Shown here: one piece after another, positions 1 through 64,000 of the stretch
How the letters are laid out: each line of letters starts with the position of its first letter
How positions within the stretch are numbered: position 1 is the first letter of the stretch
Source of the DNA: Heliorestis convoluta
GTDB taxonomy: Bacteria; Bacillota; Desulfitobacteriia; Heliobacteriales; Heliobacteriaceae
Reading direction: 5' to 3'
Assembly: GCF_009649955.1 (NCBI RefSeq)
Contig: NZ_CP045875.1
Coordinates: 2,151,501-2,215,500 of the forward strand
Length of the DNA: 64,000 nt
Notes under the pieces: model-generated
What the model was told of the DNA's origin: nothing
Database searches by the model: none
Seen by the model: only the letters and a program-made list of their open reading frames with translations
Program-made: the position numbers and the translations under genes

Positions 1-497
1 TCGACGATAGCCATTTTTACTTTACGAGATGTATCCGTAATTATACAAAAACGCGTCATCTCAGAGGCCGTACCAGAGGTTGTATTGATAGCAATGAGAG
101 GTAGAATTGCTTTGGTAGACTTATCTAAACCTTCATAATCACGAATGCTTCCACCATTGGTAGCAACCAGAGCAATCGCTTTGGCGCAATCATGAGGAGA
201 ACCACCGCCAAGCGAAACAATCACATCGGCATTGGCTTCATGCAAAGCTGCTAAACCCGCTTCTACATTCAAGTCCGTTGGGTTGGGCTCAGCACCATCA
301 AAGATTGAACAGCCGATGCCAGACTTTTCGATCAATGCTTTCATCTGATCGGCAACACCTAGCTTCACCAGATCTTTGTCCGTCACGATAAGAGCTTTGT
401 TGCAACCTAACGTCTTGATACGCTCACCAGCTACTTGTGCAGAACCTTTCCCCATAAGATTTACAGTTGGCATAAAAAATGCGCGGACTTCAGACAT
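1..497 (-). CDS. Iron-containing alcohol dehydrogenase, N-terminal part (runs off the window edge)
   Basis: The reverse strand from the ATG at 497 reads about 165 codons without a stop to the window edge, beginning MSEVRAFFMPTVNLMGKG. Seen: the NAD-binding GGGSPHDCAKAI segment and the TTSGTASEMTRF segment typical of group III Fe-dependent alcohol dehydrogenases (DhaT/AdhB/methanol dehydrogenase type). These cytosolic enzymes interconvert primary alcohols and aldehydes with NAD(H). The metal-binding C-terminal half lies outside the window, so substrate cannot be judged. A purine-rich ribosome binding site (complement of 503-511) supports the start. Confidence 0.93.
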   Translation of the reverse strand, partial: MSEVRAFFMPTVNLMGKGSAQVAGERIKTLGCNKALIVTDKDLVKLGVADQMKALIEKSGIGCSIFDGAEPNPTDLNVEAGLAALHEANADVIVSLGGGSPHDCAKAIALVATNGGSIRDYEGLDKSTKAILPLIAINTTSGTASEMTRFCIITDTSRKVKMAIV

Positions 498-857
498 GAA
501 GATCTACCTCCTAGATATTATGCGTGATTTGATAACATAGTTCGATTCTTTTTCTTAATGTATCCAGAAGTGGTGCAAAGAAAACCATGGAAGCAAAAAG
601 CACGTGAGAAGGCAAAAGATACAGAAAGAAAAAGTAAAGAGAATAGATAGCAATAGCAAATGCTACAAAGAGAGGCGAGGCGGTTCCATATGTACTTGTT
701 ATTGCATATTATAAATGATTGAATTAAAAGTTCAATAAATTCAATCAATATAGATAATTATAACAATCACAAAGTTACCAGAATTTTTTTATTGTTATAA
801 AAAGGGCAGGTAGAGAAGTGTGTAGAATAAATTCAACAAAGGGAGGTAATTCAGAAA
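498..857. other. AT-rich intergenic region between divergent genes
   Basis: This stretch separates the reverse-strand alcohol dehydrogenase from the forward small membrane protein, so it should hold two divergent promoters. It is strongly AT-rich around 700-800. The reverse ORF inside it lacks a convincing ribosome binding site and encodes a low-complexity peptide, so no gene is called. No regulatory site could be assigned with confidence. Confidence 0.5.
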
Positions 858-1079
858 ATGACTCGCTTTATAACAGGCCTGATCATTGGTTCTTTTCTCG
901 GAGGTGCAGGCATCTTCGTCGTTACAGGATCGGATCTCGTTCAAGGAGGCAAAGCCGTAGCCCAAGCTGTGCAAGCGACGGTTTCAATCGTAGCAGAACA
1001 TGTCGATGAAGAAACAATGAAAACGATCCAACAAGAAGTACAGGCTAAAGTGCTCGATTCGATTACAAAAAACGAATAA
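858..1079 (+). CDS. Small single-pass membrane protein, YtxH-like
   Basis: A 73-residue protein, MTRFITGLIIGSFLGGAG at its start. Seen: one glycine-rich N-terminal membrane segment (about residues 4-23) followed by a short charged helical tail. A GGGAGGT ribosome binding site at 841-847 precedes the ATG. The pattern (glycine-zipper membrane anchor plus helical tail) is that of the YtxH/small stress protein class, whose function is poorly known. It stands alone, upstream of a secreted glycosidase with a 112-nt gap. No specific role can be given. Confidence 0.7.
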   Translation: MTRFITGLIIGSFLGGAGIFVVTGSDLVQGGKAVAQAVQATVSIVAEHVDEETMKTIQQEVQAKVLDSITKNE

Positions 1080-1191
1080 TACGAATCTCCTTAAACATGG
1101 AAATATGCAAAAAAGGATTTTTCCTTCTCTGTGGTGAATATTCATTAGGTCTATTTTTTTGAGACTTTAATGATAGAGAAGGAGTCTTTTT

Positions 1192-3345
1192 ATGTTCAAT
1201 GTTATAAGAACGCAAAAGATTTTGTTGGCTACGTTTTTTTCCTTATGGACTTTTCTTCTTTATGGACCTGTAGTAGAGGCCCATACGCCCATTCCATCAG
1301 ATTCGATTGCTTTAAAAGAAAGTCGACCGGTGACGGCGGGAGCGCAGCTTCACGAATATCTATGGCATACGGAGCATGGACCGGCTAAGATTTTTGTGAT
1401 TGAAGTTGATTTGACTCATCCTTACATACATATTGATACAATGGCTGGCAAAGGTAAAATTACAGAGCGATTGAATGTGACAGCCATGGCTCGTAACAAC
1501 GGCGCTGTGGCGGCGATTAATGGAGATTTCTACAATATGACGGCAGAAGGCTCTCCCATTGGACCGATGGTCATGGATGGGCGTCTCATTACGTCACCGA
1601 TTCGCAACAGTGGTCTTTATGCTTTTGGAATTACAGAAGAATTGAAAGCCTATATTGATAGCTTTACATTTTGGGGGACTGTGAAGGCACCGACGGGCGC
1701 TCTTTTTGAGATATCTGGATTGAACAAGACTTTTTATCGCATGAACCCTGACAACAGTCACGGTTTTACCAATCGTCTTCAACTTTATGATGAATTCTGG
1801 GGCGGCTCGACGCGAGGTCACGATGGTTTGAACCCGCCTACAGAAATGGTTCTCGTCGATGGACAAGTTATCGCTTTTTCTGTTGATGAATACTATCCTG
1901 GGCCTATTAAGACAGGCATGCAGATTTTACGTGGCCATGGCCAAGCAGCTGATTTTTTACTTGAAAACTTTCAAATCGGTGATTTTGTTCAGATTGACTA
2001 TGCCTTTGGTCCCGAGGTAGAATGGCGTACCGTGCTAGGCGGTCATTCTATGCTCGTTAAAGAGGGGCAAGTCATTCCTTATGCTCGAGAAGCGGCCACC
2101 TTAGATGGCTTGCGTGCTCGTACGGCCCTTGGTTTTTCAAAAGATCGGCAGACCCTTTATCTAGTGGGCATTGAAGGACGTACCGAGGAAAGCAAAGGAC
2201 TTCGATTGGCCAATTTGGCTCGCTTCATGCACCATATTGGCTCCTATGAAGCCTTGAACTTAGATGGAGGCGGCTCAACGACCATGGCGGCTCGGCCCCT
2301 TGGAGATATGCAGCCTCGACAGGTTTTTCGTACAGAGCAAGGTACGGAGCGCTTGGTGGTCAATGGTCTCGGTATTTTTTCAACAGCGCCTCCCGGAAGA
2401 ATGGCTGGTTTGCGATTGACGGGCAATACTTTGCTCTTGCCTTCTGAAGCGATCGCTTATCAGCTCTACGTCTATGATGAATATTACAATCCTGTGGATG
2501 TGGCTACCTTGCGCCCGCGCTGGCAGCTTACGGGTACTGTTGGTACTTTAGAGAACAATCGTCTTCAAGTGGAGCGGTCGGGACAAGCTATTGTAGAAGT
2601 GGCTGTTGAGAACTTCAGGGCCACCTTGCCGATTCGAGTACTGGGAATAGACGATATTGCTTCTATAAAGATAGCGACGACAGCGAAAGAAATGAACCTT
2701 GCTACACCGAACCAATCCGTACCACTGACGCTTTCTTTGACAACCAAAGAAAAAGAACAGCGTGCTATCGCACCTTCTATGGTTGAGTGGATTCTTTATA
2801 ACGCCCAAGGAACGGTTTCGCCATCTGGCCAATTAACCATGCAGGGGACGGAACTTGTAGATGGTGAATTTATTACCCTAGCAGCCCGTTATAGCGATGG
2901 GGAGCGATATCATCAAGATTGGCTCCTGCTACAGCGCCAGGGGGACAAGCTTCTCTTCGTAGATAAAAAGGATTTGCCCACAAGAGCCATTGGTATGGAA
3001 TTGAACAATTTACCTTTCTATACAGACCCTGCCCCTTATATCAAAAACGAACGCACTTTAATTCCGATGCGTCGTATTTTTGAAGCGCTTCGTGCGGAAG
3101 TATCCTGGAATGGCGAAGAGCAAAGTGTAACAGCCCAGCGTGGTGATGATACCATTACTTTGTTTATTGGAAGTAAGGAAGCCTACCACAATGGAGAGCT
3201 GGTTATGTTAGATGTGGCGCCGGAGATTTATCAGGATCGAACCATGATTCCACTTCGCTTTGTTTCTGAGGCTTTGGGGGCTACCGTTGAGTGGGATGCT
3301 TTGAATTGGGTTGTTAGGATTTTTAGCGATAACAAAATGGATTAA
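1192..3345 (+). CDS. Secreted phosphodiester glycosidase (NAGPA domain) with C-terminal copper-amine-oxidase-like domain
   Basis: 717 residues. Seen: an N-terminal signal peptide (about residues 1-30, ending near VVEAHT); a phosphodiester glycosidase domain about residues 105-397 with the AAINGDFYN segment, ARTALGFSKD near 307 and LNLDGGGSTTM near 355; a middle beta-rich region; and at 600-717 a domain of the copper amine oxidase N-terminal type (RTLIPMRRIFEAL ... RTMIPLRFVSEALGATVEW). In Firmicutes that last domain is a common surface-protein module and not an oxidase. Family knowledge suggests cleavage of a sugar-phosphodiester in wall or exopolysaccharide; the substrate is unknown. A GAAGGAG ribosome binding site precedes the ATG. 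Transcription should stop at the hairpin at 3381-3422. Confidence 0.85.
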   Translation: MFNVIRTQKILLATFFSLWTFLLYGPVVEAHTPIPSDSIALKESRPVTAGAQLHEYLWHTEHGPAKIFVIEVDLTHPYIHIDTMAGKGKITERLNVTAMARNNGAVAAINGDFYNMTAEGSPIGPMVMDGRLITSPIRNSGLYAFGITEELKAYIDSFTFWGTVKAPTGALFEISGLNKTFYRMNPDNSHGFTNRLQLYDEFWGGSTRGHDGLNPPTEMVLVDGQVIAFSVDEYYPGPIKTGMQILRGHGQAADFLLENFQIGDFVQIDYAFGPEVEWRTVLGGHSMLVKEGQVIPYAREAATLDGLRARTALGFSKDRQTLYLVGIEGRTEESKGLRLANLARFMHHIGSYEALNLDGGGSTTMAARPLGDMQPRQVFRTEQGTERLVVNGLGIFSTAPPGRMAGLRLTGNTLLLPSEAIAYQLYVYDEYYNPVDVATLRPRWQLTGTVGTLENNRLQVERSGQAIVEVAVENFRATLPIRVLGIDDIASIKIATTAKEMNLATPNQSVPLTLSLTTKEKEQRAIAPSMVEWILYNAQGTVSPSGQLTMQGTELVDGEFITLAARYSDGERYHQDWLLLQRQGDKLLFVDKKDLPTRAIGMELNNLPFYTDPAPYIKNERTLIPMRRIFEALRAEVSWNGEEQSVTAQRGDDTITLFIGSKEAYHNGELVMLDVAPEIYQDRTMIPLRFVSEALGATVEWDALNWVVRIFSDNKMD

Positions 3346-3380
3346 AAAGGATTTGTATTACCTAAATCCTTGCAAACATC

Positions 3381-3422
3381 AAAAAGCCCTTGCGCAGTAC
3401 TAAAAGTTGCGCAAGGGCTTTT
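3381..3422. terminator. Bidirectional intrinsic terminator
   Basis: A perfect stem built from AAAAGCCCTTGCGCA and its complement, flanked by A and T runs. It lies between the convergent glycosidase and M14 peptidase genes and can serve both strands. Confidence 0.9.
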
Positions 3423-3424
3423 CG

Positions 3425-4618
3425 CTACATATACAGACTGGCCAAAAAAATGCCCAAGCTCTCTTCATAGATCTCATCAAACTGTGCAATAGGCAAAGGA
3501 TTAACACCTCGTCCCAATTCGACAGTAAAGCCAGGGCGACGCCATTGTTGTATAAACCAATCTTTATAGCCTGCATAACTATCGACATAGCGAATTGGCA
3601 CATAACCACTAACTCGTGCAAACTCATTGACGATTGCTTCTGACGCAGGCGGCTCTAGGCCTTGAAAACCCCAGAATATTACTTTTCCTTGGGTATGGTA
3701 AGCAAGGACACGGTCAAAATCACTTCTCTCTGTTAAATCAGCCATGGCAATTGCTTCTGGTTCTGTCAAAGGCGCTTCACCGGGATAGTCACTAGGCGCC
3801 GGTAACGGTGGCTTTCGTACCGCTTCCCTTTGCCATAAAGCCGGAAATTGGTTGTTCAGATCGACACCGCGAATGTTAGCACGCCAGTTCGAAAAATCAG
3901 TCCGCCCTTCATTTAATGCCAATACAAAGGTGCGGTAAGGCTCTTCCGCTGGTGCACCACGAATGACAAGGTCAACGCCATCGGGATTGACCATTGGAAC
4001 CATAGAAAGCAAAACATCTTCATAATAGGGCGCCATGACAAGGCCTCGAATTGGTCGTCCATTCGTTAAAGCAAGTACGTATTCATTGAGCGTCTGCATC
4101 AAGATAGGCGTTGTAATCCACTCCTGGGCATGAAAAGAGCCATTAAAATGAACGCGCTTATCTCCGGCACCAACGCGGATTTCTGGAATGGCCTTACCCA
4201 TAACAGACCTTCCGACTGTTTCATACATCATAAAAGGATATATTTCGACCAGTCTCTGCAAATCCTCCATCATGGCTCTGTAGTCATAATTTCTTTGCCC
4301 TTCAACGACAGGGGCCGTAACGCGCTGTGGTAAATAGATAATTTGTCCGATTTGCAACGCTTCAGGACGAACAGGAAGGTTCAGTAAATAAAGAGCATCT
4401 AAAGGAATCCCTATTCTCTGTGAAATATGCCAAAAGGTATCGCCCGCAGCAATGGTATAGGGAAGGGCTCTGTAGCCAGGGATCTTCACTTCTTGCCCTA
4501 AGGTTAAACGATTTGGATCAACAATAGCTCGATTGGAATCAATGATGAGACGCAAAGGAAGGGCAAAAAGTTGACTGTAGTACCATAGACTGTCGCCTCG
4601 ACGGACCAAAACTTTCAC
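3425..4618 (-). CDS. LysM-anchored M14 zinc carboxypeptidase (gamma-D-glutamyl-diamino acid peptidase-like)
   Basis: 397 residues. Seen: two LysM repeats (about residues 2-47 and 52-97; each with the G-D-[ST]-[LF]-W core) and then a peptidase M14 domain from about 108. The zinc ligands H and E lie in SFHAQEW (near 160-163); NPDGVDL, the later AYHTQGK histidine and the catalytic glutamate in FTVELGRG (near 365) are all present, so it should be active. Two LysM plus M14 matches gamma-D-glutamyl-(L)-meso-diaminopimelate peptidase I of sporulating bacilli, which cuts peptidoglycan stem peptides. No signal peptide is visible, as in that enzyme, so it may act on spore or recycled wall material. Confidence 0.88.
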   Translation of the reverse strand: MKVLVRRGDSLWYYSQLFALPLRLIIDSNRAIVDPNRLTLGQEVKIPGYRALPYTIAAGDTFWHISQRIGIPLDALYLLNLPVRPEALQIGQIIYLPQRVTAPVVEGQRNYDYRAMMEDLQRLVEIYPFMMYETVGRSVMGKAIPEIRVGAGDKRVHFNGSFHAQEWITTPILMQTLNEYVLALTNGRPIRGLVMAPYYEDVLLSMVPMVNPDGVDLVIRGAPAEEPYRTFVLALNEGRTDFSNWRANIRGVDLNNQFPALWQREAVRKPPLPAPSDYPGEAPLTEPEAIAMADLTERSDFDRVLAYHTQGKVIFWGFQGLEPPASEAIVNEFARVSGYVPIRYVDSYAGYKDWFIQQWRRPGFTVELGRGVNPLPIAQFDEIYEESLGIFLASLYM

Positions 4619-4980
4619 CTGGTTTCCTCGCTTTCATTAGAAAGTAGGAGTGGGAAAAGAGTGGTTTGGCAAGGGGATAAAAGAAAGATGTAATCTATAT
4701 GCAATTGGAACTTTGCATAGATGAATTCTTTCAAAGGATGCTACAAAGGCAATTGCCAAGCCTTTATCAGTATATTGTAAAAGAGCTTGGCTTAGCCAAG
4801 GTAATGCACAGAAATCTGAAATAACAGCTGTGCCACCACTAGATAACTATCTGTAGGGTCTGCTCTGATAGAGAGTGTTAAAAAGTTGGGACATATTTCA
4901 AATACTATGCATATGCATTCCAAACTTTTCATAAAGGAAAGCAATCAAAGTTTTTATCGATCAAGAAGGAGTGGTGAAGG
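4619..4980. other. Intergenic region between divergent genes, with a short perfect palindrome
   Basis: 362 bp between the M14 peptidase and the ABC ATPase. I see a compact palindrome CTTGGC-TTA-GCCAAG around 4787-4801 and a GCATATGC repeat near 4908-4917, either of which could be a binding site, but no clear -35/-10 pair. A ribosome binding site AAGGAGTGGTG precedes the downstream ATG at 4981. No gene seen. Confidence 0.4.
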
Positions 4981-5673
4981 ATGCTTGAGGCTCGGCAAAT
5001 TACTCAAATCTATGGGAAACAAGAACGTATCGTGCTCGATCATCTTGACCTACGAATTGGTTCCGGGGAGTTCGTAGCAATCACCGGTCCTTCTGGTTGT
5101 GGCAAGACTACACTGCTTTGTATACTTGGCTCGCTCTTACGACCGACTTCTGGTGAAGTCTGGATTGATGGTCAATGTCTCACAGAAATATCGGCCCAGG
5201 AACTGGCCTATCTGCGAGCAGAAAAAATCGGTTTTGTTTTTCAGTTTCCGGCATTTTTGCCAACGCTAAATATTATGGAAAACCTATTATTGCCCACTGC
5301 CTTGGCTTTGAAAAAAGCGCACCAAAGCCGCAATAACGAAGAAAAAAGTCTAGAGCAGCAGCGTCTAGACCAGGAAGAAGTACACTATCGAGCACTTGTG
5401 CTTTTAGAGCAAGTGGGACTGGCAGGAAGAGAGAAGGACCTCCCTTCCACGCTTTCTGGTGGAGAACAACGGCGGGTTGCTGTGGCGCGAGCTTTAATCA
5501 ACCGACCTCGTTTGTTGTTAGCCGATGAACCAACAGGAGCCCTTGATCAGGAAACAGGAGAGCACCTGATAGATCTATTGGCTCAATGGAATGAAAAAGA
5601 AGGACTTACTCTGGTTATGGCAACGCACGATCATTCCGTTGCACGGCGAGCTCGGCGTCAGATTTGTTTATAA
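4981..5673 (+). CDS. ABC transporter ATP-binding protein, LolD/MacB/FtsE type, without an adjacent permease
   Basis: 230 residues, a single nucleotide-binding domain. Seen: Walker [10 protein letters not shown] (about residue 37), Q-loop [16 protein letters not shown], signature [15 protein letters not shown] (about 158), Walker [17 protein letters not shown] and the switch histidine in ATHDHSV. These match the MacB/LolD/DevA subfamily that powers extrusion of lipoproteins, peptides or drugs by tripartite or mechanotransmission systems. No MacB-like permease lies on either side. Its last six bases overlap the 3' end of the convergent polyprenol kinase gene. The extra charged stretch after the Q-loop (about residues 110-135) is longer than usual. 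Confidence 0.85.
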
Positions 5674-7335
5674 AAAAGGAAAGACGACAGCTGCAGCCAG
5701 GGCTGCGCCAACAATAGAGCTAACAAAATTCACCATGTCATTGGTCATAAAAGGCCATCCCCGGTGGAAGCGATTGGGCTTTCCACTGCGGGTGGTCTTT
5801 TTTTCCGTTTCTTGACCTGTTTCCGCATCTATGTACATGGCCTGCACCGTTGCACCCAGATAACTATCAGCCATAGAACCACCAAGACCGCCGACGATGC
5901 CGGCCAAAATAATCCAAAGGTGACCGGCAAGGTGGCTCCATACATGAACAAGCAGAGAAGTTCCAGATTCGCTGCCCAGTCCAAAAAGCGCTCCAAAGAG
6001 ATAAGGCAGAGCTGTAAAAATCCAAACCGTCAATCCAATCACAAAGCCACCGAGTACAACGGCTGCTGTCCCTAGCATGGTGATGCCACCGCTTGTGCCA
6101 GGCGCAACCACTTTGCCTGTCGTAATCAAACGAGGTGGTTTTTTGCTTAAAACACCTATCTCTGTAGCCCAAGTATCAGCATTCACTGTTGCCATGGTGC
6201 CAATAAAGGCAGCAAAAAGCCAAAGTTCTAAAGGCTGAAAATAGTAAAGAAGAGCAAGCACTGCCCCAAAGCCACCATTGGCCAGCGCTTGTCCAAAATC
6301 ACGGCGACTGCCTTTGTCGAACTTATCGGCGGCTACTTTGGCTTTCTGGTCTTCTCGATACGTAGAAAGAGCAGAGCCATAGACAAAAAAAGCAACCAAG
6401 GTGAGACCCCAGAGGAGGCCGCCAAAGCCAAAAATCAAAGTCCCTACCAAAAGAGCGCCAAAGACACCACTTGCAGAAAGAGAACGACGTCTATAGGCAA
6501 TAAAAGCAATGATTGCGCTCAAGATAAGACCCAGAAAAAGCATCGCCCAAGGCAGAGGAAAGGGCAAGTGAATCAAACCCCATAGCGTAAAAGCGGTTCC
6601 TACAGGAACGGCCACATTATCAAGCCCTTTTAAGGAGATGGCTTCTAAAAATGTAGCCACAAGCGCTGCAATCAGAGAAAAGCCCAGTACAGTGCTAAGA
6701 ACAAAGGCCATTGGAACCTCTAGCGAAGCTTCAGCAGCGCTGCTTAGAGCAGAGCCTGCAACGCTTTCGACAGAACCTATTGTAGAATTAAGGTACAAAC
6801 TTTCCGCAGGATTTCCCATCAAAAAAAGTGTCAAGGCAATGACTATAAAACTAAGGCCAAACATAACGAGAGAGCCTTCGAAGGTACGACGATGGCCTCG
6901 AATCAAGTAAGGCCTTTTGCCATAAGCCCGTCCCAAAATGGCGGCAAAAGCATCGCCCCAAGTCATAGCCATTACAGCTGCTACAGCAATGTAAGCTTGA
7001 TCTTGTGGCCAAAAGAACAGCAACAGCAAAGTAATAGAAAGAGCAAAGTAAACAGTGCCTGGACTATCGCCCGAAAGATCCATTGCTTTTACAAGGCGGT
7101 AGCGATAGCTTATATAGTTCAAAACAATAAAAGAAGCAATGGGAATCAGGCCAATCCAATAGGACTCGAAATAAAGAACAGCGCCAACAATCCACATGCC
7201 AGCACCAATATGTACGATTTTACGAGTAAACTCAGCAGGATAGTTGCGCCATTTCTGAACAAGCGTAGCCAGTATTAGCAAGCCGAAGACATACGCATAG
7301 GAAGCAAAAAGACCGATCAAATCGTGATAGCTCAT
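5668..7335 (-). CDS. Fused phytol/farnesol kinase-like (VTE5/dolichol kinase family) and DUF92 (VTE6/TMEM19 family) membrane protein
   Basis: 555 residues, largely membrane-embedded. N-terminal half (about 1-255): RKIVHIGAGMW, MTWGDAFAAILGRAYGKRP (near 124) and RRTFEGS, the signature of CTP-dependent polyprenol kinases (dolichol kinase, plant VTE5). C-terminal half (about 265-550): NADTWATEIG (near 387), GTSGGI, GGSMADSYLGATVQ and a terminal VNFVSS segment, typical of DUF92, the family of plant VTE6 phytyl-phosphate kinase. Known: VTE5 makes phytyl-phosphate and VTE6 makes phytyl-diphosphate. Inference: this fusion turns a free isoprenoid alcohol, such as farnesol or phytol, into the diphosphate in two steps. 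Start ATG at 7335 follows an AGAGAGGGAT-type ribosome binding site. Confidence 0.85.
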   Translation of the reverse strand: MSYHDLIGLFASYAYVFGLLILATLVQKWRNYPAEFTRKIVHIGAGMWIVGAVLYFESYWIGLIPIASFIVLNYISYRYRLVKAMDLSGDSPGTVYFALSITLLLLFFWPQDQAYIAVAAVMAMTWGDAFAAILGRAYGKRPYLIRGHRRTFEGSLVMFGLSFIVIALTLFLMGNPAESLYLNSTIGSVESVAGSALSSAAEASLEVPMAFVLSTVLGFSLIAALVATFLEAISLKGLDNVAVPVGTAFTLWGLIHLPFPLPWAMLFLGLILSAIIAFIAYRRRSLSASGVFGALLVGTLIFGFGGLLWGLTLVAFFVYGSALSTYREDQKAKVAADKFDKGSRRDFGQALANGGFGAVLALLYYFQPLELWLFAAFIGTMATVNADTWATEIGVLSKKPPRLITTGKVVAPGTSGGITMLGTAAVVLGGFVIGLTVWIFTALPYLFGALFGLGSESGTSLLVHVWSHLAGHLWIILAGIVGGLGGSMADSYLGATVQAMYIDAETGQETEKKTTRSGKPNRFHRGWPFMTNDMVNFVSSIVGAALAAAVVFPFL

Positions 7336-7405
7336 AGAGATCCCTCTCTCTCCTTGAGAATATACTGAAATTCTATCACAAGTCGCGACATCTTGCTTCC
7401 TATTG

Positions 7406-7663
7406 TTATTTCACCTTATCAAAAGTTTGTAAAACTTGAAAAGCTGCTGCTCTTACGCCATTCCAAAATACAAAATATCTTCGGCCCGTATCGGTATCAC
7501 AAAGCCTATACTTCAGGATGTTCTGCTCAGAATGGGCCAATACTTCCTCCCAGTATTTTTGGCTGCTCTCCCATTGATCACAAAAAGAGATGTCGGAAAA
7601 AAAGCCGCCAATATCGCACTTGGATTTTACACCATTTTTGCAATTTGCACAGCTTCTATTCAC
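7406..7663 (-). CDS. Small cysteine-rich protein of unknown function
   Basis: A reverse-strand ORF of about 85 residues. Seen: four spaced cysteines near the N terminus (CANCKNGVKSKC, then FCDQWE), suggesting a zinc or iron-sulfur site, followed by a mixed hydrophilic C terminus (RRYFVFWNGVRAAAF). GTG at 7663 has an AGAAGG ribosome binding site 11 nt upstream; an alternative GTG lies at 7675. Short CxxC...C...C-W proteins of this shape occur widely in Clostridia, mostly uncharacterised. It is the only plausible gene between the polyprenol kinase and glnS. Confidence 0.5.
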   Translation of the reverse strand: MNRSCANCKNGVKSKCDIGGFFSDISFCDQWESSQKYWEEVLAHSEQNILKYRLCDTDTGRRYFVFWNGVRAAAFQVLQTFDKVK

Positions 7664-7675
7664 AGTACGCAACAC

Positions 7676-7915
7676 CTTCTCTTGAACCCCTCTCTCACCC
7701 GAAAAACATTTATTATATATATTAAAAACATATTCTATAGAAATCCAATATAATATATTTTTAATAGTATTACAATACGCTTTTCATGTTTATTTGTTAA
7801 AATTTTAATCCTTTCCCATCAAATCATTTGGATTATATTAACAACTTATGCGAATGACCAATAGAAAGTGCTAAAAAATATCGATACAATATTAAGACTT
7901 AAGAGAAAATTTTAC
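7676..7915. other. Very AT-rich intergenic stretch
   Basis: Between the small Cys-rich ORF and the glnS terminator. About 7700-7880 is made almost entirely of A and T, with several TATATA steps. No gene, repeat or RNA motif could be recognised. Confidence 0.4.
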
Positions 7916-7959
7916 AAAAAAAAGCACCTGGCTCTTCCAAAGGAAGAGTACCAGGTGCC
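7916..7959 (-). terminator. Intrinsic terminator of glnS
   Basis: Stem of GGCACCTGGTACTCTTCC with its near-complement (7924-7958), followed on the reverse strand by a run of eight T. Confidence 0.93.
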
Positions 7960-7978
7960 GAACTTCTGTAGCCTTATC

Positions 7979-9643
7979 TTACTTGGGAATAACAAAAGAA
8001 CTTTTCAAAGATACGATATGATTAAAAACAAGACGATCTTCTCTGGTATCTTTGGGGTCTACATTAAAGTAACCGTGACGGAAAAACTGAAACTTGTCAT
8101 GGGCTTTACTATCTTTCATCGTTGGCTCTACAAAACCAGCAGAAATCTCCATGGAATTGGGGTTAATTTGCTCCAAAAAAGAACCATCCTTTTCGCCTTC
8201 TTGATCAAGAAGAAGAGGTTCATAGAGGCGAAACTCTGCAGGAAGAGCCTGAGAAGCTTCAACCCAGTGAATGGTACCTTTTACTTTCCGGCCTGTAAAG
8301 CCACTGCCGCTTTTTGTCTCGGGATCATAGGTACAGTGTAGCTCAATAACGTCCCCATTCTCATCTTTAATCACTTCTTCACAGCGAATAAAGTAAGCAT
8401 GCTTTAACCGCACTTCATTGCCAGGAAAGAGGCGGAAGTATTTTTTCGGTGGCTTTTCCATAAAGTCATCTTGTTCTATATAAATCTCACGAGAGAAAGG
8501 AATCTGACGATGGCCCATCTCTAGATTTTCAGGATTGTTTTCCGCGTCCAACATTTCTATCTGGCCTTCTGGATAGTTGGTAATCACTACTTTTAGAGGT
8601 CGAAGTACTGCCATAGTACGAGGCGCTTTGAGCTTTAAGTCTTCACGAATAAAATGCTCTAACATTTTCACATCAACGACACTATTGCTTTTGGCCACAC
8701 CAATCTCACGGGCAAAGTTACGAATTGCCTCTGGTGTAAAGCCGCGGCGTCGAAGGCCTGAGATGGTAGGCATCCGAGGATCATCCCAACCATCAACGAC
8801 TTTCTCGTCTACCAGTTGCTTGAGCTTGCGCTTGCTCATTACCGTCTGGGTCAAATTGAGGCGAGCAAATTCGTACTGATGAGGCTGTGCTTCCATTTCA
8901 CACTCTCGGATCACCCAGTCGTAGAGAGGACGGTGATCTTCAAACTCCAAAGTACAGATGGAATGGGTGACACCTTCAATGGCATCGCCAAGAGGATGGG
9001 CGTAATCGTACATCGGATAGATGCACCAGCTATCTCCCGTGTTGTGGTGCGTCGCATGGGCAATGCGATAGAGTACAGGATCGCGCATATTTATGTTGGG
9101 GGAAGACATATCGATCTTGGCACGAAGAACTTTCGCACCATCGCCGAACTCGCCTTGTCGCATCCGCATAAAAAGATCAAGATTCTCTTCTACAGAACGA
9201 TTTCGATAGGGACTTTCTTGTCCCGGTTCTGTTAATGTACCGCGCGTTTTTCGTATTTCTTCTGCTGAAAGATCACAGACATAGGCTTTTCCTTTTTGAA
9301 TCAATAGGACAGCACGATTGAACATTTCTTCAAAATAGTTAGAGGCGAAAAAAAGACCATCCCACTGGTAGCCAAGCCAGGCTACATCTTCTTGAATGGA
9401 TTTAACAAACTCTACGTCTTCTTTTAGCGGGTTCGTGTCATCAAAGCGTAAGTTTGTTTTACCGCTAAAATCATCGGCTAGATCAAAGTTCAGGCAAATC
9501 GACTTGGCATGGCCGATATGAAGGTATCCATTCGGTTCTGGTGGAAAGCGAGTAATCACTTCATCAACTTTGCCTGTGCGCAAATCTTCGATAATAATAT
9601 TTTTAATAAAATTTGATGTTGTGGCCTTCGGTTCCAATCTCAA
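7979..9643 (-). CDS. glnS: Glutaminyl-tRNA synthetase
   Basis: 554 residues, the usual length for bacterial GlnRS. Seen: class I signature [15 protein letters not shown] near residue 40 with the HIGH motif, and the KMSKS-equivalent VMSKRKL near 269; the C-terminal anticodon-binding beta-barrels follow. It charges tRNA-Gln directly in the cytosol. Many Firmicutes lack GlnRS and use GatCAB transamidation, so its presence is consistent with the lateral acquisition known for this family in some Clostridia. No C-terminal YqeY domain is attached. It is a single-gene unit closed by the terminator at 7916-7959. Confidence 0.97.
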
Positions 9644-9777
9644 TCACCTTTCTGTAATAGAGGTATCTGAATTAAAACTCATCTTGTCATACTGTTATCC
9701 TACATAATAACCGACAGGGGCAGAAAAATTCAACAGTCTGTGCTTTTACTATACTTATACTTTACCCATTCAATAGG

Positions 9778-9820
9778 AAAAAAAGCCTTGCCCGATGAAT
9801 GGTGCTTCACAGGCAAGGCT
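9778..9820 (-). terminator. Intrinsic terminator of the ABC-F gene
   Basis: On the reverse strand AGCCTTGCC pairs with GGCAAGGCT across a roughly 20-nt loop and is followed by a T run. Confidence 0.9.
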
Positions 9821-9839
9821 TCGTTGTTCCTTGGCTTAT

Positions 9840-11518
<1,679 letters not shown>

Positions 11519-11540
11519 CTATTAGACAGCGAGCTCGCGA

Positions 11541-11572
11541 AAAACTCCCCATAAGAAAGGCTGGGGAGTTCT
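11541..11572 (-). terminator. Terminator-like hairpin in the ABC-F leader (possible attenuator)
   Basis: On the reverse strand AACTCCCC pairs with GGGGAGTT over a 12-nt loop, followed by TTTTT. It lies about 90 nt upstream of the ABC-F start codon and downstream of the predicted promoter at 11619-11647, so most transcripts would stop here unless the hairpin is disrupted. Confidence 0.6.
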
Positions 11573-11573
11573 C

Positions 11574-11612
11574 TTAGCGCCTGTGCTTCACATGAAATAG
11601 TTTGACACACAT
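11574..11612 (-). CDS. Possible 12-codon leader peptide ahead of the ABC-F gene
   Basis: A reverse-strand ORF, ATG at 11612 to TAA at 11574-11576, encoding MCVKLFHVKHRR. It begins at or within a few bases of the predicted transcription start, so it would be leaderless, with no ribosome binding site, and it ends just before the terminator-like hairpin. The position is what a translation-sensing attenuator would need, but the coding claim rests on position only. Confidence 0.3.
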   Translation of the reverse strand: MCVKLFHVKHRR

Positions 11613-11618
11613 AAAAAT

Positions 11619-11647
11619 AGTATAAACCATATTGGCTTTCGGTGCAA
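11619..11647 (-). promoter_or_regulatory. Sigma-A type promoter for the ABC-F leader
   Basis: On the reverse strand TTGCAC (11642-11647), a 17-bp spacer and TATACT (11619-11624). The transcript would carry a leader of about 160 nt before the ABC-F start. Confidence 0.65.
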
Positions 11648-11873
11648 ATCATTCAGGATTTTTATCAATCTTTTCAACCACCAAATTGTAAGCTTTTTGC
11701 AGGGGAAAGTACAAAGAAGAAGAATAAAGCATACAAATAGTCCATGAGAAAGAGCCATTAAAGAAAGAGCCCACCAGCAAAGCTTTGCTTATGCCCAGTT
11801 CCATAAAAGATTGGATTGAAATGAGAGAAAATAGAGTAAATAGAATAAAGAGAAAAGTAGGTGAATCTTCTCA

Positions 11874-12806
11874 ATGATCCGTACGAGTGCCCTGCCTTGG
11901 CTTTTAGGAAGTCTCGTGGTTGTACTTTTTATTGTTATTTCAGGCTTTCTTTACATTGGTGTACAAGTGGGCCTGGCCTTGACACAGCCAGAGCGAAAGC
12001 CTATTGAGCATGACCTTGTAGAGTTGTTCAATTACGAAAGTGTAGAATTTCAGAGCCGTGATGAACAGGAAATGCTGCGAGGTTGGCTATTAACATCAGG
12101 AAAAGAAGAAGAATGCAAGCAAACGGTTATCTTCGCCCACGGCTATGGGATGAATCGCCTGCAGATGGATCTACCCGCCCTAGCACTGGCGAGAGATCTT
12201 TTGCAAGCAGGGTACAACGTCTTGCTTTTTGATTTTCGCAATTCTGGAGAATCGACAGGCGATCAAACTTCTGTTGGTCTTTATGAAGTGCAAGACTTAC
12301 TAGGAGCGATTGACTTTGTATTGCAGCGAGATAGAGATCAAGAGGTTGTATTGCATGGTTTCTCCATGGGAGCGGCCACGGCCATTCTTGCAGGTGCTAC
12401 CGATGAGAGGGTTATCGCTGTTATTGCTGACAGCCCTTTTGCAGACTTGACACAGTATATGCGAAAAAATTTGCCTGTCTGGACTGACTTGCCTGCTTTC
12501 CCCTTTAACTGGATCATTATGAAGACCATTCCGGTCGTTACTGGCTTACAACCGGAAAAAGTAAGTCCTGTTGCCGTGGCCGGTCAATATAAAGTGCCTC
12601 TTCTCTTACTTCATGGTGATGCTGATCAGGTGATTCCTTACGAGAATGCTGTTGAAATCGCCAATGCGGTGGGTGTTGAATTGGCTCGCTTGGTCATCTT
12701 TCCTGAGGCCGGCCATGTGGGTGCTTATCAACAAGATCGTGAAACTTATGTACGGGAAGTGGTCACTTTTTTGGATGAAGTGACGTCGTCGTCAGGCTGT
12801 GAATAG
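11874..12806 (+). CDS. Membrane-anchored alpha/beta hydrolase
   Basis: 310 residues. Seen: an N-terminal membrane segment (about residues 8-32), then an alpha/beta-hydrolase fold with the nucleophile serine in LHGFSMGAA (near 163), the acid in HGDADQVIP (near 250) and the catalytic histidine in EAGHVGAY (near 280). This is the YqkD-like S9/esterase group of uncharacterised Firmicute hydrolases; the active site should face the outside. It stands alone and its 3' end abuts the first dispersed structured element. Start ATG at 11874 has a GTAGGTGA ribosome binding site. Confidence 0.85.
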   Translation: MIRTSALPWLLGSLVVVLFIVISGFLYIGVQVGLALTQPERKPIEHDLVELFNYESVEFQSRDEQEMLRGWLLTSGKEEECKQTVIFAHGYGMNRLQMDLPALALARDLLQAGYNVLLFDFRNSGESTGDQTSVGLYEVQDLLGAIDFVLQRDRDQEVVLHGFSMGAATAILAGATDERVIAVIADSPFADLTQYMRKNLPVWTDLPAFPFNWIIMKTIPVVTGLQPEKVSPVAVAGQYKVPLLLLHGDADQVIPYENAVEIANAVGVELARLVIFPEAGHVGAYQQDRETYVREVVTFLDEVTSSSGCE

Positions 12807-12842
12807 TGTCACGTGTCACGGGGATGTTTCGTTTGCCACGCA

Positions 12843-13270
12843 ATTTTCATCTTTGGTTGTGCCCGACCGGGCATGGGGGGAGTACGAAAATAGCTACTCT
12901 GTGGTGGGGTCAGGCGTTATGATTTCCTTCCGAACGGACTCATCCCACGCCATGAGCGGCAGCAAGCTGCCGATGGCTGAGGTCTGAAGTCCTCTCTGCA
13001 GGAATTCATAACGCCTGACCCAGATACATCTTCTTGGTTGTGACTGAGTTTTGGCTTATTGCATTGCAAATACAATAGGCCGTTGCGTATATATAGTAGA
13101 AAGTTGCCCGAAGCAATGTCAACGGGAGTAACAATCAGCAAAAACCTTCTGGGACTGGGCATCACGCTTTCCGCAGCGGGACTTGGGACCTCAGCTGTCG
13201 CCAGCTTGCTGGCGGTAACAGCGTGGGACCAGTCCAGAGCGGAGGAAAGCGTGATGACCTGGCCCCTCTA
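12843..13270 (+). repeat. Structured dispersed element, copy 1 (A then B orientation)
   Basis: Module A (12907-13021) is a long hairpin bounded by GGGTCAGGCGTTATGA and its inverse; its 57-nt core is 12936-12992. Module B (13151-13266) is bounded by GGGACTGGGCATCACGC and a partly complementary arm; core 13179-13235. Between them sits a smaller hairpin around 13055-13079 (TATTGCATTGCAAATACAATA). The left side carries the end consensus: a GCCCGACCGGGC mini-hairpin, CATGGGGGG, AGTACG, AAAATAGCTAC. The usual right end after module B is missing here. Noncoding; it follows the hydrolase gene. Confidence 0.92.
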
Positions 13271-13314
13271 AAAGGTCACGCTATTATCCGTATAAAAAGG
13301 TTATAGAATTATGT

Positions 13315-13348
13315 AAGCAGGAGAAGATCCTGCTTTTTTCTTTTTTTG
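13315..13348 (+). terminator. Intrinsic terminator
   Basis: Stem AAGCAGGA/TCCTGCTT followed by T-rich sequence (TTTTTTCTTTTTTT). It could end transcription coming through the hydrolase and element copy 1. Confidence 0.75.
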
Positions 13349-13440
13349 ACCTCTTCTATCGGATAGTATCAATAAATATCTTAAATAAGAACCACTGGGG
13401 TTATAGAGTGTGATCATCTGGGTACTAGAAAGGGGGCCTT

Positions 13441-15017
13441 ATGACAGAAAAGAAAGTTTGTCCTTTTTGTGGTGCTGAATTTACAGAAAATGACCAATGT
13501 CCCTTTTGCACGCATGGGAATGAGGTAGGTAATGATCAAGCTACAACGGAAAATGCAGGGGAAGATAGAAAGGAGGGCATAGAGGAAGCGACAGAAGCAC
13601 CTACAGAGAAAAAGGCAGCAGAGACAGCAAGTGAAGAGGCAACGGAGGAAGCACCTACAGAGAAAAAGGTAGCAGAGACAGCAAGTGAAGAGGTAACGGA
13701 GGAAGCACCTACAGAGAAAAGGTAGCAGAGACAGCAAGCGAAGTGGTAACGGAGGAAGCGCCTACAGAGAAAAAGGCAGCAGAGACAGTAGGCGAAGAGG
13801 TAACGGAGGAAGCACCTACAGAGAAAAAGGTAAAAGTGACAGCAACTGAAGAGGCAGTAACTGAAGAAGTAACTGAGAATTTGGCTGAAAGTAAAAGAGT
13901 GGAAAAAGCTGAATCAGAAGCGATAGCGTTGCAAGCACCGATTTCTTCATCTAATACGGAAGCGTCTGACACGGAATCGTCAAAAAGCATTTGGGAGAAA
14001 GTTTTTTTAGCGAACAAAGCGCTATTACCTCTCTTTGCTGTAGGCTTTATTATTGTTATTGCTGCGACCATTCTTCTATTTAACTATAACAATGAAAAAA
14101 AGAGAGAAGCTCTATACGTAAGCAATATAGAAAAAATTGCTACGGAGCATCGCTCTATCCAAAGCGCTTTTGCGACGATTTTGCAAGAAAGCCTACGAGA
14201 GCGTTCAAGGGGCATGACAGTTGAAATGCTCAATAGTCGCTTAGAAGGTGAGATGAACAGGATTCAGCAATTACAAGAAAGAACCGAGGCAGTAACGCCT
14301 CCAAAGAACTATCAAAGTTTTCACCAAAACATAAGGGAACTGTTAGAACTACAAAAAATTATTTTTCAAGATATCATAATGGTGCTTCAAAACCCTCTGA
14401 ATCAAGAAACAGATAGAATCATCGATCGACTTTATGGCACGATCATAGAGTCGAAAGAGCTCTCTAGCAATGTACAGCTTCCGTCCAACCAAAGGTTTCA
14501 TACTACTGATTTCGTCAGTATTACAAACCAGCTTGCTCTCTATGTGGAAGAAGAGCGGAAAATATACAAAGAAAAACTAGAAAAACTAGAAAAGAATCAG
14601 GCTTTTTTTGACCGTCTTGATGGGATCCAACAACGCTGGGATAGTGCAAAAACAGATCTAGAGCATGCACTGAACCTTTTCCGCGGTGGTGAAGTTCCTT
14701 GGTATGATTATTACGCTACCATAGAAGAAGCAAAAAGAGTTCGTCAATCCATTCGTGATGAGCTCAATGGTGTGCCAGCACCGGCGGGATTAGAAGAGTT
14801 AAAAACCCAACTAAACCGATTGCTTACTGATGCGGTTTACTATTGTGACCTTATGGAGAGGGCAGGAACTCTTTACCTTTATGGTGATTACGACTATAGC
14901 GAGCTACGTCGGCAAGAAGCGCAAGAATTGAACCAAAAGGTTCAAAAAAACTATGGAAATTACAAAAAGAACTATCAGATTCAAAAAGAAGTTATGACTA
15001 ACTTAAATAATTTGTAA
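13441..15017 (+). pseudogene. Zinc-ribbon membrane protein with 54-bp tandem repeats, frame broken at an A-run
   Basis: Two frames form one 525-residue protein if an A is restored at 13717-13720. Seen: an N-terminal zinc ribbon (CPFCGAEF ... CPFCTHG, residues 6-25); about five copies of an acidic 18-residue repeat, EEAPTEKKVAETASEEVT-like, encoded by 54-bp units from about 13588; one membrane segment (LLPLFAVGFIIVIAATILLF) near the middle; then a coiled-coil-rich extracytoplasmic region to the C terminus. The third repeat unit has AAAA where the others have AAAAA, giving an immediate TAG at 13723. Cytosolic zinc ribbon plus membrane anchor recalls YvbJ/TcaA-like wall-stress proteins, but no such domain was recognised. 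Function unknown. Confidence 0.75.
13588..13860 (+). repeat. Tandem 54-bp coding repeats (about five units)
   Basis: Units start GAAGCACCTACAGAGAAAAA and encode an 18-residue Glu/Thr/Ala/Lys-rich repeat. Units 1, 2 and 4 keep 54 bp; unit 3 is 53 bp; unit 5 diverges at its end. High identity suggests recent expansion by slippage or recombination. Confidence 0.9.
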
Positions 15018-15068
15018 GAGAGTTGCCTGTATATTCAGTGAATAAAAGCAGCGATAGCACTGTTGAAA

Positions 15069-15126
15069 GACAGAACGGCTGAAGGTGAACAAAATGGTTA
15101 CACCTTCAGCCGTTCTGTCTTTTTTT
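15069..15126 (+). terminator. Intrinsic terminator
   Basis: A long perfect stem (AGACAGAACGGCTGAAGGTG and its complement) followed by seven T, closing the zinc-ribbon protein gene. Confidence 0.93.
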
Positions 15127-15130
15127 ATGA

Positions 15131-15182
15131 TTGACAAGACACCAAATTAAGTCATACACTATATATGAATGAATGTTCATAT
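15131..15182 (+). promoter_or_regulatory. Promoter with overlapping ArsR/SmtB-type operator for the Zn/Cd ATPase
   Basis: TTGACA (15131-15136), 18-bp spacer and TACACT (15155-15160). Directly downstream is the inverted repeat ATATGAA-TGAATG-TTCATAT (15163-15182), matching the ArsR/SmtB/CadC operator pattern (known for zinc/cadmium efflux genes). A repressor bound here would block the start site. Confidence 0.75.
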
Positions 15183-15233
15183 GTAGTTCTAAGAAGCTTT
15201 GCAGAAGAGCCCTAAAGGAAGCGAGGGAAAAAT

Positions 15234-17504
15234 GTGGCAACTACAACAACGAAAGCTTCGTCAATCACAACAACAGCATCAACGAAAGCTGCTACATCAA
15301 TGACAGAGCCAGAAATTCTACAAGTTGACGGCATTACTTGTATGGACTGTGCACGTACCTTTGAAAAACATGTGCAAGCATTGCCTGGTGTAGAAAAAGC
15401 AGGTCTTAATGCTGTGACAGGTCGCCTAACCATAGAAGGAAGAGTTGATCTAGAAGCGATTCAAAAGCTTGGGGCCCATGAGAACTATCGAATCTATAAG
15501 CACAGAAGAGCGAGCACCGCCCATGCTTCGACGGAAGGAGCGTCGATAGAAAAGTCAAGAGATTGGAGAAAAATTCGACTGATCCTCTCTGGTTTTTTTC
15601 TTACCCTTGGCTTTGTAACAGAATGGACGGCAGGCCCTGAAGGGCTAGCCATTGGCGCTTTTTTGACAGCCCTTGTATTCGGTGGTTGGGGCAACTTTAT
15701 GAAAGCCTCTCGATCGCTACCCAAGCTTCAATTTAACATGAGCGTTCTGATGACCATTGCTGTCTTAGGGGCCGTGGCCATCGGGCAGTGGGAAGAAGGC
15801 GCTACCGTTGCCTTTTTATTTGCCCTTTCTGAAATGCTTGAAGGCTGGACCATGGATCGATCGCGACGATCGATTCGTCAATTGATGGACTTGTCGCCAA
15901 AAGTCGCCACAGTTCGGCGCGGCTGTTCGCAAAAAGTCGATATAGAGATTCCCGTTGAAGAAATTCGCCTGGGAGATATTATGATGATTGCTCCAGGGCA
16001 AAAAATTGCAATGGATGGGCGGATTATCAAAGGTCAGTCAGCCCTTCAAGAGGCTGCTATTACAGGGGAATCGGTGCCCGTTGAAAAAGGACCTGGTGAT
16101 GAAGTTTTTGCTGGAACTTTAAACAGTCATGGTGCCTTAGAAGTGAAAGTGACCAGACGGGTGCAAGATAGTACCATTGCTAAAATTATTCATCTCGTCG
16201 AAGAAGCGCAAACCAAAAGAGCACCGGCCCAAGCTTTTGTAGAACGTTTCGCCGCTGTTTATACACCCATTGTGATGGCCTTGGCGCTCCTGATTGCAGT
16301 GGTTCCACCACTTTTTTGGGGCCTAGAATGGAGTGCTTGGATCTATCGAGGCCTGGCTTTGCTCGTCGTAGCTTGCCCCTGCGCCCTTGTTGTCTCAACA
16401 CCCGTTGCCATTGTTAGTGCTATTAGCAAAGGCGCCAACCATGGCTTGTTAATCAAAGGAGGCCTTTATCTAGAAGAAGTAGGCGCTCTTAAAGCCATCG
16501 CTTTTGATAAGACAGGAACCTTAACAGGGGGAGAACCTGTTGTCACCGATACAATTGCCTTTGGTTCGCTACAAGAAAAAGAACTACTCCAACTTGCCGC
16601 TTCTGTAGAAAGTCCTTCGGAACATCCTTTAGCCAAAGCGATTATAAGAGCTGCTCATAACAAAGGTCTATCTTTAGAAGAAGTCAACGATTTTAAAGCT
16701 CTACCAGGTCAAGGTGCAGTCGGGACCGTGCGAGGTAGAACCATCTATATTGGCAATCGCAAGCTCTTTGCAGAAAAAGGTCTCTTAAAGGAAAGAGCGA
16801 ACTTATCTTCAGATCGAGCCATTCATCATAATGTAGTGATCGAAGAGATTGTTGAGAAGTTACAAGCAGAAGGTAAAACAGCAATGCTTGTAGGCGATGA
16901 AAAAACTATCTTAGGCATTGTAGCCGTAGCCGATGAAGTAAGATCAAGCAGTGCAGCAACCTTACAAAGGTTGAAAGCTTTAGGAATAAAAAAAATATAT
17001 ATGTTTACCGGTGACAACCCTGCGACAGCCAAAGCCATTGCAGCGCAATCAGGTGTTGAGCACTATCAGGCAGAGCTTTTGCCTCATGAAAAAGTGGAAG
17101 CTTTAGAAAAAGTCATGGCCCAACATGGCAAAGTCGCCATGGTTGGTGACGGAATTAACGATGCACCAGCTCTTGCGCGATCTACTGTAGCCATCGCTAT
17201 GGGCGGTGCCGGCACGGACACGGCTTTAGAAACAGCAGATATTGTTTTGATGAAAGACGATCTAACCAAGCTTCCCTATGCGATTGCATTAAGTCGCAAA
17301 GCCATGACCATTATTCGCCAAAATATCACCTTCTCCATTGCGATTAAAGTCATTGCAGTCTTGGCTGTCTTTCCCGGCTGGCTCACCCTCTGGTTGGCGA
17401 TACTGGCTGATATGGGTGCTACCATCCTCGTGACTCTTAACAGCTTACGTTTGCTTGGATATGGGCCTGATAGCTTTGAAAAGACAGAAACCTCGCATTC
17501 TTAA
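15234..17504 (+). CDS. Heavy-metal P1B-type ATPase, Zn/Cd/Pb exporter (ZntA/CadA-like)
   Basis: 756 residues. Seen: a Thr/Ser-rich N-terminal extension, an HMA domain with CMDC (about residues 36-39), six to eight membrane segments, actuator TGES in AAITGESVPV, the ion-site CPC in VACPCALVVST (near 382), phosphorylation site DKTGTLTGG (near 425), the HP motif SEHPLAK (near 463) and the hinge GDGINDAPAL (near 640). CPC with this P-loop set fits P1B-2 exporters of Zn(II)/Cd(II)/Pb(II). GTG at 15234 is used here; ATG at 15301 (MTEPEIL) is an alternative that removes the low-complexity tail. The ArsR-type operator upstream implies metal induction. Confidence 0.92.
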   Translation: MATTTTKASSITTTASTKAATSMTEPEILQVDGITCMDCARTFEKHVQALPGVEKAGLNAVTGRLTIEGRVDLEAIQKLGAHENYRIYKHRRASTAHASTEGASIEKSRDWRKIRLILSGFFLTLGFVTEWTAGPEGLAIGAFLTALVFGGWGNFMKASRSLPKLQFNMSVLMTIAVLGAVAIGQWEEGATVAFLFALSEMLEGWTMDRSRRSIRQLMDLSPKVATVRRGCSQKVDIEIPVEEIRLGDIMMIAPGQKIAMDGRIIKGQSALQEAAITGESVPVEKGPGDEVFAGTLNSHGALEVKVTRRVQDSTIAKIIHLVEEAQTKRAPAQAFVERFAAVYTPIVMALALLIAVVPPLFWGLEWSAWIYRGLALLVVACPCALVVSTPVAIVSAISKGANHGLLIKGGLYLEEVGALKAIAFDKTGTLTGGEPVVTDTIAFGSLQEKELLQLAASVESPSEHPLAKAIIRAAHNKGLSLEEVNDFKALPGQGAVGTVRGRTIYIGNRKLFAEKGLLKERANLSSDRAIHHNVVIEEIVEKLQAEGKTAMLVGDEKTILGIVAVADEVRSSSAATLQRLKALGIKKIYMFTGDNPATAKAIAAQSGVEHYQAELLPHEKVEALEKVMAQHGKVAMVGDGINDAPALARSTVAIAMGGAGTDTALETADIVLMKDDLTKLPYAIALSRKAMTIIRQNITFSIAIKVIAVLAVFPGWLTLWLAILADMGATILVTLNSLRLLGYGPDSFEKTETSHS

Positions 17505-17520
17505 AATGCGGGGTTTTTTC
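17489..17520 (+). terminator. Intrinsic terminator of the Zn/Cd ATPase gene
   Basis: AACCTCGCATT pairs with AATGCGGGGTT around a short loop, followed by six T; it overlaps the last codons of the ATPase gene. Confidence 0.88.
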
Positions 17521-17524
17521 TGTC

Positions 17525-17592
17525 TTGACAAGGTTATCAAAGCTGTTATAGTAAGAATGTTGATATGAATATTGTTAATATGCGTATCAACA
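17525..17592 (+). promoter_or_regulatory. Promoter and inverted-repeat operator of the padR-RND unit
   Basis: TTGACA (17525-17530), 16-bp spacer, TATAGT (17547-17552). Just downstream lies the inverted repeat TGTTGATA (17558-17565) and TATCAACA (17585-17592), with an AT-rich centre. Its position over the start region fits autoregulation by the PadR-type repressor encoded next. Confidence 0.7.
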
Positions 17593-17616
17593 ATGACAGA
17601 GAAAGTAGGTGAAGGA

Positions 17617-18135
17617 TTGAAAGGACAAGATGTTATACTTGGGCTTTTGATGGAAAAAGCCAGGACTGGCTATGAGATCAAGCAAGAGTTTGAGAGTCTT
17701 TTTCCAGATTTTTTCGTCGCTACTTTCGGTACAATATATCCGACTTTAAACAAAATGGAAAAGGAAAAGTACATAACGAAAGAAGTAATTCACCAAGAAG
17801 GAAAGCCGAGTAAAAACGTCTATGCCATCACGGAAAAAGGGAAAGAAGTTTTTTACGATTATCTAAAGAGCCCCTTAGAGCAAAAGATGATTCGTTTTGA
17901 CTTTTTTATGAGGCTTTATTTTAACCAATACATCACTTCAGAAGAGCTTGTAAAATGGATTGATCAAGAAATTGAACAAACGAAAATAACGCTACAGCGA
18001 CTCGAAGAAACGATTCAAAGGTCTGATCAGTGGAATGAGGGACAGCTTTTCTGTTGGGAATTAGGGATTAAGATCAATCGAATCTTTCTCGAATCATTGA
18101 AGGAAGCTCGGGAAAAGTTCTCCCATTCTTCTTAA
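17617..18135 (+). CDS. PadR-family transcriptional regulator
   Basis: About 173 residues. Seen: the PadR winged helix at the N terminus (GQDVILGLLMEKARTGYEIK ... FGTIYPTLNKMEKEKYI) and a C-terminal helical dimerisation region (Vir_act_alpha_C type). TTG at 17617 has an AGGTGA ribosome binding site and leaves the operator-like repeat outside the coding sequence; ATG 17593 and ATG 17572 are in-frame alternatives. PadR proteins usually repress a neighbouring efflux pump until an effector binds. Here an RND pair follows 102 nt downstream on the same strand, so it is the likely local regulator. Confidence 0.9.
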   Translation: MKGQDVILGLLMEKARTGYEIKQEFESLFPDFFVATFGTIYPTLNKMEKEKYITKEVIHQEGKPSKNVYAITEKGKEVFYDYLKSPLEQKMIRFDFFMRLYFNQYITSEELVKWIDQEIEQTKITLQRLEETIQRSDQWNEGQLFCWELGIKINRIFLESLKEAREKFSHSS

Positions 18136-18237
18136 AGAATCCCTAGGCGCAGTTGTTAATAGCGAAGGAAAGCAAAATAACCATGCCCCAGCAACAAGTT
18201 ACCCCATTATAGTGTAGAAAGATAGGAGTGAGCATTT

Positions 18238-19476
18238 TTGCTTGCTATCAAAAAACTAACCCTTCTAACGCTGGTTGTGCTTATGGCGTTAGGAATAACA
18301 GCATGTGGTAATCAAAATGACAGCGTAGATACTTTGGCCGTTTTGGTGGAAGTACAGCCTGTTGAGAAGACGTTACAACAATCCTATCGAGAGCTTTCAG
18401 CAACTTTAGAGCCTTTAGAAGAAGCCGCTATTGCCTTTGAAGTAGGAGGCCGAATTCTTGATCTGCTTATGAAAGAAGGAGATCGAGTCAACCAGGGCAC
18501 TGTGTTAGCTCGACTCGATAGTTCCGATTACGCTTTAGAACTAGCAGCAGCCACAGCACAACGGAGGCAGCAAGAGGCCAATCTAGAGCAAATCGAGACA
18601 GGTGCCACAAGCTTTGAGCGAGCGCAGTCAGAAGCGATGCTGGAAAAAGCGCGAGCCAACTACGAAAAAAGCAAGGCAGACTTTGAGCGGATGGAAGTGC
18701 TTTACGAAAGCGGTGCTCTCTCTCGCAGCGATTTCGAAATTGGCCAGACTCGTTACATAGCAGCCAAAAATGATTATGAAATCGCTTTACAAAGTCACAA
18801 TAACATACTTACAGGAGCTCGCAGTGAAGTTCGGGATATGAACCGCGCCGTCTTAGATCAAACGATTGCACGCGAAGAAAGAGCTCGCTTAGCTTATGAA
18901 AAAACTCAATTACGAGCGCCTTTTGCAGGCACTGTGATCAGTCGCCTGACATCAGAAGGTCAATTGGTGAGTGCTGGAACACCCATCTATCGCATTGGTA
19001 AAATCGATCAATTAAAAGCAGTTCTCTCTGTACCTGATCGAGAGATTCAGCAATGGCAGGTCGGTGAAACAGTAACGCTCACGTTGTATGGAGAAGAACG
19101 CAAAGGTACAGTGCGCTTTATCTATCCGGCAACCCATGCTTCTGCCGGAACCATTGGCGTAGAAGTCTGGCTTTCCAATCTAGAATTAGACTGGTACGCC
19201 GGTCAAGTCGTAAAAGTTTTTAAAGCACTAGAGACTCGCGAAGCTATCTGGGTGCCTGTTCAAGCCGTCGTTCGTCGCGGTGAAGAACCTTATGTTTTTG
19301 TCTATGAAGAAGGTCGTGCTGTAAAAAGGATTGTTCAGATAGGTAATTTATTCAACGACCACTATGCCATTGAAGGTGGTCTTACAGAAACAGATCAAGT
19401 CATCATTACCCGAGTGGATCAACTATTTGACGGTGATGAGGTGGTTCCTTTAGAACAAGCAGGTGAAGAATCGTGA
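18238..19476 (+). CDS. RND efflux periplasmic-adaptor-type lipoprotein (membrane fusion protein)
   Basis: 412 residues. Seen: a lipoprotein signal with lipobox ITAC (cysteine about residue 23); barrel-sandwich halves around a long coiled coil (about residues 95-210); the lipoyl half RAPFAGTVISRL; a beta-barrel region; and the C-terminal membrane-proximal part. This is the HlyD/AcrA type. TTG at 18238 is preceded by TAGGAGTG at proper spacing. It overlaps the pump gene by 4 nt, so the two are co-translated. In a monoderm cell the adaptor would be anchored to the outer face of the membrane. Confidence 0.92.
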   Translation: MLAIKKLTLLTLVVLMALGITACGNQNDSVDTLAVLVEVQPVEKTLQQSYRELSATLEPLEEAAIAFEVGGRILDLLMKEGDRVNQGTVLARLDSSDYALELAAATAQRRQQEANLEQIETGATSFERAQSEAMLEKARANYEKSKADFERMEVLYESGALSRSDFEIGQTRYIAAKNDYEIALQSHNNILTGARSEVRDMNRAVLDQTIAREERARLAYEKTQLRAPFAGTVISRLTSEGQLVSAGTPIYRIGKIDQLKAVLSVPDREIQQWQVGETVTLTLYGEERKGTVRFIYPATHASAGTIGVEVWLSNLELDWYAGQVVKVFKALETREAIWVPVQAVVRRGEEPYVFVYEEGRAVKRIVQIGNLFNDHYAIEGGLTETDQVIITRVDQLFDGDEVVPLEQAGEES

Positions 19477-22400
19477 TAGAATATATCATTAAAAAGCGAA
19501 AAATCACCTTGTTTTTCTTCGCCATGCTACTCATGCTAGGCATCCTTTCTTTTGCCCAAACGCCACGGCAGGAAAGCCCTGATGTAGTTGTTACCATTGC
19601 GACGGTAACGACACCCTATCCAGGGGCCCACCCTGAAAAAGTAGAGCAAGCCGTAACACGAAAGATTGAAGAGCGAATCAACGAAATTCAAGGAATCAAG
19701 TACGTTTTCTCTAACTCCATGCCTGGTGTTTCATCCATTGTTGTAGAATTAAATCCCGATGAAGATCCGAAAACAAAGTTCGATGAACTGCGCAACAAAG
19801 TACGAGACGCCGAGCGAGATTTACCCGCTGAGGCGCATCAATCGATTATCAATGACGATCTGAACAGAATCTATGTACAAACCTATAACATCACGGCAGC
19901 GACTCGTGATGAACTTTATACTTTACGAGACACTTTGCGTAGTTGGCGCGATCAACTGCGGACGTTGCCCAATGTATCGAACGTAACCATAACAGGCTTG
20001 CCCGATGAAGAAGTCCATATTACCTTGGATATGCAAAAAATCTATAACTTCGGCATTCCTTGGGGCGCCGTTTTATCAGCTGTACAAAATGTCAATGAAA
20101 CAGTTCCTCTTGGTGAAGTAAAGACGAACCGGCGCGTATATGAACTGATTCTATCAGACATCAAAGATGTAGAGGAATTCAACCATGTCCTAGTCTGGCG
20201 TACAGCAGCAGGGATGCCTATCTACTTACATGATATTGCCAATATTACCTTAACAACAGAAGAACCTTCTGTACTGGCCTATCATAACGGTTTGCCTGCT
20301 GTAAGCCTAAGCATTAGCGGTGAATATGGCAGCGACATTCCAACGTTGCAAAGACATATCGATACAATGATGGCCCAATTAGAAGGAGATCTACCCAACT
20401 GGGCGCAATTGGAGTCGGTCTATTCGCAAAAAGAGCGAGTCGATGAGCTCTTTACTAAATTAACCCGCTCTCTCGTCTTTGCTGTCATTGCCGTTATGCT
20501 TGTCTGTATGCTCGGCATGAACTTGCCTTCTGTTTTCGTGGTAGCCATGGCCATTCCAGTGGCCTTATCGATGGCTTTCATTCCTCTTGGCACTTTAGGT
20601 ATTACGCTCAACCAGATTTCTTTTATTGCCTTTATTATCGTTCTCGGTATATTGATCGATGATGCTGTCGTTGTGAATGACAACATAGAACGTCGCTTAA
20701 CTGTATTTAAGGAAAGTCCTGAACGGGCTGCTGTCAACGGCGCCAAAGAAGTTTCTATTTCTATTTTTACAGCCAACTTAGCAACCATTTGCGCCTTTGG
20801 TCCACTCCTCTTTTTGACCGGCAATATTGGCAACTTTATCAAACCAGTTCCCGTGATTATTATATTGGCCATGCTTTCGTCTATGATTCTATCTCTTTCT
20901 GTTGTACCTATTTTCCGTCAGTGGTACGAGTCAAGAGAAGTGGCCAAAAGAGGTACGAGCTATGAGCGCAAAGCGCCTGGTATCTTGGGTGACAAAGTAG
21001 TAAGGTTGTCCAAATGGTATGCCAATCAATTGATGCCTGTCTTGGTTCGTCATCCTAAGAGAACTGCAACAGTGGGTCTTTTAGTCGGTGCCATCTCTTA
21101 CGGTCTTGTTGTGTTTACACCCATTGAGCTTTTTCCCATTGACGATCGTACTGAATTGATTGTCAATGTTCGCGCACCTGTTGGTACGAGCTTGGAAGAG
21201 ACAGAGAATATTATGAAAGAAGCAAGTAACTGGATCATCGAACAGCCTGGCGTCCGATTGGTAGCCGCTTACGCTGGTTCCGTAGCACCGAAGATGTTCT
21301 CTGGTGATACTGGTGAAGGTGGTGGCGACAATGCAGGACAAATTGTTGTACGTGTTTACGATGATGTCTCTACGTCTGCATTGGTGCGCCAGTGGGAAAA
21401 GGAACTAGAAAAAATGTTCCCTTATGCTGCTGTCGTACCGGAAGAGCTTATGGCAGGACCGCCCGTCGGAGCGCCTGTGTCGATTCGTCTCTTTGGTGAT
21501 GATATTGAAACACTGCGCAGTCTTTCCCTAGAGATCCAAGAAATTATCAAAAACACAAGAGGCACTTTCGATATCAAAGATACCTTTGGCATCGAGCGCT
21601 ATGCTTTATACTTTGATGTAGACCGCAATCAGATGAACCATCTTATGGTTCATGAAAGCGATCTATCAAGAACGATTCGCTTAGTTAGTGAAGGTATCAA
21701 AGTCAGCGAATTTGACACGGGACAAGAAATGATCGATATCGTCTTATTCAGCGATCGAGAAGGTCAAGATCCTGTTACAGCCATTCAGCATCTTACGGTT
21801 CCTAATAGCCGAGGGGAACAGATTCCCATCTATCAGATTGCAAAAGTAGAACCTGACTTTGCCCTATCATCGATTTATCGCTACAATCTTTCTCGTGCTG
21901 TTACGATTACAGGCGATGTACGCGATCGAACGGCTACAGAAGTGATGAGTGAAATCTTACCTCAGTTAGAACAGATGCAATTTCCGCCAGGCTATCGCTA
22001 TGAAATTGCCGGAGAAACGTCGGAACAGACCGACGTCTTCGTAGAGATTTTCCAGCTTTTCATCGTCGTTGTCTTTTTGATCATCATCTTGATGGCCTTA
22101 CAGTTTTACTCCTTGACCTTGCCCTTGCTCATCTTAAGTACAATTTTCTTAGCTTTTGCGGGTAGTCTCTTGGGTCTATTTATCACCCAGACGCCCCTTG
22201 GTTTTATGACGCTCATGGGCGCCATGAGTTTATCTGGTATCGTTGTTCGCAACGGCATCATTCTTGTTGAGTTCATTGAATCGGCACGACGAGAGGGCAT
22301 GCCTTTAGATCAAGCAGTGATAACGGCTTGTGAAGCGCGGCTACGTCCCATCTTGCTTACTTCCTTTACTGCCATTGCAGGTCTAATGCCTTTGGTCATT

Positions 22401-22571
22401 AGCGGCGATGTACTCTTTAAGCCTATGGCTGTAGCCATTATTTCCGGTCTTTTCTTCTCTACCATGCTTACCTTAATGTTGCTACCTTCTTTCTATATCT
22501 TGCTTGATCGAGTGCGCAATCGTAAAGATTATCGAGAAGTGAAGAAAGATAGTTCGGGAGTGTCTATGTAG
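19473..22571 (+). CDS. RND-family efflux transporter (AcrB/MexB-like)
   Basis: 1032 residues, standard for hydrophobe/amphiphile RND pumps. Seen: TM1 immediately at the N terminus; two large extracytoplasmic loops; the TM4 aspartate pair in LGILIDDAVVVNDN, needed for proton relay; and SGIVVRNGIILVEF in TM10, where the AcrB lysine is an arginine. GTG start at 19473 overlaps the adaptor stop. No TolC-like outer-membrane gene is present. Substrates likely are drugs, detergents or lipophilic compounds. Transcription ends at 22591-22634. Confidence 0.95.
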   Translation: MIEYIIKKRKITLFFFAMLLMLGILSFAQTPRQESPDVVVTIATVTTPYPGAHPEKVEQAVTRKIEERINEIQGIKYVFSNSMPGVSSIVVELNPDEDPKTKFDELRNKVRDAERDLPAEAHQSIINDDLNRIYVQTYNITAATRDELYTLRDTLRSWRDQLRTLPNVSNVTITGLPDEEVHITLDMQKIYNFGIPWGAVLSAVQNVNETVPLGEVKTNRRVYELILSDIKDVEEFNHVLVWRTAAGMPIYLHDIANITLTTEEPSVLAYHNGLPAVSLSISGEYGSDIPTLQRHIDTMMAQLEGDLPNWAQLESVYSQKERVDELFTKLTRSLVFAVIAVMLVCMLGMNLPSVFVVAMAIPVALSMAFIPLGTLGITLNQISFIAFIIVLGILIDDAVVVNDNIERRLTVFKESPERAAVNGAKEVSISIFTANLATICAFGPLLFLTGNIGNFIKPVPVIIILAMLSSMILSLSVVPIFRQWYESREVAKRGTSYERKAPGILGDKVVRLSKWYANQLMPVLVRHPKRTATVGLLVGAISYGLVVFTPIELFPIDDRTELIVNVRAPVGTSLEETENIMKEASNWIIEQPGVRLVAAYAGSVAPKMFSGDTGEGGGDNAGQIVVRVYDDVSTSALVRQWEKELEKMFPYAAVVPEELMAGPPVGAPVSIRLFGDDIETLRSLSLEIQEIIKNTRGTFDIKDTFGIERYALYFDVDRNQMNHLMVHESDLSRTIRLVSEGIKVSEFDTGQEMIDIVLFSDREGQDPVTAIQHLTVPNSRGEQIPIYQIAKVEPDFALSSIYRYNLSRAVTITGDVRDRTATEVMSEILPQLEQMQFPPGYRYEIAGETSEQTDVFVEIFQLFIVVVFLIIILMALQFYSLTLPLLILSTIFLAFAGSLLGLFITQTPLGFMTLMGAMSLSGIVVRNGIILVEFIESARREGMPLDQAVITACEARLRPILLTSFTAIAGLMPLVISGDVLFKPMAVAIISGLFFSTMLTLMLLPSFYILLDRVRNRKDYREVKKDSSGVSM

Positions 22572-22590
22572 GAAAGTGTAGGATTTGCTT

Positions 22591-22634
22591 ATCCGCCAGA
22601 CTTTTCATTATGGAGAGGTCTGGCGGATTTTTTT
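22591..22634 (+). terminator. Intrinsic terminator of the RND operon
   Basis: ATCCGCCAGAC pairs with GTCTGGCGGAT, followed by seven T. Confidence 0.93.
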
Positions 22635-22647
22635 ATGCTAACCAGTT

Positions 22648-23104
22648 ATGCCCGTCTGAGCACAACCAGTGATGAAAATCAGCTTTTCCTGATTACGTTG
22701 GGGTTACTTCGTGCAGGGGCCAGGTCATCACGCTTTCCTCCGCTCTGGACTGGTCCCACGCTGTTACCGCCAGCAAGCTGGCGACAGCTGAGGTCCCAAG
22801 TCCCGCTACGGAAAGCGTGATGCCCAGTCCCAGAAGGTTTTTGCTGATTGTTACTTTCCGTTGACATTGCTTTGCGCAACTTTCTGCGATGTATATGCAA
22901 CTGCTTATTGTTTTTGTATTTGCAATAGGCCAAAACTCAGTCACAACCAGCAAGATGTATCTGGGTCAGGCGTTATGACTTCCTGGAGAGAGGACTTCAG
23001 ACCTCAGCCATCGGCAGCTTGCTGCCGCTCATGGCGTGGGATGAGTCCGTTCGGAAGGAATTCATAACGACTGACCCTACCACAGGGTAGCTATTTGCGG
23101 ACTA
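22648..23104 (-). repeat. Structured dispersed element, copy 2 (reverse orientation)
   Basis: On the forward strand it reads right end, module B (22716-22831; core 22747-22803), linker hairpin near 22904-22929, module A (22963-23077; core 22992-23048), left end. The left end, read on the reverse strand, is CATGGGGTTAGTCCGCAAATAGCTAC, close to the ends of copies 1 and 5. The cores are identical to those of the other copies. It lies directly after the RND operon terminator. Confidence 0.92.
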
Positions 23105-23186
23105 ACCCCATGCATATAGGCAAATCTTAAAAATAGATAGAAGATATCGATCGGAAAATAATAACTATAACCATAGCATAGCAAGC

Positions 23187-23228
23187 AAAAAAGCCCTGTC
23201 TGTAAATGTAAAGACAAGGGCTTTTTTT
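23187..23228. terminator. Bidirectional intrinsic terminator
   Basis: AGCCCTGTCT pairs with AGACAAGGGCT (one bulge), with A-run before and T-run after; it can end the reverse-strand HMA/P-type ATPase operon. Confidence 0.85.
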
Positions 23229-23283
23229 GCTTTTATCTAGACCGTAGTAGGAGAGCTACATCATAAAATGCATGGAAGTTTTC

Positions 23284-23769
23284 TTAAGAAGAGAGCCCAG
23301 TATGAGATGGCAAAGCTTTGCGCGGTCTAGGATGATAAGGCTCTATAAGCCCCAGCTTTCGCAAGCGTGCGCGAATAATCGGATAATGCTTTCTCAATAG
23401 ATAAGCAACAATACCCCACCAGAGAACATTCTTTATCCGCAATCGAAATAGTTTGCGATGGGCGGCAATGACGAGAACCAAAGCGCTTGTTTTTAACAAA
23501 GTTACTGAAACGGGCCTTGCTGCTACATTTTCAATAGCAAGAACTTCCCTAGACGCTGACAAAGGTGCCAGTACTTGTTCTTCCGCAATCGCTTTCGGAT
23601 TGTAATGAATCAGTACTGTTCTGGTCAGGGAGCTATAATCCAAAGATAGGACTCCGATTTGTTCTTCTATGCAATCAAAGCGTTTTTGCCACTCTTCTGG
23701 TGGATAAGGGTGAAGAATTTGCAGACGAATTCTTCCGGGAATCTTATGCAGGATCTTCCAACTTGACAA
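23284..23769 (-). CDS. HMA-like domain membrane-associated protein downstream of a P-type ATPase
   Basis: About 161 residues. Seen: an N-terminal HMA_2-like fold beginning KIPGRIRLQIL without a CxxC metal pair, then a hydrophobic region (SVTLLKTSALVLVIAAHR, NVLWWGIVAYLLR) and a basic C-terminal tail. The same PGR[IV]RL opening occurs in the upstream ATPase, so the two share an N-terminal domain family. TTG at 23769 is well placed behind GGAGG; a GTG at 23778 is in frame. It overlaps the end of the ATPase gene, indicating translational coupling. Function unknown; probably an accessory of that transporter. Confidence 0.7.
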   Translation of the reverse strand: MSSWKILHKIPGRIRLQILHPYPPEEWQKRFDCIEEQIGVLSLDYSSLTRTVLIHYNPKAIAEEQVLAPLSASREVLAIENVAARPVSVTLLKTSALVLVIAAHRKLFRLRIKNVLWWGIVAYLLRKHYPIIRARLRKLGLIEPYHPRPRKALPSHTGLSS

Positions 23770-26038
23770 GAGGAACACCTCCTAGCTCTTTGCGACCTCC
23801 TTCTATCTCTAAGGGATAGAGAAGTAAGCGACCTGAGTTCAAGACAACGCCTAAGGTGCTCAGGTTATGAAGCAAAGCGCCAGTGAGAGGAGAGATGATG
23901 TTCAGCGCACCAAGAAGAATCCCTGTAGCATTAATTCCTACAGCAAATGCAAAGTTCTGGCGAATTACTTCCATCGTTCTTCGACTTAAAATAATAAGTT
24001 GAACGACTTTGGTAGGGTCGTCACCTTGTAGTACAATCGGTGCCGTTTCAATGGCGGCATCACTGCCTGCTTGCCCCATGGCAATGCCTACGTCGGCGGT
24101 GGCGAGAGCCGGAGAATCATTGACACCTTCACCAACCATGACTACTTTGTAACCTTGGGCTTGATAGTTTTTGATAATATCTACTTTATCTTCTGGCATT
24201 AGACTTCCATGATGAAGAGGCACACCCAATTGACGAGCAATGATAGAAACGGTCTCCGGATTGTCACCACTAATAATGCTTACGTTCTGAATTCCTTCTG
24301 CGTAAAGCAGATCAATCGTTTCTTTTGATCGAACTCGTAGTGTATCGACAATACCGATCAGGCCGATCAGTGTTTTTTCTCGTGCTACATAAAGAACCGT
24401 TTCCCCAAGGCTATGCATTCTGTTCGCTTCAAAATCACCATGACTGCGTTCGATGCCTTCATCATCCATCCAGTGACCACTGCCTACTAGCAGAGGTTTG
24501 CCATCGATCAGTACACGAATACCATGGCCAATAATGACTTCATCGTCCGTATGATCGGGCAGAACCAGTTCCATTTCACGGGCTTTTTCTACGACTGCAA
24601 GAGCGAGTGGATGGTTAGAGTGCAATTCACCAGATGCAGCAAGGGCAAGTACATCTTCAGGACCATAGTCATCGTGCAAGCTGATGATGCGGCTTACACG
24701 GGGGCGACCTTCTGTGAGGGTACCTGTTTTGTCGAAAAGAACAGTATCAACAGAGCCCGCCTCTTCTAAATAGTGGCCTCCTTTAATCAAGATGCCACGG
24801 CGAGCACCGTTGCCCATAGCGGCACTGACAGCAGTCGGAGTCGCCAAGCCCACAGCACAAGGGCATGCGATAATCAGCATGGTCATGGCTCTACGGAAAT
24901 CGCGTGTAAAGAGGAACACGACAAGAGCCAATAAGAAAGAGAAAGGAACAAAGCGTTCAGAAAAACGATCGGCAAAGTTCTGAATGGGTGCACGATGGCT
25001 TCTCGCGTCTTCCACCAAGTGAATAATTCGAGCCAAAGCCGTGTCGTCGCCTACTTTTAGTGCGAGAACGCGAAGATGGCCTGTCTCTACTACGGTGCCA
25101 CTGAAAACGTCATCGCCAGGCTGTTTCATACGAGGCATGGATTCACCTGTCATCATAGACTCATTGACAGCAGCTTGTCCTTCCTGCACTTGGCCATCGA
25201 CTGGAATTTTGGAACCAGGTTGCAAAATAACAACGTCGCCAGGAACAATCTCTTTTACCGGTATTTCAACTTCCACACCATTGCGTAGTACCCAGGATTT
25301 CTCTTCTTGCACGGCCAGCAAGTCGCGAATGGCACGGCGAGAACGCTCCAATGTTAATGTTTGAAAAAGAGTCGATAAATTGACAAGGAAAACGACGACA
25401 AGGCCTGTTACGCTTTCTCGTAATAGCAACGACACAAGTGTGGCCATGCCAATTAACAGATCGTTATTGATCTTTTTACCACTTAGGGCGCTAAGTCCAC
25501 TTCGCAAAATCGGGTAGCCAGCTACAATGGTTGTTACAGCAGAAACAGTATGTACGGTGCGATTGGCTGACAATAGAGATGGACCTAGGATAATTCTCTT
25601 GACACCAACCCAGAGCAAGATGGCACCTGTGATCAGGGATTGTTTAATTTGGGTTTTGAGTGGAAGATCTTCGGGCTCTGCAATGGGGCGGCAAACTGAA
25701 GTTTTACAAAGACTTTCACTCTCAAGGCCTTCTGAGTTTGTAGATGACTGCTCGCTTTGATCAGGGCTAGAACTTTTAGGAGATTTTGGTTGAAGAAGTT
25801 CACGCTTTTGCTGATACGTTGAGAGTAGCTTTTCTCTAATCTCCTCTATGGACAGCAAAGCAGGATCATAGAGAAGTAATACATTACCAGAAGCAGCACT
25901 AGCCGATATTTTTTTGACTCGGCTATCAGTAGAGAAAGCTTCTTCAAGAGCGCAGGCCATGAAACGGAATCGATGCCCTTGCAATCCTTGTACGGCCAGT
26001 CGAACTCTTCCGGGTAGGTGATGTACGACTGTTACCAT
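23744..26038 (-). CDS. Heavy-metal P-type ATPase with CxxC-less N-terminal HMA_2 domain
   Basis: 764 residues. Seen: an N-terminal HMA_2-like domain (LPGRVRLAVQGL ... VLLLYD) that lacks CxxC; a linker rich in Ser/Gln; membrane segments; actuator MMTGESMP; ion site CPC in IIACPCAVGLATP (near 392); DKTGTLTEG (near 434); SNHPLALAV; and GEGVNDSPAL where GDGxNDxP is usual. CPC with ATPTAVSAAMGNG resembles copper-type P1B ATPases and the actinobacterial CtpC type, so the ion is uncertain. ATG 26038 follows the stop of the DUF5132-like gene directly. The operon order DUF5132-like, ATPase, HMA-like recurs in other anaerobes, as far as I know. Confidence 0.88.
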   Translation of the reverse strand: MVTVVHHLPGRVRLAVQGLQGHRFRFMACALEEAFSTDSRVKKISASAASGNVLLLYDPALLSIEEIREKLLSTYQQKRELLQPKSPKSSSPDQSEQSSTNSEGLESESLCKTSVCRPIAEPEDLPLKTQIKQSLITGAILLWVGVKRIILGPSLLSANRTVHTVSAVTTIVAGYPILRSGLSALSGKKINNDLLIGMATLVSLLLRESVTGLVVVFLVNLSTLFQTLTLERSRRAIRDLLAVQEEKSWVLRNGVEVEIPVKEIVPGDVVILQPGSKIPVDGQVQEGQAAVNESMMTGESMPRMKQPGDDVFSGTVVETGHLRVLALKVGDDTALARIIHLVEDARSHRAPIQNFADRFSERFVPFSFLLALVVFLFTRDFRRAMTMLIIACPCAVGLATPTAVSAAMGNGARRGILIKGGHYLEEAGSVDTVLFDKTGTLTEGRPRVSRIISLHDDYGPEDVLALAASGELHSNHPLALAVVEKAREMELVLPDHTDDEVIIGHGIRVLIDGKPLLVGSGHWMDDEGIERSHGDFEANRMHSLGETVLYVAREKTLIGLIGIVDTLRVRSKETIDLLYAEGIQNVSIISGDNPETVSIIARQLGVPLHHGSLMPEDKVDIIKNYQAQGYKVVMVGEGVNDSPALATADVGIAMGQAGSDAAIETAPIVLQGDDPTKVVQLIILSRRTMEVIRQNFAFAVGINATGILLGALNIISPLTGALLHNLSTLGVVLNSGRLLLYPLEIEGGRKELGGVPLVKLEDPA

Positions 26039-26040
26039 AC

Positions 26041-26505
26041 CTAAGACTCGCTTTGGTCGTTCTTTTTCCCATTTGTAGGCGTAAGATCGGAAATAGAAGC
26101 GACTTCAGATAGATTCGATTCCGCTTTGCTAGCAGAAGTTACAGTAGCAGCGGCTTCTGCAGAGGCAGTTTCTTGGGGCGACTGGGCTGCACTTGATGCT
26201 TCTTCCGCTTTCTGAGCGGCAACTTCTTTTTCCACATGATGCTTATACTGGGCTTCTGCCATAATATCTTCAATGTTTTCTTTTAACTGAACACCTTTGC
26301 TAAGTGCTTTTTCCGATAAGTTAATAGCCCCTTGGGCAGCTTGGACAGCCAGTGGGCGGAGCGCCTTGGACACAGTAGGGAGAAGGGCAGCAACAGCAAC
26401 AGTAGCACCTATACCTAAGGCAAATCCCTTCGTGCCTTTGTTGCTTAAGAGAGAATAGAGATGCTTGCGGTAGCCATTGGAGTTAGAATTGTTTCCTTGA
26501 TTCAT
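26041..26505 (-). CDS. DUF5132-like protein, first gene of the P-type ATPase operon
   Basis: 154 residues. Seen: an Asn/Ser-rich start, a hydrophobic stretch (GFALGIGATVAVAALLPTV) that could cross the membrane, a conserved-looking EDIMAEAQYKHHVEKE segment, and a long Ala/Ser/Glu-rich disordered tail. This agrees with DUF5132 proteins (membrane anchor followed by an acidic EDxxAEA motif), which commonly accompany HMA_2-type P-type ATPases. A GGAGGTA ribosome binding site precedes the ATG. Role unknown; a partner or chaperone of the ATPase is inferred from linkage. Confidence 0.7.
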   Translation of the reverse strand: MNQGNNSNSNGYRKHLYSLLSNKGTKGFALGIGATVAVAALLPTVSKALRPLAVQAAQGAINLSEKALSKGVQLKENIEDIMAEAQYKHHVEKEVAAQKAEEASSAAQSPQETASAEAAATVTSASKAESNLSEVASISDLTPTNGKKNDQSES

Positions 26506-26668
26506 GGAAAATACCTCCTCATATGATAACAGATATCACATCCGATTTAAGTATATAAATATTTGTCAAAAAAGTAAAGCGAAGAATGTAACAAACTATC
26601 GAATAAAAAAGAATTATATGCTTCTCAAATTTTTTGAATAATAAAACAAATCTTTTTATACAAAGCAA

Positions 26669-26716
26669 TTGACAAAAACAAGAAATCTTATTATCATGAT
26701 ACTGAAAATCGTTTTC
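26669..26716 (+). promoter_or_regulatory. Promoter with Fur-box-like operator
   Basis: TTGACA (26669-26674), 17-bp spacer, TATCAT (26692-26697). Abutting the -10 is GATACTGAAAATCGTTTTC (26698-26716), which matches the classical 19-bp Fur consensus at 15 positions. Binding there would block initiation. Confidence 0.65.
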
Positions 26717-26730
26717 TGTCAGGAGTGACT

Positions 26731-27471
26731 ATGATGGCACTTTTATCAACTCCTTTACAAAAGGAGAATCCCCTTTTCATAGGTCACCATAGAGCGCCGC
26801 AAAAAGCATTGGAAGCAAAAACGAAAGTAATCCTTCAACAAGGAACCTCTATTATTAGAGTTCATTGTCTGCAATTTGAAGAAAAATGGCGTGAAAAAAT
26901 GGTGTCCCAAATAGAAGAAGCAGCGGAAAGTGCTTATTCTTTAGTAAAACAACGAGAAGAGGCCTTGTTACCGACCTTCAGCGACTTGAACCAACTGCTA
27001 GAAGAGATTCGCTCTGACTTGAATCGAATTCACGCCTGTCCTTTTGGTGATACCCTTACATTACCATCGACTTTGCCCTATCCTGCTTCCATCAAGCAAG
27101 CTCTAACAGAACAGAAAATGACTTTATTCATGACAGGTTTTGCCGAAAAACAATACAATCAACTTTGGAACCAAACCCTACAAGGTGCTATTCCTACGGC
27201 TTGGCCAGCATGGGGGAAAAATCTTCTTCAACAAGGTATCGGCAGTCTTGGTATCGGCACGCTGTTACTCCAAGCCAATCATTGCTCTTATGATCAAGAA
27301 AAAGAGCGTTACCGCCAGCAACTCAGACAACGTTTCGATGGTTTGCTCTATCGCTGGCGACATCACCTGCTGGAACAGTGGCAACAGCAGTTCCAAAAAG
27401 CTGTATATAGCTGGTATGATGAACAACTTGCTTTATTGGCTCAAGAGAATCGCCAGGTCCATGCGATGTAG
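26731..27471 (+). CDS. Protein of unknown function, possibly iron-regulated
   Basis: 246 residues from ATG 26731, which has an AGGAGTG ribosome binding site (GTG 26725 is an in-frame alternative). It is rich in Gln, Leu, Trp and charged residues, mostly helical, with no signal peptide and only one weakly hydrophobic glycine-rich stretch (GIGSLGIGTLLLQ, near 175). No known domain was recognised. The Fur-like box over its promoter suggests a role under iron limitation or iron stress. The terminator at 27518-27562 makes it a single-gene unit. Confidence 0.65.
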   Translation: MMALLSTPLQKENPLFIGHHRAPQKALEAKTKVILQQGTSIIRVHCLQFEEKWREKMVSQIEEAAESAYSLVKQREEALLPTFSDLNQLLEEIRSDLNRIHACPFGDTLTLPSTLPYPASIKQALTEQKMTLFMTGFAEKQYNQLWNQTLQGAIPTAWPAWGKNLLQQGIGSLGIGTLLLQANHCSYDQEKERYRQQLRQRFDGLLYRWRHHLLEQWQQQFQKAVYSWYDEQLALLAQENRQVHAM

Positions 27472-27517
27472 AACAAACACATGTAGGGACTTAGTAAGAT
27501 TGCATACAATATAAAAA

Positions 27518-27562
27518 GAGAGCCCAGTTTGCGATTTTTCTTGTTGCTGCTGGGTTCTTTTG
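27518..27562 (+). terminator. Intrinsic terminator
   Basis: GAGCCCAG pairs with CTGGGTTC across a loop of about 24 nt, followed by TTTT. Confidence 0.7.
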
Positions 27563-27611
27563 CTTGTATTATTTTGAAGTAGGAAAAGAAGTAAAAGGGA
27601 GTGGAGCACCC

Positions 27612-28022
27612 ATGCTGTGGTGGACCGACGACTTGACCTCGGGGATAGACTTTATTGACAATCAGCATAAGGAACTCTTCAATCGCGTCAATGAAGTCTT
27701 CTCTGCTGTCAATGTAAATGATGAAGCTATGATTCGTAGCACCTTCGAATACTTAATCACCTATGTCATTGAACATTTCGGCGCTGAAGAAAGCTACATG
27801 ATCTTATATCTTTATGATGATTTTGCTGAACATAGAGAGTCTCACAATTACTTTGTACTGCAAGTTAACGAACTTCATCGCCGCTTTTCTACAGAAGAGA
27901 TTACGGAAGAAGAAAGAAAAGAGCTCGTCGATGCATTACAACTGCTCTTAGTAGAGTGGCTCGTTAACCACATTCATGACTTCGATAAAAAGCTGGCTGC
28001 TTCTATTAGAAAGGAAGAATAG
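27612..28022 (+). CDS. Bacteriohemerythrin
   Basis: 136 residues from ATG 27612, which follows AAAGGGAGTGG; a longer in-frame start at 27564 adds a non-conserved leader. Seen: the di-iron ligands in DNQHKEL, EHFGAEE (HxxxE), EHRESH (HxxxH) and NHIHDFD (HxxxxD), all in order, so an O2-binding four-helix bundle is expected. Cytosolic. In anaerobes hemerythrins bind or deliver O2 or iron and help survive oxygen exposure. It is followed by a sensor kinase, but a terminator separates them. Confidence 0.93.
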   Translation: MLWWTDDLTSGIDFIDNQHKELFNRVNEVFSAVNVNDEAMIRSTFEYLITYVIEHFGAEESYMILYLYDDFAEHRESHNYFVLQVNELHRRFSTEEITEEERKELVDALQLLLVEWLVNHIHDFDKKLAASIRKEE

Positions 28023-28100
28023 ACAACCTTTCATGGGACAGTCGTGGAGAAAACTGTTACAAAGTCCAGAGCGCCTTCGAAAAACTATAGTATAATAATG

Positions 28101-28145
28101 AGATGAGCTTATGCCAGGTCTCGGCAAGGGCTCATCTTTTTTTTG
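28101..28145 (+). terminator. Intrinsic terminator after hemerythrin
   Basis: AGATGAGC pairs with GCTCATCT over an inner imperfect stem, followed by eight T. Confidence 0.85.
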
Positions 28146-28294
28146 GAATCGTTGATTCTGCAATTTAGAAGATGGAAAAACAAGAGGAAATAAAAAACAG
28201 CTGTCGAAAAGTATAGATGAAAAAATACCCTCTATAAAGAATTGCAGAAAAGAATATGATATAACGATGCTAGAAAACGGGATGGTGATATAAA

Positions 28295-30979
28295 GTGCAA
28301 GATAGCTTCTATCGGTCTGTTCTTGAAAATTCGCCGATGGGTTACTCCTATCATAGAACGATTGTTGATAAAGATGGAAATCCCTGTGACTATGAATTTC
28401 TAGATGCAAATAGTGCCTTTGAAATATTTACAGGACTAAAAGTAGAGCATGTGATTGGAAGAAGGGCTACCGAGGTACTTCCACAGTTAAGAGATGGAGA
28501 ATTTGATTGGATATCTTACTTTGGAAATATATCGTTGAGCGGAGAAAAAGGGCAAATTGAACAATACTCTAGACCCCTAAAGAAATGGTATAGAGTAAAC
28601 GTCTATGTTCCAGAAAAGGGCTACTTTATTACCCACTTTATAGATATAACCCAAGAAATGACTCGGTTGGTTGAGCTAGATCGTTTTTTCTCTGTTAATT
28701 TAGATCTGCTTTGTATTGCTGATATAGAAGGCAATTTTTTAAAAGTAAACAAAGCTTGGGAATCCATCTTAGGTTATACCGCCGAAGAGCTAGGGCAAAA
28801 AAAATTCTTAGACTTTGTCCATCCTGATGATATAGAAAAAACCTTAGAGGCTATGTCAAAGCTCTATTCACAAGAACAGGTCTTAAATTTTGTGAATCGC
28901 TACCGCTGTAAAGACAACTCTTACCGCTATATTGAATGGCGATCTCAGCCTTATGGCAACTTGATCTATGCGGCTGCACGAGACATTACCAAACGAATCG
29001 ACTACGAAAAAAATCTAGAATATTGGCACAATTTACTGCAGTATATCATTCAATATGCTCCGAACGCCATTGCTGTCTATGACAAAGAGATGCGGTATTT
29101 GTATGTCAGTGATCGTTATATTGATGACTATGGCTTGTGGGGAAGAGATATTATTGGCAAGAATCATTATGAAATCACACAAGAGGCTTCAGAAAAATGG
29201 AGAGATATTCATCGTCGCGCTTTAGCAGGAGAAGTGGTACATTCAGAAGAAGACCAATTTCAGAAGTCCGATGGATCTGTTGAATATACGCGTTGGGAAT
29301 GTCGACCTTGGTATGGTCTTAAAGGGCAAATTGGCGGAATTATTCTTTATACGGAAGTGATCACAGAACGCAAAAAAACCGAAGAAGCTTTAATTAAAGC
29401 GAAAGAACAGGCTGAATCGGCGAACATAGCCAAAAGTCAATTTTTAGCCAATATGTCTCACGAGATTCGGACACCGCTCAATGGAATCCTAGGATTTTTG
29501 GATCTGCTCCAAGAAAGTGGATTGAATGCAGAACAAAAGGAATATATGACTTTCATTAATTCTGCCTCCGAAACCTTACTGAATGTAATTAATGATATCT
29601 TAAACATTTCAAAAATAGAGCTAGGTGTCCTTGAACTAGATGATATTGAATACAATCTACGCATGGCCGTTGAATCAGCAGTCCTTCCTTTTAGTATAAA
29701 AGCGTACAAGCAAGGGCTTAATTTGAATCTTCTCGTCAAATCTGATATTCCTCAGATGGTCAAAGGTGATCCTTCTCGTTTAAAACAAGCGCTTACCATC
29801 TTAATGAGCAATGCCATAAAGTTTACTGAAGCAGGCGATATTTATGTAGAAGCAGGTCTGAATAGCAAAAACGATGAAAACGTAGAGATTTTGTTCAAAG
29901 TACGGGATACGGGGATCGGCATGTCTACGGAAACCATCAATAAGCTCTTCAAACCTTTTAGCCAGGGTGATACTTCTTCAACCAGAAAATACGGCGGTGT
30001 TGGCTTAGGTCTTTCCATTTGTAAAACAATTGTTGAGATGATGGGTGGAGAGATTGGCGTTGCAAGTGTAGAAGGAGAAGGGAGTACCTTCTACTTTACA
30101 GTAGTCTTAAAAGAAGCCAAAAATGCCGAACTACAGGATCTCCCTGACTATTCCATATTACAAGGAAAAAGCATTCTAATCGTAGATGATGTTTCGGCCA
30201 ATCGTGAAATAGCCAAGTTCTATCTTGAGGAAGTTGGTTGCATGGTCCATGAAGCCGCCAGCGCCTCAGAAGCATTTAGTAAGTTGATTCGCAATGATCT
30301 GACAGCAAAGTATCATGCCATTCTTGCGGACAATCATATGCCTGAAATGGATGGCCATGAATTAGCAACAGCCTTAAAAGTGATTCCATCGACCAAAAAA
30401 ATTCCTCTCATCCTAGTTACTTCTGTTGCAAGCATTGGTGAAGCAAAAAAAGCAAAAGAAAATGGTTTTGCAGGATTTCTCACCAAACCTTACAAGCGAA
30501 GCGAATTGCTAGAATGTCTAACCATGGTGATTGGCGCCGAAAAAAAAAGTAAAAGAGATAAAGAACTTTTTATCACTCGGCACACCGTAGAAGAAGCAAA
30601 ATATGCAAAGAGGCTGAAGATTTTGCTGGTAGAAGATGATCGCATTAATATGGAGTATTTTGCAAAAGTCTTAAAGCAAAAAAATCTGCACTGTGACATT
30701 GCCGAAAACGGTTTTCTAGCACTGCAAGCCCATGAGCAAAACAAATATGATATTATTTTTATGGACTGTCAAATGCCTGGTATGGACGGGTACGAAGCAA
30801 CCAAGAGGATTCGGGATAAGGAAGGCATAAAAAATCATACACCGATTGTTGCTATAACAGCCTACGCCATGGCAGGAGATTCTATCAAATGCATGGAAGC
30901 AGGTATGGATGACTATCTAAGCAAGCCTGTCAATGTCCAACAAATCATGGCCATGATAGATAAATACTGTACTGAATAA
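28295..30979 (+). CDS. Cytosolic hybrid sensor histidine kinase: three PAS domains, HisKA, HATPase, two receiver domains
   Basis: 894 residues, no membrane segments. Seen: PAS-like domains near 1-120, 125-240 and 245-365; HisKA with phospho-acceptor histidine in NMSHEIRTPLNG (near 388); HATPase with NAIKFTEAG, DTGIGM and GVGLGLSIC; receiver 1 (ILIVDDVSANREI; acceptor Asp in LADNHMPEMDG near 678) and receiver 2 (ILLVEDDRINMEY; Asp in FMDCQMPGMDG near 823). It likely senses a soluble redox, light or metabolite cue and passes phosphate through its own receivers to an unlinked HPt or regulator. GTG start at 28295 sits close behind AAAG; weak ribosome binding site. Confidence 0.93.
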   Translation: MQDSFYRSVLENSPMGYSYHRTIVDKDGNPCDYEFLDANSAFEIFTGLKVEHVIGRRATEVLPQLRDGEFDWISYFGNISLSGEKGQIEQYSRPLKKWYRVNVYVPEKGYFITHFIDITQEMTRLVELDRFFSVNLDLLCIADIEGNFLKVNKAWESILGYTAEELGQKKFLDFVHPDDIEKTLEAMSKLYSQEQVLNFVNRYRCKDNSYRYIEWRSQPYGNLIYAAARDITKRIDYEKNLEYWHNLLQYIIQYAPNAIAVYDKEMRYLYVSDRYIDDYGLWGRDIIGKNHYEITQEASEKWRDIHRRALAGEVVHSEEDQFQKSDGSVEYTRWECRPWYGLKGQIGGIILYTEVITERKKTEEALIKAKEQAESANIAKSQFLANMSHEIRTPLNGILGFLDLLQESGLNAEQKEYMTFINSASETLLNVINDILNISKIELGVLELDDIEYNLRMAVESAVLPFSIKAYKQGLNLNLLVKSDIPQMVKGDPSRLKQALTILMSNAIKFTEAGDIYVEAGLNSKNDENVEILFKVRDTGIGMSTETINKLFKPFSQGDTSSTRKYGGVGLGLSICKTIVEMMGGEIGVASVEGEGSTFYFTVVLKEAKNAELQDLPDYSILQGKSILIVDDVSANREIAKFYLEEVGCMVHEAASASEAFSKLIRNDLTAKYHAILADNHMPEMDGHELATALKVIPSTKKIPLILVTSVASIGEAKKAKENGFAGFLTKPYKRSELLECLTMVIGAEKKSKRDKELFITRHTVEEAKYAKRLKILLVEDDRINMEYFAKVLKQKNLHCDIAENGFLALQAHEQNKYDIIFMDCQMPGMDGYEATKRIRDKEGIKNHTPIVAITAYAMAGDSIKCMEAGMDDYLSKPVNVQQIMAMIDKYCTE

Positions 30980-31039
30980 AGCATACTTCTCCTACGCGAG
31001 CGTTTTTAAGTAAAATCTTATAGTTTTCTTCAACTTCAA

Positions 31040-31086
31040 GAAAGAAAGCCCCTTCTGTTGCAACTTTGCACAGAAGGGGCTTTCTT
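31040..31086. terminator. Bidirectional intrinsic terminator
   Basis: AAGAAAGCCCCTTCTG and its inverse, between convergent genes (hybrid kinase and monoheme protein). Confidence 0.92.
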
Positions 31087-31126
31087 CATATATCTTTTTT
31101 GATGAGAATACTATTGATTGTAAGAA

Positions 31127-32098
31127 CTATGCACTCTCTGTTTTCTTTTCTTCTTCTTCGTTACGCTTCCGTGACAAGGCAAAGAAAGCAAGTCCTGCTG
31201 CGACTGCACCGATCATGATTGCATAAAAGGCAGAAGAACTAGAATCTGTGTTAGCTGTGGCGATAGAACCTGTGATATCAACACCAGAGTTCCCGGCGTT
31301 ATTAGCAAGTTGTAAAGTACCACTTTCAGGTCCATGGGCTGCAGCAGCTGGAAGGTCGACAGGCGTATCATCACTGTACTTATATTGAACGAGAATGGTT
31401 CCATATACCTTATTATCCATGGCATTCGCATTTTGCGTTCCAGAAATAATCTGGAGAACGCCTATACCTTCTTGGAAATTAGGGCTGGCTGAAATTTTTA
31501 TATCACTAAAGACGCGGTTGGAATCACCTTCATAAATTTTGCTCATTTCAGGTCCCATGATATGCATACAGAAGGGAAGATCCATGCGAATCCCTTCTGG
31601 CATTGAAAAGTGCCAGCCTGCTAAAGCACGCTTATCTTCGAAACCACCGTCATAGACATCTTTGGACAATCCAATAATCAATTTATAGTTCGTAATACTG
31701 CCATCGGGGTGAACTTCAAATAAAATAGTTCCATCTTCTTGAACCATGTTAGCGCCATCTTTGGTACGGATCACTTCATATGTTATCTGATTGTGATAAG
31801 GCTGTTCTGGGAACTGGGCACCACCGATACCACCATGACAGCTTAAGCAAGAGGAACCAAATATAGCACTTTGACCTACGTAAGAGTCAACATTATGTAA
31901 TGGATTAACAATTACACCTCTACCTGTTAGCAATGCCGGTGAAGTTTCTGTTGGTTCAACAATGTTAATCTCTTCTTCGGCCCATCTACTTTGCCCAGAA
32001 CCAGGATAAGCTTCTGCCGAGCCATTGTAACTGAACAGTGCCACCGATAGTGCCGCTAATGATAAGAACATTTTGGACATTTTGAACATTCTGAACAT
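31127..32098 (-). CDS. Exported monoheme c-type protein with C-terminal membrane anchor
   Basis: 323 residues. Seen: signal peptide (about residues 1-30, ending SAEAYPG); one heme-attachment motif CLSCH (near 84-88); a beta-rich region with further histidines, cysteine and methionines (PFCMHIMGPEMSKIYEGD) that could supply an axial ligand; a Ser/Thr/Ala-rich linker; and a single C-terminal membrane helix (FYAIMIGAVAAGLAFFALS) followed by RKRNEEEEKK. So it is held on the outer face of the membrane. I do not recognise the family. Electron transfer or sensing at the surface is inferred. The ribosome binding site is GAGGAGGCG. Confidence 0.75.
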   Translation of the reverse strand: MFRMFKMSKMFLSLAALSVALFSYNGSAEAYPGSGQSRWAEEEINIVEPTETSPALLTGRGVIVNPLHNVDSYVGQSAIFGSSCLSCHGGIGGAQFPEQPYHNQITYEVIRTKDGANMVQEDGTILFEVHPDGSITNYKLIIGLSKDVYDGGFEDKRALAGWHFSMPEGIRMDLPFCMHIMGPEMSKIYEGDSNRVFSDIKISASPNFQEGIGVLQIISGTQNANAMDNKVYGTILVQYKYSDDTPVDLPAAAAHGPESGTLQLANNAGNSGVDITGSIATANTDSSSSAFYAIMIGAVAAGLAFFALSRKRNEEEEKKTESA

Positions 32099-32143
32099 AC
32101 AATGAGCGCCTCCTCGTTTTTCTCAAGTCCGAATCTTATCTTG

Positions 32144-32172
32144 ATTATATAGGGGTAAGGGGTAGCAGTAAA
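32144..32172 (-). promoter_or_regulatory. Promoter of the monoheme protein gene
   Basis: On the reverse strand TTTACT (32167-32172), 17-bp spacer, TATAAT (32144-32149). Confidence 0.65.
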
Positions 32173-32411
32173 GGGATTACGAAACTATTCTTTTTCACTA
32201 GCTAAAAATCCTATTATATAAGGAAATAGAGAAGGTTCGTACATTCATAAAAACATAAAAAATAGACATACCCCCTAGTGTAAAGCTTTGAAAAAGATAT
32301 TTTTTAAAGTCCTTAATCCAGTAGAAGGAAAAAGTTGTAGCAGCCTCGAATAAACACTGTGATAACTTTGTTTAACGATTTTCATTATTGACTAGAAAAG
32401 GAGGCCTCATC
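32173..32411. other. Intergenic region upstream of the chemotaxis receptor
   Basis: AT-rich and noncoding. Apart from the reverse-strand promoter just to its left and an AAAAGGAGG ribosome binding site at its right end, nothing recognisable is seen. Confidence 0.4.
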
Positions 32412-34460
32412 TTGCAAAAAAGTTTGCTCAAAAAAATGGTTGCTTTTTCTTTGCTAATAACCATTGTGCCTGTTCTTCTTTCTATGTTGCTCATGTTCTG
32501 GCAGGTGCGCTCAGAAATGGTCTCCAACCAGGAAGAGAGAATTCAAGAAAATCTTGAAGGACAGATTCGTCTGCTTGAGAATATTTTCAGTGAAACTAAG
32601 AATAAAGGCCTTATCATAAGCCAAGAACAAAATATTAAAGAAAGTCTCTTTATTGCTTGGCAAGGCAATAACGTCAAGGAAGAAAGTCTTGCTAGCCTTT
32701 CTTCCTATTTACAAAATCTTTTCATCGTAGAGGAAGGTCTTTATGAGAATATTTTCGTCGTGGCGCGAAACGGACAAATTTTAGCTGATTCACTAGATGG
32801 GAGCAGTGTGGGGCTTAGCATGAGTCATTATGACTTTTTTGGTCCTGTTTTGTCAGGTCGTACTCACACTTCTCGAGTTATGGAGTCACCGATCAGTGGT
32901 CGCCCCATTCTGATTGTAGGTGTGCCTGTCTATTCTCCCTATGATCCCAACCGGACGATCGGTGCCATTGCCTTGGCTGTTGAATTTCAACAGATATCAG
33001 AACCTATCATAGAACGACGCTTGGGCAAAAGTGGCTATAGCTTTGTTGCCAATGATACAGGCATGGTCTTAGCGCACCCTGATTCAGAAAAGATCTTAGC
33101 CTATGATCTAACGGAGCAAACGAATGGATTGGAGATCATACCCAATACAATCGAAGAGAAAACAGGTGCTCTCACATACAACGAGGAAGGTTCAACTCGT
33201 TGGGCCTTGTTTAGCGCCATTGACGGTGCGCCTATCGTTGTCGTAAGTACCATTGATCAGAATGAGTTTATGGAACGCTTTCAAAACATGATCCTGATCA
33301 TCGCAACGGTAACCACAGTGCTTGTTATTGTGACAGGTCTTGCTGCTATGGTTTTTTCCAAGAATTTGTCCAACAGTCTACGGGATTTACGAAAAGCTAT
33401 GGCTTATGGAGCGGCAGGACGTCTTACGGCACGAGCGGAAACAGATGCCCAAGATGAAAGAGCAGGCCTCGTGAAAGCTTTTAATGCAATGATGATTCGC
33501 CAAAGTCAGGTAGTCGGTACAGTCCGTCGCTCCTCTGACGAACTGGCTGCTTTTTCCGAAGAAATGGTGTCAACCACTTCCGATGTGAATAAGGCTATCG
33601 CAGAAATGAGCAACAATATGGAGCAAATGGCCATCGATGCAGAATATGGTGCCGAATCGGTTGTTGAAGTGTCACAAGTGCTTGTGGAGCTTTCTTCCTT
33701 GATTCAGATAGCGAGAGAAGCAGGGAATGTAGTGGAAGAAAAAAGTCAAATTACCTTTTCTGAAGCGCAAAAAGGCAAGCAGACTGTCGATGAGACGATT
33801 GCAGGTATGAACAATATTCAAAGAAGAGCGCAAGAAATAGAAAGTATCATAGCTCGCTTAAATACCTATACGCAACAGATTGGTACAATTACGGCAACCA
33901 TTACAGGCATTGCAGAACAGACCAATTTACTTGCTCTGAATGCAGCTATAGAAGCAGCAAGAGCAGGAGAACAAGGAAGAGGCTTTGCAGTTGTAGCCGA
34001 TGAAGTACGAAAGCTCGCTGAAGAAGCTTCGAAGGGTGCGACAGAAGTTACATCGCTCTTGCAGAAAGTGCAAGGTGAGACTGAAAAAGCAGTTGTAGCA
34101 ACGCAGTCGAGTCGAAAAGATGTAGAACGAGGAGTTATTGCTGTTCAAGATTCTGGTGAGGTCTTAGAAAAGATTGTAGAGGCCATTGAGAAAGCCGTTG
34201 TGGAAGTAAAGCGCATTGGTGAGATTACGAATGAAAAGGTAGCTAGTTCCGAAAAAATTGTTGAACTTATTAACCAAGTGGCATCGGTCATTGAAAAAAC
34301 CTCCTACAGTGCCAGCAACGTTGCTGCAGCCAGCGAGGAAGCGGCGGCTGCCATGGAATCCTTAGCCAAAGGAAGTGAAGAAGTTCAAGCAATGGCTGGT
34401 GAGCTGAGCGATGCGGTTACGTTTTTTAAGATGGATGACGATGTAGGGAATAAAAAGTAA
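32412..34460 (+). CDS. Methyl-accepting chemotaxis protein with extracytoplasmic Cache domain
   Basis: About 682 residues from TTG 32412, chosen because AAAAGGAGG lies 7 nt upstream (a start at 32388 has none). Seen: TM1 (about 9-30), a dCache-type sensor region (about 35-285), TM2 (about 295-318), HAMP (about 325-370) and the methyl-accepting signalling domain with the hairpin [20 protein letters not shown] and [18 protein letters not shown]. It reports an external ligand to CheA/CheW; no che genes are nearby. It ends in a good terminator. Confidence 0.93.
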
Positions 34461-34461
34461 G

Positions 34462-34503
34462 GAAAGGCCTTGGTAGCTATCACAGCTACCAAGGCCTTTC
34501 TAG
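34462..34503 (+). terminator. Intrinsic terminator of the chemotaxis receptor gene
   Basis: GAAAGGCCTTGGTAGCT and its perfect inverse with a 5-nt loop, ending in TTTCT. Confidence 0.88.
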
Positions 34504-34622
34504 TCAAACAAATGTGTTAAATAAAAACAATAATGGAAAAAAATAAAACATCTCAAAACAATATCTTGTTCATAAGCTTCTTCCGAGAGTCATTATAGGC
34601 AATTCTGTGAGGAGGATTGGTT

Positions 34623-35579
34623 GTGTTACAAAAGAAGGGGCTCATCATTGCACCATTGCTACTTTTTTTCTTACTTGTAGCAGGTTGTACACAAAGTCAG
34701 CAAGGAACACCATCACAAGATCAGTCGGATAGCAACAACAAGTTGAATATTGTCACGACAACGACAATGATTACCGATCTCGTTCGTGTTGTCGGTGGTG
34801 ATGTTGTAGAGGTACAAGGATTGATGGGAGCCGGTATTGATCCCCATCTCTACAAAGCAAGTGCTGGTGATGTGAATCGAATGCGCCAGGCTGATTTGAT
34901 TATCTACAATGGTTTGCATCTAGAAGGAAAAATGGCTGATATTTTTGAAGAATTTGAAGGGACTCAAGTCATAACCGTAGCGATAACGGATGCGGTTGAT
35001 GAGTCGATTCTACTACCGGCAGAAGATGAGGGGAATTTATACGATCCCCATATCTGGTTCGATGTAGAACTGTGGCAAAAAGCAGCGATCTATGTACGGG
35101 ATGCTCTTATTGAAGCGGATGAAAAAAATAGAGCGATTTATGAAGCAAATACAGAAGAGTATCTGCAAGAATTAGAGAAACTGCATGCTTACGTGAAAGA
35201 ACAAGTTGCGAACATACCCAAAGACCAACGCGTCCTCGTAACCGCTCATGATGCCTTTGGTTACTTTGGTCGAGCTTATGACTTTGAAGTCTTAGGCTTA
35301 CAAGGTATTAGCACAACGACAGAGGCAGGCATTGCCGATATGCAGGCGTTGGCAGACTTGATTGCAGAACGCAAAATTCCAGCCATTTATATTGAAACAT
35401 CGGTGCCACCGAGAAGCATTGAAGCACTACAAAAAGCAGTGCAAGCAAAAGGCTTCTATGTAGCCATTGGAGGAGAACTTTTTTCCGACGCCATGGGTGA
35501 TTCTGGCACACCAGAAGGGACCTATCTAGGCATGGTTCGTCACAATGTGGATACGATTGTAGAAGGCCTATCGAAGTAA
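34623..35579 (+). CDS. Metal ABC transporter substrate-binding lipoprotein (Mn/Zn, TroA/PsaA/MntA-like)
   Basis: About 318 residues from GTG 34623, with GGAGG 7 nt upstream. Seen: lipobox VAGC (Cys about residue 22); cluster A-I metal ligands in GIDPHLYKAS and DPHIWFDV, the later glutamate in TTTEAGIADM and YIETSVPPRSIEA near the C terminus, the usual His-His-Glu-Asp set. There is no long His-rich loop of the ZnuA type, which favours manganese. It is followed by a terminator and then the ATPase and two permease genes, so the receptor can be made in excess of the transporter. Confidence 0.92.
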   Translation: MLQKKGLIIAPLLLFFLLVAGCTQSQQGTPSQDQSDSNNKLNIVTTTTMITDLVRVVGGDVVEVQGLMGAGIDPHLYKASAGDVNRMRQADLIIYNGLHLEGKMADIFEEFEGTQVITVAITDAVDESILLPAEDEGNLYDPHIWFDVELWQKAAIYVRDALIEADEKNRAIYEANTEEYLQELEKLHAYVKEQVANIPKDQRVLVTAHDAFGYFGRAYDFEVLGLQGISTTTEAGIADMQALADLIAERKIPAIYIETSVPPRSIEALQKAVQAKGFYVAIGGELFSDAMGDSGTPEGTYLGMVRHNVDTIVEGLSK

Positions 35580-35618
35580 GGGTTCCTAGATACCTCCTGT
35601 TCAGGCAACGTCATCAAT

Positions 35619-35659
35619 CAAAAAAGTCCTGCAGATTTTAGATTTGCAGGACTTTTTTG
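35619..35659 (+). terminator. Intrinsic terminator between receptor and transporter genes
   Basis: AAAAAAGTCCTGCA and its inverse with a short loop, followed by T-run. It separates the binding protein from the ATPase gene by function or allows partial read-through. Confidence 0.9.
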
Positions 35660-35818
35660 TAAATATGGAATATATTTGTCAGTTCCCCGGACGACTATGA
35701 TTACATACTTATTTTTTGAATGACTTTTTCACAAGGCTTGTCAACAAGAAGCACTGTGGAAAAAGGAGAGGCCTTTGTGTCAAGGGGATTCCTCGGATTG
35801 CAGAGTTGAGGTGACGCA

Positions 35819-36571
35819 ATGATGTCAATGAATGCTTTAGATGTGAATGATTTAACGGTAGCTTATAAAGAAAAGCCTGTGCTCTGGGATATTGATCTTA
35901 CAGTACCACCGGCTGTTTTGCTTGCTGTCATTGGACCGAATGGTGCAGGCAAAACAACACTGATTAAATCTATTCTCGGTCTGATTCCTACGGTAGCTGG
36001 AAGGGTGCGCATTTACGGTCGACCTTACAAAGAACAGCGAAAACAAGTGGCTTACGTACCCCAGAGAGGAACTGTAGATTGGGACTTTCCAACAAGTGTC
36101 CTCGATGTGGTGACCATGGGGCTCTATGGTACTTTAGGCTGGCTCAAAAGACCAGGAAAAGAAGAAAAGAAAAAAGCCCTAGAAGCTTTGGAAATGGTAT
36201 CTATGACAGACTATGCTCATCGCCAGATCAGTCAGCTTTCTGGGGGGCAGCAGCAACGCGTTTTTCTTGCTCGTGCCCTGGTTCAGCAAGCACAAATCTA
36301 TTTCATGGATGAACCTTTTCAAGGGGTAGATGCCATGACAGAAAAAGCAATCTTACGATTGTTAAAAGATTTGCGCTCTGCTGGGAAAACGGTTATTGTG
36401 GTACACCATGATCTACAGACAGTGCCAGAATATTTCGACTGGGTTACTTTATTGAACACGCGTCTCGTTGCCAATGGACCGATGGAAGAAGTCTTTACAG
36501 AAGCCAATCTCGAAAAAGCCTATGGCGGCAGGTTCTTACAGTTGAAAGCAAATGCGAGGGCAATGCCATGA
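35819..36571 (+). CDS. Metal ABC transporter ATP-binding protein (MntB/ZnuC-like)
   Basis: 250 residues. Seen: Walker [10 protein letters not shown] (near 42), signature [15 protein letters not shown], Walker [13 protein letters not shown] and HHDLQTV switch. [12 protein letters not shown] after Walker A is characteristic of Mn/Zn/Fe ABC-3 systems. The start ATG at 35819 is preceded by GAGGTGA; ATG 35822 is equally placed. It overlaps the first permease gene by 4 nt. Confidence 0.93.
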
Positions 36572-37485
36572 AAGAATTGTTTCTTGCCCTTTTTTTTGAT
36601 CATACCTTACGCACCGTTGCTATGGGAGCTGCTGCTTTAGGAATCGTCAGTGGTGCCTTAGGATCTTTTGCTGTACTACGACGTCAAAGCCTGCTTGGCG
36701 ATGCCATTTCTCATGCAGCGTTGCCAGGAATTGCCCTTGCTTTTTTGCTTACAGGCAGTAAGTCAGCCCTTGTGTTATTGTTTGGCGCTGCCATGGCTGG
36801 CGCTCTAGCAACTTGGTTGGTAACCCAGATTGCGGGATTAACAAGAGTGAAATATGACAGTGCCCTAGGAATTATTTTATCGGTCTTTTTTGGCTTTGGT
36901 CTTGTCTTACTTACCTATATTCAAAAGCTTCCCAATTCCAATCAAGCAGGTCTGGAGAAATTCCTTTTTGGTCAAGCGGCAGCCATTGTAGAAAAAGATG
37001 TATTGTTAATGGCGGGGCTTGGCCTCGTAGCTTTGTTTCTTCTCTTTTTGTTCTGGAAAGAATTTAAGCTACTTAGTTTTGATCGTGATTTTGGGACCAC
37101 CTTGGGCTATCCCATGGCTTTGATTGATTTTGTATTGACGACTTTGCTTGTTCTGGCCATTGTGATTGGTTTGCAAACGGTAGGTGTTGTCTTGATGAGT
37201 GCCATGTTAATTGCGCCAGCCGTTGCAGCAAGGCAGTGGACCGATCACCTTGGAATTATGGTCTTATTGGCTGCTTTTTTTGGTGCTTTTGCTGGTGTTG
37301 CTGGCACCGTAGCGAGCAGTACCATTTCTCGCATGCCTGCTGGGCCAGCCATTGTCGTAGCTGTAAGCATCTTGGTTATTATCTCTATACTTTTTGCTCC
37401 GCGGCGAGGTGTGATCTGGCAACGAGGAAGAGACTACTTGATGCGACAACGCTTTCGGGCGATGGGAGGGAAGAAAAATGGTTAG
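36568..37485 (+). CDS. Metal ABC transporter permease (ABC-3 family), first subunit
   Basis: 305 residues, eight or nine membrane helices. Seen: the ABC-3 hallmark [18 protein letters not shown] near residue 45 and [20 protein letters not shown] near 205. It conducts Mn(II)/Zn(II)/Fe(II) delivered by the lipoprotein receptor. It overlaps the ATPase gene upstream (ATGA) and the second permease gene downstream by 8 nt, so translation is coupled. Short basic C terminus; no extra domain. Confidence 0.93.
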
Positions 37486-38617
37486 CCCACAAGTCGAGAT
37501 CATGCTAATTGCTTCTGTTGTTGCTGTTGCTTGTGCTCTAGTGGGTGTTTTTCTCGTCTTGCGTAATATGGCTATGATGAGTGATGCCATTAGTCATTCT
37601 GTATTGCTCGGCATTGTGCTCGCTTTTTTCTTAACTCGCGATCTTTCTTCGCCGGCTTTAATTATAGGCGCTGCCATGATGGGTGTCATAACCGTTGTTC
37701 TGGTAGAACTGTTGCACCAGACCCGCCTTGTCCATGAAGATGCAGCCATTGGCATCGTTTTTCCCTTGCTTTTTAGTATTGCTGTGATTTTGATTTCTCG
37801 TCATGCTGCCAACATTCATCTAGATACAGATGCTGTTTTGTTAGGAGAACTGGCTTTTGCACCTTTTGATCGCTTTGTCTACCAAGGTGTTGATCTAGGT
37901 CCAAAAGCTTTGTATATTATGGGGGCCATTCTGCTGGTTAACTTCTTTTTTATTAGCCTTTTTTTCAAAGAATTGAAGTTGGTAACTTTTGACCCTCAGT
38001 TGGCGGCTGTCTTGGGCATTAGCCCTATTGTTGTTCACTATGCCCTGATGACGCTTGTTTCTGTGACGGCTGTTGGCGCTTTTGACGCCGTTGGTTCTAT
38101 CTTAGTGGTCGCTTTAATGATTGCCCCGCCGGCTACTGCCTATCTTTTGACAGATCGCTTACATGTCATGATTGCCCTTAGTGCTCTCGTAGGCATCCTG
38201 AGTGCCATCGGTGGCTTTGGAATGGCCTATTATTTAGACGCTTCCATTGCAGGGTCTATGGCAACGGTGGCCGGTATTATTTTTGCTCTCGCTTTTCTCT
38301 TTGCGCCAGAAAGAGGTGTCGTTGCGGGAACTCGCCGCCGCATGGAACAACGCTGGAATTTTGCCCTTGTTACGTTGACCATTCACCTTTGGCATCGTGA
38401 AAAATCTGCGCCTGTCGTTGGCAAGGCCTATGCCATTCAAGAATTACGCCAACATTTGCGCTGGTCTACCGCCTATTTCGCTTCTGTTGTGGAACGGGCC
38501 ATTCGCAGAGGATTGCTTACGCAGCGAGATGATTATGTACAGCTCACTGAGAAAGGACGAAGGCTTGCTCGAGAAGGTCATGGGATGGGAGAAAGAGCAA
38601 CTTCTGAGCCTCTGTGA
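37478..38617 (+). CDS. Metal ABC transporter permease (ABC-3) fused to a C-terminal winged-helix-like domain
   Basis: 379 residues. The first about 285 are an ABC-3 permease (MMSDAISHSVLLGIVLAF; GSILVVALMIAPPATAYLLT). The last about 90 are soluble: a basic linker RRRMEQRW, then EKSAPVVGKAYAIQELRQHL ... SVVERAIRRGLLTQRDDYVQLTEKGRRLA, which has the pattern of a winged helix of the iron-dependent repressor (DtxR/MntR) type. Extended second permeases occur in MntC/TroC-like proteins of some Firmicutes. The cytosolic domain may sense metal or gate transport rather than bind DNA. GTG/ATG choice: ATG 37478. Confidence 0.9.
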   Translation: MVSPQVEIMLIASVVAVACALVGVFLVLRNMAMMSDAISHSVLLGIVLAFFLTRDLSSPALIIGAAMMGVITVVLVELLHQTRLVHEDAAIGIVFPLLFSIAVILISRHAANIHLDTDAVLLGELAFAPFDRFVYQGVDLGPKALYIMGAILLVNFFFISLFFKELKLVTFDPQLAAVLGISPIVVHYALMTLVSVTAVGAFDAVGSILVVALMIAPPATAYLLTDRLHVMIALSALVGILSAIGGFGMAYYLDASIAGSMATVAGIIFALAFLFAPERGVVAGTRRRMEQRWNFALVTLTIHLWHREKSAPVVGKAYAIQELRQHLRWSTAYFASVVERAIRRGLLTQRDDYVQLTEKGRRLAREGHGMGERATSEPL

Positions 38618-38735
38618 ATACTGTCGTTACTATAGTTTCAAAAAACTTTGTAGTAGGCACAAGTGTTGTAAAGTCTATCATCCTTGTGTCTTGTTCACTC
38701 CAATAAAAGCCTATACAGATGCTTCTATTGACCAA

Positions 38736-38790
38736 ATGGAACAGGTTTTGATATTTCCCATAAAGTGGAAAGTATCAAAACCTGTTCCAT
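38736..38790 (+). promoter_or_regulatory. Long perfect hairpin just upstream of the sensor kinase start
   Basis: ATGGAACAGGTTTTGATA (38736-38753) and its exact inverse (38773-38790), extended by TTTCC/GGAAA, around an 8-nt loop. There is no T-run; instead GGGAGTGA, the next gene's ribosome binding site, follows at once. It may act as a stabilising hairpin, an operator or an RNA switch, or end the metal transporter transcript. Confidence 0.7.
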
Positions 38791-38805
38791 AGGGAGTGAC
38801 AAAGT

Positions 38806-40627
38806 ATGAAAAATCTTCTTTTTTTTCTGGTCTTTTTACACATTTTCCTCTATTACGTTTTGTTTTTCTTTTTTCCTGAGACCCATCATTTGCTCGAAGT
38901 TTTTCTACTGCCTTCTCTTTTTCTTGTTGGACTTCTAGGGCTACGTTGGGCGAGAAATTTAAAAGACCCTACTCGCAATAGCTGGATAGTTCTCAGCTTA
39001 GCTACTTTTGTGTACATTATCGGTGATATACTTTGGTTTTACTATGATTATAGTGGCTTAGAATCTGGGAAAGCTTCTGGAGCAGATCTTTTGTATTATA
39101 TATGCGCTTTTTTTCTCGTTATTGGTATTAGTGGATTACTAAAAGCAAGTATCAGCAAGTTTTCTTTCCGTTGCATCTATCTTGATATATGGACTCTCAT
39201 GATCATAATAGCTTCCGTAGTTTCTCAGTTTCTACTCTACCCACTGTGGACACAATCAGATCTAGATGTGTTAAGTCGACTTGCTCTATTGTTCTATCCC
39301 TTGCTTGATCTTCTTATTATCTTTTTTGCTCTACTTATCGCCTATCGTTGGCCTCGGCAAGAACGTGCGAAAGCATACTGGCTGATTGCAGGCATTTTTT
39401 TCTGGGTTGTTGTAGATAGCTATTACCTTTTAGAAGGCATTCAGCAAACCTATGAAGCAGGAAACTTTTTTGCTCCCTTCTGGGGTTTTGGCTTTTTCTG
39501 TTTTTTCTTTGCTTTACAACAACATGTAGCTGATGAAGAAAAAAAAAGTCAATAAAAATAGCATGGCGTTACAAAAGGAACTCTTTCTTTATGATAGAAA
39601 ATCACTGTTGGTTCGTGCTATACCCAATATAGCAATATTTTCGCTGGCGATTCTCTCTATATTCTATCCAGACCTTACCTTTCTTCGTTATGGCTTCATT
39701 GCGGGTCTCATTTTGTTATCAGTACGTCAAATTCTAGTCCTTTCTGAAAATGATAATCTCTTAGTTGGTGCTCATAAGCTGAATAACTCACTAAATCAAG
39801 CCATCCATGAAGAAAAGATTCTTAATGAAGAGTTAGAAAAAGTGAACAAAAAACTAGAGCAATTAAATCATGATCTAGAAGAAAATGTTCGAGTAAGAAC
39901 AAAAGAACTTCTCGTCAAAAATGAAGAATTGGTAAAAGCCAATCAGTTAAAGGAGCAGTTTGTCGCAACTGTTAGTCACGAACTAAAAACGCCGCTTCAT
40001 GGCATTATTGGTTTTGGTCAAGTTCTAGAAGAAGATCTTAAGCAATCTGAAAATAAAAAGCACTTGTCCTATTTGCTTGATTCGGCTTATTATCTCCAAG
40101 CCCTCGTTGAAAGTTTGCTTAATTTTTCTAAGCTTAATGCCGACCAGTCTACATTGTACGTAGAAGAAGTGAATGTTGTTAAATTGGCACACTTTATTGC
40201 TAAGCAAGCAGAAGAGAAGATAAACAACAAGAACTTATATTTTGAGCTTCAGATAGCTGAATCAGTGAATATGCATCATTGTGATGAAATGAAATTGCGT
40301 CAAATTCTGATCAACCTTTTAGACAATGCTATTAAATACACTTTGCCAGGAGGGAGAGTTCATCTCGCCATTGATTACCGCGAAGAAACATTATTTTTCG
40401 TTGTAGAGGATACAGGCATAGGCATTCCAGCCGATAAAGTGGAAAGCATCTTTGAGCCTTTTTTTCAGATTGACAATACTTTATCACGTCGCCATGGAGG
40501 TACTGGTCTTGGGCTGTCTATTGTCAAAAAGCTTGTGGAACTTTTCGGTGGAACTATTGAGGTAGAAAGTGAAGTTGGCAAAGGAACCAAAATGTATGTC
40601 ACGATCCCAGAAAAAAGTAGGAAGTGA
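38806..40627 (+). pseudogene. Membrane-sensor histidine kinase, split in two frames at an A9 run
   Basis: First frame (38806-39555): about seven membrane helices with few charged loops. Second frame (usable from 39533): two more hydrophobic helices (ISFY-like segment PNIAIFSLAILSIFYPDL, FIAGLILLSVRQILVLSEN), a coiled coil, HisKA with FVATVSHELKTPLHG, HATPase with NLLDNAIKY, DTGIGIP, GGTGLGLSIV. Removing one A from the A9 tract (39539-39547) yields one 606-residue protein with eight or nine helices followed by a kinase, an architecture known in GGDEF and kinase sensors. No ribosome binding site precedes the second frame. It could be two coupled genes, a slippage-controlled gene, or a sequencing error. 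No response regulator is adjacent. Confidence 0.75.
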
Positions 40628-40704
40628 GGATGCTTCTACTTTCTTCTTTTGAAAAGTACAATATCTTGTATCAAGCGTGGTATGGATAAGTAGGAGGATG
40701 AACC

Positions 40705-41916
40705 ATGAAGAGCAAAAAATTCCTTGCCCAAACATTGTCCATCGTTATAATTCTTGTGCTGACTTTTGTCCTAACAGCATGTAGCTTTACAGAAAAGCTA
40801 GACCAGCCTCAACAAGAAGAGGAAAAAAGCGAACTCCTTCAAGTACTACAACCCGTGACGGTGAATAAGGAAAAAGCCGATCTACCCCAAAGCGAGATTA
40901 CCTATCCGCAAGTAACAGGCTTATCAGACCAAGCTCTAGAAGCAACGATAAATCAAATCCTTAAGAACGAAGCCCTTTCCTATCGAGAAAAGACGCTTCA
41001 AGATGCCAAGGAACAGGGCTTCGATATAGAGAAAATCGCCTTCTACGGCGATTATGAAGTAACATACAACAGGGGAGGGCTTTTAAGTATTGCCATGCCC
41101 CAGGGGTCTTACATGCTACAAGCGGCTCATCCTAGCAATTATCTTAGTGCTGTTACGGTTGATGTAAGAACAGGCAACATACTATCCTTATCCGATCTGT
41201 TTATAGAAAAAGAGGACATCAAAGCACTTCTTGATCCTCTTATGAAAAAGCAAATTGAAGAACGAAACTTATCTCTCCTTACAGAATTTGCTGGTCTAGA
41301 AGAAGATCAAGACTATTATCTAGGGCCAAGTTATCTCATTCTCTATTATCAACCCTATGCCTATACGCCTCATGCCTATGGTGTCTTAAAATTCGCCATA
41401 CCTTACCAAGCCATAGCAGCAGAAGTCGAACCAAAATGGGGCTTGCTTGATAGAGACTCTCAAGGATTGACAGAAGAAGAAGTTCGCGCTTTGCTCCTAG
41501 AAGCGCATCGGATGTATTGGTACATTGCTCGTGGCGGCCAAGGAGAAGGTGCTTTTGAGACTTTTACCCAGAATGGAATGGAATATCGTTATCTTCGAGG
41601 CGACATCGAAACGCGCCAAGGCTTAGAAGCCTATCTGGGCAAGCTTTTTACATCGACGGCAATAGAACAAAGCTTGCAGAATATGGGCATTGTTGAAAAG
41701 GAAGGCCGTATGGCGCAGCCGAATGCTGACGGAGGGTCTATGCTCAACTGGGAGAAAATGGGGCTTTATCTGATTGATGAGGGAGAAGAGAAGAGAGTCT
41801 ATGAAGTGAAGATTTCTCATGAGACAACGCCGGAAGAAGATCAACAGCTCTGGACGGTGTTGCAGCGGGAACAAGGAACTTGGAAGCTTATAGAAACGGT
41901 TGATAGTTTTATGTAA
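40705..41916 (+). CDS. Lipoprotein with DUF3298/RsiV-like and C-terminal IseA-like domains
   Basis: 403 residues. Seen: lipoprotein signal with lipobox VLTAC (Cys about residue 27); a DUF4163/DUF3298-like region (about residues 50-250; TYPQVTGLSDQALEATINQIL, TGNILSLSDLF, FAIPYQAIA); and a C-terminal part starting SQGLTEEEVRALLLEAHRMYW with NGMEYRYLRGDIET, similar to IseA/YoeB, which inhibits cell-wall DL-endopeptidases. Combination suggests an envelope-stress or wall-hydrolase control protein on the outer membrane face. GGAGGAT ribosome binding site. Element copy 3 starts shortly after its stop. Confidence 0.75.
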   Translation: MKSKKFLAQTLSIVIILVLTFVLTACSFTEKLDQPQQEEEKSELLQVLQPVTVNKEKADLPQSEITYPQVTGLSDQALEATINQILKNEALSYREKTLQDAKEQGFDIEKIAFYGDYEVTYNRGGLLSIAMPQGSYMLQAAHPSNYLSAVTVDVRTGNILSLSDLFIEKEDIKALLDPLMKKQIEERNLSLLTEFAGLEEDQDYYLGPSYLILYYQPYAYTPHAYGVLKFAIPYQAIAAEVEPKWGLLDRDSQGLTEEEVRALLLEAHRMYWYIARGGQGEGAFETFTQNGMEYRYLRGDIETRQGLEAYLGKLFTSTAIEQSLQNMGIVEKEGRMAQPNADGGSMLNWEKMGLYLIDEGEEKRVYEVKISHETTPEEDQQLWTVLQREQGTWKLIETVDSFM

Positions 41917-41948
41917 GGTAGTCTGCATAGGGTATTAGACCTAGTTTT

Positions 41949-42412
41949 CGTACACCCCCCCGTGCCCGGTTGGGCACAACCATTTGATGAAAATTAACTT
42001 CTCCTGATTACGTTGGGGTTACTTCGTGCAGGGGCCAGGTCATCACGCTTTCCTCCGCTCTGGACTGGTCCCACGCTGTTACCGCCAGCAAGCTGGCGAC
42101 AGCTGAGGTCCCAAGTCCCGCTGCGGAAAGCGTGATGCCCAGTCCCAGAGAATTTTTGCTGATTGTTACTTTCCGTTGACATTGCTTTGCGCAATTTTCT
42201 GCGATGTATATGCAACTGCTTATTGTATTTGCATTTGCAATAGGCCAAAACTCAGTCACAACCAGCAAAATGTACCTGGGTCAGGCGTTATGACTTCCTG
42301 GAGAGAGGACTTCAGACCTCAGCCATCGGCAGCTTGCTGCCGCTCATGGCGTGGGATGAGTCCGTTCGGAAGGAAGTCATAACGCCTGACCCCACCACAG
42401 GGTAGCTTTTTT
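41949..42412 (-). repeat. Structured dispersed element, copy 3 (reverse orientation)
   Basis: Forward strand order: right end with mini-hairpin GTGCCCGGTTGGGCAC, module B (42031-42146), linker hairpin near 42216-42244, module A (42278-42392), left end CCACCACAGGGTAGC. The mini-hairpin differs from that of copies 1 and 5 but remains self-complementary. Cores identical to the other copies. Right after the IseA-like lipoprotein gene. Confidence 0.92.
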
Positions 42413-42426
42413 CATACTTAACAGCC

Positions 42427-42473
42427 AAAAGCCGATATAGTAGCAGCACAAAGCACTACTATATCGGCTTTTT
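42427..42473. terminator. Bidirectional intrinsic terminator
   Basis: AAAAGCCGATATAGTAG and its inverse with a 13-nt loop, followed by T5; sits between element copy 3 and the convergent fdhE gene. Confidence 0.92.
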
Positions 42474-42506
42474 CTGTTAAGCAAGTCCTCTGTTGCTTTG
42501 CGGAAT

Positions 42507-43340
42507 CTACTTCTGCCGCAGCCCTTTCTCACGGGCCACTAGATCCAATTGCACTGTCGCTACATCTTCTTCATATAAATCAAGTCGTTCCTGCTTCTGG
42601 TAATAACGCTCATCGACTGTCTTAAGATAACGCTTGCACTGGTTACAACCTTCAATCCGATAATGGCGCTCCTCGTCTACATAATAGATGGGCAAGCTGT
42701 ACTGGTCTTCATTGGCACAAAAAGGGCAGACTACACGACGAAAAGGCCACTCTGTTTCACAAGTAGAGCAATACAGATAGCGCTTGCCATGCTCTTCTTT
42801 GGATAGACGTCCTAAAGTGGGTTCAGAACCACAATGGGGACAGAATGGCTCGCGCCAATCTCGAGTTGCTATGGTTTCTTCTAAAGCTTTGGAAGAAGCC
42901 AGCAGATAGGGCTTGAGCATGGCTCGGATAAAGTAATGTAGTAAGGGCAGATCAATATCTAAAGCGAGCCCTTTTTGCTCTAGCTCTTCAAAATCGCCAA
43001 GAGCTAGTAAGCGATAAAATTCACTCGCTTCTTCCCCTTTTAACAGTTTATGAAGCGAAGAAAGGGTTCCCAAATTATTCTCATCGGAACCATCTTCTCT
43101 TTGTAGCATCGCTTGTAACAAGTCAAGAATGCCTTCGCCATATTGACGAAGTCTAGTTGGTTCAAAAGGAAAAAGCTCGTGAGACCAAGCATGTTCCTTT
43201 TTGCTGAGTAAAGTTTGTACCTTTTCTTTTTGCTCTTCTGTCAGGGCAAGCGAAATTTCTTCAGCCCACTCTTGCTGTGCTTTTCGTACCTTCTGAAAAA
43301 AAAGAATCATATCCACAGGTGGTGCTTCTATCAAAGCCAT
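42507..43340 (-). CDS. fdhE: Formate dehydrogenase accessory protein FdhE
   Basis: About 277 residues from ATG 43340, preceded by AAAGGAGTG; a TTG at 43364 is an in-frame alternative. Seen: helical N-terminal half and a zinc-ribbon/rubredoxin-like C-terminal half with four CxxC pairs (CPHC, CSTC, CPFC, CNQC), as in FdhE. Known FdhE binds iron and the formate dehydrogenase catalytic subunit and is needed for active Tat-exported enzyme. It follows fdnI after a 276-nt gap on the same strand, so it serves the fdn operon. Confidence 0.92.
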   Translation of the reverse strand: MALIEAPPVDMILFFQKVRKAQQEWAEEISLALTEEQKEKVQTLLSKKEHAWSHELFPFEPTRLRQYGEGILDLLQAMLQREDGSDENNLGTLSSLHKLLKGEEASEFYRLLALGDFEELEQKGLALDIDLPLLHYFIRAMLKPYLLASSKALEETIATRDWREPFCPHCGSEPTLGRLSKEEHGKRYLYCSTCETEWPFRRVVCPFCANEDQYSLPIYYVDEERHYRIEGCNQCKRYLKTVDERYYQKQERLDLYEEDVATVQLDLVAREKGLRQK

Positions 43341-43478
43341 TGTAGTCGGGCCCACTCCTTTCAAACATCAATAATACCGTAACTTGTTCGTTACTATTGT
43401 AGCAAAAAGTGCAAAGTCTTTCTATTGCCACTGTCGATAAAAAAAAGGAGGAGCTCCAGTGAAAGAATAGGTCACCCT

Positions 43479-43529
43479 CTAGTCAGCGCGATTTCTACAG
43501 CGCAGAAACAAGATGGCGCCAGGATTCAT
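43479..43529 (-). CDS. Possible 16-residue ORF between fdnI and fdhE
   Basis: Reverse-strand ATG 43529 to TAG 43479, encoding MNPGAILFLRCRNRAD, with a strong GGGAGGAG ribosome binding site 8 nt upstream. Downstream is a CTCCTCC-TTTTTTTT tract complementary to that binding site. It may be chance or a regulatory upstream ORF for fdhE; no homologue is known to me. Confidence 0.25.
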   Translation of the reverse strand: MNPGAILFLRCRNRAD

Positions 43530-43616
43530 CTGGAAATCTCCTCCCGAACAAGTAAGGGTATAACTTTTTAATAAATTTCTAACGAGTGAATGCTTTTGTT
43601 GCGAGGCATAGGTTGA

Positions 43617-44297
43617 CTAGATTTTATTCTCTTTCTTCAACTGTTCATACCACTTCGCATTCGAAACTTTGATTTTCTCAACAGGCACTTTGCCGTTGGT
43701 CATACCTGTTAAAGCAGCGTTACTGCGGGGGTTAATAGCAGCAAAGAAGATATGGCCCAGTGCTAAAAGCATGGTCACAAGAGCGGCAATACCGTGAATC
43801 GGTACGGACAATTGCAAGAGCGTCTGACCGAAAAAGCCATCGAACCAGAGAATAAATCCAGTGATAATAATAGCTACACCTAAGAAGACTTGTGCAAAAG
43901 CTTGTAATTTCTCGCCGCCATTGTACTTTCCTTGCGGTGGATATTTAAATCCTGGACTATTAAGGATATAGGGAACGAAGCCTTTGAGAAAGGCAATGTC
44001 GTCTTTGTCAAAATGAGTAATGTCACGGAGAAACTCACGCAAGTTTCTGCCGTTCCAGATAAGAGCGACGATAGGCGTGATGGCAAATACTACACCAGCA
44101 AGACGGTGAATGCGACTGGCCATAATTTTACCACCGAAGAGAGGCGCTAAGAAGTCAAAAGCCGTTGTAAAAAGTAGCAAGCCTGTCAAAGCACAGATGA
44201 TAAAGCTAATCGCTCCGATCCAGTGAACGACTCTTTGATCGAGAGGGAACTTCTCAACCATCTCTACCTTTGCTACCTGTTCCTTCTTCTTAGTCAT
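43617..44297 (-). CDS. fdnI: Formate dehydrogenase cytochrome b subunit (gamma)
   Basis: 226 residues, four membrane helices. Seen: heme-ligand candidates in QRVVHWIGA, SRIHRLAGV, SVPIHGIAAL and LGHIFF, as in FdnI/FdoI. It takes electrons from the FdnH iron-sulfur chain on the outer face and passes them to menaquinone. The gene overlaps fdnH by 8 nt. Slightly longer C-terminal tail (VEKIKVSNAKWYEQLKKEN) than the hydrophobic core needs, as in related proteins. Confidence 0.93.
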   Translation of the reverse strand: MTKKKEQVAKVEMVEKFPLDQRVVHWIGAISFIICALTGLLLFTTAFDFLAPLFGGKIMASRIHRLAGVVFAITPIVALIWNGRNLREFLRDITHFDKDDIAFLKGFVPYILNSPGFKYPPQGKYNGGEKLQAFAQVFLGVAIIITGFILWFDGFFGQTLLQLSVPIHGIAALVTMLLALGHIFFAAINPRSNAALTGMTNGKVPVEKIKVSNAKWYEQLKKENKI

Positions 44298-45081
44298 TCT
44301 TCTTGTCGCCCCCTTTCATGCGCTCATTGCGCCAGCTAAGCAGGGCTGCTCCAGCAAGACCAACGACAGTGCCTGCCAAAGCTAGCGTACCAGCCGGTTG
44401 AACGACATCTTTTAACAAGGTTAAAGAAAGGGGGGCTTGCGGATTTTCTGGCAAGTCATACTTAGAAGGTCGATCTGGTAAGAGATAGATCATACCGAGA
44501 CCGCCTAGTTCATCAATCCCGTAGAGAGTGGCTTTGGGATACTGTCCTTGAACTGTTTGCAATCGTTCCTGAGCGACTCTCACCATCTCATCACGAGGTC
44601 CATACAAGATGGCGTCGGTTACGCAAGTCTTGGAACAAGCTGGTTCCATGTTGTTCCCGATGCGACCTAAGCAAAAAGTGCATTTGGACATTTTTTTGGC
44701 TCTTTGATCTATTTTAGGAATCTTAAAAGGACAATAGATCTCACAGTAGCCACAACCAACACAGTTTTCCTTAATGGTAACGACAGCACCATTGTCGGCT
44801 TTACGCAAGGCATCGTTAGGACAAGCTTTGACGCAAGAAGGTTCGCCACAGTGAAGACAACATTGCTTCACAAAATCCCATTCCATCTCACCTTCGCTAT
44901 TTTTATGTTCGTAATAGCGAATCATCGTCCAGCGGTTTGGGGAAAGATTATTATGAGATTGATAGGTTCCAGTAAAGGAACCTATCTCACCCGGTAATTG
45001 ATTCCACTGCTTACAGGCAACTTGACAGCCTCTACAGGCTATGCATTGCGTAATATCAACAAATCGAGCCATTCTTGTCAT
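44290..45081 (-). CDS. fdnH: Formate dehydrogenase iron-sulfur subunit (beta)
   Basis: 263 residues. Seen: four cysteine groups for [4Fe-4S] clusters (CIACRGCQVAC, CCLHCGEPSCVKAC, CVGCGYCEIYC, CTFC plus CSKTC) and one C-terminal membrane helix (AGTLALAGTVVGLAGAALLSW) that anchors it next to FdnI. It wires the FdnG active site to the cytochrome b. No signal peptide: it is exported with FdnG by the Tat system. Start ATG 45081 lies one base downstream of the fdnG stop. Confidence 0.95.
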   Translation of the reverse strand: MTRMARFVDITQCIACRGCQVACKQWNQLPGEIGSFTGTYQSHNNLSPNRWTMIRYYEHKNSEGEMEWDFVKQCCLHCGEPSCVKACPNDALRKADNGAVVTIKENCVGCGYCEIYCPFKIPKIDQRAKKMSKCTFCLGRIGNNMEPACSKTCVTDAILYGPRDEMVRVAQERLQTVQGQYPKATLYGIDELGGLGMIYLLPDRPSKYDLPENPQAPLSLTLLKDVVQPAGTLALAGTVVGLAGAALLSWRNERMKGGDKKND

Positions 45082-45082
45082 C

Positions 45083-48064
45083 TTAGCTCACCTTCCTTAC
45101 ATCAACCAGAAAGGCTTTGTACTCTGGTATGTGTGTATTGGCATCGCCGATATGAGGCGTAAGGATGTTGGTGATATCGCCTTTGACAAGCCCTTGGTAA
45201 CCAAAGTGCCAAGTAAGACCAACTTGCTCTACTGTTTTACCTTGTACAGATAGAGTTTGTACTCGCTCTGTTACCATGGCGACCGCTTTAATGGCGCCAC
45301 GGGCTGATGAGACTTCTACCATATCGCCATGCTTAATGCCACGTTCACGGGCAAGGGAAGGACTCATCTCAACGAAAAGCGCTGGCATTAGTTCAGCCAA
45401 CCAGGGCATGTTGCGCGTAATAGCGCCCGTATGCCAGTGTTCGCAAACTCGCCAAGTGGAACAGACAATGGGGTATTGAGAAGCGTCGCCTCGCTCATTG
45501 CTTTCCCAGATCCGAATGGCTGGATTGTATTGTACTTTCGAAAGCTTGTTCTCTACAGGGCTTTCGTAAGGTTCATAATGCTCTGGAAAAGGTCCTTCGT
45601 TCATGGCATTCACAGAATAGAAGCGAGCCTGTCCTTCCGGTAGCATGATGAAAGGACTGGTACCGCCCGCTTCTTGCGGAGAGCGAGTCGGTGCAAAATC
45701 AGGTACATCATAACCAACCCAGCGCTCTTGCTGGGGATCCCACCAGATAGACTTCTTTTCTTCGGACCAAGGCTTTCCAGAAGGATCACAGTTGGCACGG
45801 TTGTAAATAATTCGACGGTTGGCAGGCCAAGCAAAGCCCCATTCTAGATAGACACCAAGGCCAGAAGGATCATCAGTACCACGACGCTTGGCGTTGTTGC
45901 CAGCTTCTGTGTACATACCGCTGTAGATCCAGTTACCACAGGCTGTGGTGCCGTCATCTTGTAAAGCGCCAAAGCCAGGCAGTTGCTGACCTGTTGTTAG
46001 ATCTTTGCCGTTAATCTCTCGAGCAACAGCATCGACAAAGCTCGGTAGATTTTCAGAGGAGCCATAATTCCATGTAAGATACTTAATAGGCTCATCTTCA
46101 GGCTTGTTGCTATTTTCATAGTGAGACTTGATGGCTCTAGCAATGTGATCAATAATCCAAGATTCTTGCTTTGTATCGCCAGGACCTTCTACAGCTTGCC
46201 AACGGTATTGAATTAACCTTCCGCTGTGCGTCACTGAGCCTTCTTTTTCTAAGAACGATGTGGCTGGAAGTAGAAAGACCTCTGTTTTAATATCTTTTGG
46301 ATTCACGCCAGGGCGTTTCCAGAAGGCTGCTGTTTCATTTTCGAAAATATCGATCTGAACCATCCAGTCGAGTTCTTCCATCGCCTTGGCTTCGTGGTTC
46401 GTGTTCGGTCCCGATACAACAGGGTTTTGCCCCCAGTTAAAGAGACCTTTGATCGTACCTGCCATCATATCTTCAAAAAGGGCGATATGGGAATGGTTAG
46501 CCCCTCTCTTTTGCTTGGGAAGGTAATGATAAGCTAGGTCGTTGTCAAGGTTCGCATGATCGCCCCACCAGGCTTTCAAGAGACTGGCTATAAACTTGGG
46601 TCGGTTTGTCCAGAAACCGCCTTTTGGTGTCGTAGCATTGTAGGCAGCCAGATCGACATGGTCGCCATCGTTCGGCGCAGGCATATAGCCCGGTAGTAAA
46701 TGAAAGAGACAGGCCATATCCGTCGATCCCTGAACGTTGGAGTGACCGCGCAGAGCGTTTACACCGCCACCAGGGCGACCGACATTGCCTAGTAATAATT
46801 GCAGCATAGAAAGAGCACGACAGTTCTGCGCTCCTACAGTATGTTGTGTCTGTCCCATGGCATAAAGAATCGTTCCTGTTTTATCAGGGCTTGCTGTTTC
46901 GGTGAACATCTCAGCCACTTGCAAAAACTTCTCTTTAGGCATGCCGACAATGGAACAAACAGTGTCTACATCGTAGCGAGCGTAATGCTTTTTCATCATC
47001 TGGAAGACACAACGAGGGTCTTGTAAAGTCATGTCTTTGAGGGGGTTGCCTTGTCCATCGGTTTTGTAAGCCCAAGTCGCTTTATCGTAGGTTCTTTTCT
47101 CTTCATCGTAACCAGAGAAGAGACCTTCTTCGAAGTCATAGTCGTCATGGACGATGTAGGATGCGTTCGTATAGTGCAGTACATATTCGTGGTGGTAGCG
47201 ACCTGTCTCGAAGATATAGTGGAAAAGGCCTCCGAAGAAAGGAATGTCAGTACCGCTTCTCATGGGCGCGTACAGATCCGCTCTTGCTGAGGTACGAGTA
47301 AAGCGTGGATCTACGTGAATAATCTTAGCGCCTCGCTTCCTCTTCGCTTCCATCAGCCAAGTGAAGGAGACAGGGTGATTTTCAGCAGCATTACTTCCAA
47401 TAATAAGAGCACAGTCCGTGTTCTTAAAATCAATCCAGTGATTGGTCATAGCACCTCTTCCGAATGTGGCCCCCAGACCGGCGACCGTAGCGCTATGTCA
47501 TATTCGGGCTTGGTGCTCAATATTGATAACGCCAATGGAGCGCATCAACTTGGAAATTAAGTAAAGATCTTCGTTATTTAATATAGAAGAACCGAGGCTG
47601 GCGATGGCTTCTGTGCGATTGACGATAACATCTTGTTCGTTCTTATGTACAATAGAAGCGTTGCGAGTCTCTGCTGTTAATTCACCAATGCGCTTGAAAG
47701 TCCATTCCCAAGACTTCTCTTCCCAAGACGTAGCGCCAGGCGCGCGATAGAGAACTTTGGTTACACGTTCATCGTTCTTTGCAGTCTGGAATGAAGCAGC
47801 GCCTTTGGAACAATTCGTACCTTTGTTGACGGGGTTGTCAGGATCACCTTCTACGTTCACCAGCTCTCCATTGACTGTGTGACAAATGACGCCACAGCCC
47901 CCGGAACAGAAACAGCAAATGGAAGTCGTTTCTTTGGCATCGGCAATCCGCAACCTTGGCGTGCTTGCTTCTAGACTATCAAGCGAAAAGCCTAAGCTTG
48001 TAGCCATGACGGCTGTGGTCGCGCCTGATAACTGCAGAAAGCGTCTGCGGCTTAATCCGGACAT
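45083..48064 (-). CDS. fdnG: Formate dehydrogenase catalytic subunit, selenocysteine-containing, Tat-exported
   Basis: 993 residues if the in-frame TGA at 47498-47500 is read as selenocysteine (residue 189). Context: EHQARI-Sec-HSATVAGLGATFGRGAMTNHW, matching E. coli FdnG RI-Sec-HGPTVASL. Seen: twin-arginine signal SRRRFLQL, first [4Fe-4S] site CCFCSGGCG, and molybdopterin (bis-MGD) domains through the C terminus. It oxidises formate to CO2 outside the membrane. Just after the TGA a hairpin with GGUCU in its loop resembles the bacterial SECIS. Standard annotation would split this gene at 47449/47498. First gene of fdnGHI. Confidence 0.95.
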
Positions 48065-48111
48065 GTGGTTCGCTCCCTCCTTTGAATAATCAGAAGATTG
48101 TGCACCTTTGA

Positions 48112-48133
48112 CACCCTATCATTCGATAGGGCA
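48112..48133. promoter_or_regulatory. Short palindrome upstream of fdnG
   Basis: CCCTATC-ATTC-GATAGGG, a perfect inverted repeat about 50 nt upstream of the fdnG start. Without a T-run it is more like an operator than a terminator. Confidence 0.4.
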
Positions 48134-48275
48134 CATTCAGAATCCAAAAAATTCTTAACCTTCTTAGTCTACTCCTATTATAGTGAATACTTACCCATAC
48201 TGTATTCCTGCAGACCTTACCTGTCAAGAGTATGCACGGTTTAAAGCAAAGTTCTTGTCGGAATAAAAAGAAAAA

Positions 48276-48734
48276 TCAGGGATTGAGTCGGTAGAGAGCC
48301 CAGGCTAGATAGGTCGCAAAGCTAGACCAAAGGGCATAAGGCAGAAAAAGCAGGGCCGAAAGACGATAATAAGGCCAGGATACAAAGACAAGCAAAAAAG
48401 CAGTGAGCGCGATTAAAGCCGTATTAAGAACAGAGAGAAATAGATTTTTGCTTACCGTTTGACCTGCAAAATAGATAAAGACAAGGAACACATTGGCAAG
48501 AAAAGATCCTTTCCAAAGCCAGCCTAAATTACGCCAACCGACTTTGTCTTGTAAAAGAGCCACCGACAAAGCAATTCCTCCATAGATAAGCATCCAGACA
48601 AGGCCGACAACGGCACCAGGTGGAGACCAGGCTGGCTTATTCAATGACTGAAGCCACCGCTGATCCATGGGGAATAAAAAGCTGGGAAGAGTATATAAAG
48701 CATACGTCGCAATAAAAGTGACGATTGACCGCAT
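48276..48734 (-). CDS. tspO: TspO/MBR family membrane protein
   Basis: 152 residues, five membrane helices, the family's usual size. Seen: the NKPAWSPPGAVVGLVWMLIYG segment in loop 1/TM2 and WPYYRLSALLFLPYALWSSFATYL near the C terminus, both diagnostic. TspO proteins bind porphyrins and, in phototrophs such as Rhodobacter, tune tetrapyrrole metabolism; in others they help handle oxidative stress. A strong AGGAGGT ribosome binding site precedes the ATG. It is a single gene between the Gln-rich gene and fdn. Confidence 0.92.
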   Translation of the reverse strand: MRSIVTFIATYALYTLPSFLFPMDQRWLQSLNKPAWSPPGAVVGLVWMLIYGGIALSVALLQDKVGWRNLGWLWKGSFLANVFLVFIYFAGQTVSKNLFLSVLNTALIALTAFLLVFVSWPYYRLSALLFLPYALWSSFATYLAWALYRLNP

Positions 48735-48787
48735 AGGGCAGGACCTCCTTTGCTTAAAACACTGAGGTAGGTTCTGTTGTATTACTT

Positions 48788-48823
48788 AAAAAGAGGCCAG
48801 AAGCGCTTGTACTCCTGACCTCT
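48788..48823 (-). terminator. Intrinsic terminator of the Gln-rich protein gene
   Basis: On the reverse strand AGAGGTCAGGAG pairs with CTTCTGGCCTCT, followed by TTTTT. Confidence 0.88.
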
Positions 48824-48840
48824 GTGGGGTTGCTTGACGA

Positions 48841-49131
48841 TTACTGCATATTGTTGTTTTGCTGTTGAGCCTGTGTAACCGATTGTTGAGCTTGTTGAAT
48901 TTGTTGTTGTGCTTGTTGTAGCTCTTGCTGTTGCTGTGCTGTTGCTTGTGCACCCATTTGAGTTTGAGCTTGCTGAAGTTGAGTTTGAGCTTGCTGAAGC
49001 TGCGTTTGAGCTTGTTGCATTTGTTGAGGGTTGTTGCTTTGTTGCGCTTGCTGGACCGCTTGTTGCGCTTGTTGAATGGCTTGTTGAAGCTGCTGAGTTT
49101 GCTGTTGTTGGTTTTGCTGGTTCTGTGGCAT
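48841..49131 (-). CDS. Glutamine-rich low-complexity protein
   Basis: 96 residues, more than half glutamine, with Ala, Asn, Thr and Leu filling a QQAQ/QLQQAQT pattern; no charged residues except one Glu. A GGGAGGA ribosome binding site and a strong terminator show that it is a real gene. A hydrophobic residue every three or four positions suggests a continuous amphipathic helix or coiled coil with Gln faces. Similar Gln-rich small proteins occur in spore-formers, possibly as spore or coat components. No known domain. Confidence 0.7.
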   Translation of the reverse strand: MPQNQQNQQQQTQQLQQAIQQAQQAVQQAQQSNNPQQMQQAQTQLQQAQTQLQQAQTQMGAQATAQQQQELQQAQQQIQQAQQSVTQAQQQNNNMQ

Positions 49132-49259
49132 TCTTAGAATTCCTCCCTAAAATGTAAGTAATAATTTTCTATTGGAATCGATAACCTGTCTTTAAAATTT
49201 GTAAATAGCCATTACTTTATACTGGAGCAAAATACCAATTGATGGACAAGTCCCGAGTC

Positions 49260-49665
49260 CTGCTGACTTTTCCCGATTACGTTGGGGTAACTTTACAGAG
49301 GGGCCAGGTCATCACGCTTTCCTCCGCTCTGGACTGGTCCCACGCTGTTACCGCCAGCAAGCTGGCGACAGCTGAGGTCCCAAGTCCCGCTGCGGAAAGC
49401 GTGATGCCCTGGCCCAGAGGGTTTTTTGCTGATTGTTACTCTCGTTGGAAGAGCGTTGCGTAACTTCCTGCTATGCTTACGCAACTGCCTATTGTATTTG
49501 CAATAGGTCAATACGTAGTCACAACAAGCAAGATGTACCTGGGGCAGGCGTTTATCATTCCGTAGAGAGGACTTCAGACCTCAGCCATCGGCAGCTTGCT
49601 GCCGCTCATGGCGTGGGATGAGTCCGTTCGGAGGAATGATAAACGCCTGCCCCCACAGCAAACTT
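49260..49665 (-). repeat. Structured dispersed element, copy 4 (reverse orientation, most diverged)
   Basis: Module B (49300-49415) and module A (49541-49654) with linker hairpin near 49485-49507. Its outer stems differ from other copies but stay paired: module A uses GGGGCAGGCGTTTATCATTCC with an exact partner, and module B uses GGGCCAGG with CCTGGCCC. The two 57-nt cores are unchanged. Ends are shorter than in copies 1 and 5. Lies between the Gln-rich gene and potA, which are transcribed away from it. Confidence 0.92.
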
Positions 49666-49826
49666 TGCCAACCATTATGCTACTTTTTGCCAACCCCATA
49701 AAGAAAAAGCAAAGACAAAGAATACTACAGAACCTACGAAAAAGTGACAAACTTTGCAGGACATTTGCTTGCTGGTTACGAAGGTATGTAGGTCAAAATA
49801 TTATTCCGTAAAGTAGGGACCTGCCA

Positions 49827-50828
49827 ATGCAAGCTATGATTGAATTAAAAGAAGTGGAAAAAGAATTTAGCGGCCAAGTAATTATTCCACCGCTATCTTT
49901 GAAGATAGAAGAAGGGGAATTTTTTACTTTACTAGGTCCTAGTGGTTGCGGGAAAACAACGCTCATGCGGATGATTGCTGGCTTAGAATTGCCGAGCAAG
50001 GGAGAGATCTTACTAGCAGGTCAGGCCGTCACGAAACTGCCGCCTTATAAACGAGATGTCAATATGGTTTTCCAGCAGTACGCTTTATTTCCCCACATGA
50101 GTGTAGAAGAAAATATCTGCTTCGGTCTAAAAATGAAAAAAGTAGCTCTTGAGGAACAAAAAAAGCGGGCCGAAGAAGTCATGGCTCTTACAGAATTGAT
50201 GGAATATCGCTATCGTCGTCCTAAAGAGTTATCAGGTGGGCAACAACAAAGAGTTGCCATTGCACGAGCGATTGTGAACAATCCCAAAGTTTTACTCTTA
50301 GACGAACCGCTTGGCGCTTTAGATTTTCAACTGCGCAAACATTTGCAGTTAGAACTTAAAAAATTACAAAAAAATCTTGGCCTTACTTTTCTCTATGTAA
50401 CCCACGATCAAGAAGAAGCTATCACCATGTCTGATCGCATTGCTGTTATGAACAAAGGTCAGTTAGAGCAAATCGGCAGTGCTCACGAGATTTATCACAA
50501 GCCGAAGACACGCTTCGTGGCAACCTTTATTGGAGAGAACAATATTTTTCAACAGGATGAAAGGTACTACGCGCTTCGTCCAGAGAAAATCAATCTTCAT
50601 GATCCACTCAAAACGCAAGAATGTACATATCCCTTATACCGAGGTATTATTGAAGATATTGTCTTCTTAGGCAACATTGATAAAGTCTTTGTTCGAATGG
50701 TTGACGAGAGCCTTGATCTTTCTGTCTTTATGGCCTATCAGTATTTTGATGACAAGCGTCGTTGGCAAGTAGGAGAAGAAGTTCTTATCGGCTGGGAAAG
50801 CAGCGGCGCTGTGAGGGTTGGCTCATGA
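49827..50828 (+). CDS. potA: Spermidine/putrescine ABC transporter ATP-binding protein
   Basis: 333 residues. Seen: Walker [10 protein letters not shown] (near 40), signature [15 protein letters not shown], Walker B LLLDEPLGALD, HDQEEAITMSDR, and a C-terminal TOBE-like regulatory region starting YALRPEKI. First of a potABCD operon; overlaps potB by 4 nt (ATGA). The start is uncertain between 49827 and 49836 because the upstream ribosome binding site (GTAGGGA) is modest. It drives polyamine uptake. Confidence 0.93.
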   Translation: MQAMIELKEVEKEFSGQVIIPPLSLKIEEGEFFTLLGPSGCGKTTLMRMIAGLELPSKGEILLAGQAVTKLPPYKRDVNMVFQQYALFPHMSVEENICFGLKMKKVALEEQKKRAEEVMALTELMEYRYRRPKELSGGQQQRVAIARAIVNNPKVLLLDEPLGALDFQLRKHLQLELKKLQKNLGLTFLYVTHDQEEAITMSDRIAVMNKGQLEQIGSAHEIYHKPKTRFVATFIGENNIFQQDERYYALRPEKINLHDPLKTQECTYPLYRGIIEDIVFLGNIDKVFVRMVDESLDLSVFMAYQYFDDKRRWQVGEEVLIGWESSGAVRVGS

Positions 50829-51670
50829 GTCGGGGCCGTTGGCTAGCTTATCCAGCCTTAGCATGGCTTTTTCTTTTTTTCTTATCGCCTCTACTCATTG
50901 TTGTCTTCTTGTCTTTTATGCAACGAGGCACTTATGGGCAAGTCATATATCAATTTACGACGGAGAATTATCTGCGTTTTTTTGAACCTCTTTACTTGCA
51001 GATTTTCGGTGATACCCTGGTTATGGCCTTTTTTACGACGGTAGTTTGTTTTCTCTTAGGCTATCCCATCGCCTATCAGATTTCAAAGCTAACACGGAGC
51101 TGGCAAAACCTTTTCTTGCTCCTTGTGATGGTGCCTTTCTGGATTAACTTTCTCATTCGATCTTATGCCTGGGTGATTATCTTGCGTTCTCAAGGCATGG
51201 TGAACACTTTCTTATTGGATTTGGGTTTGATTGAACAGCCTCTCAATCTCCTGTATAACTTTGGCGCTGTTTCTCTGGGGATGGTGTATGCGCACTTGCC
51301 TTTTATGATCTTGCCGATCTATGTCTCTTTAGAACAGCTCGATCGTCGTCTTTTAGAAGCAGCCTATGATCTAGGAGCAACGCCGATAAAAACTTTCTTC
51401 TATGTCACCTTACCACAGACTTTGCCTGGCATTATAGCGGGCTCTATCTTGGTCTTTGTATCTTCCTTAGGTATGTTCGTCATTCCAGATATTATGGGTG
51501 GCGCTAAATCTGCTTTGATTGGCAACTTGATTCAGAATCAATTTCTATCGGCTCGAGACTGGCCATTCGGTTCTGCCCTCTCCATGATGCTAGCCTTTTT
51601 CTCTTTGATTCTAATCTATCTTTATTATAGAGCCTTACAAGCCCAACAAGGGAAGGAGGAGAAAGGGTGA
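50825..51670 (+). CDS. potB: Spermidine/putrescine ABC transporter permease PotB
   Basis: 281 residues, six membrane helices. Start ATG 50825 overlaps the potA stop; an upstream in-frame start at 50762 lies inside potA and is rejected. Seen: the EAA loop EAAYDLGATPIKTFFYVTLP that docks on PotA. Subunit of the polyamine importer, overlapping potC by 4 nt. Confidence 0.94.
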   Translation: MSRGRWLAYPALAWLFLFFLSPLLIVVFLSFMQRGTYGQVIYQFTTENYLRFFEPLYLQIFGDTLVMAFFTTVVCFLLGYPIAYQISKLTRSWQNLFLLLVMVPFWINFLIRSYAWVIILRSQGMVNTFLLDLGLIEQPLNLLYNFGAVSLGMVYAHLPFMILPIYVSLEQLDRRLLEAAYDLGATPIKTFFYVTLPQTLPGIIAGSILVFVSSLGMFVIPDIMGGAKSALIGNLIQNQFLSARDWPFGSALSMMLAFFSLILIYLYYRALQAQQGKEEKG

Positions 51671-52485
51671 AGCCGTTGCGACATCGTCTGCTTTTTACCT
51701 ATACCATGGCCGTCTTGGCTTTTCTCTACATTCCGATTGTGGTGCTTGTACTTTACTCTTTTAATGCCTCGCGCATCAATGCCCAGTGGAGTGGTTTTAC
51801 TTTTGATTGGTATATTTCAGCGTTTCAGAATCGATATGTTATGGAGGCGCTCTATAACAGTTTGACCATCGCTCTGATCGCGATGATCGTCTCCACGGTG
51901 CTAGGTACGATGACGGCACTGGCCCTTCATCGTTACAAGTTCCGGTGGAAGGGTGCAATTCACAGCCTGATCTACTTACCGATCCTGATCCCGGAAATCG
52001 TAATGGGCCTTTCGCTCCTTGTGCTTTTTAGCCAATTGGCCATTCCACTTGGTAAGCTTACGGTGGTGATTGCTCATATCAGTTTCTGTATTTCTTTTGT
52101 CGTGATTATTGTTTTAGCTCGCCTCGAAGGGTTGGGCAAAGACCTAGAAGAAGCGGCACAAGACTTGGGCGCTACCCCATGGCAGACCTTTCGCTATGTT
52201 ACCTTTCCACTCATATCACCAGGTGTTCTAGCCGGTGCCTTGATGGCCTTTACGCTTTCTATTGATGATTTTGTCATTAGCTTCTTTGTGGCGGGGCCTA
52301 ATTCGACGACCTTGCCTCTTTATATCTATGGTATGGTAAAAAGAGGTGTATCTCCGGAAATTAATGCTCTTTCAACATTGCTCATACTTTTCATTGTAAT
52401 CGTTACGGTGGCTCTGGTTATTTTGCCGGAGCGTTTTCAGAGTCGCGTAAGCGATAAGAAAGCGCAGCGGCAGATGCCTTTCTAA
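51667..52485 (+). CDS. potC: Spermidine/putrescine ABC transporter permease PotC
   Basis: 272 residues, six membrane helices, GTG start overlapping the potB stop (GTGA). Seen: EAA loop EEAAQDLGATPWQTFRYVTFP and the typical SIDDFVISFFVAGPNSTTLP stretch. Pairs with PotB to form the channel. Confidence 0.94.
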   Translation: MKPLRHRLLFTYTMAVLAFLYIPIVVLVLYSFNASRINAQWSGFTFDWYISAFQNRYVMEALYNSLTIALIAMIVSTVLGTMTALALHRYKFRWKGAIHSLIYLPILIPEIVMGLSLLVLFSQLAIPLGKLTVVIAHISFCISFVVIIVLARLEGLGKDLEEAAQDLGATPWQTFRYVTFPLISPGVLAGALMAFTLSIDDFVISFFVAGPNSTTLPLYIYGMVKRGVSPEINALSTLLILFIVIVTVALVILPERFQSRVSDKKAQRQMPF

Positions 52486-52511
52486 TAATAATGAAAAAAG
52501 GGGGATTCCTT

Positions 52512-53582
52512 GTGTTTTGGGGTAAGAAAAGAAAACTAGTTGCCCTTCTTCTAACTGCTTTCTTTGTCGTAGCTCTTCTTTCGGGTTGTAGTGGTGGTGA
52601 CGGTTCTTCGAGGAGTTCGCAGGTTCTAAACATTTACAGTTGGGCCGATAATTTCTGTGAAGATGTGATTGCTGATTTTGAGCGGGAATATGGTGTCCGT
52701 GTCAATTATGATAACTTTTCAAGTAATGAAGAGTTGTTAGCGAAGATTCAAGCCGGTGGTGCCCAATATGATCTAATTCAGCCTTCTGATTATATGGTTT
52801 CTACCATGATTAAGCTTAATTTGTTAGAAGAGATTAACAAAGAGAATATACCGAACTTGAGCAATATGGTGACAACTTTTGAGAAACCTCCCTATGATCC
52901 AGAAGACAAGTATTCCATTGTTTACACTTGGGGTGTTACAGGTATTGCCTATAATCCCAAGTATGTAAAAGAAGAGATTACGAGCTGGGAAGACTTGTGG
53001 AATCGGGCTCATCAAGGCCGTCTTGTTCTGCTTAATGATTCTCGTGAAGTAATTGGTATGGCTCTGAAGAAAAATGGTTTCTCCAATAGCAGCCGCGATG
53101 AAGGGGAAATTAGAGAAGCTGTGGAAGACCTAAAAGCTTTGCTTCCGAACTTACTCGCTTTTGATACTGATACGATTAAGCAAAAGTTTATTGCAGAGGA
53201 AGCTTGGATTGGCACAGTTTGGTCTGGCGATGCTGCTTTTATCTACGAAGAAAATCCTGACATTGAATTTGTAGTGCCGAAAGAAGGCGCAACCATCTGG
53301 GCTGATACCTTTGCCATTCCCAAAGGTGCTAAGAACAAAGAACTGGCCGAGAAGTTTATCAACTATATTCTTGAGCCAGAAGTTAGCGTAAGAAACTATG
53401 AATATATTGGCTATAGCAACCCTAACAAGGAAGCCTATCCACTTCATAACGAAGAATATCGCAACAATCCCATGATCTTCTTAAGCGATGAAGAGATGAG
53501 CAATACGGAGTGGCTTGAAGATGTGGGGGACGTACTGCCCCTCTATGATCGCTTGTGGACTGAGTTGAGAGTGGGTCGTTAG
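52512..53582 (+). CDS. potD: Spermidine/putrescine-binding lipoprotein PotD
   Basis: About 356 residues from GTG 52512, which has GGGGG 7 nt upstream; ATG 52491 is in frame but has no ribosome binding site. Seen: lipobox LLSGC, then the type 2 periplasmic-binding fold LNIYSWADNFCEDVIADFE, YDLIQPSDYMVSTM and WIGTVWSGDAAFIYEENPD. Captures polyamine outside the membrane for PotABC. Its TAG stop lies within TTAGTAC, the sequence at the boundary of structured element copy 5, so the element begins at the last codon. Confidence 0.93.
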   Translation: MFWGKKRKLVALLLTAFFVVALLSGCSGGDGSSRSSQVLNIYSWADNFCEDVIADFEREYGVRVNYDNFSSNEELLAKIQAGGAQYDLIQPSDYMVSTMIKLNLLEEINKENIPNLSNMVTTFEKPPYDPEDKYSIVYTWGVTGIAYNPKYVKEEITSWEDLWNRAHQGRLVLLNDSREVIGMALKKNGFSNSSRDEGEIREAVEDLKALLPNLLAFDTDTIKQKFIAEEAWIGTVWSGDAAFIYEENPDIEFVVPKEGATIWADTFAIPKGAKNKELAEKFINYILEPEVSVRNYEYIGYSNPNKEAYPLHNEEYRNNPMIFLSDEEMSNTEWLEDVGDVLPLYDRLWTELRVGR

Positions 53583-54043
53583 TACAAAAATAGCTACTTT
53601 GTGGTGGGGGCAGGCGTTATGAATTCCTTCCGAACGGACTCATCCCACGCCATGAGCGGCAGCAAGCTGCCGATGGCTGAGGTCTGAAGTCCTCTCTCCA
53701 GGAAGTCATAACGCCTGCCCCAGGTACATCTTGCTGGTTGTGACTGAGTTTTGGCCTATTGCATTGCAAATACAATAGGTAGTTGCGGATAGAAGAAAGT
53801 TTCGCCAAGCTATTTCAACGGAAGTAACAATCAGCAAAAACCTTCTGGGACTGGGCATCACGCTTTCCGCAGCGGGACTTGGGACCTCAGCTGTCGCCAG
53901 CTTGCTGGCGGTAACAGCGTGGGACCAGTCCAGAGCGGAGGAAAGCGTGATGCCTAGTCCCCTCTATGAAGTAACCCCAATGTGATCAGGAAATATTGAT
54001 TTTCATCAGTGGTTGTGCCCGACCGGGCATGGGGGATTAGTAC
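53579..54043 (+). repeat. Structured dispersed element, copy 5 (A then B; best-preserved, bounded by TTAGTAC)
   Basis: Module A 53607-53721, linker hairpin 53755-53779 (CCTATTG...CAATAGG), module B 53847-53961, then GAAGTAACCCCAATGTGATC and right end with GCCCGACCGGGC and CATGGGGGATTAGTACG. TTAGTAC occurs at both edges (53579-53585 and 54037-54043). Inserted at, or forming, the potD stop codon. Confidence 0.93.
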
Positions 54044-54050
54044 GCAATAA

Positions 54051-54119
54051 AGAAAGACCGCCTTCTCTCTAGAGTCATCGATAGCTATCGAATGACTGCT
54101 TAGAGAAGGCGGTCTTTCT
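54051..54119. terminator. Bidirectional intrinsic terminator
   Basis: AGAAAGACCGCCTTCTCT and its inverse; the loop contains a second hairpin (TCGATAGCTATCGA). It ends ddh on the reverse strand and potABCD on the forward strand. Confidence 0.9.
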
Positions 54120-54127
54120 GTTTTAGT

Positions 54128-55036
54128 TTATACGAGATCGCGAATCAAAGTTTCGCGGTCTCCATAGAGATAGTCGATGATAGGAACTTCAATCATCGTA
54201 TAAGCACCAGGCTTCTGCTTAAAAGTAGCTCTCGCTGAGGCGATCAATACTTGGGCTGTTAAAGCAGGATTGTTAATACGCATTTCGAACTTGAGCAATT
54301 GGTTGTGACTTGATCCGGAAACACCTTTTCTTTCCATGAGAACACCATGACCCATGTCGACCAAGTCGCTTACTTTAGGAACTTGGGTTACGTGGGTTTC
54401 ATCGTTTTTGAAATAGCTGTCCGTAAGAATGGCTTGTTCTACCGTCTTAAAGTCAGCACCTTCTTCTAATTCTACATACACCATGCGGCGATGAACGCTG
54501 GTGCCTAGTGGAATGGTCATGGAAAGGGCATCGCGAACGCCCTCAATGGACTTGGCCGCAACAGAGTGACCCATGCTCATGCCAGGTCCAAAGTTGGTGT
54601 AACTAAGACCTTTGGGAGTCATAAATTCAAAGATACTGCGAATCATAGAGTCGGTGCCGGGATCCCATCCGGCAGAAATGATGGCAACACTGTTATGTTT
54701 TTGCGCCACTTCTGCTAATTCTCGCCGTAAGTCAACAAGGGCACCATGGATATCGTAACTGTCAACGGTATTGATTCCTAAAGCAAGAATTTCTTTGGCT
54801 TGTTCGGGAACAGAACGAGTGGGCGTGGCCAAAATGGCTACATCTACAGGTCCTAGGTCTTTGATGGAAGCAACGACAGGGACGTCTGTTAATTCTTTTG
54901 GCTTTTCTTGGTTCATAGAAGAAGCTCGGCGAACAACACCTGCTACTTCCATATCAGGTGCTGCGTCAATGGCTTGCAGCGAATACTTTCCGATGTTACC
55001 ATAGCCTACGATGGCGACTCTTAGTTTCTTTTCCAT
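54128..55036 (-). CDS. ddh: meso-Diaminopimelate D-dehydrogenase
   Basis: 302 residues. Seen: NADPH-binding [13 protein letters not shown] at the N terminus, [17 protein letters not shown] and [15 protein letters not shown], the set typical of Ddh. The cytosolic enzyme makes meso-diaminopimelate from tetrahydrodipicolinate and ammonia in one NADPH-dependent step, feeding lysine and peptidoglycan synthesis. Single gene with a good AGTGTGAAGG-type ribosome binding site. Confidence 0.95.
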
Positions 55037-55140
55037 CCCTTCACACTCCTAGGTAAATTCTTGTATTTTTCGACAAATACGCTTGTTTATTGTATCAGGT
55101 ATGGGTCATTGGGGGCAACCCGTTTGGTGCAGATTCAGAG

Positions 55141-55400
55141 CATGTGATACGAAAATAGCATAATCTTTCTGGGACAGGGCATCACGCTTTCCGGAGCGGG
55201 ACTTGGGACCTCAGCTGTCGCCAGCTTGCTGGCGGTAACAGCGTGGGACCAGTCCAGAGCGGAGGAAAGCGTGATGCCCAGGCCCCTGCACGAAGTAACC
55301 CCAACGTAATCAGGAAACGTTGATGTTCACCAAATAATTGTGCCCGTCGCCTGGCAATGCAATGGCACGGGAACACTTCGTTTAGCAGCTATATGCATCA
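55141..55400 (+). repeat. Structured dispersed element, copy 6 (deletion derivative, module B only)
   Basis: Left end CATGTGATACGAAAATAGC (55141-55159) is followed at once by the module B flank and module B (55171-55286; core 55199-55255). Module A and the linker are missing. The right flank GAAGTAACCCCAACGTAATCAGG is kept, followed by GTGCC...GGCAC near 55340-55368. Lies between ddh and the SLH gene, which share a strand. Confidence 0.88.
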
Positions 55401-55484
55401 ATCCTTACAATCCCCTCGCCTTCGCTTGATTATGTAGCGATCCCTAGATTCGTGACACAAGATAAGCAGAATATAAGATAACAA

Positions 55485-55519
55485 AAGCGCCAGTTACTGA
55501 TAGAAGTAACTGGCGCTCT
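55485..55519. terminator. Intrinsic terminator of the SLH protein gene
   Basis: AGCGCCAGTTACT pairs exactly with AGTAACTGGCGCT. On the reverse strand it is followed by TTTTG. Confidence 0.8.
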
Positions 55520-55549
55520 CATTATATCTACTGTGATAAGATATCTCTT

Positions 55550-56725
55550 TTACTGTTGTTCAAGATAGTTTAATACATTCAAGAAAAGCACAGCGGCTTG
55601 AGCGCGTGTGGTGATACCACGAGGTTCAAAGGTGTTGTTGGCGTGACCATTTACAATACCTTTTTCTGCTGCTGTGGCAACATAAGGTGCTGCCCAGTCT
55701 GCAATTTCACTGGCATCAGCGAATGTGAGGGTAGCGTCAGATAGTTCCAAACCTAGCGCTTTCGCAACGAATGTGGCCATTTCATCTCTAGTGATTTTTT
55801 GTTCAGGCTTTAAAGAGAAAGTGCCATCACCATTGTCATAACCATCTAGAATTCCTGCATCAACAGCAGCAGAAACAGCGGCTTTATAATCATTGTAGAT
55901 TAGACCAGCGTCAGTGAAAGGTAGGTTTTCTTCGCCAGACTCAAGGCCAAAAGCACGAGCTGCTAGAACAAAGAACTCTACACGTGTGATTTCCTGATTG
56001 GGCTTAAAGGTTTTATCTTGATAGCCCATGATCAAGCCTTTTTCGAAAGCTTCTAGAATTTCGGCTTTTGCCCAGTGACCTTCAATATCAGTGAGTACTG
56101 CAGGAACTTCCGCAGTTCCTTCTGTACCAAATTCCAGCGTTTTAGCCAGAATCATCAGCGGAGAGGCTGCATTGGTTACGTCCATTAGAGCGATACGAAC
56201 TTGATAAGCGCCCGTTGCCAGCGCTTCTTCGACGTTAAAAGGTAGAACATATTCTTCGTAGAGAAGTTCAAGTTCTTCTTGCGTCAAAGCTTCTACGTCT
56301 TGACCGTTCAGTTGTAGACGAGTAAATAGATCTTCCATGTTCACATCAGCGGTCACATCAACGATATCAGCACCTTTTTGCAGTTGACCGTAGGCTGCCA
56401 ATAGGGCGAGCAGATCCTGTTGGTTGTCAGCAATCATCAAGGAGGCTGTTCCATGAGAGAATTCACCTTCTGTTAGTTCTGCTTGTAGTTGAAGAGAAAA
56501 AGCTTCTCCCATAGCAGCACGTAGAGCCAATTGACCTAGTTCAGGAGATGTAAGGAGGTCCTCAACAAGGGCATCTGTGTCCATTTCAAGAAGCAAAGCT
56601 TCTAGATCTGTTGTCCCCATTGCTTCAGGGTTCACAACGCCTTCTTCCGCTACAGCTAGAGGCAGGAAAGTAAAGAGCATTGCGAAAACAAGCATAGGTG
56701 CTAGAAAGGTACGCATTTTGTGCAT
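55550..56725 (-). CDS. Secreted SLH-domain surface protein
   Basis: 391 residues from ATG 56725 (MHKMRTFLAPMLVF), preceded by GAGGAGG; a longer ORF to 56788 lacks this. Seen: signal peptide ending AVAEEG; a helical region of about 200 residues without a recognised domain; and three C-terminal SLH domains (near 205-265, 268-330, 333-391) with ITRVEF, ITRDEM and TTRAQA motifs. SLH domains bind pyruvylated secondary wall polymer, so it is displayed on the cell surface, perhaps in an S-layer. Confidence 0.9.
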   Translation of the reverse strand: MHKMRTFLAPMLVFAMLFTFLPLAVAEEGVVNPEAMGTTDLEALLLEMDTDALVEDLLTSPELGQLALRAAMGEAFSLQLQAELTEGEFSHGTASLMIADNQQDLLALLAAYGQLQKGADIVDVTADVNMEDLFTRLQLNGQDVEALTQEELELLYEEYVLPFNVEEALATGAYQVRIALMDVTNAASPLMILAKTLEFGTEGTAEVPAVLTDIEGHWAKAEILEAFEKGLIMGYQDKTFKPNQEITRVEFFVLAARAFGLESGEENLPFTDAGLIYNDYKAAVSAAVDAGILDGYDNGDGTFSLKPEQKITRDEMATFVAKALGLELSDATLTFADASEIADWAAPYVATAAEKGIVNGHANNTFEPRGITTRAQAAVLFLNVLNYLEQQ

Positions 56726-56929
56726 CAAAGCGAGATCCTCCTCTTTTTGTGAATAAGATATAAAATGTTGAATGCGGTAACGGTACATAAAAGATTTCTA
56801 AAAAACCTTAAAGAAAACTTACCAATAATAAAATAAAAATAAAGCATAATACATGGTAAGCTTCGAAAAAGAAAGAAATCTTGTGCACATAGTGTACCAT
56901 ATTGAAATAACCCTGCCAAAAGCGAAAAA

Positions 56930-56976
56930 AAGATACCCACAGTGTTTATTGTAGAATAAACGCCTGTGGGTATCTT
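56930..56976 (-). terminator. Intrinsic terminator of the ger operon
   Basis: AGATACCCACAG pairs with CTGTGGGTATCT, with TTTATT/AATAAA extending the stem; on the reverse strand seven T follow. Confidence 0.92.
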
Positions 56977-57024
56977 TATCTTAAGAATCCTATCTTTTAA
57001 ACGGTCATGGATAATGGTGACAAT

Positions 57025-57201
57025 CTAGGATCGCAAAAAGAAAAGTAAAAGAATGGGCAATGTAAAAGCCATCAAAGCAAGAAGATAGGTTGTTACGGCA
57101 GCTAGCTTTAATCCATTGCGCCACTGCTGTCGCCCATAGTTAATGGTATAAATCACAACGGCCATAATCGTTAACAATAATATCAACTGCCCTATATTCA
57201 T
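57025..57201 (-). CDS. Small two-helix membrane protein at the end of the ger operon
   Basis: 58 residues, MNIGQLILLLTIMAVVIYTI... to ...LPILLLFFLRS. Seen: two hydrophobic helices (about 5-21 and 38-55) joined by a basic loop YGRQQWRNGLK. It starts 22 nt after the GerC-like gene stop and before the operon terminator, so it should be co-transcribed with the germinant receptor. Small two-helix proteins of the GerD/CLC_0170 kind accompany GerA operons in Clostridia. Its ribosome binding site is weak (GATAAAG). Confidence 0.65.
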   Translation of the reverse strand: MNIGQLILLLTIMAVVIYTINYGRQQWRNGLKLAAVTTYLLALMAFTLPILLLFFLRS

Positions 57202-57223
57202 AGAACTTTATCGCTTTCTATTT

Positions 57224-58546
57224 TTATTCCTGTTCTGGAATTATAATGGGTTGAAGAACCATGCCAGGTCGACGCAAATTAAACTCTGCAGAAACGGTAA
57301 CTTCGGCTTGAGAAAAGCGCTTCTTCCAATCTAAGGCGATGTATTCTTGCTTATATAACATTTGTGTTCGCACAAAGCGCGCAAAATAGAAAGGATCAGA
57401 TTCTAAAGCTTGCATTTTGCGAATTAACTCTAAGGCTTGTTCTGCTACTATTTTTTCAACTTCTGCTTCTAAAAGCGTATATTTGTCAGGTGATACATGC
57501 TTTTCTAAAGATTGAATATCTCGTATATTGCCTTCTAAGAAAAGGTGAATATCAATGGTTACAGGGTCTTCTTTATTCCAATCAATGGTAACATTGGGCG
57601 GACGGGAACGATATAACTCTACGGCAAAGGTCCGGTTTTCTACTTCTGGATCATCGAAGATCCACAAACCATAGCGGTAATTATCTCGTAAAAGACCGTA
57701 GATCCGAGACTCCCAGCCTGATAATTGCTCGATCATGACGCCTTCTTGAAGCACAGCGATGCCAATCATTTCAAGGGGATTACCGCCAGAACGATTAAAG
57801 TGATCTAAGGTTTCCCCACCAATTAGATCTTTATTAACTTCGTCATGATACTCTTCCGTTGACATGGGAGTTACTTGATTATTCTCAACTTCCTTTTCCA
57901 CGATGGGATTAATACAGATCAGAGGTACGACTGTATCAACGTGATGTTCCTCAATTTCTGCAACGATATCGTGTAAAAGCATAGGCCGGGCATAGCCCAA
58001 CTCGCGCATGCTTTCGCTTATACCTTCAATATAACGAGTCATAAATGTTTCGATGACCGGTAGATTGTTTAACATAAGATCACGAGCAGTGCCAAACTTA
58101 TTAATCCAGACATACGTTGTTCGCCGAAACTGAGGCTCGCGTTCGAGATAATCAAGATGATAGTGAATGCCTTCTGTAGCGGCCAGTTCTTCGCCAAAAA
58201 CTACGGCGCGAAGATGACGAAAGTCAAGCTTTCTTCCTATGCTTGTTCCTAACAAAGAGACGGCTTCAGGGATGGAGCGAGCTGTAACAGTAACAAGCTT
58301 ATGGCCATCGGGCATTGTATCAGTACCTGAAGCTTTGCCGCCCCGTGGATCCAGTTGTCCAGGAATGGCAATACGAAAAACAACATCATATTGATTTTCA
58401 ACCACGCTTTGATCAACGCCCATATTCAAAACAAAGGACAATGTTTCTAATTCTCTTCGATCCCAGCAACTTGTATTGAATAAAGAAAGCACCAAGAGCA
58501 GAGAAAGAAAAAAAAGACGAACCCTAGAAGTAGAGCTTTTTCTCAT
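57224..58546 (-). CDS. Spore germination receptor lipoprotein, GerC family (GerAC/GerKC-like)
   Basis: About 440 residues from ATG 58546, which overlaps the GerB-type stop (ATGA). Seen: lipoprotein signal with LFNTSC (Cys about residue 25), WDRRELETLSFVLNMGVD, and the Ger(x)C core (DFRHLRAVVFGEELA; VSAEFNLRRPG end). As the C subunit it sits on the outer face of the spore inner membrane and works with the A and B subunits in sensing germinants. Length is slightly above the usual 380-400. Confidence 0.93.
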   Translation of the reverse strand: MRKSSTSRVRLFFLSLLLVLSLFNTSCWDRRELETLSFVLNMGVDQSVVENQYDVVFRIAIPGQLDPRGGKASGTDTMPDGHKLVTVTARSIPEAVSLLGTSIGRKLDFRHLRAVVFGEELAATEGIHYHLDYLEREPQFRRTTYVWINKFGTARDLMLNNLPVIETFMTRYIEGISESMRELGYARPMLLHDIVAEIEEHHVDTVVPLICINPIVEKEVENNQVTPMSTEEYHDEVNKDLIGGETLDHFNRSGGNPLEMIGIAVLQEGVMIEQLSGWESRIYGLLRDNYRYGLWIFDDPEVENRTFAVELYRSRPPNVTIDWNKEDPVTIDIHLFLEGNIRDIQSLEKHVSPDKYTLLEAEVEKIVAEQALELIRKMQALESDPFYFARFVRTQMLYKQEYIALDWKKRFSQAEVTVSAEFNLRRPGMVLQPIIIPEQE

Positions 58547-59646
58547 CGCCTTTGCCTCCTTTGACGGTGAAAAAGCAGAGCCCATAGCCAGAGGAGAAAG
58601 GGCAAGCCAAAGATAGGAATGGCAAGATAAGCCGGAAAAGTACGATAGGCTTTTACAGCTTCTAAGCTTGTTTCATGGAAAAAAGCAATGGTAAGGACAA
58701 TGATAGCAAGAGGAAAGAGGTAGGGACGGTAATCAGACGCTTTCGCTCCTTGTGCCAAAGAAAGAGCACTTACGTAAAATCCTGCCGCCATCCCAATGAT
58801 GGAAATACTTGCCCAAACGAACATAAAAAGAGGATCGAGGCGCTGTAGAAAAGTTCCATAATAGATCAAGCGAGTTAATTGAAAAAGGGGAAAACCCAAC
58901 TCTGCGCCTGTATGAACGGGAAAAACATAAATATAGACAGCCTGGGCGAAAGCAAAGAAGAAGGTCAGAGTTATAAGACTCGTATAACCAGCTTGTTGCA
59001 AGGTCTGATGATTGCGAAAAAGAGGCGCAATAAAAGCAAGTAAAATAATCTCTTTATAAATTCCGATGTGATTGACAGAAGAAACTAAAAGACGCCATTC
59101 ACCGTAGCCCAACCAGGGTGCAAAATTATAAAAGTCTCCGCGTTGCATAGCTAGCAAAAAAGTAACCATAAAAGCTACTAAAAGCCAAGGAAAAAGAAGC
59201 CCTGCCAGTCTTGCTAGATTTTCAATTCCAAAGTAAGCAAGATAGATAAAGGTACCTACCATGATAAAGAGAACGGCAGAAAGAGGTGTATGAGGCAATA
59301 AGGTGCTTAATAGAAATTCCCCGATAATTCGGAGCTGCAATCCAATAATCAAAACGAAAAAAGCGGCAAAGAGAAATCCTAAGAGCCATTGGGCCCAAGT
59401 CCCCCAAAGCAACCCTGCAATCTCTAGGAAGGAAAGGCCTTCAAACATTTTTAGTAGACTCGTTAGGATATAAAAAAACACCAAAGTGAAAACAAGCACA
59501 ATCAGAGGTACAGCCCAAGCTACAGGACCCGCTTCATCAATTAAGTGACGAGGCATGGCCAGAAACATTTTGACATAGATCAGATAATTGCAAAGGCAAA
59601 AAGCTTCAAAGCCCCCGATATGGCCATCTTTTTTTTTCACCTTCAT
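58543..59646 (-). CDS. Spore germination receptor permease, GerB family
   Basis: 367 residues with about ten membrane helices and an APC-superfamily spore-permease pattern (LYVKMFLAMPRHLIDEAGP-like start; FLPLTFFFAFAQAVYIYVFP-like middle). Known GerB subunits form the ligand-binding part of the germinant receptor. Gene overlaps both neighbours by 4 nt. The N terminus MKVKKKDGHIGGFEAF is short and basic. Confidence 0.93.
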   Translation of the reverse strand: MKVKKKDGHIGGFEAFCLCNYLIYVKMFLAMPRHLIDEAGPVAWAVPLIVLVFTLVFFYILTSLLKMFEGLSFLEIAGLLWGTWAQWLLGFLFAAFFVLIIGLQLRIIGEFLLSTLLPHTPLSAVLFIMVGTFIYLAYFGIENLARLAGLLFPWLLVAFMVTFLLAMQRGDFYNFAPWLGYGEWRLLVSSVNHIGIYKEIILLAFIAPLFRNHQTLQQAGYTSLITLTFFFAFAQAVYIYVFPVHTGAELGFPLFQLTRLIYYGTFLQRLDPLFMFVWASISIIGMAAGFYVSALSLAQGAKASDYRPYLFPLAIIVLTIAFFHETSLEAVKAYRTFPAYLAIPIFGLPFLLWLWALLFHRQRRQRR

Positions 59647-61359
59647 GCTTTTTTCCTTTTACTATGAAGTTTCTTAGATGACTTTGTATAGGGCTGTAGA
59701 AGTTGGATCTCTGTCGGCGTATTGACATCCCAGGGCCTTTGGACGAGGCTCTGTTTTTGTTTATTCAGTAGGCCCATAAAGGTAGGGCGTCTCTCCTGCA
59801 TAAAAGGTATAGGTCGAAGAATCACGTCTGCGTTGCCCGGTCGAAGGGGGCTGACAGGAGAGAGAAAAGGAACGCCCATTGACTTGAGCGAGACAAGATG
59901 ATGGCCTAGAAGAAGAAGACCAACGACAATGCCAAAAAATCCAAAAGCACTGGCCAAAGCGATAAAAAAGAGACGTAAGATACGGATACTAAAGGTGAGC
60001 GTATAGTAAGGGATTGAAAAGCCAGCTAGCACCGTAATGGCTAGGACAACAATCACAATGGGAGACACAATACCAGCTTCTACCACAGCCTGTCCGATGA
60101 TAATAGCACCTACGATACCAATGGTCGGCCCAATCACATTAGGAATTCGTAAAGCTGATTCACGAATAAACTCAAAAGCCAACTCAAGAAACAAAATTTC
60201 TAAAAAAGTGGGAAAGGGAACTCTTTCCCGAGCCGAGGCAATGGACAGCATTAGCTCTGTACGAATCATCTCAGGATGAAAGTTGACGACAGCAATATAG
60301 ATACCTGGTAAAAAAAATAGCGATTATCAAAGCAAATACACGAATCAAGCGGGCGAAAGAACCAATGGGCCAACGAAAATAATAATCTTCTGGACTATGC
60401 AATTGTGACCAAAAAGTAACAGGCATCAACAAAGCCTGCGGGCTACCTTGCATCATCACAGCGACAGAGCCTTCTAAGAGATGAGAAATGGTCCGGTCAG
60501 GTCTTTCTGTTGTTATAGCTTGCGAGAAAATGGACAGAGGTCTTCCTTGGATATAATTTTCTAGATTTCCTATGCTATAAAGCATGTCTACATCGATCGA
60601 TTTAAGTCTTCTACGCATTTCTTGAACCAGCTTGGGAGAAGTCAGACCTTCTATATAAAGCACATAGAGACGCTCTTGTGAACGGTGCGGTTGTTCAACT
60701 GGCTCAGCGATAAACTCAGGAATAGACAGCCGCATGCGTAGTAAGTAAAGGTTTGTTCTAATTTCTTCTACAAAAGCATCATTAGAACCTCGAATGACCG
60801 TTTCTGTTTTTGGCGATTCTACAGCACGGCTTTCTCGCGTTCCAGCTTTTACAGCTAGGCCAATTGCAAAGCCTTCTACGTGTATGAATAACCTACCCGC
60901 GCTGATATGAGCGGCTGCATCTTCAAGCGTATAGACTTCTGTAACAACATGGCTGTACGTTAAAAGGTCTTTCAGATCCTCCCAAGCGATTTGGTTGCAA
61001 TCTTCTGTTAAGGTAACAAGCGGTTCAACGATAGCATCTTGAACTTGCTGAGAATCAACAAGGCTTTGATAATAGAAGATGGAGACTTGACCACAGGGTG
61101 TTTTGAGCTGCCGAGTAACAAAATCTGGATTTATGGTTGCATAAAAAAGAGGTGCTAGAGCACTTTGTATGGAAGCGCTCTCTGTCGGCAGCTCTGTTTT
61201 TTCTTTATTCGTGGGGTGGTACTCCCTTGTAAGGGTTACTTTTCTCTGATAGGGCTTGCGAGAAGAACTGAGCGAGAAAGTTTTGTCTTGTGTAAAAGAG
61301 TTAACTACAAAAAGATTTTTTAGTTTTTGTAGATTTTTCTTCCAATTAAACAAGCTCAC
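59643..61359 (-). pseudogene. Spore germination receptor GerA subunit, broken by a frameshift at a T8 run
   Basis: Two frames form one 571-residue GerA protein. N-terminal part (from GTG 61359, GGAGG 9 nt upstream) has the large soluble GerAN domain with SPKLVQEMRRRLKSIDVD and GSVAVMMQGSPQALLMPVT; C-terminal part (from about 60290) has HPEMIRTELMLSIASARERVPFPTFLE and the membrane helices. At 60310-60317 the forward strand has eight A; with seven the reverse strand reads IAIFLPGIYIAVVNFHPEM, the standard GerA sequence. As read, it breaks the first gene of the operon, so the receptor would be dead unless slippage or an error restores it. Confidence 0.88.
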
Positions 61360-61666
61360 TCCATATAACCTCCGCTCTTCTACATGGCAACTAACATGTA
61401 GTCTTTGCTATTTTTTCTTTCTCATAGCAAATAAATAAAAGCAATATTTTCCATAAAGAGGGTTGTTCTGCTTTTTCTTAAATCGTAATGGTTACTTTTT
61501 CGCAAGAGAAAAGAGGAATTTGAACGAGAGGAAGCGAATTTAATATAATAAAAATAACAAAAGACAAAACAAAGGGTAGACAAATGGCTAGGGCTTTTTC
61601 AATGTCTTGAGAAGAAAGGAGGGAGAGGGCTTTCTGCAGAGCTAAAAGTGCAGGAGCCAGCGAGCC
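61360..61666. other. Intergenic region upstream of the ger operon and the GGDEF gene
   Basis: Contains two neighbouring inverted repeats: CTACATG...CATGTAG (about 61379-61406) and TTTGCTA...TAGCAAA (about 61408-61434). They lie just upstream of the ger operon start and could be regulatory. A sigma-G-like promoter could not be confidently assigned. The divergent GGDEF gene starts at 61667 behind AGGAG. Confidence 0.4.
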
Positions 61667-62701
61667 ATGAAAATTATGATCATTGATGCAGATCCAAAGG
61701 GGAGTCTTTCGTTAAAATCCATACTTTCGCAAGCGGGCTACGATGCGGCTATAGCAAATAACCTTGATGAATTGCTTGAAAGACCCTCCTGTGAACAAGG
61801 GACAGCAGATTTTTGTGAAAAAAGAGCAGATTTACTACTACTTGATCTTCCTGGTCTTGATCTTGAGACGCGGCACAAAGCTCTTTCGTACTATAATAAG
61901 GCGAAAAACCATGAGAAGATTAGAAGCGTTCCTGCAATTATGATGATAGAAATCAATGATATGGATGATATTGATGAATTATTTCATCACCAATCCGTTG
62001 ACTATATTACCAAGCCGGTGCGCAAAGCCGATCTGCTTGGACGAATTCGTTCTGTCTTATCTATGAAGAAAGAGATGGATCATCGGCAAGCCCGTGAGAA
62101 AAAGCTCTTAGAAGTAACACGACAACTAGAAGAAGCCGTTCAAAACTTAGAACAGATTTCGTCTTATGATGCCCTTACGGGTGTAGCCAACCGAAGATAC
62201 TTTGATAAATATTTGAATTTAACCTGGGAACGCTGTGGGGAAGAAGGATTGCCTCTTTCTTTGCTTATGTTGGATCTCGATAATTTTAAAGACTTTAATG
62301 ACACCTACGGACATCAAAGTGGCGATCGTTGCTTACAAGCTGTCGCATTGACCTTGCAAAAATATTTTGTCTTGCCAGGAAGCCTTGTCTGTCGTTATGG
62401 TGGGGAAGAGTTTGCCGTTATCATGCCCGATCTAGAAGGCAATAAAGCACTTTCTTACGCTGAAGAAGGAAGAAAGAAGATTGAAGAACTGTCTATTCCT
62501 CATCGTAAGTCTTCAGTTAGCGCCTATGTAACTGTGAGTATTGGTGTTGCGACAACAATACCGGGCAATGGTGAGATTGATAGCTACTTGAAGCTTGTTG
62601 ATGCCTCCGATAAAGCACTCTATATGGCCAAAGGACAGGGACGCAACCAGGTCATGACTTATGAAGAGATGAAGTGTTATCAGAAGGTTTCACAGAAATA
62701 A
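61667..62701 (+). CDS. Response regulator with GGDEF diguanylate cyclase domain
   Basis: 344 residues. Seen: a receiver domain (about 1-130; acceptor Asp in LLLLDLPGLD; K in YITKPVR), a coiled-coil linker (about 135-170) and a GGDEF domain with LTGVANRRYFDKY, DLDNFKDFND and active-site RYGGEEF near 245. The canonical RxxD inhibitory site before GGEEF is absent (GSLVC), so product inhibition is doubtful. It likely makes c-di-GMP when phosphorylated, by a kinase not encoded alongside. Large insert around residues 35-55 in the receiver. Confidence 0.92.
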   Translation: MKIMIIDADPKGSLSLKSILSQAGYDAAIANNLDELLERPSCEQGTADFCEKRADLLLLDLPGLDLETRHKALSYYNKAKNHEKIRSVPAIMMIEINDMDDIDELFHHQSVDYITKPVRKADLLGRIRSVLSMKKEMDHRQAREKKLLEVTRQLEEAVQNLEQISSYDALTGVANRRYFDKYLNLTWERCGEEGLPLSLLMLDLDNFKDFNDTYGHQSGDRCLQAVALTLQKYFVLPGSLVCRYGGEEFAVIMPDLEGNKALSYAEEGRKKIEELSIPHRKSSVSAYVTVSIGVATTIPGNGEIDSYLKLVDASDKALYMAKGQGRNQVMTYEEMKCYQKVSQK

Positions 62702-62830
62702 CTGATATAGAGCATTACAAGGACTGATAGAATTCTGACAGCATAGGGCGTCAGAATTTTTCTTTTCTCTATGAATGATCAGTAAAAGAAAGGAAAAAAT
62801 AAGGCGGTAGCAAGAAAGGATGGATTACAA

Positions 62831-63604
62831 ATGGATGGTTTGTTTAACTTATTGTCAGTTGGCTTTTGGGTTGTTCTTATCGCATTCTTCCTCTTCTCCA
62901 TGGCTCGTATTGTGGGGCAATATGAGCGATCAGTCTTATTGCGATTCGGTAAATTTATTAAAGTACTTGATCCAGGTTTGAATTTTGTTCTTCCTTTTGG
63001 CATTGATCAGACCATTCCAGTCGATCTACGTACAGCAACCATTGATGTACCGAGGCAAGATTTGATCACCAAAGACAACGTACCTGTTTCTATCGACGCC
63101 GTTGTCTACTTTAATGTGTCTGATCCCAAGGCAGCTATTTTAAATGTGCAAAATTTTCGACATGCTACCACATTGCTGGCCCAGACCTTGTTACGTTCGG
63201 TCCTTGGTGCTCATGAATTAGACGATATGCTATCCCAGCGTGATAAGCTCAATCAGTTATTACAAGAACAGCTTGATAGGCAAACAGACGGCTGGGGTAT
63301 CAAAGTAACAGGTGTAGAAATCAAAAACGTAGACCTACCAGAAGGCATGCGTCGTGCCATGGCCAAGCAGGCTGAGGCAGAGCGGGAGCGACGGGCCAAA
63401 ATTATCGCTGCAGAAGGGGAATTTCAAGCATCCCAGAAACTGCTTGATGCCGCTACTGTCATCAGCAAAGATCCTGCAGGTTTAATGCTACGGACTTTGC
63501 AAACTCTCTCTGAAGTAGCCGGTGATAAAAATAGCACTCTCATTTTCCCAGTACCCGTAGAATTGCTCCGGTTGTATGGTGGAGATAAGAAGAACGAGAA
63601 ATAG
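62831..63604 (+). CDS. Slipin/stomatin-like SPFH protein
   Basis: 257 residues. Seen: one N-terminal membrane helix (about 7-28), an SPFH domain (QYERSVLLRFGKFIKVLDPGLNF ... TIDVPRQDLITKDNVPVSIDAVVYFNV) and a C-terminal helical region with MAKQAEAERERRAKIIAAEGE and a repeated AEGEFQAS stretch. Such proteins oligomerise and organise membrane microdomains. It is not accompanied by an NfeD-type protease partner, which is common in other genomes. Ribosome binding site AAAGGATGG is moderate. Confidence 0.92.
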   Translation: MDGLFNLLSVGFWVVLIAFFLFSMARIVGQYERSVLLRFGKFIKVLDPGLNFVLPFGIDQTIPVDLRTATIDVPRQDLITKDNVPVSIDAVVYFNVSDPKAAILNVQNFRHATTLLAQTLLRSVLGAHELDDMLSQRDKLNQLLQEQLDRQTDGWGIKVTGVEIKNVDLPEGMRRAMAKQAEAERERRAKIIAAEGEFQASQKLLDAATVISKDPAGLMLRTLQTLSEVAGDKNSTLIFPVPVELLRLYGGDKKNEK

Positions 63605-63679
63605 CACAAGGGGCGGTTATGCCCTTTAGCGCACAATCACAAAATAAGACAAATTGTGTATACAAAAAGCTATTTTTGT

Positions 63680-63687
63680 GCTATAAT
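63680..63687 (+). promoter_or_regulatory. Extended -10 promoter of the c-di-AMP riboswitch
   Basis: TGCTATAAT: an extended -10 with TGn before TATAAT (63682-63687). No good -35 at the right distance, which is normal for extended -10 promoters. Confidence 0.6.
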
Positions 63688-63714
63688 CTCAATGTTAAAA
63701 ACGAATAGTGCCCT

Positions 63715-63855
63715 TTTGAACGCTGAGTTTCTCATACTTGGATGAGAAAGCGGGGGAACCAATTTTTTGGGGTGAGTCCGGTATGAACCGGTAGGGTGAT
63801 CCATTCATCCGAATCCGTCAGCTAACTTCGTAAGCGTGGATGGTGTAAAGGGGTC
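63715..63855 (+). ncRNA. Cyclic di-AMP riboswitch (ydaO/yuaA leader)
   Basis: Seen: GCGGGGGAACCA, GGGGTGAGTCC, ACCGGTAGGGT and CCGAATCCGTCAGCTAAC followed by TTCGTAAGCG, the sequence and order of the ydaO-yuaA consensus. A rho-independent terminator follows at 63902-63939. Known: c-di-AMP binding promotes termination and usually controls potassium transport, osmolyte or wall-hydrolase genes. Confidence 0.93.
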
Positions 63856-63901
63856 TGCAAGTTTGTATGTAAATACATGCTTTTTATTTCTATCGCCTTT
63901 T

Positions 63902-63939
63902 AAGCCCTCGACATCATCCTTGTCGAGGGCTTTTCTTTT
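63902..63939 (+). terminator. Riboswitch expression-platform terminator
   Basis: AGCCCTCGACA pairs with TGTCGAGGGCT, followed by TTTTCTTTT, ahead of the downstream gene's ribosome binding site GGAAGGAG. Confidence 0.9.
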
Positions 63940-63962
63940 GGAATATGGAAGGAGTGAGGGAC

Positions 63963-64000
63963 ATGGGTTTTGAGCATCCGATTCCACAGTGGATTCCGAA
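63963..64000 (+). CDS. Start of a c-di-AMP riboswitch-controlled gene (partial)
   Basis: ATG at 63963 behind GGAAGGAGTGAG, reading MGFEHPIPQWIP to the window end. Too short to identify. It is the target of the c-di-AMP riboswitch. Confidence 0.6.
   Translation, partial: MGFEHPIPQWIP

Follow-up and report, generated by a model that had tools for sequence, protein, structure and literature searches.

The window analysed here is a stretch of 64,000 nucleotides of Heliorestis convoluta (contig NZ_CP045875.1, positions 2,151,501 to 2,215,500), and all positions given below refer to it. An open reading frame (ORF) of 555 aa runs on its minus strand from an ATG start at 7335 down to 5668, and the plus strand of the same interval carries stop codons throughout. 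The gene shares 6 bases with the 3' end of a plus-strand ABC-transporter ATPase gene and is located approximately 640 bases downstream of a minus-strand glutaminyl-tRNA synthetase gene. Eight of the nine genomes of the heliobacterial family contain an ORF with these two domains, so it is neither a chance frame nor a product of misassembly. The original prediction of a two-domain fusion of 555 residues thus describes a real gene, composed of an N-terminal CdsA/Sec59-like membrane domain and a full DUF92 (VTE6-type) domain. Its features are as follows:

5668..7335, minus strand: gene of the fused membrane protein, 555 aa (ORF and translation; the span includes the stop codon)
6562..7335, minus strand: N-terminal domain, residues 1-258, CdsA/Sec59-like, the proposed polyprenol kinase half (AlphaFold2 model, VIA-align)
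6952..6954, minus strand: codon of Asp128, N domain (GD..A...G motif), conserved in 92 of the 93 rows of the N-domain alignment
6700..6810, minus strand: insert of about 37 residues (176-212), where the 8 other sequences of alignment A1 have mostly gaps
6619..6621, minus strand: codon of Asp239, N domain (DN..VP motif), likewise conserved in 92 of the 93 rows
5671..6549, minus strand: C-terminal DUF92/COG1836 domain, residues 263-555, the proposed polyprenyl-phosphate kinase half (PF01940, AlphaFold2)
6175..6177, minus strand: codon of Asp387, C domain (ADTWATE motif), conserved in all 115 rows of the C-domain alignment
5866..5868, minus strand: codon of Asp490, C domain (DS.LGA motif), likewise conserved in all 115 rows

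Several other features of the window were recorded. The glutaminyl-tRNA synthetase gene (7979-9643, minus strand) encodes a protein that scores over the cut-off of both TIGR00440 and NF011291; Clostridia generally form Gln-tRNA via transamidation, and this enzyme is uncommon among them. The gene of a formate dehydrogenase alpha subunit (45083-48064, minus strand) is interrupted by a single in-frame TGA (context EHQARI-U-HSATVAG), which is likely a selenocysteine codon. A c-di-AMP riboswitch (RF00379, 93.5 bits; 63711-63850, plus strand) is located just after a gene identified by eye as stomatin/SPFH-like, and two adjacent plus-strand ORFs (13441-13725 and 13743-15017) carry imperfect acidic repeats of the EEAPTEKK type ahead of a membrane segment.

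The C-terminal half is covered by PF01940 (DUF92) over residues 272-544, with an E-value of 2.7e-71 and 240.3 bits against a cut-off of 27.5, the match extending over profile positions 2-251 of 251. It lies inside PF01940 but scores below the cut-off of the narrower DUF92 model TIGR00297 (127.8 bits against 205.85), and is therefore not placed in the latter. Ten residues of this half (R345, Q349, D387, E392, D490, S491, Q498, E511, N532 and N536) occur in all 115 rows of the C-domain alignment. PF01940 is equated with COG1836 in a passage of PMC5898192, and COG1836 includes Arabidopsis At1g78620, predicted for phytol-phosphate metabolism (PMC3223725); in an excerpt of PMC9782597, VTE6, a phytyl-phosphate kinase, is tied to the same COG. 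Modelled alone with AlphaFold2, the C half reached a pLDDT of 94.2. Its first Foldseek match was CdsA, a weak one (E 0.27), and VIA-align returned an unnamed membrane protein and MgtE at Z 6.6-6.2, as well as CdsA at Z 5.9 over 132 residues at 3.6 A.

No family passed its cut-off for residues 1-265 in the family-model search. CTP_transf_1 (PF01148) reached 11.1 bits on the N half against a cut-off of 24 (E 0.36) and matched one of 28 fused members, with a best E-value of 0.0018; likewise, no family passed its cut-off in 10 N-half proteins searched with Pfam and 9 with NCBIfam. As it scores below the PF01148 cut-off, we call the N half similar to VTE5/FOLK/Sec59 (COG0170) and do not place it in that family.

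The AlphaFold2 model of the fused protein, built on 28 fused relatives, has a mean pLDDT of 88.6 and a pTM of 0.79, with lower pLDDT in the insert at residues 176-212. In VIA-align, the top match of the N half (residues 48-257) was CdsA (4q2g_B, Z 8.2, 157 residues, 4.5 A), with an unrelated helical protein at Z 8.1. Foldseek placed CdsA at E 0.52 for the fused model and gave nothing at E ≤ 0.001 for either this model or that of the C half, and a sequence search of the PDB returned chance matches only. Seven residues (R38, K39, H42, D128, E231, D239 and N240) are found in at least 90 of the 93 N-domain rows. The earlier description of the N half as VTE5-like draws on the match of the AlphaFold fold to CdsA and on the conserved polar residues, and finds no counterpart in a database hit; the label is one of predicted fold and motifs only.

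The profiles of the two halves match each other with an E-value of 5.6e-5 and a probability of 66%, and Asp128 pairs with Asp387 in this comparison. As the polar cores are kept in both halves, neither looks degenerate. We read the two halves as two putative consecutive active sites, on the basis of the alignments and the models. The claim that two joined membrane domains resembling members of the cytidylyltransferase superfamily are present is supported.

The original prediction had also considered that the host might be a heliobacterium, whose bacteriochlorophyll (BChl) g carries a farnesyl tail. This proved correct for the host, as the DNA belongs to Heliorestis convoluta, whose genome encodes both BchY (354 bits) and BchZ (402 bits), and for the tail it agrees with a passage of PMC7143216, in which BChl g is esterified with farnesol. 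The bchY and bchZ genes lie approximately 400 kb from the fused gene, which is located outside the photosynthesis gene cluster. Inspection by eye of the neighbours of the fused gene and its homologues (L062, L087, L059, L060 and four Chloroflexota N-gene loci) revealed no pigment genes.

In the sample of the class (82 genomes), 13 genomes gave a DUF92 match. Within the heliobacterial family, the fusion forms a single frame of 508-580 aa in eight of nine genomes, the ninth (G081, 87% complete) being devoid of it. The same eight genomes encode BchY at more than 350 bits, and nowhere else in the class does BchY exceed 38 bits; the pattern of BchZ agrees, with G081 lacking it as well. In another family of the class (f2), one genome (G034) has a fused frame of 499 aa and four others have a stand-alone DUF92.

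By the original prediction, a wide occurrence of this fusion in non-phototrophic Clostridia would speak against it, and the survey did find the fusion there. Among 398 Bacillota genomes of at least 90% completeness, a DUF92 match was found in 47 and none in 351. Fused-length frames, i.e. those of 497 aa or more, occur in 5 heliobacteria and in 15 other genomes, and both halves were confirmed in 14 of the latter (in G413 through locus L076), with G143 not confirmed. No BchY was found in any of these 15 genomes, nor in G034. The fusion was therefore discarded as a marker of phototrophy, and, as fused relatives occur in many non-phototrophs, the presumed activity is not bound to pigment. The alignment of one of the 15 (G282, locus L047) with the query is identical to that of Thermovorax subterraneus (L120).

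Beyond this sample, the best 80 of 528 confirmed hits comprise fusions in 4 heliobacteria, in Ca. Chloroheliaceae L227-5C and at 22 other loci, which belong to Bacillota, Spirochaetota, Calditrichota, Myxococcota and further groups. Among the same 80 hits, the two domains are encoded by adjoining separate genes at 17 loci. The test for BchY covered 47 genomes, representing 50 loci, and 16 further genomes, and gave no real match in the 10 tested of the 22 named fused loci outside heliobacteria and Ca. Chloroheliaceae.

At 14 of the 17 separate-gene loci (L063, L064, L067, L068, L079, L086, L090, L100, L101, L102, L114, L115, L116 and L126) the two ORFs share a reading frame, and in 10 cases a single stop lies between them, an arrangement that the choice of loci by tblastn probably favours. 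A contig titled Candidatus Parcubacteria (L078) carries a DUF92 that groups inside Chloroflexus, which is likely a binning error. The plasmid collection yielded one weak DUF92 match, in Thermomicrobium.

The closest relatives of the heliobacterial protein are found in Chloroflexota. It shares 54% identity over 548 residues with the L227-5C fusion, 58-59% with the stand-alone DUF92 proteins of two other members of the L227-5C order, 48% (N) and 52% (C) with the separate proteins of genome G615, and 37% with the Thermovorax fusion. In the N-domain tree, heliobacteria and L227-5C form a group with a support of 97, which is joined by 20 further Chloroflexota with a support of 96. In the C-domain tree, which used 115 of 132 distinct rows (the 17 removed by hand were near-duplicates and a single poor row), heliobacteria are united with L227-5C and with the two members of its order that have DUF92 only, with a support of 99, inside Chloroflexota. 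The concatenated tree of 51 hand-picked rows joins heliobacteria with both Ca. Chloroheliaceae genomes (100/100), and these with 11 other Chloroflexota (100/99). The second of the two genomes (G707) appears to be a Ca. Chlorohelix genome, judging from its order, its large contigs and the presence of BchY.

Alternative topologies were evaluated with AU tests, which for the N domain used 79 of 93 rows after removal of 14 long or distant ones. Grouping of heliobacteria with the Bacillota rows, as expected from vertical inheritance, was rejected (p 4.5e-7), as was a clade of heliobacteria and the Tepidanaerobacter-type fusions (N domain, p 3.7e-39). A single clade of all sampled bacterial fused proteins was also rejected (p 1.7e-5; N domain, p 1.4e-52). 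These rejections imply that the fusion arose at least twice among bacteria and that the gene was exchanged between Chloroflexota and heliobacteria, probably in the direction of heliobacteria. A branch with a support of 97/97 suggests that heliobacteria are nested within Ca. Chloroheliaceae, but a topology with the two Chloroheliaceae together also passes the AU test (p 0.107).

Within the L227-5C order (5 genomes), the fusion and BchY occur together in G462 and G707, and DUF92 alone, with neither the N domain nor BchY, in G463, G464 and G706. Among 201 evenly drawn Chloroflexota, the heliobacterial-type N domain was detected in 14 of 15 BchY-positive genomes and in 3 of 186 others (G517, G689 and G641), when defined as a score of at least 165 bits with the A2 model, a line chosen after the scores were known. 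The Fisher p-value of 8e-18 for this association ignores kinship. DUF92 itself is present in all 15 BchY-positive genomes and in 53 of the 186 others (count of listing). Weaker matches of the N type occur in further BchY-negative Chloroflexota, and the BchY-positive G701 has only a weak one; the close N clade includes three BchY-negative genomes (L081, Thermoflexus L090 and L101). On the DUF92 tree, the link with phototrophy comprises only two independent contrasts and is not significant once kinship is considered, so the association could reflect ancestry.

In the Thermoflexus-type locus L090, the N-domain and DUF92 genes are separated by a 198-aa ORF (4717-5310) that matched no Pfam family, and another occupies the matching place in L101. 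In Anaerolineae SJ142 (G476, locus L095), which is BchY-positive with 476 bits, DUF92 groups with that of BchY-negative Anaerolineae.

Based on these observations, we give an even chance to the reading that the protein is a single-chain two-step isoprenoid-alcohol kinase, most likely acting on farnesol to yield farnesyl diphosphate, and that its gene belongs to a phototrophy-linked Chloroflexota lineage. The analogy comes from an excerpt of PMC9782597, in which phytol is phosphorylated by VTE5 and then by VTE6, with a mention of CTP preference. The CdsA/Sec59-like N half would transfer a phosphate, by analogy from CTP, onto an isoprenoid alcohol to give the monophosphate, and the VTE6-type DUF92 half would add the second phosphate to give the diphosphate. 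In heliobacteria, the substrate would most likely be farnesol released from BChl g, and the resulting farnesyl diphosphate could be reused by bacteriochlorophyll synthase or other prenyltransferases. The heliobacterial ancestor would most likely have acquired the gene from, or shared it with, type-I-reaction-centre Chloroflexota (Ca. Chloroheliaceae). The idea of pigment salvage thus survives in a narrower form, as the heliobacterial copy belongs to another lineage, common to phototrophic Chloroflexota.

A stronger proposal, which we advance tentatively, is that this is a true phototrophy gene, i.e. a farnesol recycler passed between type-I-reaction-centre Chloroflexota and the heliobacterial ancestor along with a chlG/bchG-like synthase and a b6f-like complex, and that the N domain marks recyclers of (bacterio)chlorophyll tails. 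In the sections of Tsuji et al. (PMC10972752) that bear on these genes, the same Chloroflexota possess a heliobacteria-related cytochrome b6f-like cluster and a chlG-like bchG paralogue that is sister to BChl g synthases. The fused gene would be a third item shared with heliobacteria, beside these two.

It seems rather unlikely that the protein serves general salvage of isoprenoid alcohols (farnesol, geranylgeraniol or environmental phytol, directed to quinones, carotenoids and cell-wall carriers) and that its match with phototrophy is a matter of ancestry. This would be in line with the same architecture in the non-phototrophs Thermovorax, Thermosediminibacter, Sporosalibacterium, Archangium, Calditrichota and Treponema-type bacteria, with the Thermoflexus-type non-phototrophs within the close clade, and with the two contrasts mentioned above. 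However, the N domain tracks BchY with no exception sampled in the heliobacterial family and the Ca. Chloroheliaceae order, and the BchY-negative members of that order retain DUF92 without it.

We consider improbable a lipid kinase or cytidylyltransferase for some other substrate, such as an undecaprenol- or dolichol-type polyprenol, diacylglycerol or an ether lipid. The CdsA/Sec59 superfamily does take in CDP-diacylglycerol synthases, dolichol kinases and diacylglycerol kinases, the top match among solved structures is a CDP-diacylglycerol synthase, and the gene context of archaeal homologues, as given in a passage of PMC5898192, points to uppS and not to pigment. On the other hand, phytol is acted on in plants by a pair made up of DUF92 and a Sec59-like protein (excerpt of PMC9782597), the same pair is predicted for archaeal isoprenoid metabolism (same passage of PMC5898192), and the absence of DUF92 from 351 of 398 Bacillota genomes means that it is no core lipid enzyme there. 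Least credible, and very improbable, is an ordinary member of an old two-domain family of Bacillota, inherited vertically by heliobacteria. Fusions in other Bacillota, as well as the one in a further genome of the class (G034), would be compatible with such a history, but the two AU rejections of heliobacterial grouping with Bacillota exclude it on the present trees, unless denser sampling alters their topology.

The recycling of pigment tails is well studied in plants. Our search of the open-access literature yielded no account of such recycling in anoxygenic phototrophs, nor, in the portions of that literature accessible to us, of a polyprenol kinase fusion from a bacterial phototroph. If the farnesol kinase reading is true, one gene would tie heliobacteria to the recently found type-I Chloroflexota, and would provide a simple one-protein test of pigment-tail salvage in a farnesyl-tailed phototroph.

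The architecture itself is already known, and it is the phylogenetic company of the heliobacterial protein that is unexpected. A passage of Makarova et al. (PMC5898192), published in 2015, describes Mbar_A3310 of Methanosarcina barkeri as a fusion of a Sec59-like domain with arCOG02245/COG1836, and its authors reached by HHpred, for the archaeal proteins, the reading that we give to the two halves. As far as that passage goes, Mbar_A3310 and the heliobacterial protein agree in their two superfamily domains and in the order of these (Sec59-like first), with a conserved Asp in each and the Sec59 likeness resting here on the fold, and the role predicted for the archaeal protein is also a kinase step in isoprenoid metabolism. 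They differ in that Mbar_A3310 is archaeal and linked by its context to uppS; it is likened here by description, as our trees consist of bacterial proteins.

The plant and cyanobacterial phytol kinase VTE5 and phytyl-phosphate kinase VTE6 offer a second comparison, as the C half is of the DUF92/COG1836 type like VTE6, and the proposed logic, two consecutive phosphorylations of a chlorophyll-tail alcohol, would be the same. However, VTE5 and VTE6 are two separate proteins acting on a phytyl tail, whereas here a single protein, whose N half is VTE5-like by fold and motifs, would act on a farnesyl one. Among solved structures, CdsA (CDP-diacylglycerol synthase; 4q2g, 4q2e) has the fold nearest to that of the N half and also matches the C half weakly, but it acts on another substrate class and shares 10-16% identity. 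The fusions of Thermovorax, Tepidanaerobacter, Thermosediminibacter and other non-phototrophic Bacillota, in whose tested genomes no BchY was found, have the same architecture but form a separate branch in all trees. Closest of all are the proteins of Ca. Chloroheliaceae (L227-5C and G707), which share the architecture, occupy the nearest branch of the trees and come from BchY-positive genomes, but belong to Chloroflexota hosts described in the relevant part of PMC10972752 as having the pathways of BChl a and c, and not that of BChl g.

Follow-up and report, generated by a model that had tools for sequence, protein, structure and literature searches.

Bacterial MITEs are usually regarded as featureless relics of insertion sequences. 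Among other dispersed repeats, REPINs and BIMEs, which are mobilized by RAYT, have modules of about 20-40 nt, and the BOX, RUP, ERIC and Correia elements are known from narrow host groups. The latter are short, dispersed, intergenic stem-loop repeats, modular in build and open to nesting (PMC10969869). Insertion sequences of the IS1182 family target stem-loops, and duplication of the whole stem-loop has been proposed as a pathway (PMC5678879, PMC4923244).

In this study, we have analysed a stretch of 64,000 nucleotides of Heliorestis convoluta DNA (the window), in which inverted pairs of long hairpins, named A and B, belong to a repeat family that resembles each of these systems in part. The amplified unit recalls REPINs and BIMEs in being composed of two inverted palindromic modules, intergenic and of high copy number, but its modules are 115 nt long and have no cognate RAYT in the genome. 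It is a short, dispersed, modular stem-loop repeat that may be nested, as are the BOX, RUP, ERIC and Correia elements; unlike these, its core is common to 12 genomes from several Firmicute families and shows strong covariation. The imperfect hairpin with extrahelical bases and a variable stem is reminiscent of integron attC sites, although the Heliorestis element has neither an R-box pair nor a cassette array. There is also a likeness to IS1182-family MITEs of the IS1272 type: in three distant Firmicutes (G191, G449 and G163) the core lies in CAG...CTG palindromes beside terminator-like hairpins. IS1272, however, has been reported to delete or replace the stem-loop, whereas here the whole hairpin is duplicated, and the Heliorestis copies differ from IS1182-family MITEs in their ends, in having no IS1182 gene above the cut-off in the genome, and in that no palindromic duplication was found at them. 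We consider it fairly probable, judging from the sequences, that A and B are diverged, inverted copies of one hairpin module of ~82-115 nt, which would constitute the body of an intergenic mobile element, MITE-like and non-autonomous.

Paired hairpins in the window and across the genome

Module A (12907-13021, plus strand) is a near-perfect hairpin of 115 nt, consisting of an outer stem and the core, with a match of 130.5 bits to our covariance model R1 and a folding energy of -68.1 kcal/mol. Module B (13151-13265, minus strand) is inverted with respect to A, matches R1 with 118.2 bits at 13152-13264 and folds with -64.5 kcal/mol. Between them runs a spacer of 129 nt (13022-13150, plus strand) common to the doublets, and the 386-nt region has a fold z of -11.75. 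The unit extends into a left tail (12887-12906, plus strand; consensus CGAAAATAGCTACYNTGTGGTG), common to the copies and usually preceded by TARYA, and into a right tail (13266-13306, plus strand; consensus CTATGAAGTAACCCCAACGTAATCAGGAAAAG), which is degenerate in the window copy. Further to the left lies the mini-hairpin M (12844-12875, plus strand; TTTTCATCTTTGGTTGTGCCCGACCGGGCATG), of which the genome has 48 copies, nearly all adjoining A/B copies. M corresponds to a tandem-capable mini-hairpin unit of 54 bp (TTTTCATCnnnGGTTGTGCCCGACCGGGCATG...GGTTARYA), present here and at 47 other places of the genome, and a short REP-like repeat (GTGTCACGGGGACGTTTCGTTTGCCA) is nested between parts of M at ~12815-12843, as well as at two other loci (L012 and L026).

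The R1 covariance search located four more doublets in the window, three on the minus strand (22718-23077, with B at 22718-22830 and A at 22963-23077; 42033-42392, with B at 42033-42145 and A at 42278-42392; 49302-49653, with B at 49302-49414 and A at 49541-49653) and one on the plus strand (53607-53960, with A at 53607-53721 and B at 53848-53960), together with a solitary B module (55172-55284, minus strand) preceded by the left-tail motif TACGAAAATAGC. Elsewhere in the window there is a c-di-AMP riboswitch (RF00379; 63711-63850, plus strand; 93.5 bits), and two adjacent open reading frames (13441-13725 and 13743-15017), situated in a region of EAPTEKK repeats, have the appearance of a single frameshifted gene (13441-15017), the start of which resembles a zinc-ribbon protein.

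The 57-nt cores, A at 12936-12992 (plus strand) and B at 13179-13235 (minus strand), are identical in 39 of the 53 standard-length A copies and in 54 of the 55 standard-length B copies of the genome, respectively. A first-pass annotation of this DNA had reported 12 differences between them, forming five compensated pairs plus two bulge bases, and our recomputed alignment of core A with the reverse complement of core B is identical in every respect: 12 of 57 positions differ (6, 7, 16, 17, 19, 21, 24, 35, 39, 40, 50 and 51), the 10 stem differences make up the pairs 6/51, 7/50, 16/40, 17/39 and 24/35, and positions 19 and 21 fall inside a 3-nt bulge. Twelve changes placed at random would yield five complete pairs and two unpaired sites with a probability of 2.6e-6, even without demanding that pairing be kept. 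The strands TCCCAC and TGAGGTC, described by the same annotation as an unchanged internal loop, do lie outside the 12 differing positions, but they constitute a bulged helix, mostly paired, and not an open loop, with positions 9-12 paired with 43-47 and bulges at C13 and A45.

Within the 3,218,981-bp genome of Heliorestis convoluta HH (PMC7143216), the 381-bp A/B unit recurs with 91-94% identity among the best 40 places scored. The loci retrieved comprise 138 modules at 79 intergenic sites, namely 58 A/B doublets, all of them inverted, one triple and otherwise single modules, and the family occupies ~0.8% of the genome if 60 copies of 420 bp are assumed. The copies stand between convergent, divergent and co-directional genes, in every orientation and following no rule, and the open reading frames that overlap them are short ones inside the element itself. 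The 58 dispersed doublets are short, non-coding, multi-copy and intergenic, as MITEs are.

Variation among these copies is unevenly distributed. The mean minor-allele frequency is 0.014 in the cores, 0.089 (about six times the cores) in the spacer and 0.11-0.18 in the tails. Within the cores, when copies with length changes or more than six differences are excluded, the 44 paired sites show 5 changes and the 13 unpaired sites 16 (Fisher p = 3e-7). The first-pass annotation had named stem substitutions as frequent as those of the loops as the observation that would speak against its functional fold; the genome-wide copies go the other way, changes at unpaired core positions being about eleven times as frequent, per site, as at paired ones. 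Uncompensated exceptions do occur: 11 B copies and four A copies have one half of the tip replaced as a block, and three A copies carry a 5' variant. A-B chimeras and deletion products also occur.

The H. convoluta unit has CGAAAATAGC as its left tail, following TARYA, and finishes on the right with mini-hairpin M, which ends in TTARYA; its end motifs read CGAAAATAG and TTARYA. The search for terminal inverted repeats gave a weak, imperfect inversion near the feet of the hairpins, and that for target-site duplications gave a TARYA preference only. At one locus (L020; G000:3135137 and 3135906) a tandem duplication of 769 bp contains an entire A/B doublet, and a third copy of its left flank lies 13 kb away (L019; 3122877).

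Covariation of the core and pairing of the outer stem

The family is a dispersed multi-copy repeat with a covarying core and an outer stem that pairs despite sequence change. Among 18 heliobacterial cores from four genomes, 96.1% of the alignment cells are paired (86.9% in shuffled controls), 10 pairs show two-sided changes (5.4 shuffled) and the covariation is 0.323 (0.141 shuffled). With 30 cores from ten genomes, 98.3% of the cells are paired, against 22-54% in slid controls, 10 pairs again show two-sided changes (4.5 shuffled) and the covariation is 0.296 (0.113 shuffled). The covariation was matched by 0 of 500 shuffles in either set; the shuffles ignore relatedness, and by the tool's own trials the count of two-sided pairs is fairly robust to kinship. 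A plain double exchange is seen in G163/G197, where GGAC/GTCC becomes GGCG/CGCC. The fold proposed from the window is real and looks selected, with significant covariation in the cores of ten genomes. The view of the first-pass annotation that it is functional has good support, whereas the classes suggested there have none.

The outer arms pair with their own partners better than with the mean of the arms of other copies in 21 of 21 copies. In each of the 11 Heliorestis modules, self-pairing even equals or exceeds the best cross-pairing; this is not so in most Heliobacterium copies, because there the arms are alike and A/T-rich. Orthologous Heliobacterium copies compared with alifold give 12 compensatory and 0 broken pairs, a comparison that is biased because the fold was chosen on the very two sequences compared.

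The core in other heliobacteria and in distant Firmicutes

H. acidaminivorans (G001) carries solitary, intergenic hairpins with the H. convoluta core. Three of them have an identical 57-nt core and outer arms that have diverged yet are still self-complementary, and the flanks of the H. acidaminivorans copies showed no convincing palindromic target duplication when searched. Heliobacterium chlorum (G002) and a sister species (G006) each carry a set of five copies at orthologous sites. Of these 10 copies, eight stand directly after the 3' end of 23S rRNA, a ninth (L149) follows a truncated 23S, and at the remaining one (L140) the 23S is gone. Wherever the 23S is present the orientation to it is constant, the A strand being antisense to the rRNA, and paralogous operons that lack the hairpin represent empty versions of the corresponding spacer. 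The hairpin occupies the place after 23S and was considered as a divergent 5S rRNA, but we discarded this possibility, as paralogous operons without it exist and canonical 5S is present. As a separate observation, H. convoluta has eleven matches to the 23S 3' end, several of them partial to the Rfam model, and two canonical 5S genes only (L220, L221, L224, L225 and L226); the other heliobacteria look similar, and the imbalance could be due to split rRNA, masked stretches or pseudo-operons.

Beyond the heliobacterial copies, the covariance model gave no other match in 83 genomes of the class. Among 398 genomes of the phylum, eight further Firmicutes have the core, with from 1 to at least 11 matches each (the best 11 candidates per genome being scored). 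Matches to a loose pattern in genome contigs (72 stretches) and in viral contigs (10 in one scan and 1 in a second) appear to be due to chance, because, H. acidaminivorans and Heliobacterium chlorum excepted, none reached E = 1 with R1; the sole match of the second viral scan (L311) is without the fold. A search of the literature for the core sequence found no paper describing it.

In the distant Firmicutes the core is embedded in recognizable elements. In G191 and G449 it is the centre of palindromes of ~142 bp that start with CAGCTTGTAGACAAA and end with TTTGTCGACGGTCTG (clear CAG..CTG ends), and in G163 it likewise lies within a non-coding palindrome of ~142 bp with CAG...CTG ends. These MITEs adjoin palindromic terminator-like hairpins and, in G191 and G449, the hairpin is found on both sides. 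Of 37 end pairs tested, 19 show a long direct repeat, nearly always a whole stem-loop (for example ACCGGTGCGGTGACGCACCGGT and TCCCGCCGCCTGGCGGGA), and in several more, diverged repeats can be recognized by eye. Visual inspection of the flanks of two G163 copies gives the same picture. The target duplications measure 16-32 bp.

G411, a genome of the same genus as G449 that also has the core, contains two tandem 1.6-kb elements whose ends are nearly those of the MITEs. This insertion sequence is 1,610 bp long, each tandem copy is flanked by GAAGCACCATAAGGTGCTTC, and its transposase is intact (492 aa) in one copy and broken in the other. The intact protein scores 463 bits with the NCBIfam IS1182 model NF033551, for which the cut-off is 270. 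Thus the core resides inside ~142-bp MITEs with ends close to those of an IS1182-family element, and MITE and insertion sequence both duplicate whole hairpins. The ends of the G191 and G449 MITEs match those of the G411 element within a few differences, so that these copies share ends with an IS1182 element; the Heliorestis copies have other ends.

Two further observations were made in G191. A second type of MITE (L315:2044-2311 and L328:8664-8928) has the same IS1182-like ends and an unrelated interior of ~265 bp, which likewise folds into a hairpin of great length, at -108 to -113 kcal/mol. In addition, at least five MITE copies (L324-L327 and L330) have an insert of ~60 bp (GGTCAGGGGACACACC...GGAATGTCCCC) nested within their stem. 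Because the second type joins those ends to an unrelated interior, the core is not required by IS1182-type ends, and since CAG ends occur without the core, its conserved sequence needs another reason; a second transposase contact, a host protein or an RNA role are the candidates.

Proposed mobility and recognition of the folded module

A transposase acting in trans would mobilize the unit. Selection would act on pairing along the whole length because transposition would depend on extrusion of a cruciform or hairpin, or on binding of that form, and the core would then supply a sequence-specific contact. The A-spacer-B pair of H. convoluta may have been amplified together with the terminal mini-hairpin M, as one unit, by a putative transposase. 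A profile search with NF033551 found no IS1182 transposase above the cut-off in Heliorestis or Heliobacterium; in H. convoluta it gave a single match of 25 bits, to an unrelated transposase, and in G001 none. An IS4-like transposase near two copies (L337), considered on account of a weak match, showed no sign of the ends of the unit and was discarded.

The resemblance of inverted, intergenic, high-copy hairpin pairs to REPINs, together with the small hairpin M followed by TTARYA at one end of the H. convoluta unit and the same motif before its left end, might suggest a single-stranded site for a Y1 transposase of REP/REPIN or IS200-like type, in line with the HUH-type hairpin of the first-pass annotation. 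We regard this as improbable. The only Y1 transposase of the H. convoluta genome belongs to a tnpB-bearing IS605, the ends of which have no relation to those of the unit, and no cognate RAYT/Y1 was thereby found; in the distant relatives, moreover, the enzyme associated with the ends is an IS1182-family DDE transposase that leaves a long palindromic target duplication. To our knowledge, HUH elements make no such duplication. Nor did the hairpin foot contain, on either strand, the attC R-boxes RYYYAAC / GTTRRRY. The MITE ends near those of IS1182 and the palindrome duplications argue for the body of a mobile element, and not for a riboswitch, an attC or a REP site. Ordinary bidirectional terminators are a very improbable account: T-runs follow the stem by a few bases in some H. 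acidaminivorans copies, but most copies have none, they lie between co-directional, divergent and convergent genes alike, and no conserved core of 57 nt is required for termination.

Template switching within a quasi-palindrome, copying one arm to the other, could keep the pairing without functional selection, and the outer arms that vary widely while remaining complementary, as well as the block replacements at hairpin tips, are what such a mutational by-product would leave. It is nevertheless an unlikely origin of the whole pattern, as fixed bulges and asymmetric strands are kept and not repaired across ten genomes, the commonest H. convoluta A copies keep a mismatch beside the core (AATTCC vs GGAAGT), and the unpaired bulge sites are the most variable. 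A more serious competitor, which we still hold to be clearly less probable than the mobile-element body, is that the core acts as RNA, read-through from adjacent genes giving a hairpin that serves as a protein-binding site, a substrate of RNase III or a stabilizer of mRNA ends; selection for this role would preserve the pairing, mobility being secondary. A specific core sequence with bulges fixed across Firmicute families and an outer stem that varies is typical of protein-binding RNA; the Heliobacterium copies are probably transcribed, because most lie directly downstream of 23S rRNA, in constant orientation; and RNase III cuts other bacterial MITEs (PMC10969869). On the other hand, Rfam 15 has no relevant match for the element at the gathering score, and in Heliorestis both orientations relative to genes are found. 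The intergenic location of the copies, their occurrence in all orientations and the lack of a common or conserved neighbour gene argue against a cis-regulatory RNA. The core may still have a protein-binding role, either as RNA or in the form of extruded DNA.

All together, the A/B family is MITE-like and has a conserved core that covaries and is common to mobile elements with different ends across several Firmicute families. More tentatively, the ~82-nt core could be a Firmicutes-wide transferable module, recognized in its folded form (RNA or extruded DNA) by a putative conserved host or transposon protein and taken up by mobile elements that are unrelated and differ in their ends; if so, the copies in the Heliobacterium rRNA operons would be a domesticated version. 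The insertions that duplicate palindromes, among them two full-length tandem IS1182 elements, provide evidence, directly from sequence, for the pathway of stem-loop duplication, which had been drawn only as a possibility in the work on IS1272 (PMC5678879, PMC4923244). The sequence and fold of the core are kept across Firmicute families while the ends that a transposase would cut differ by host. What is cut can accordingly be separated from what is kept, and this makes recognition of folded DNA or RNA, in transposition or by the host, testable.
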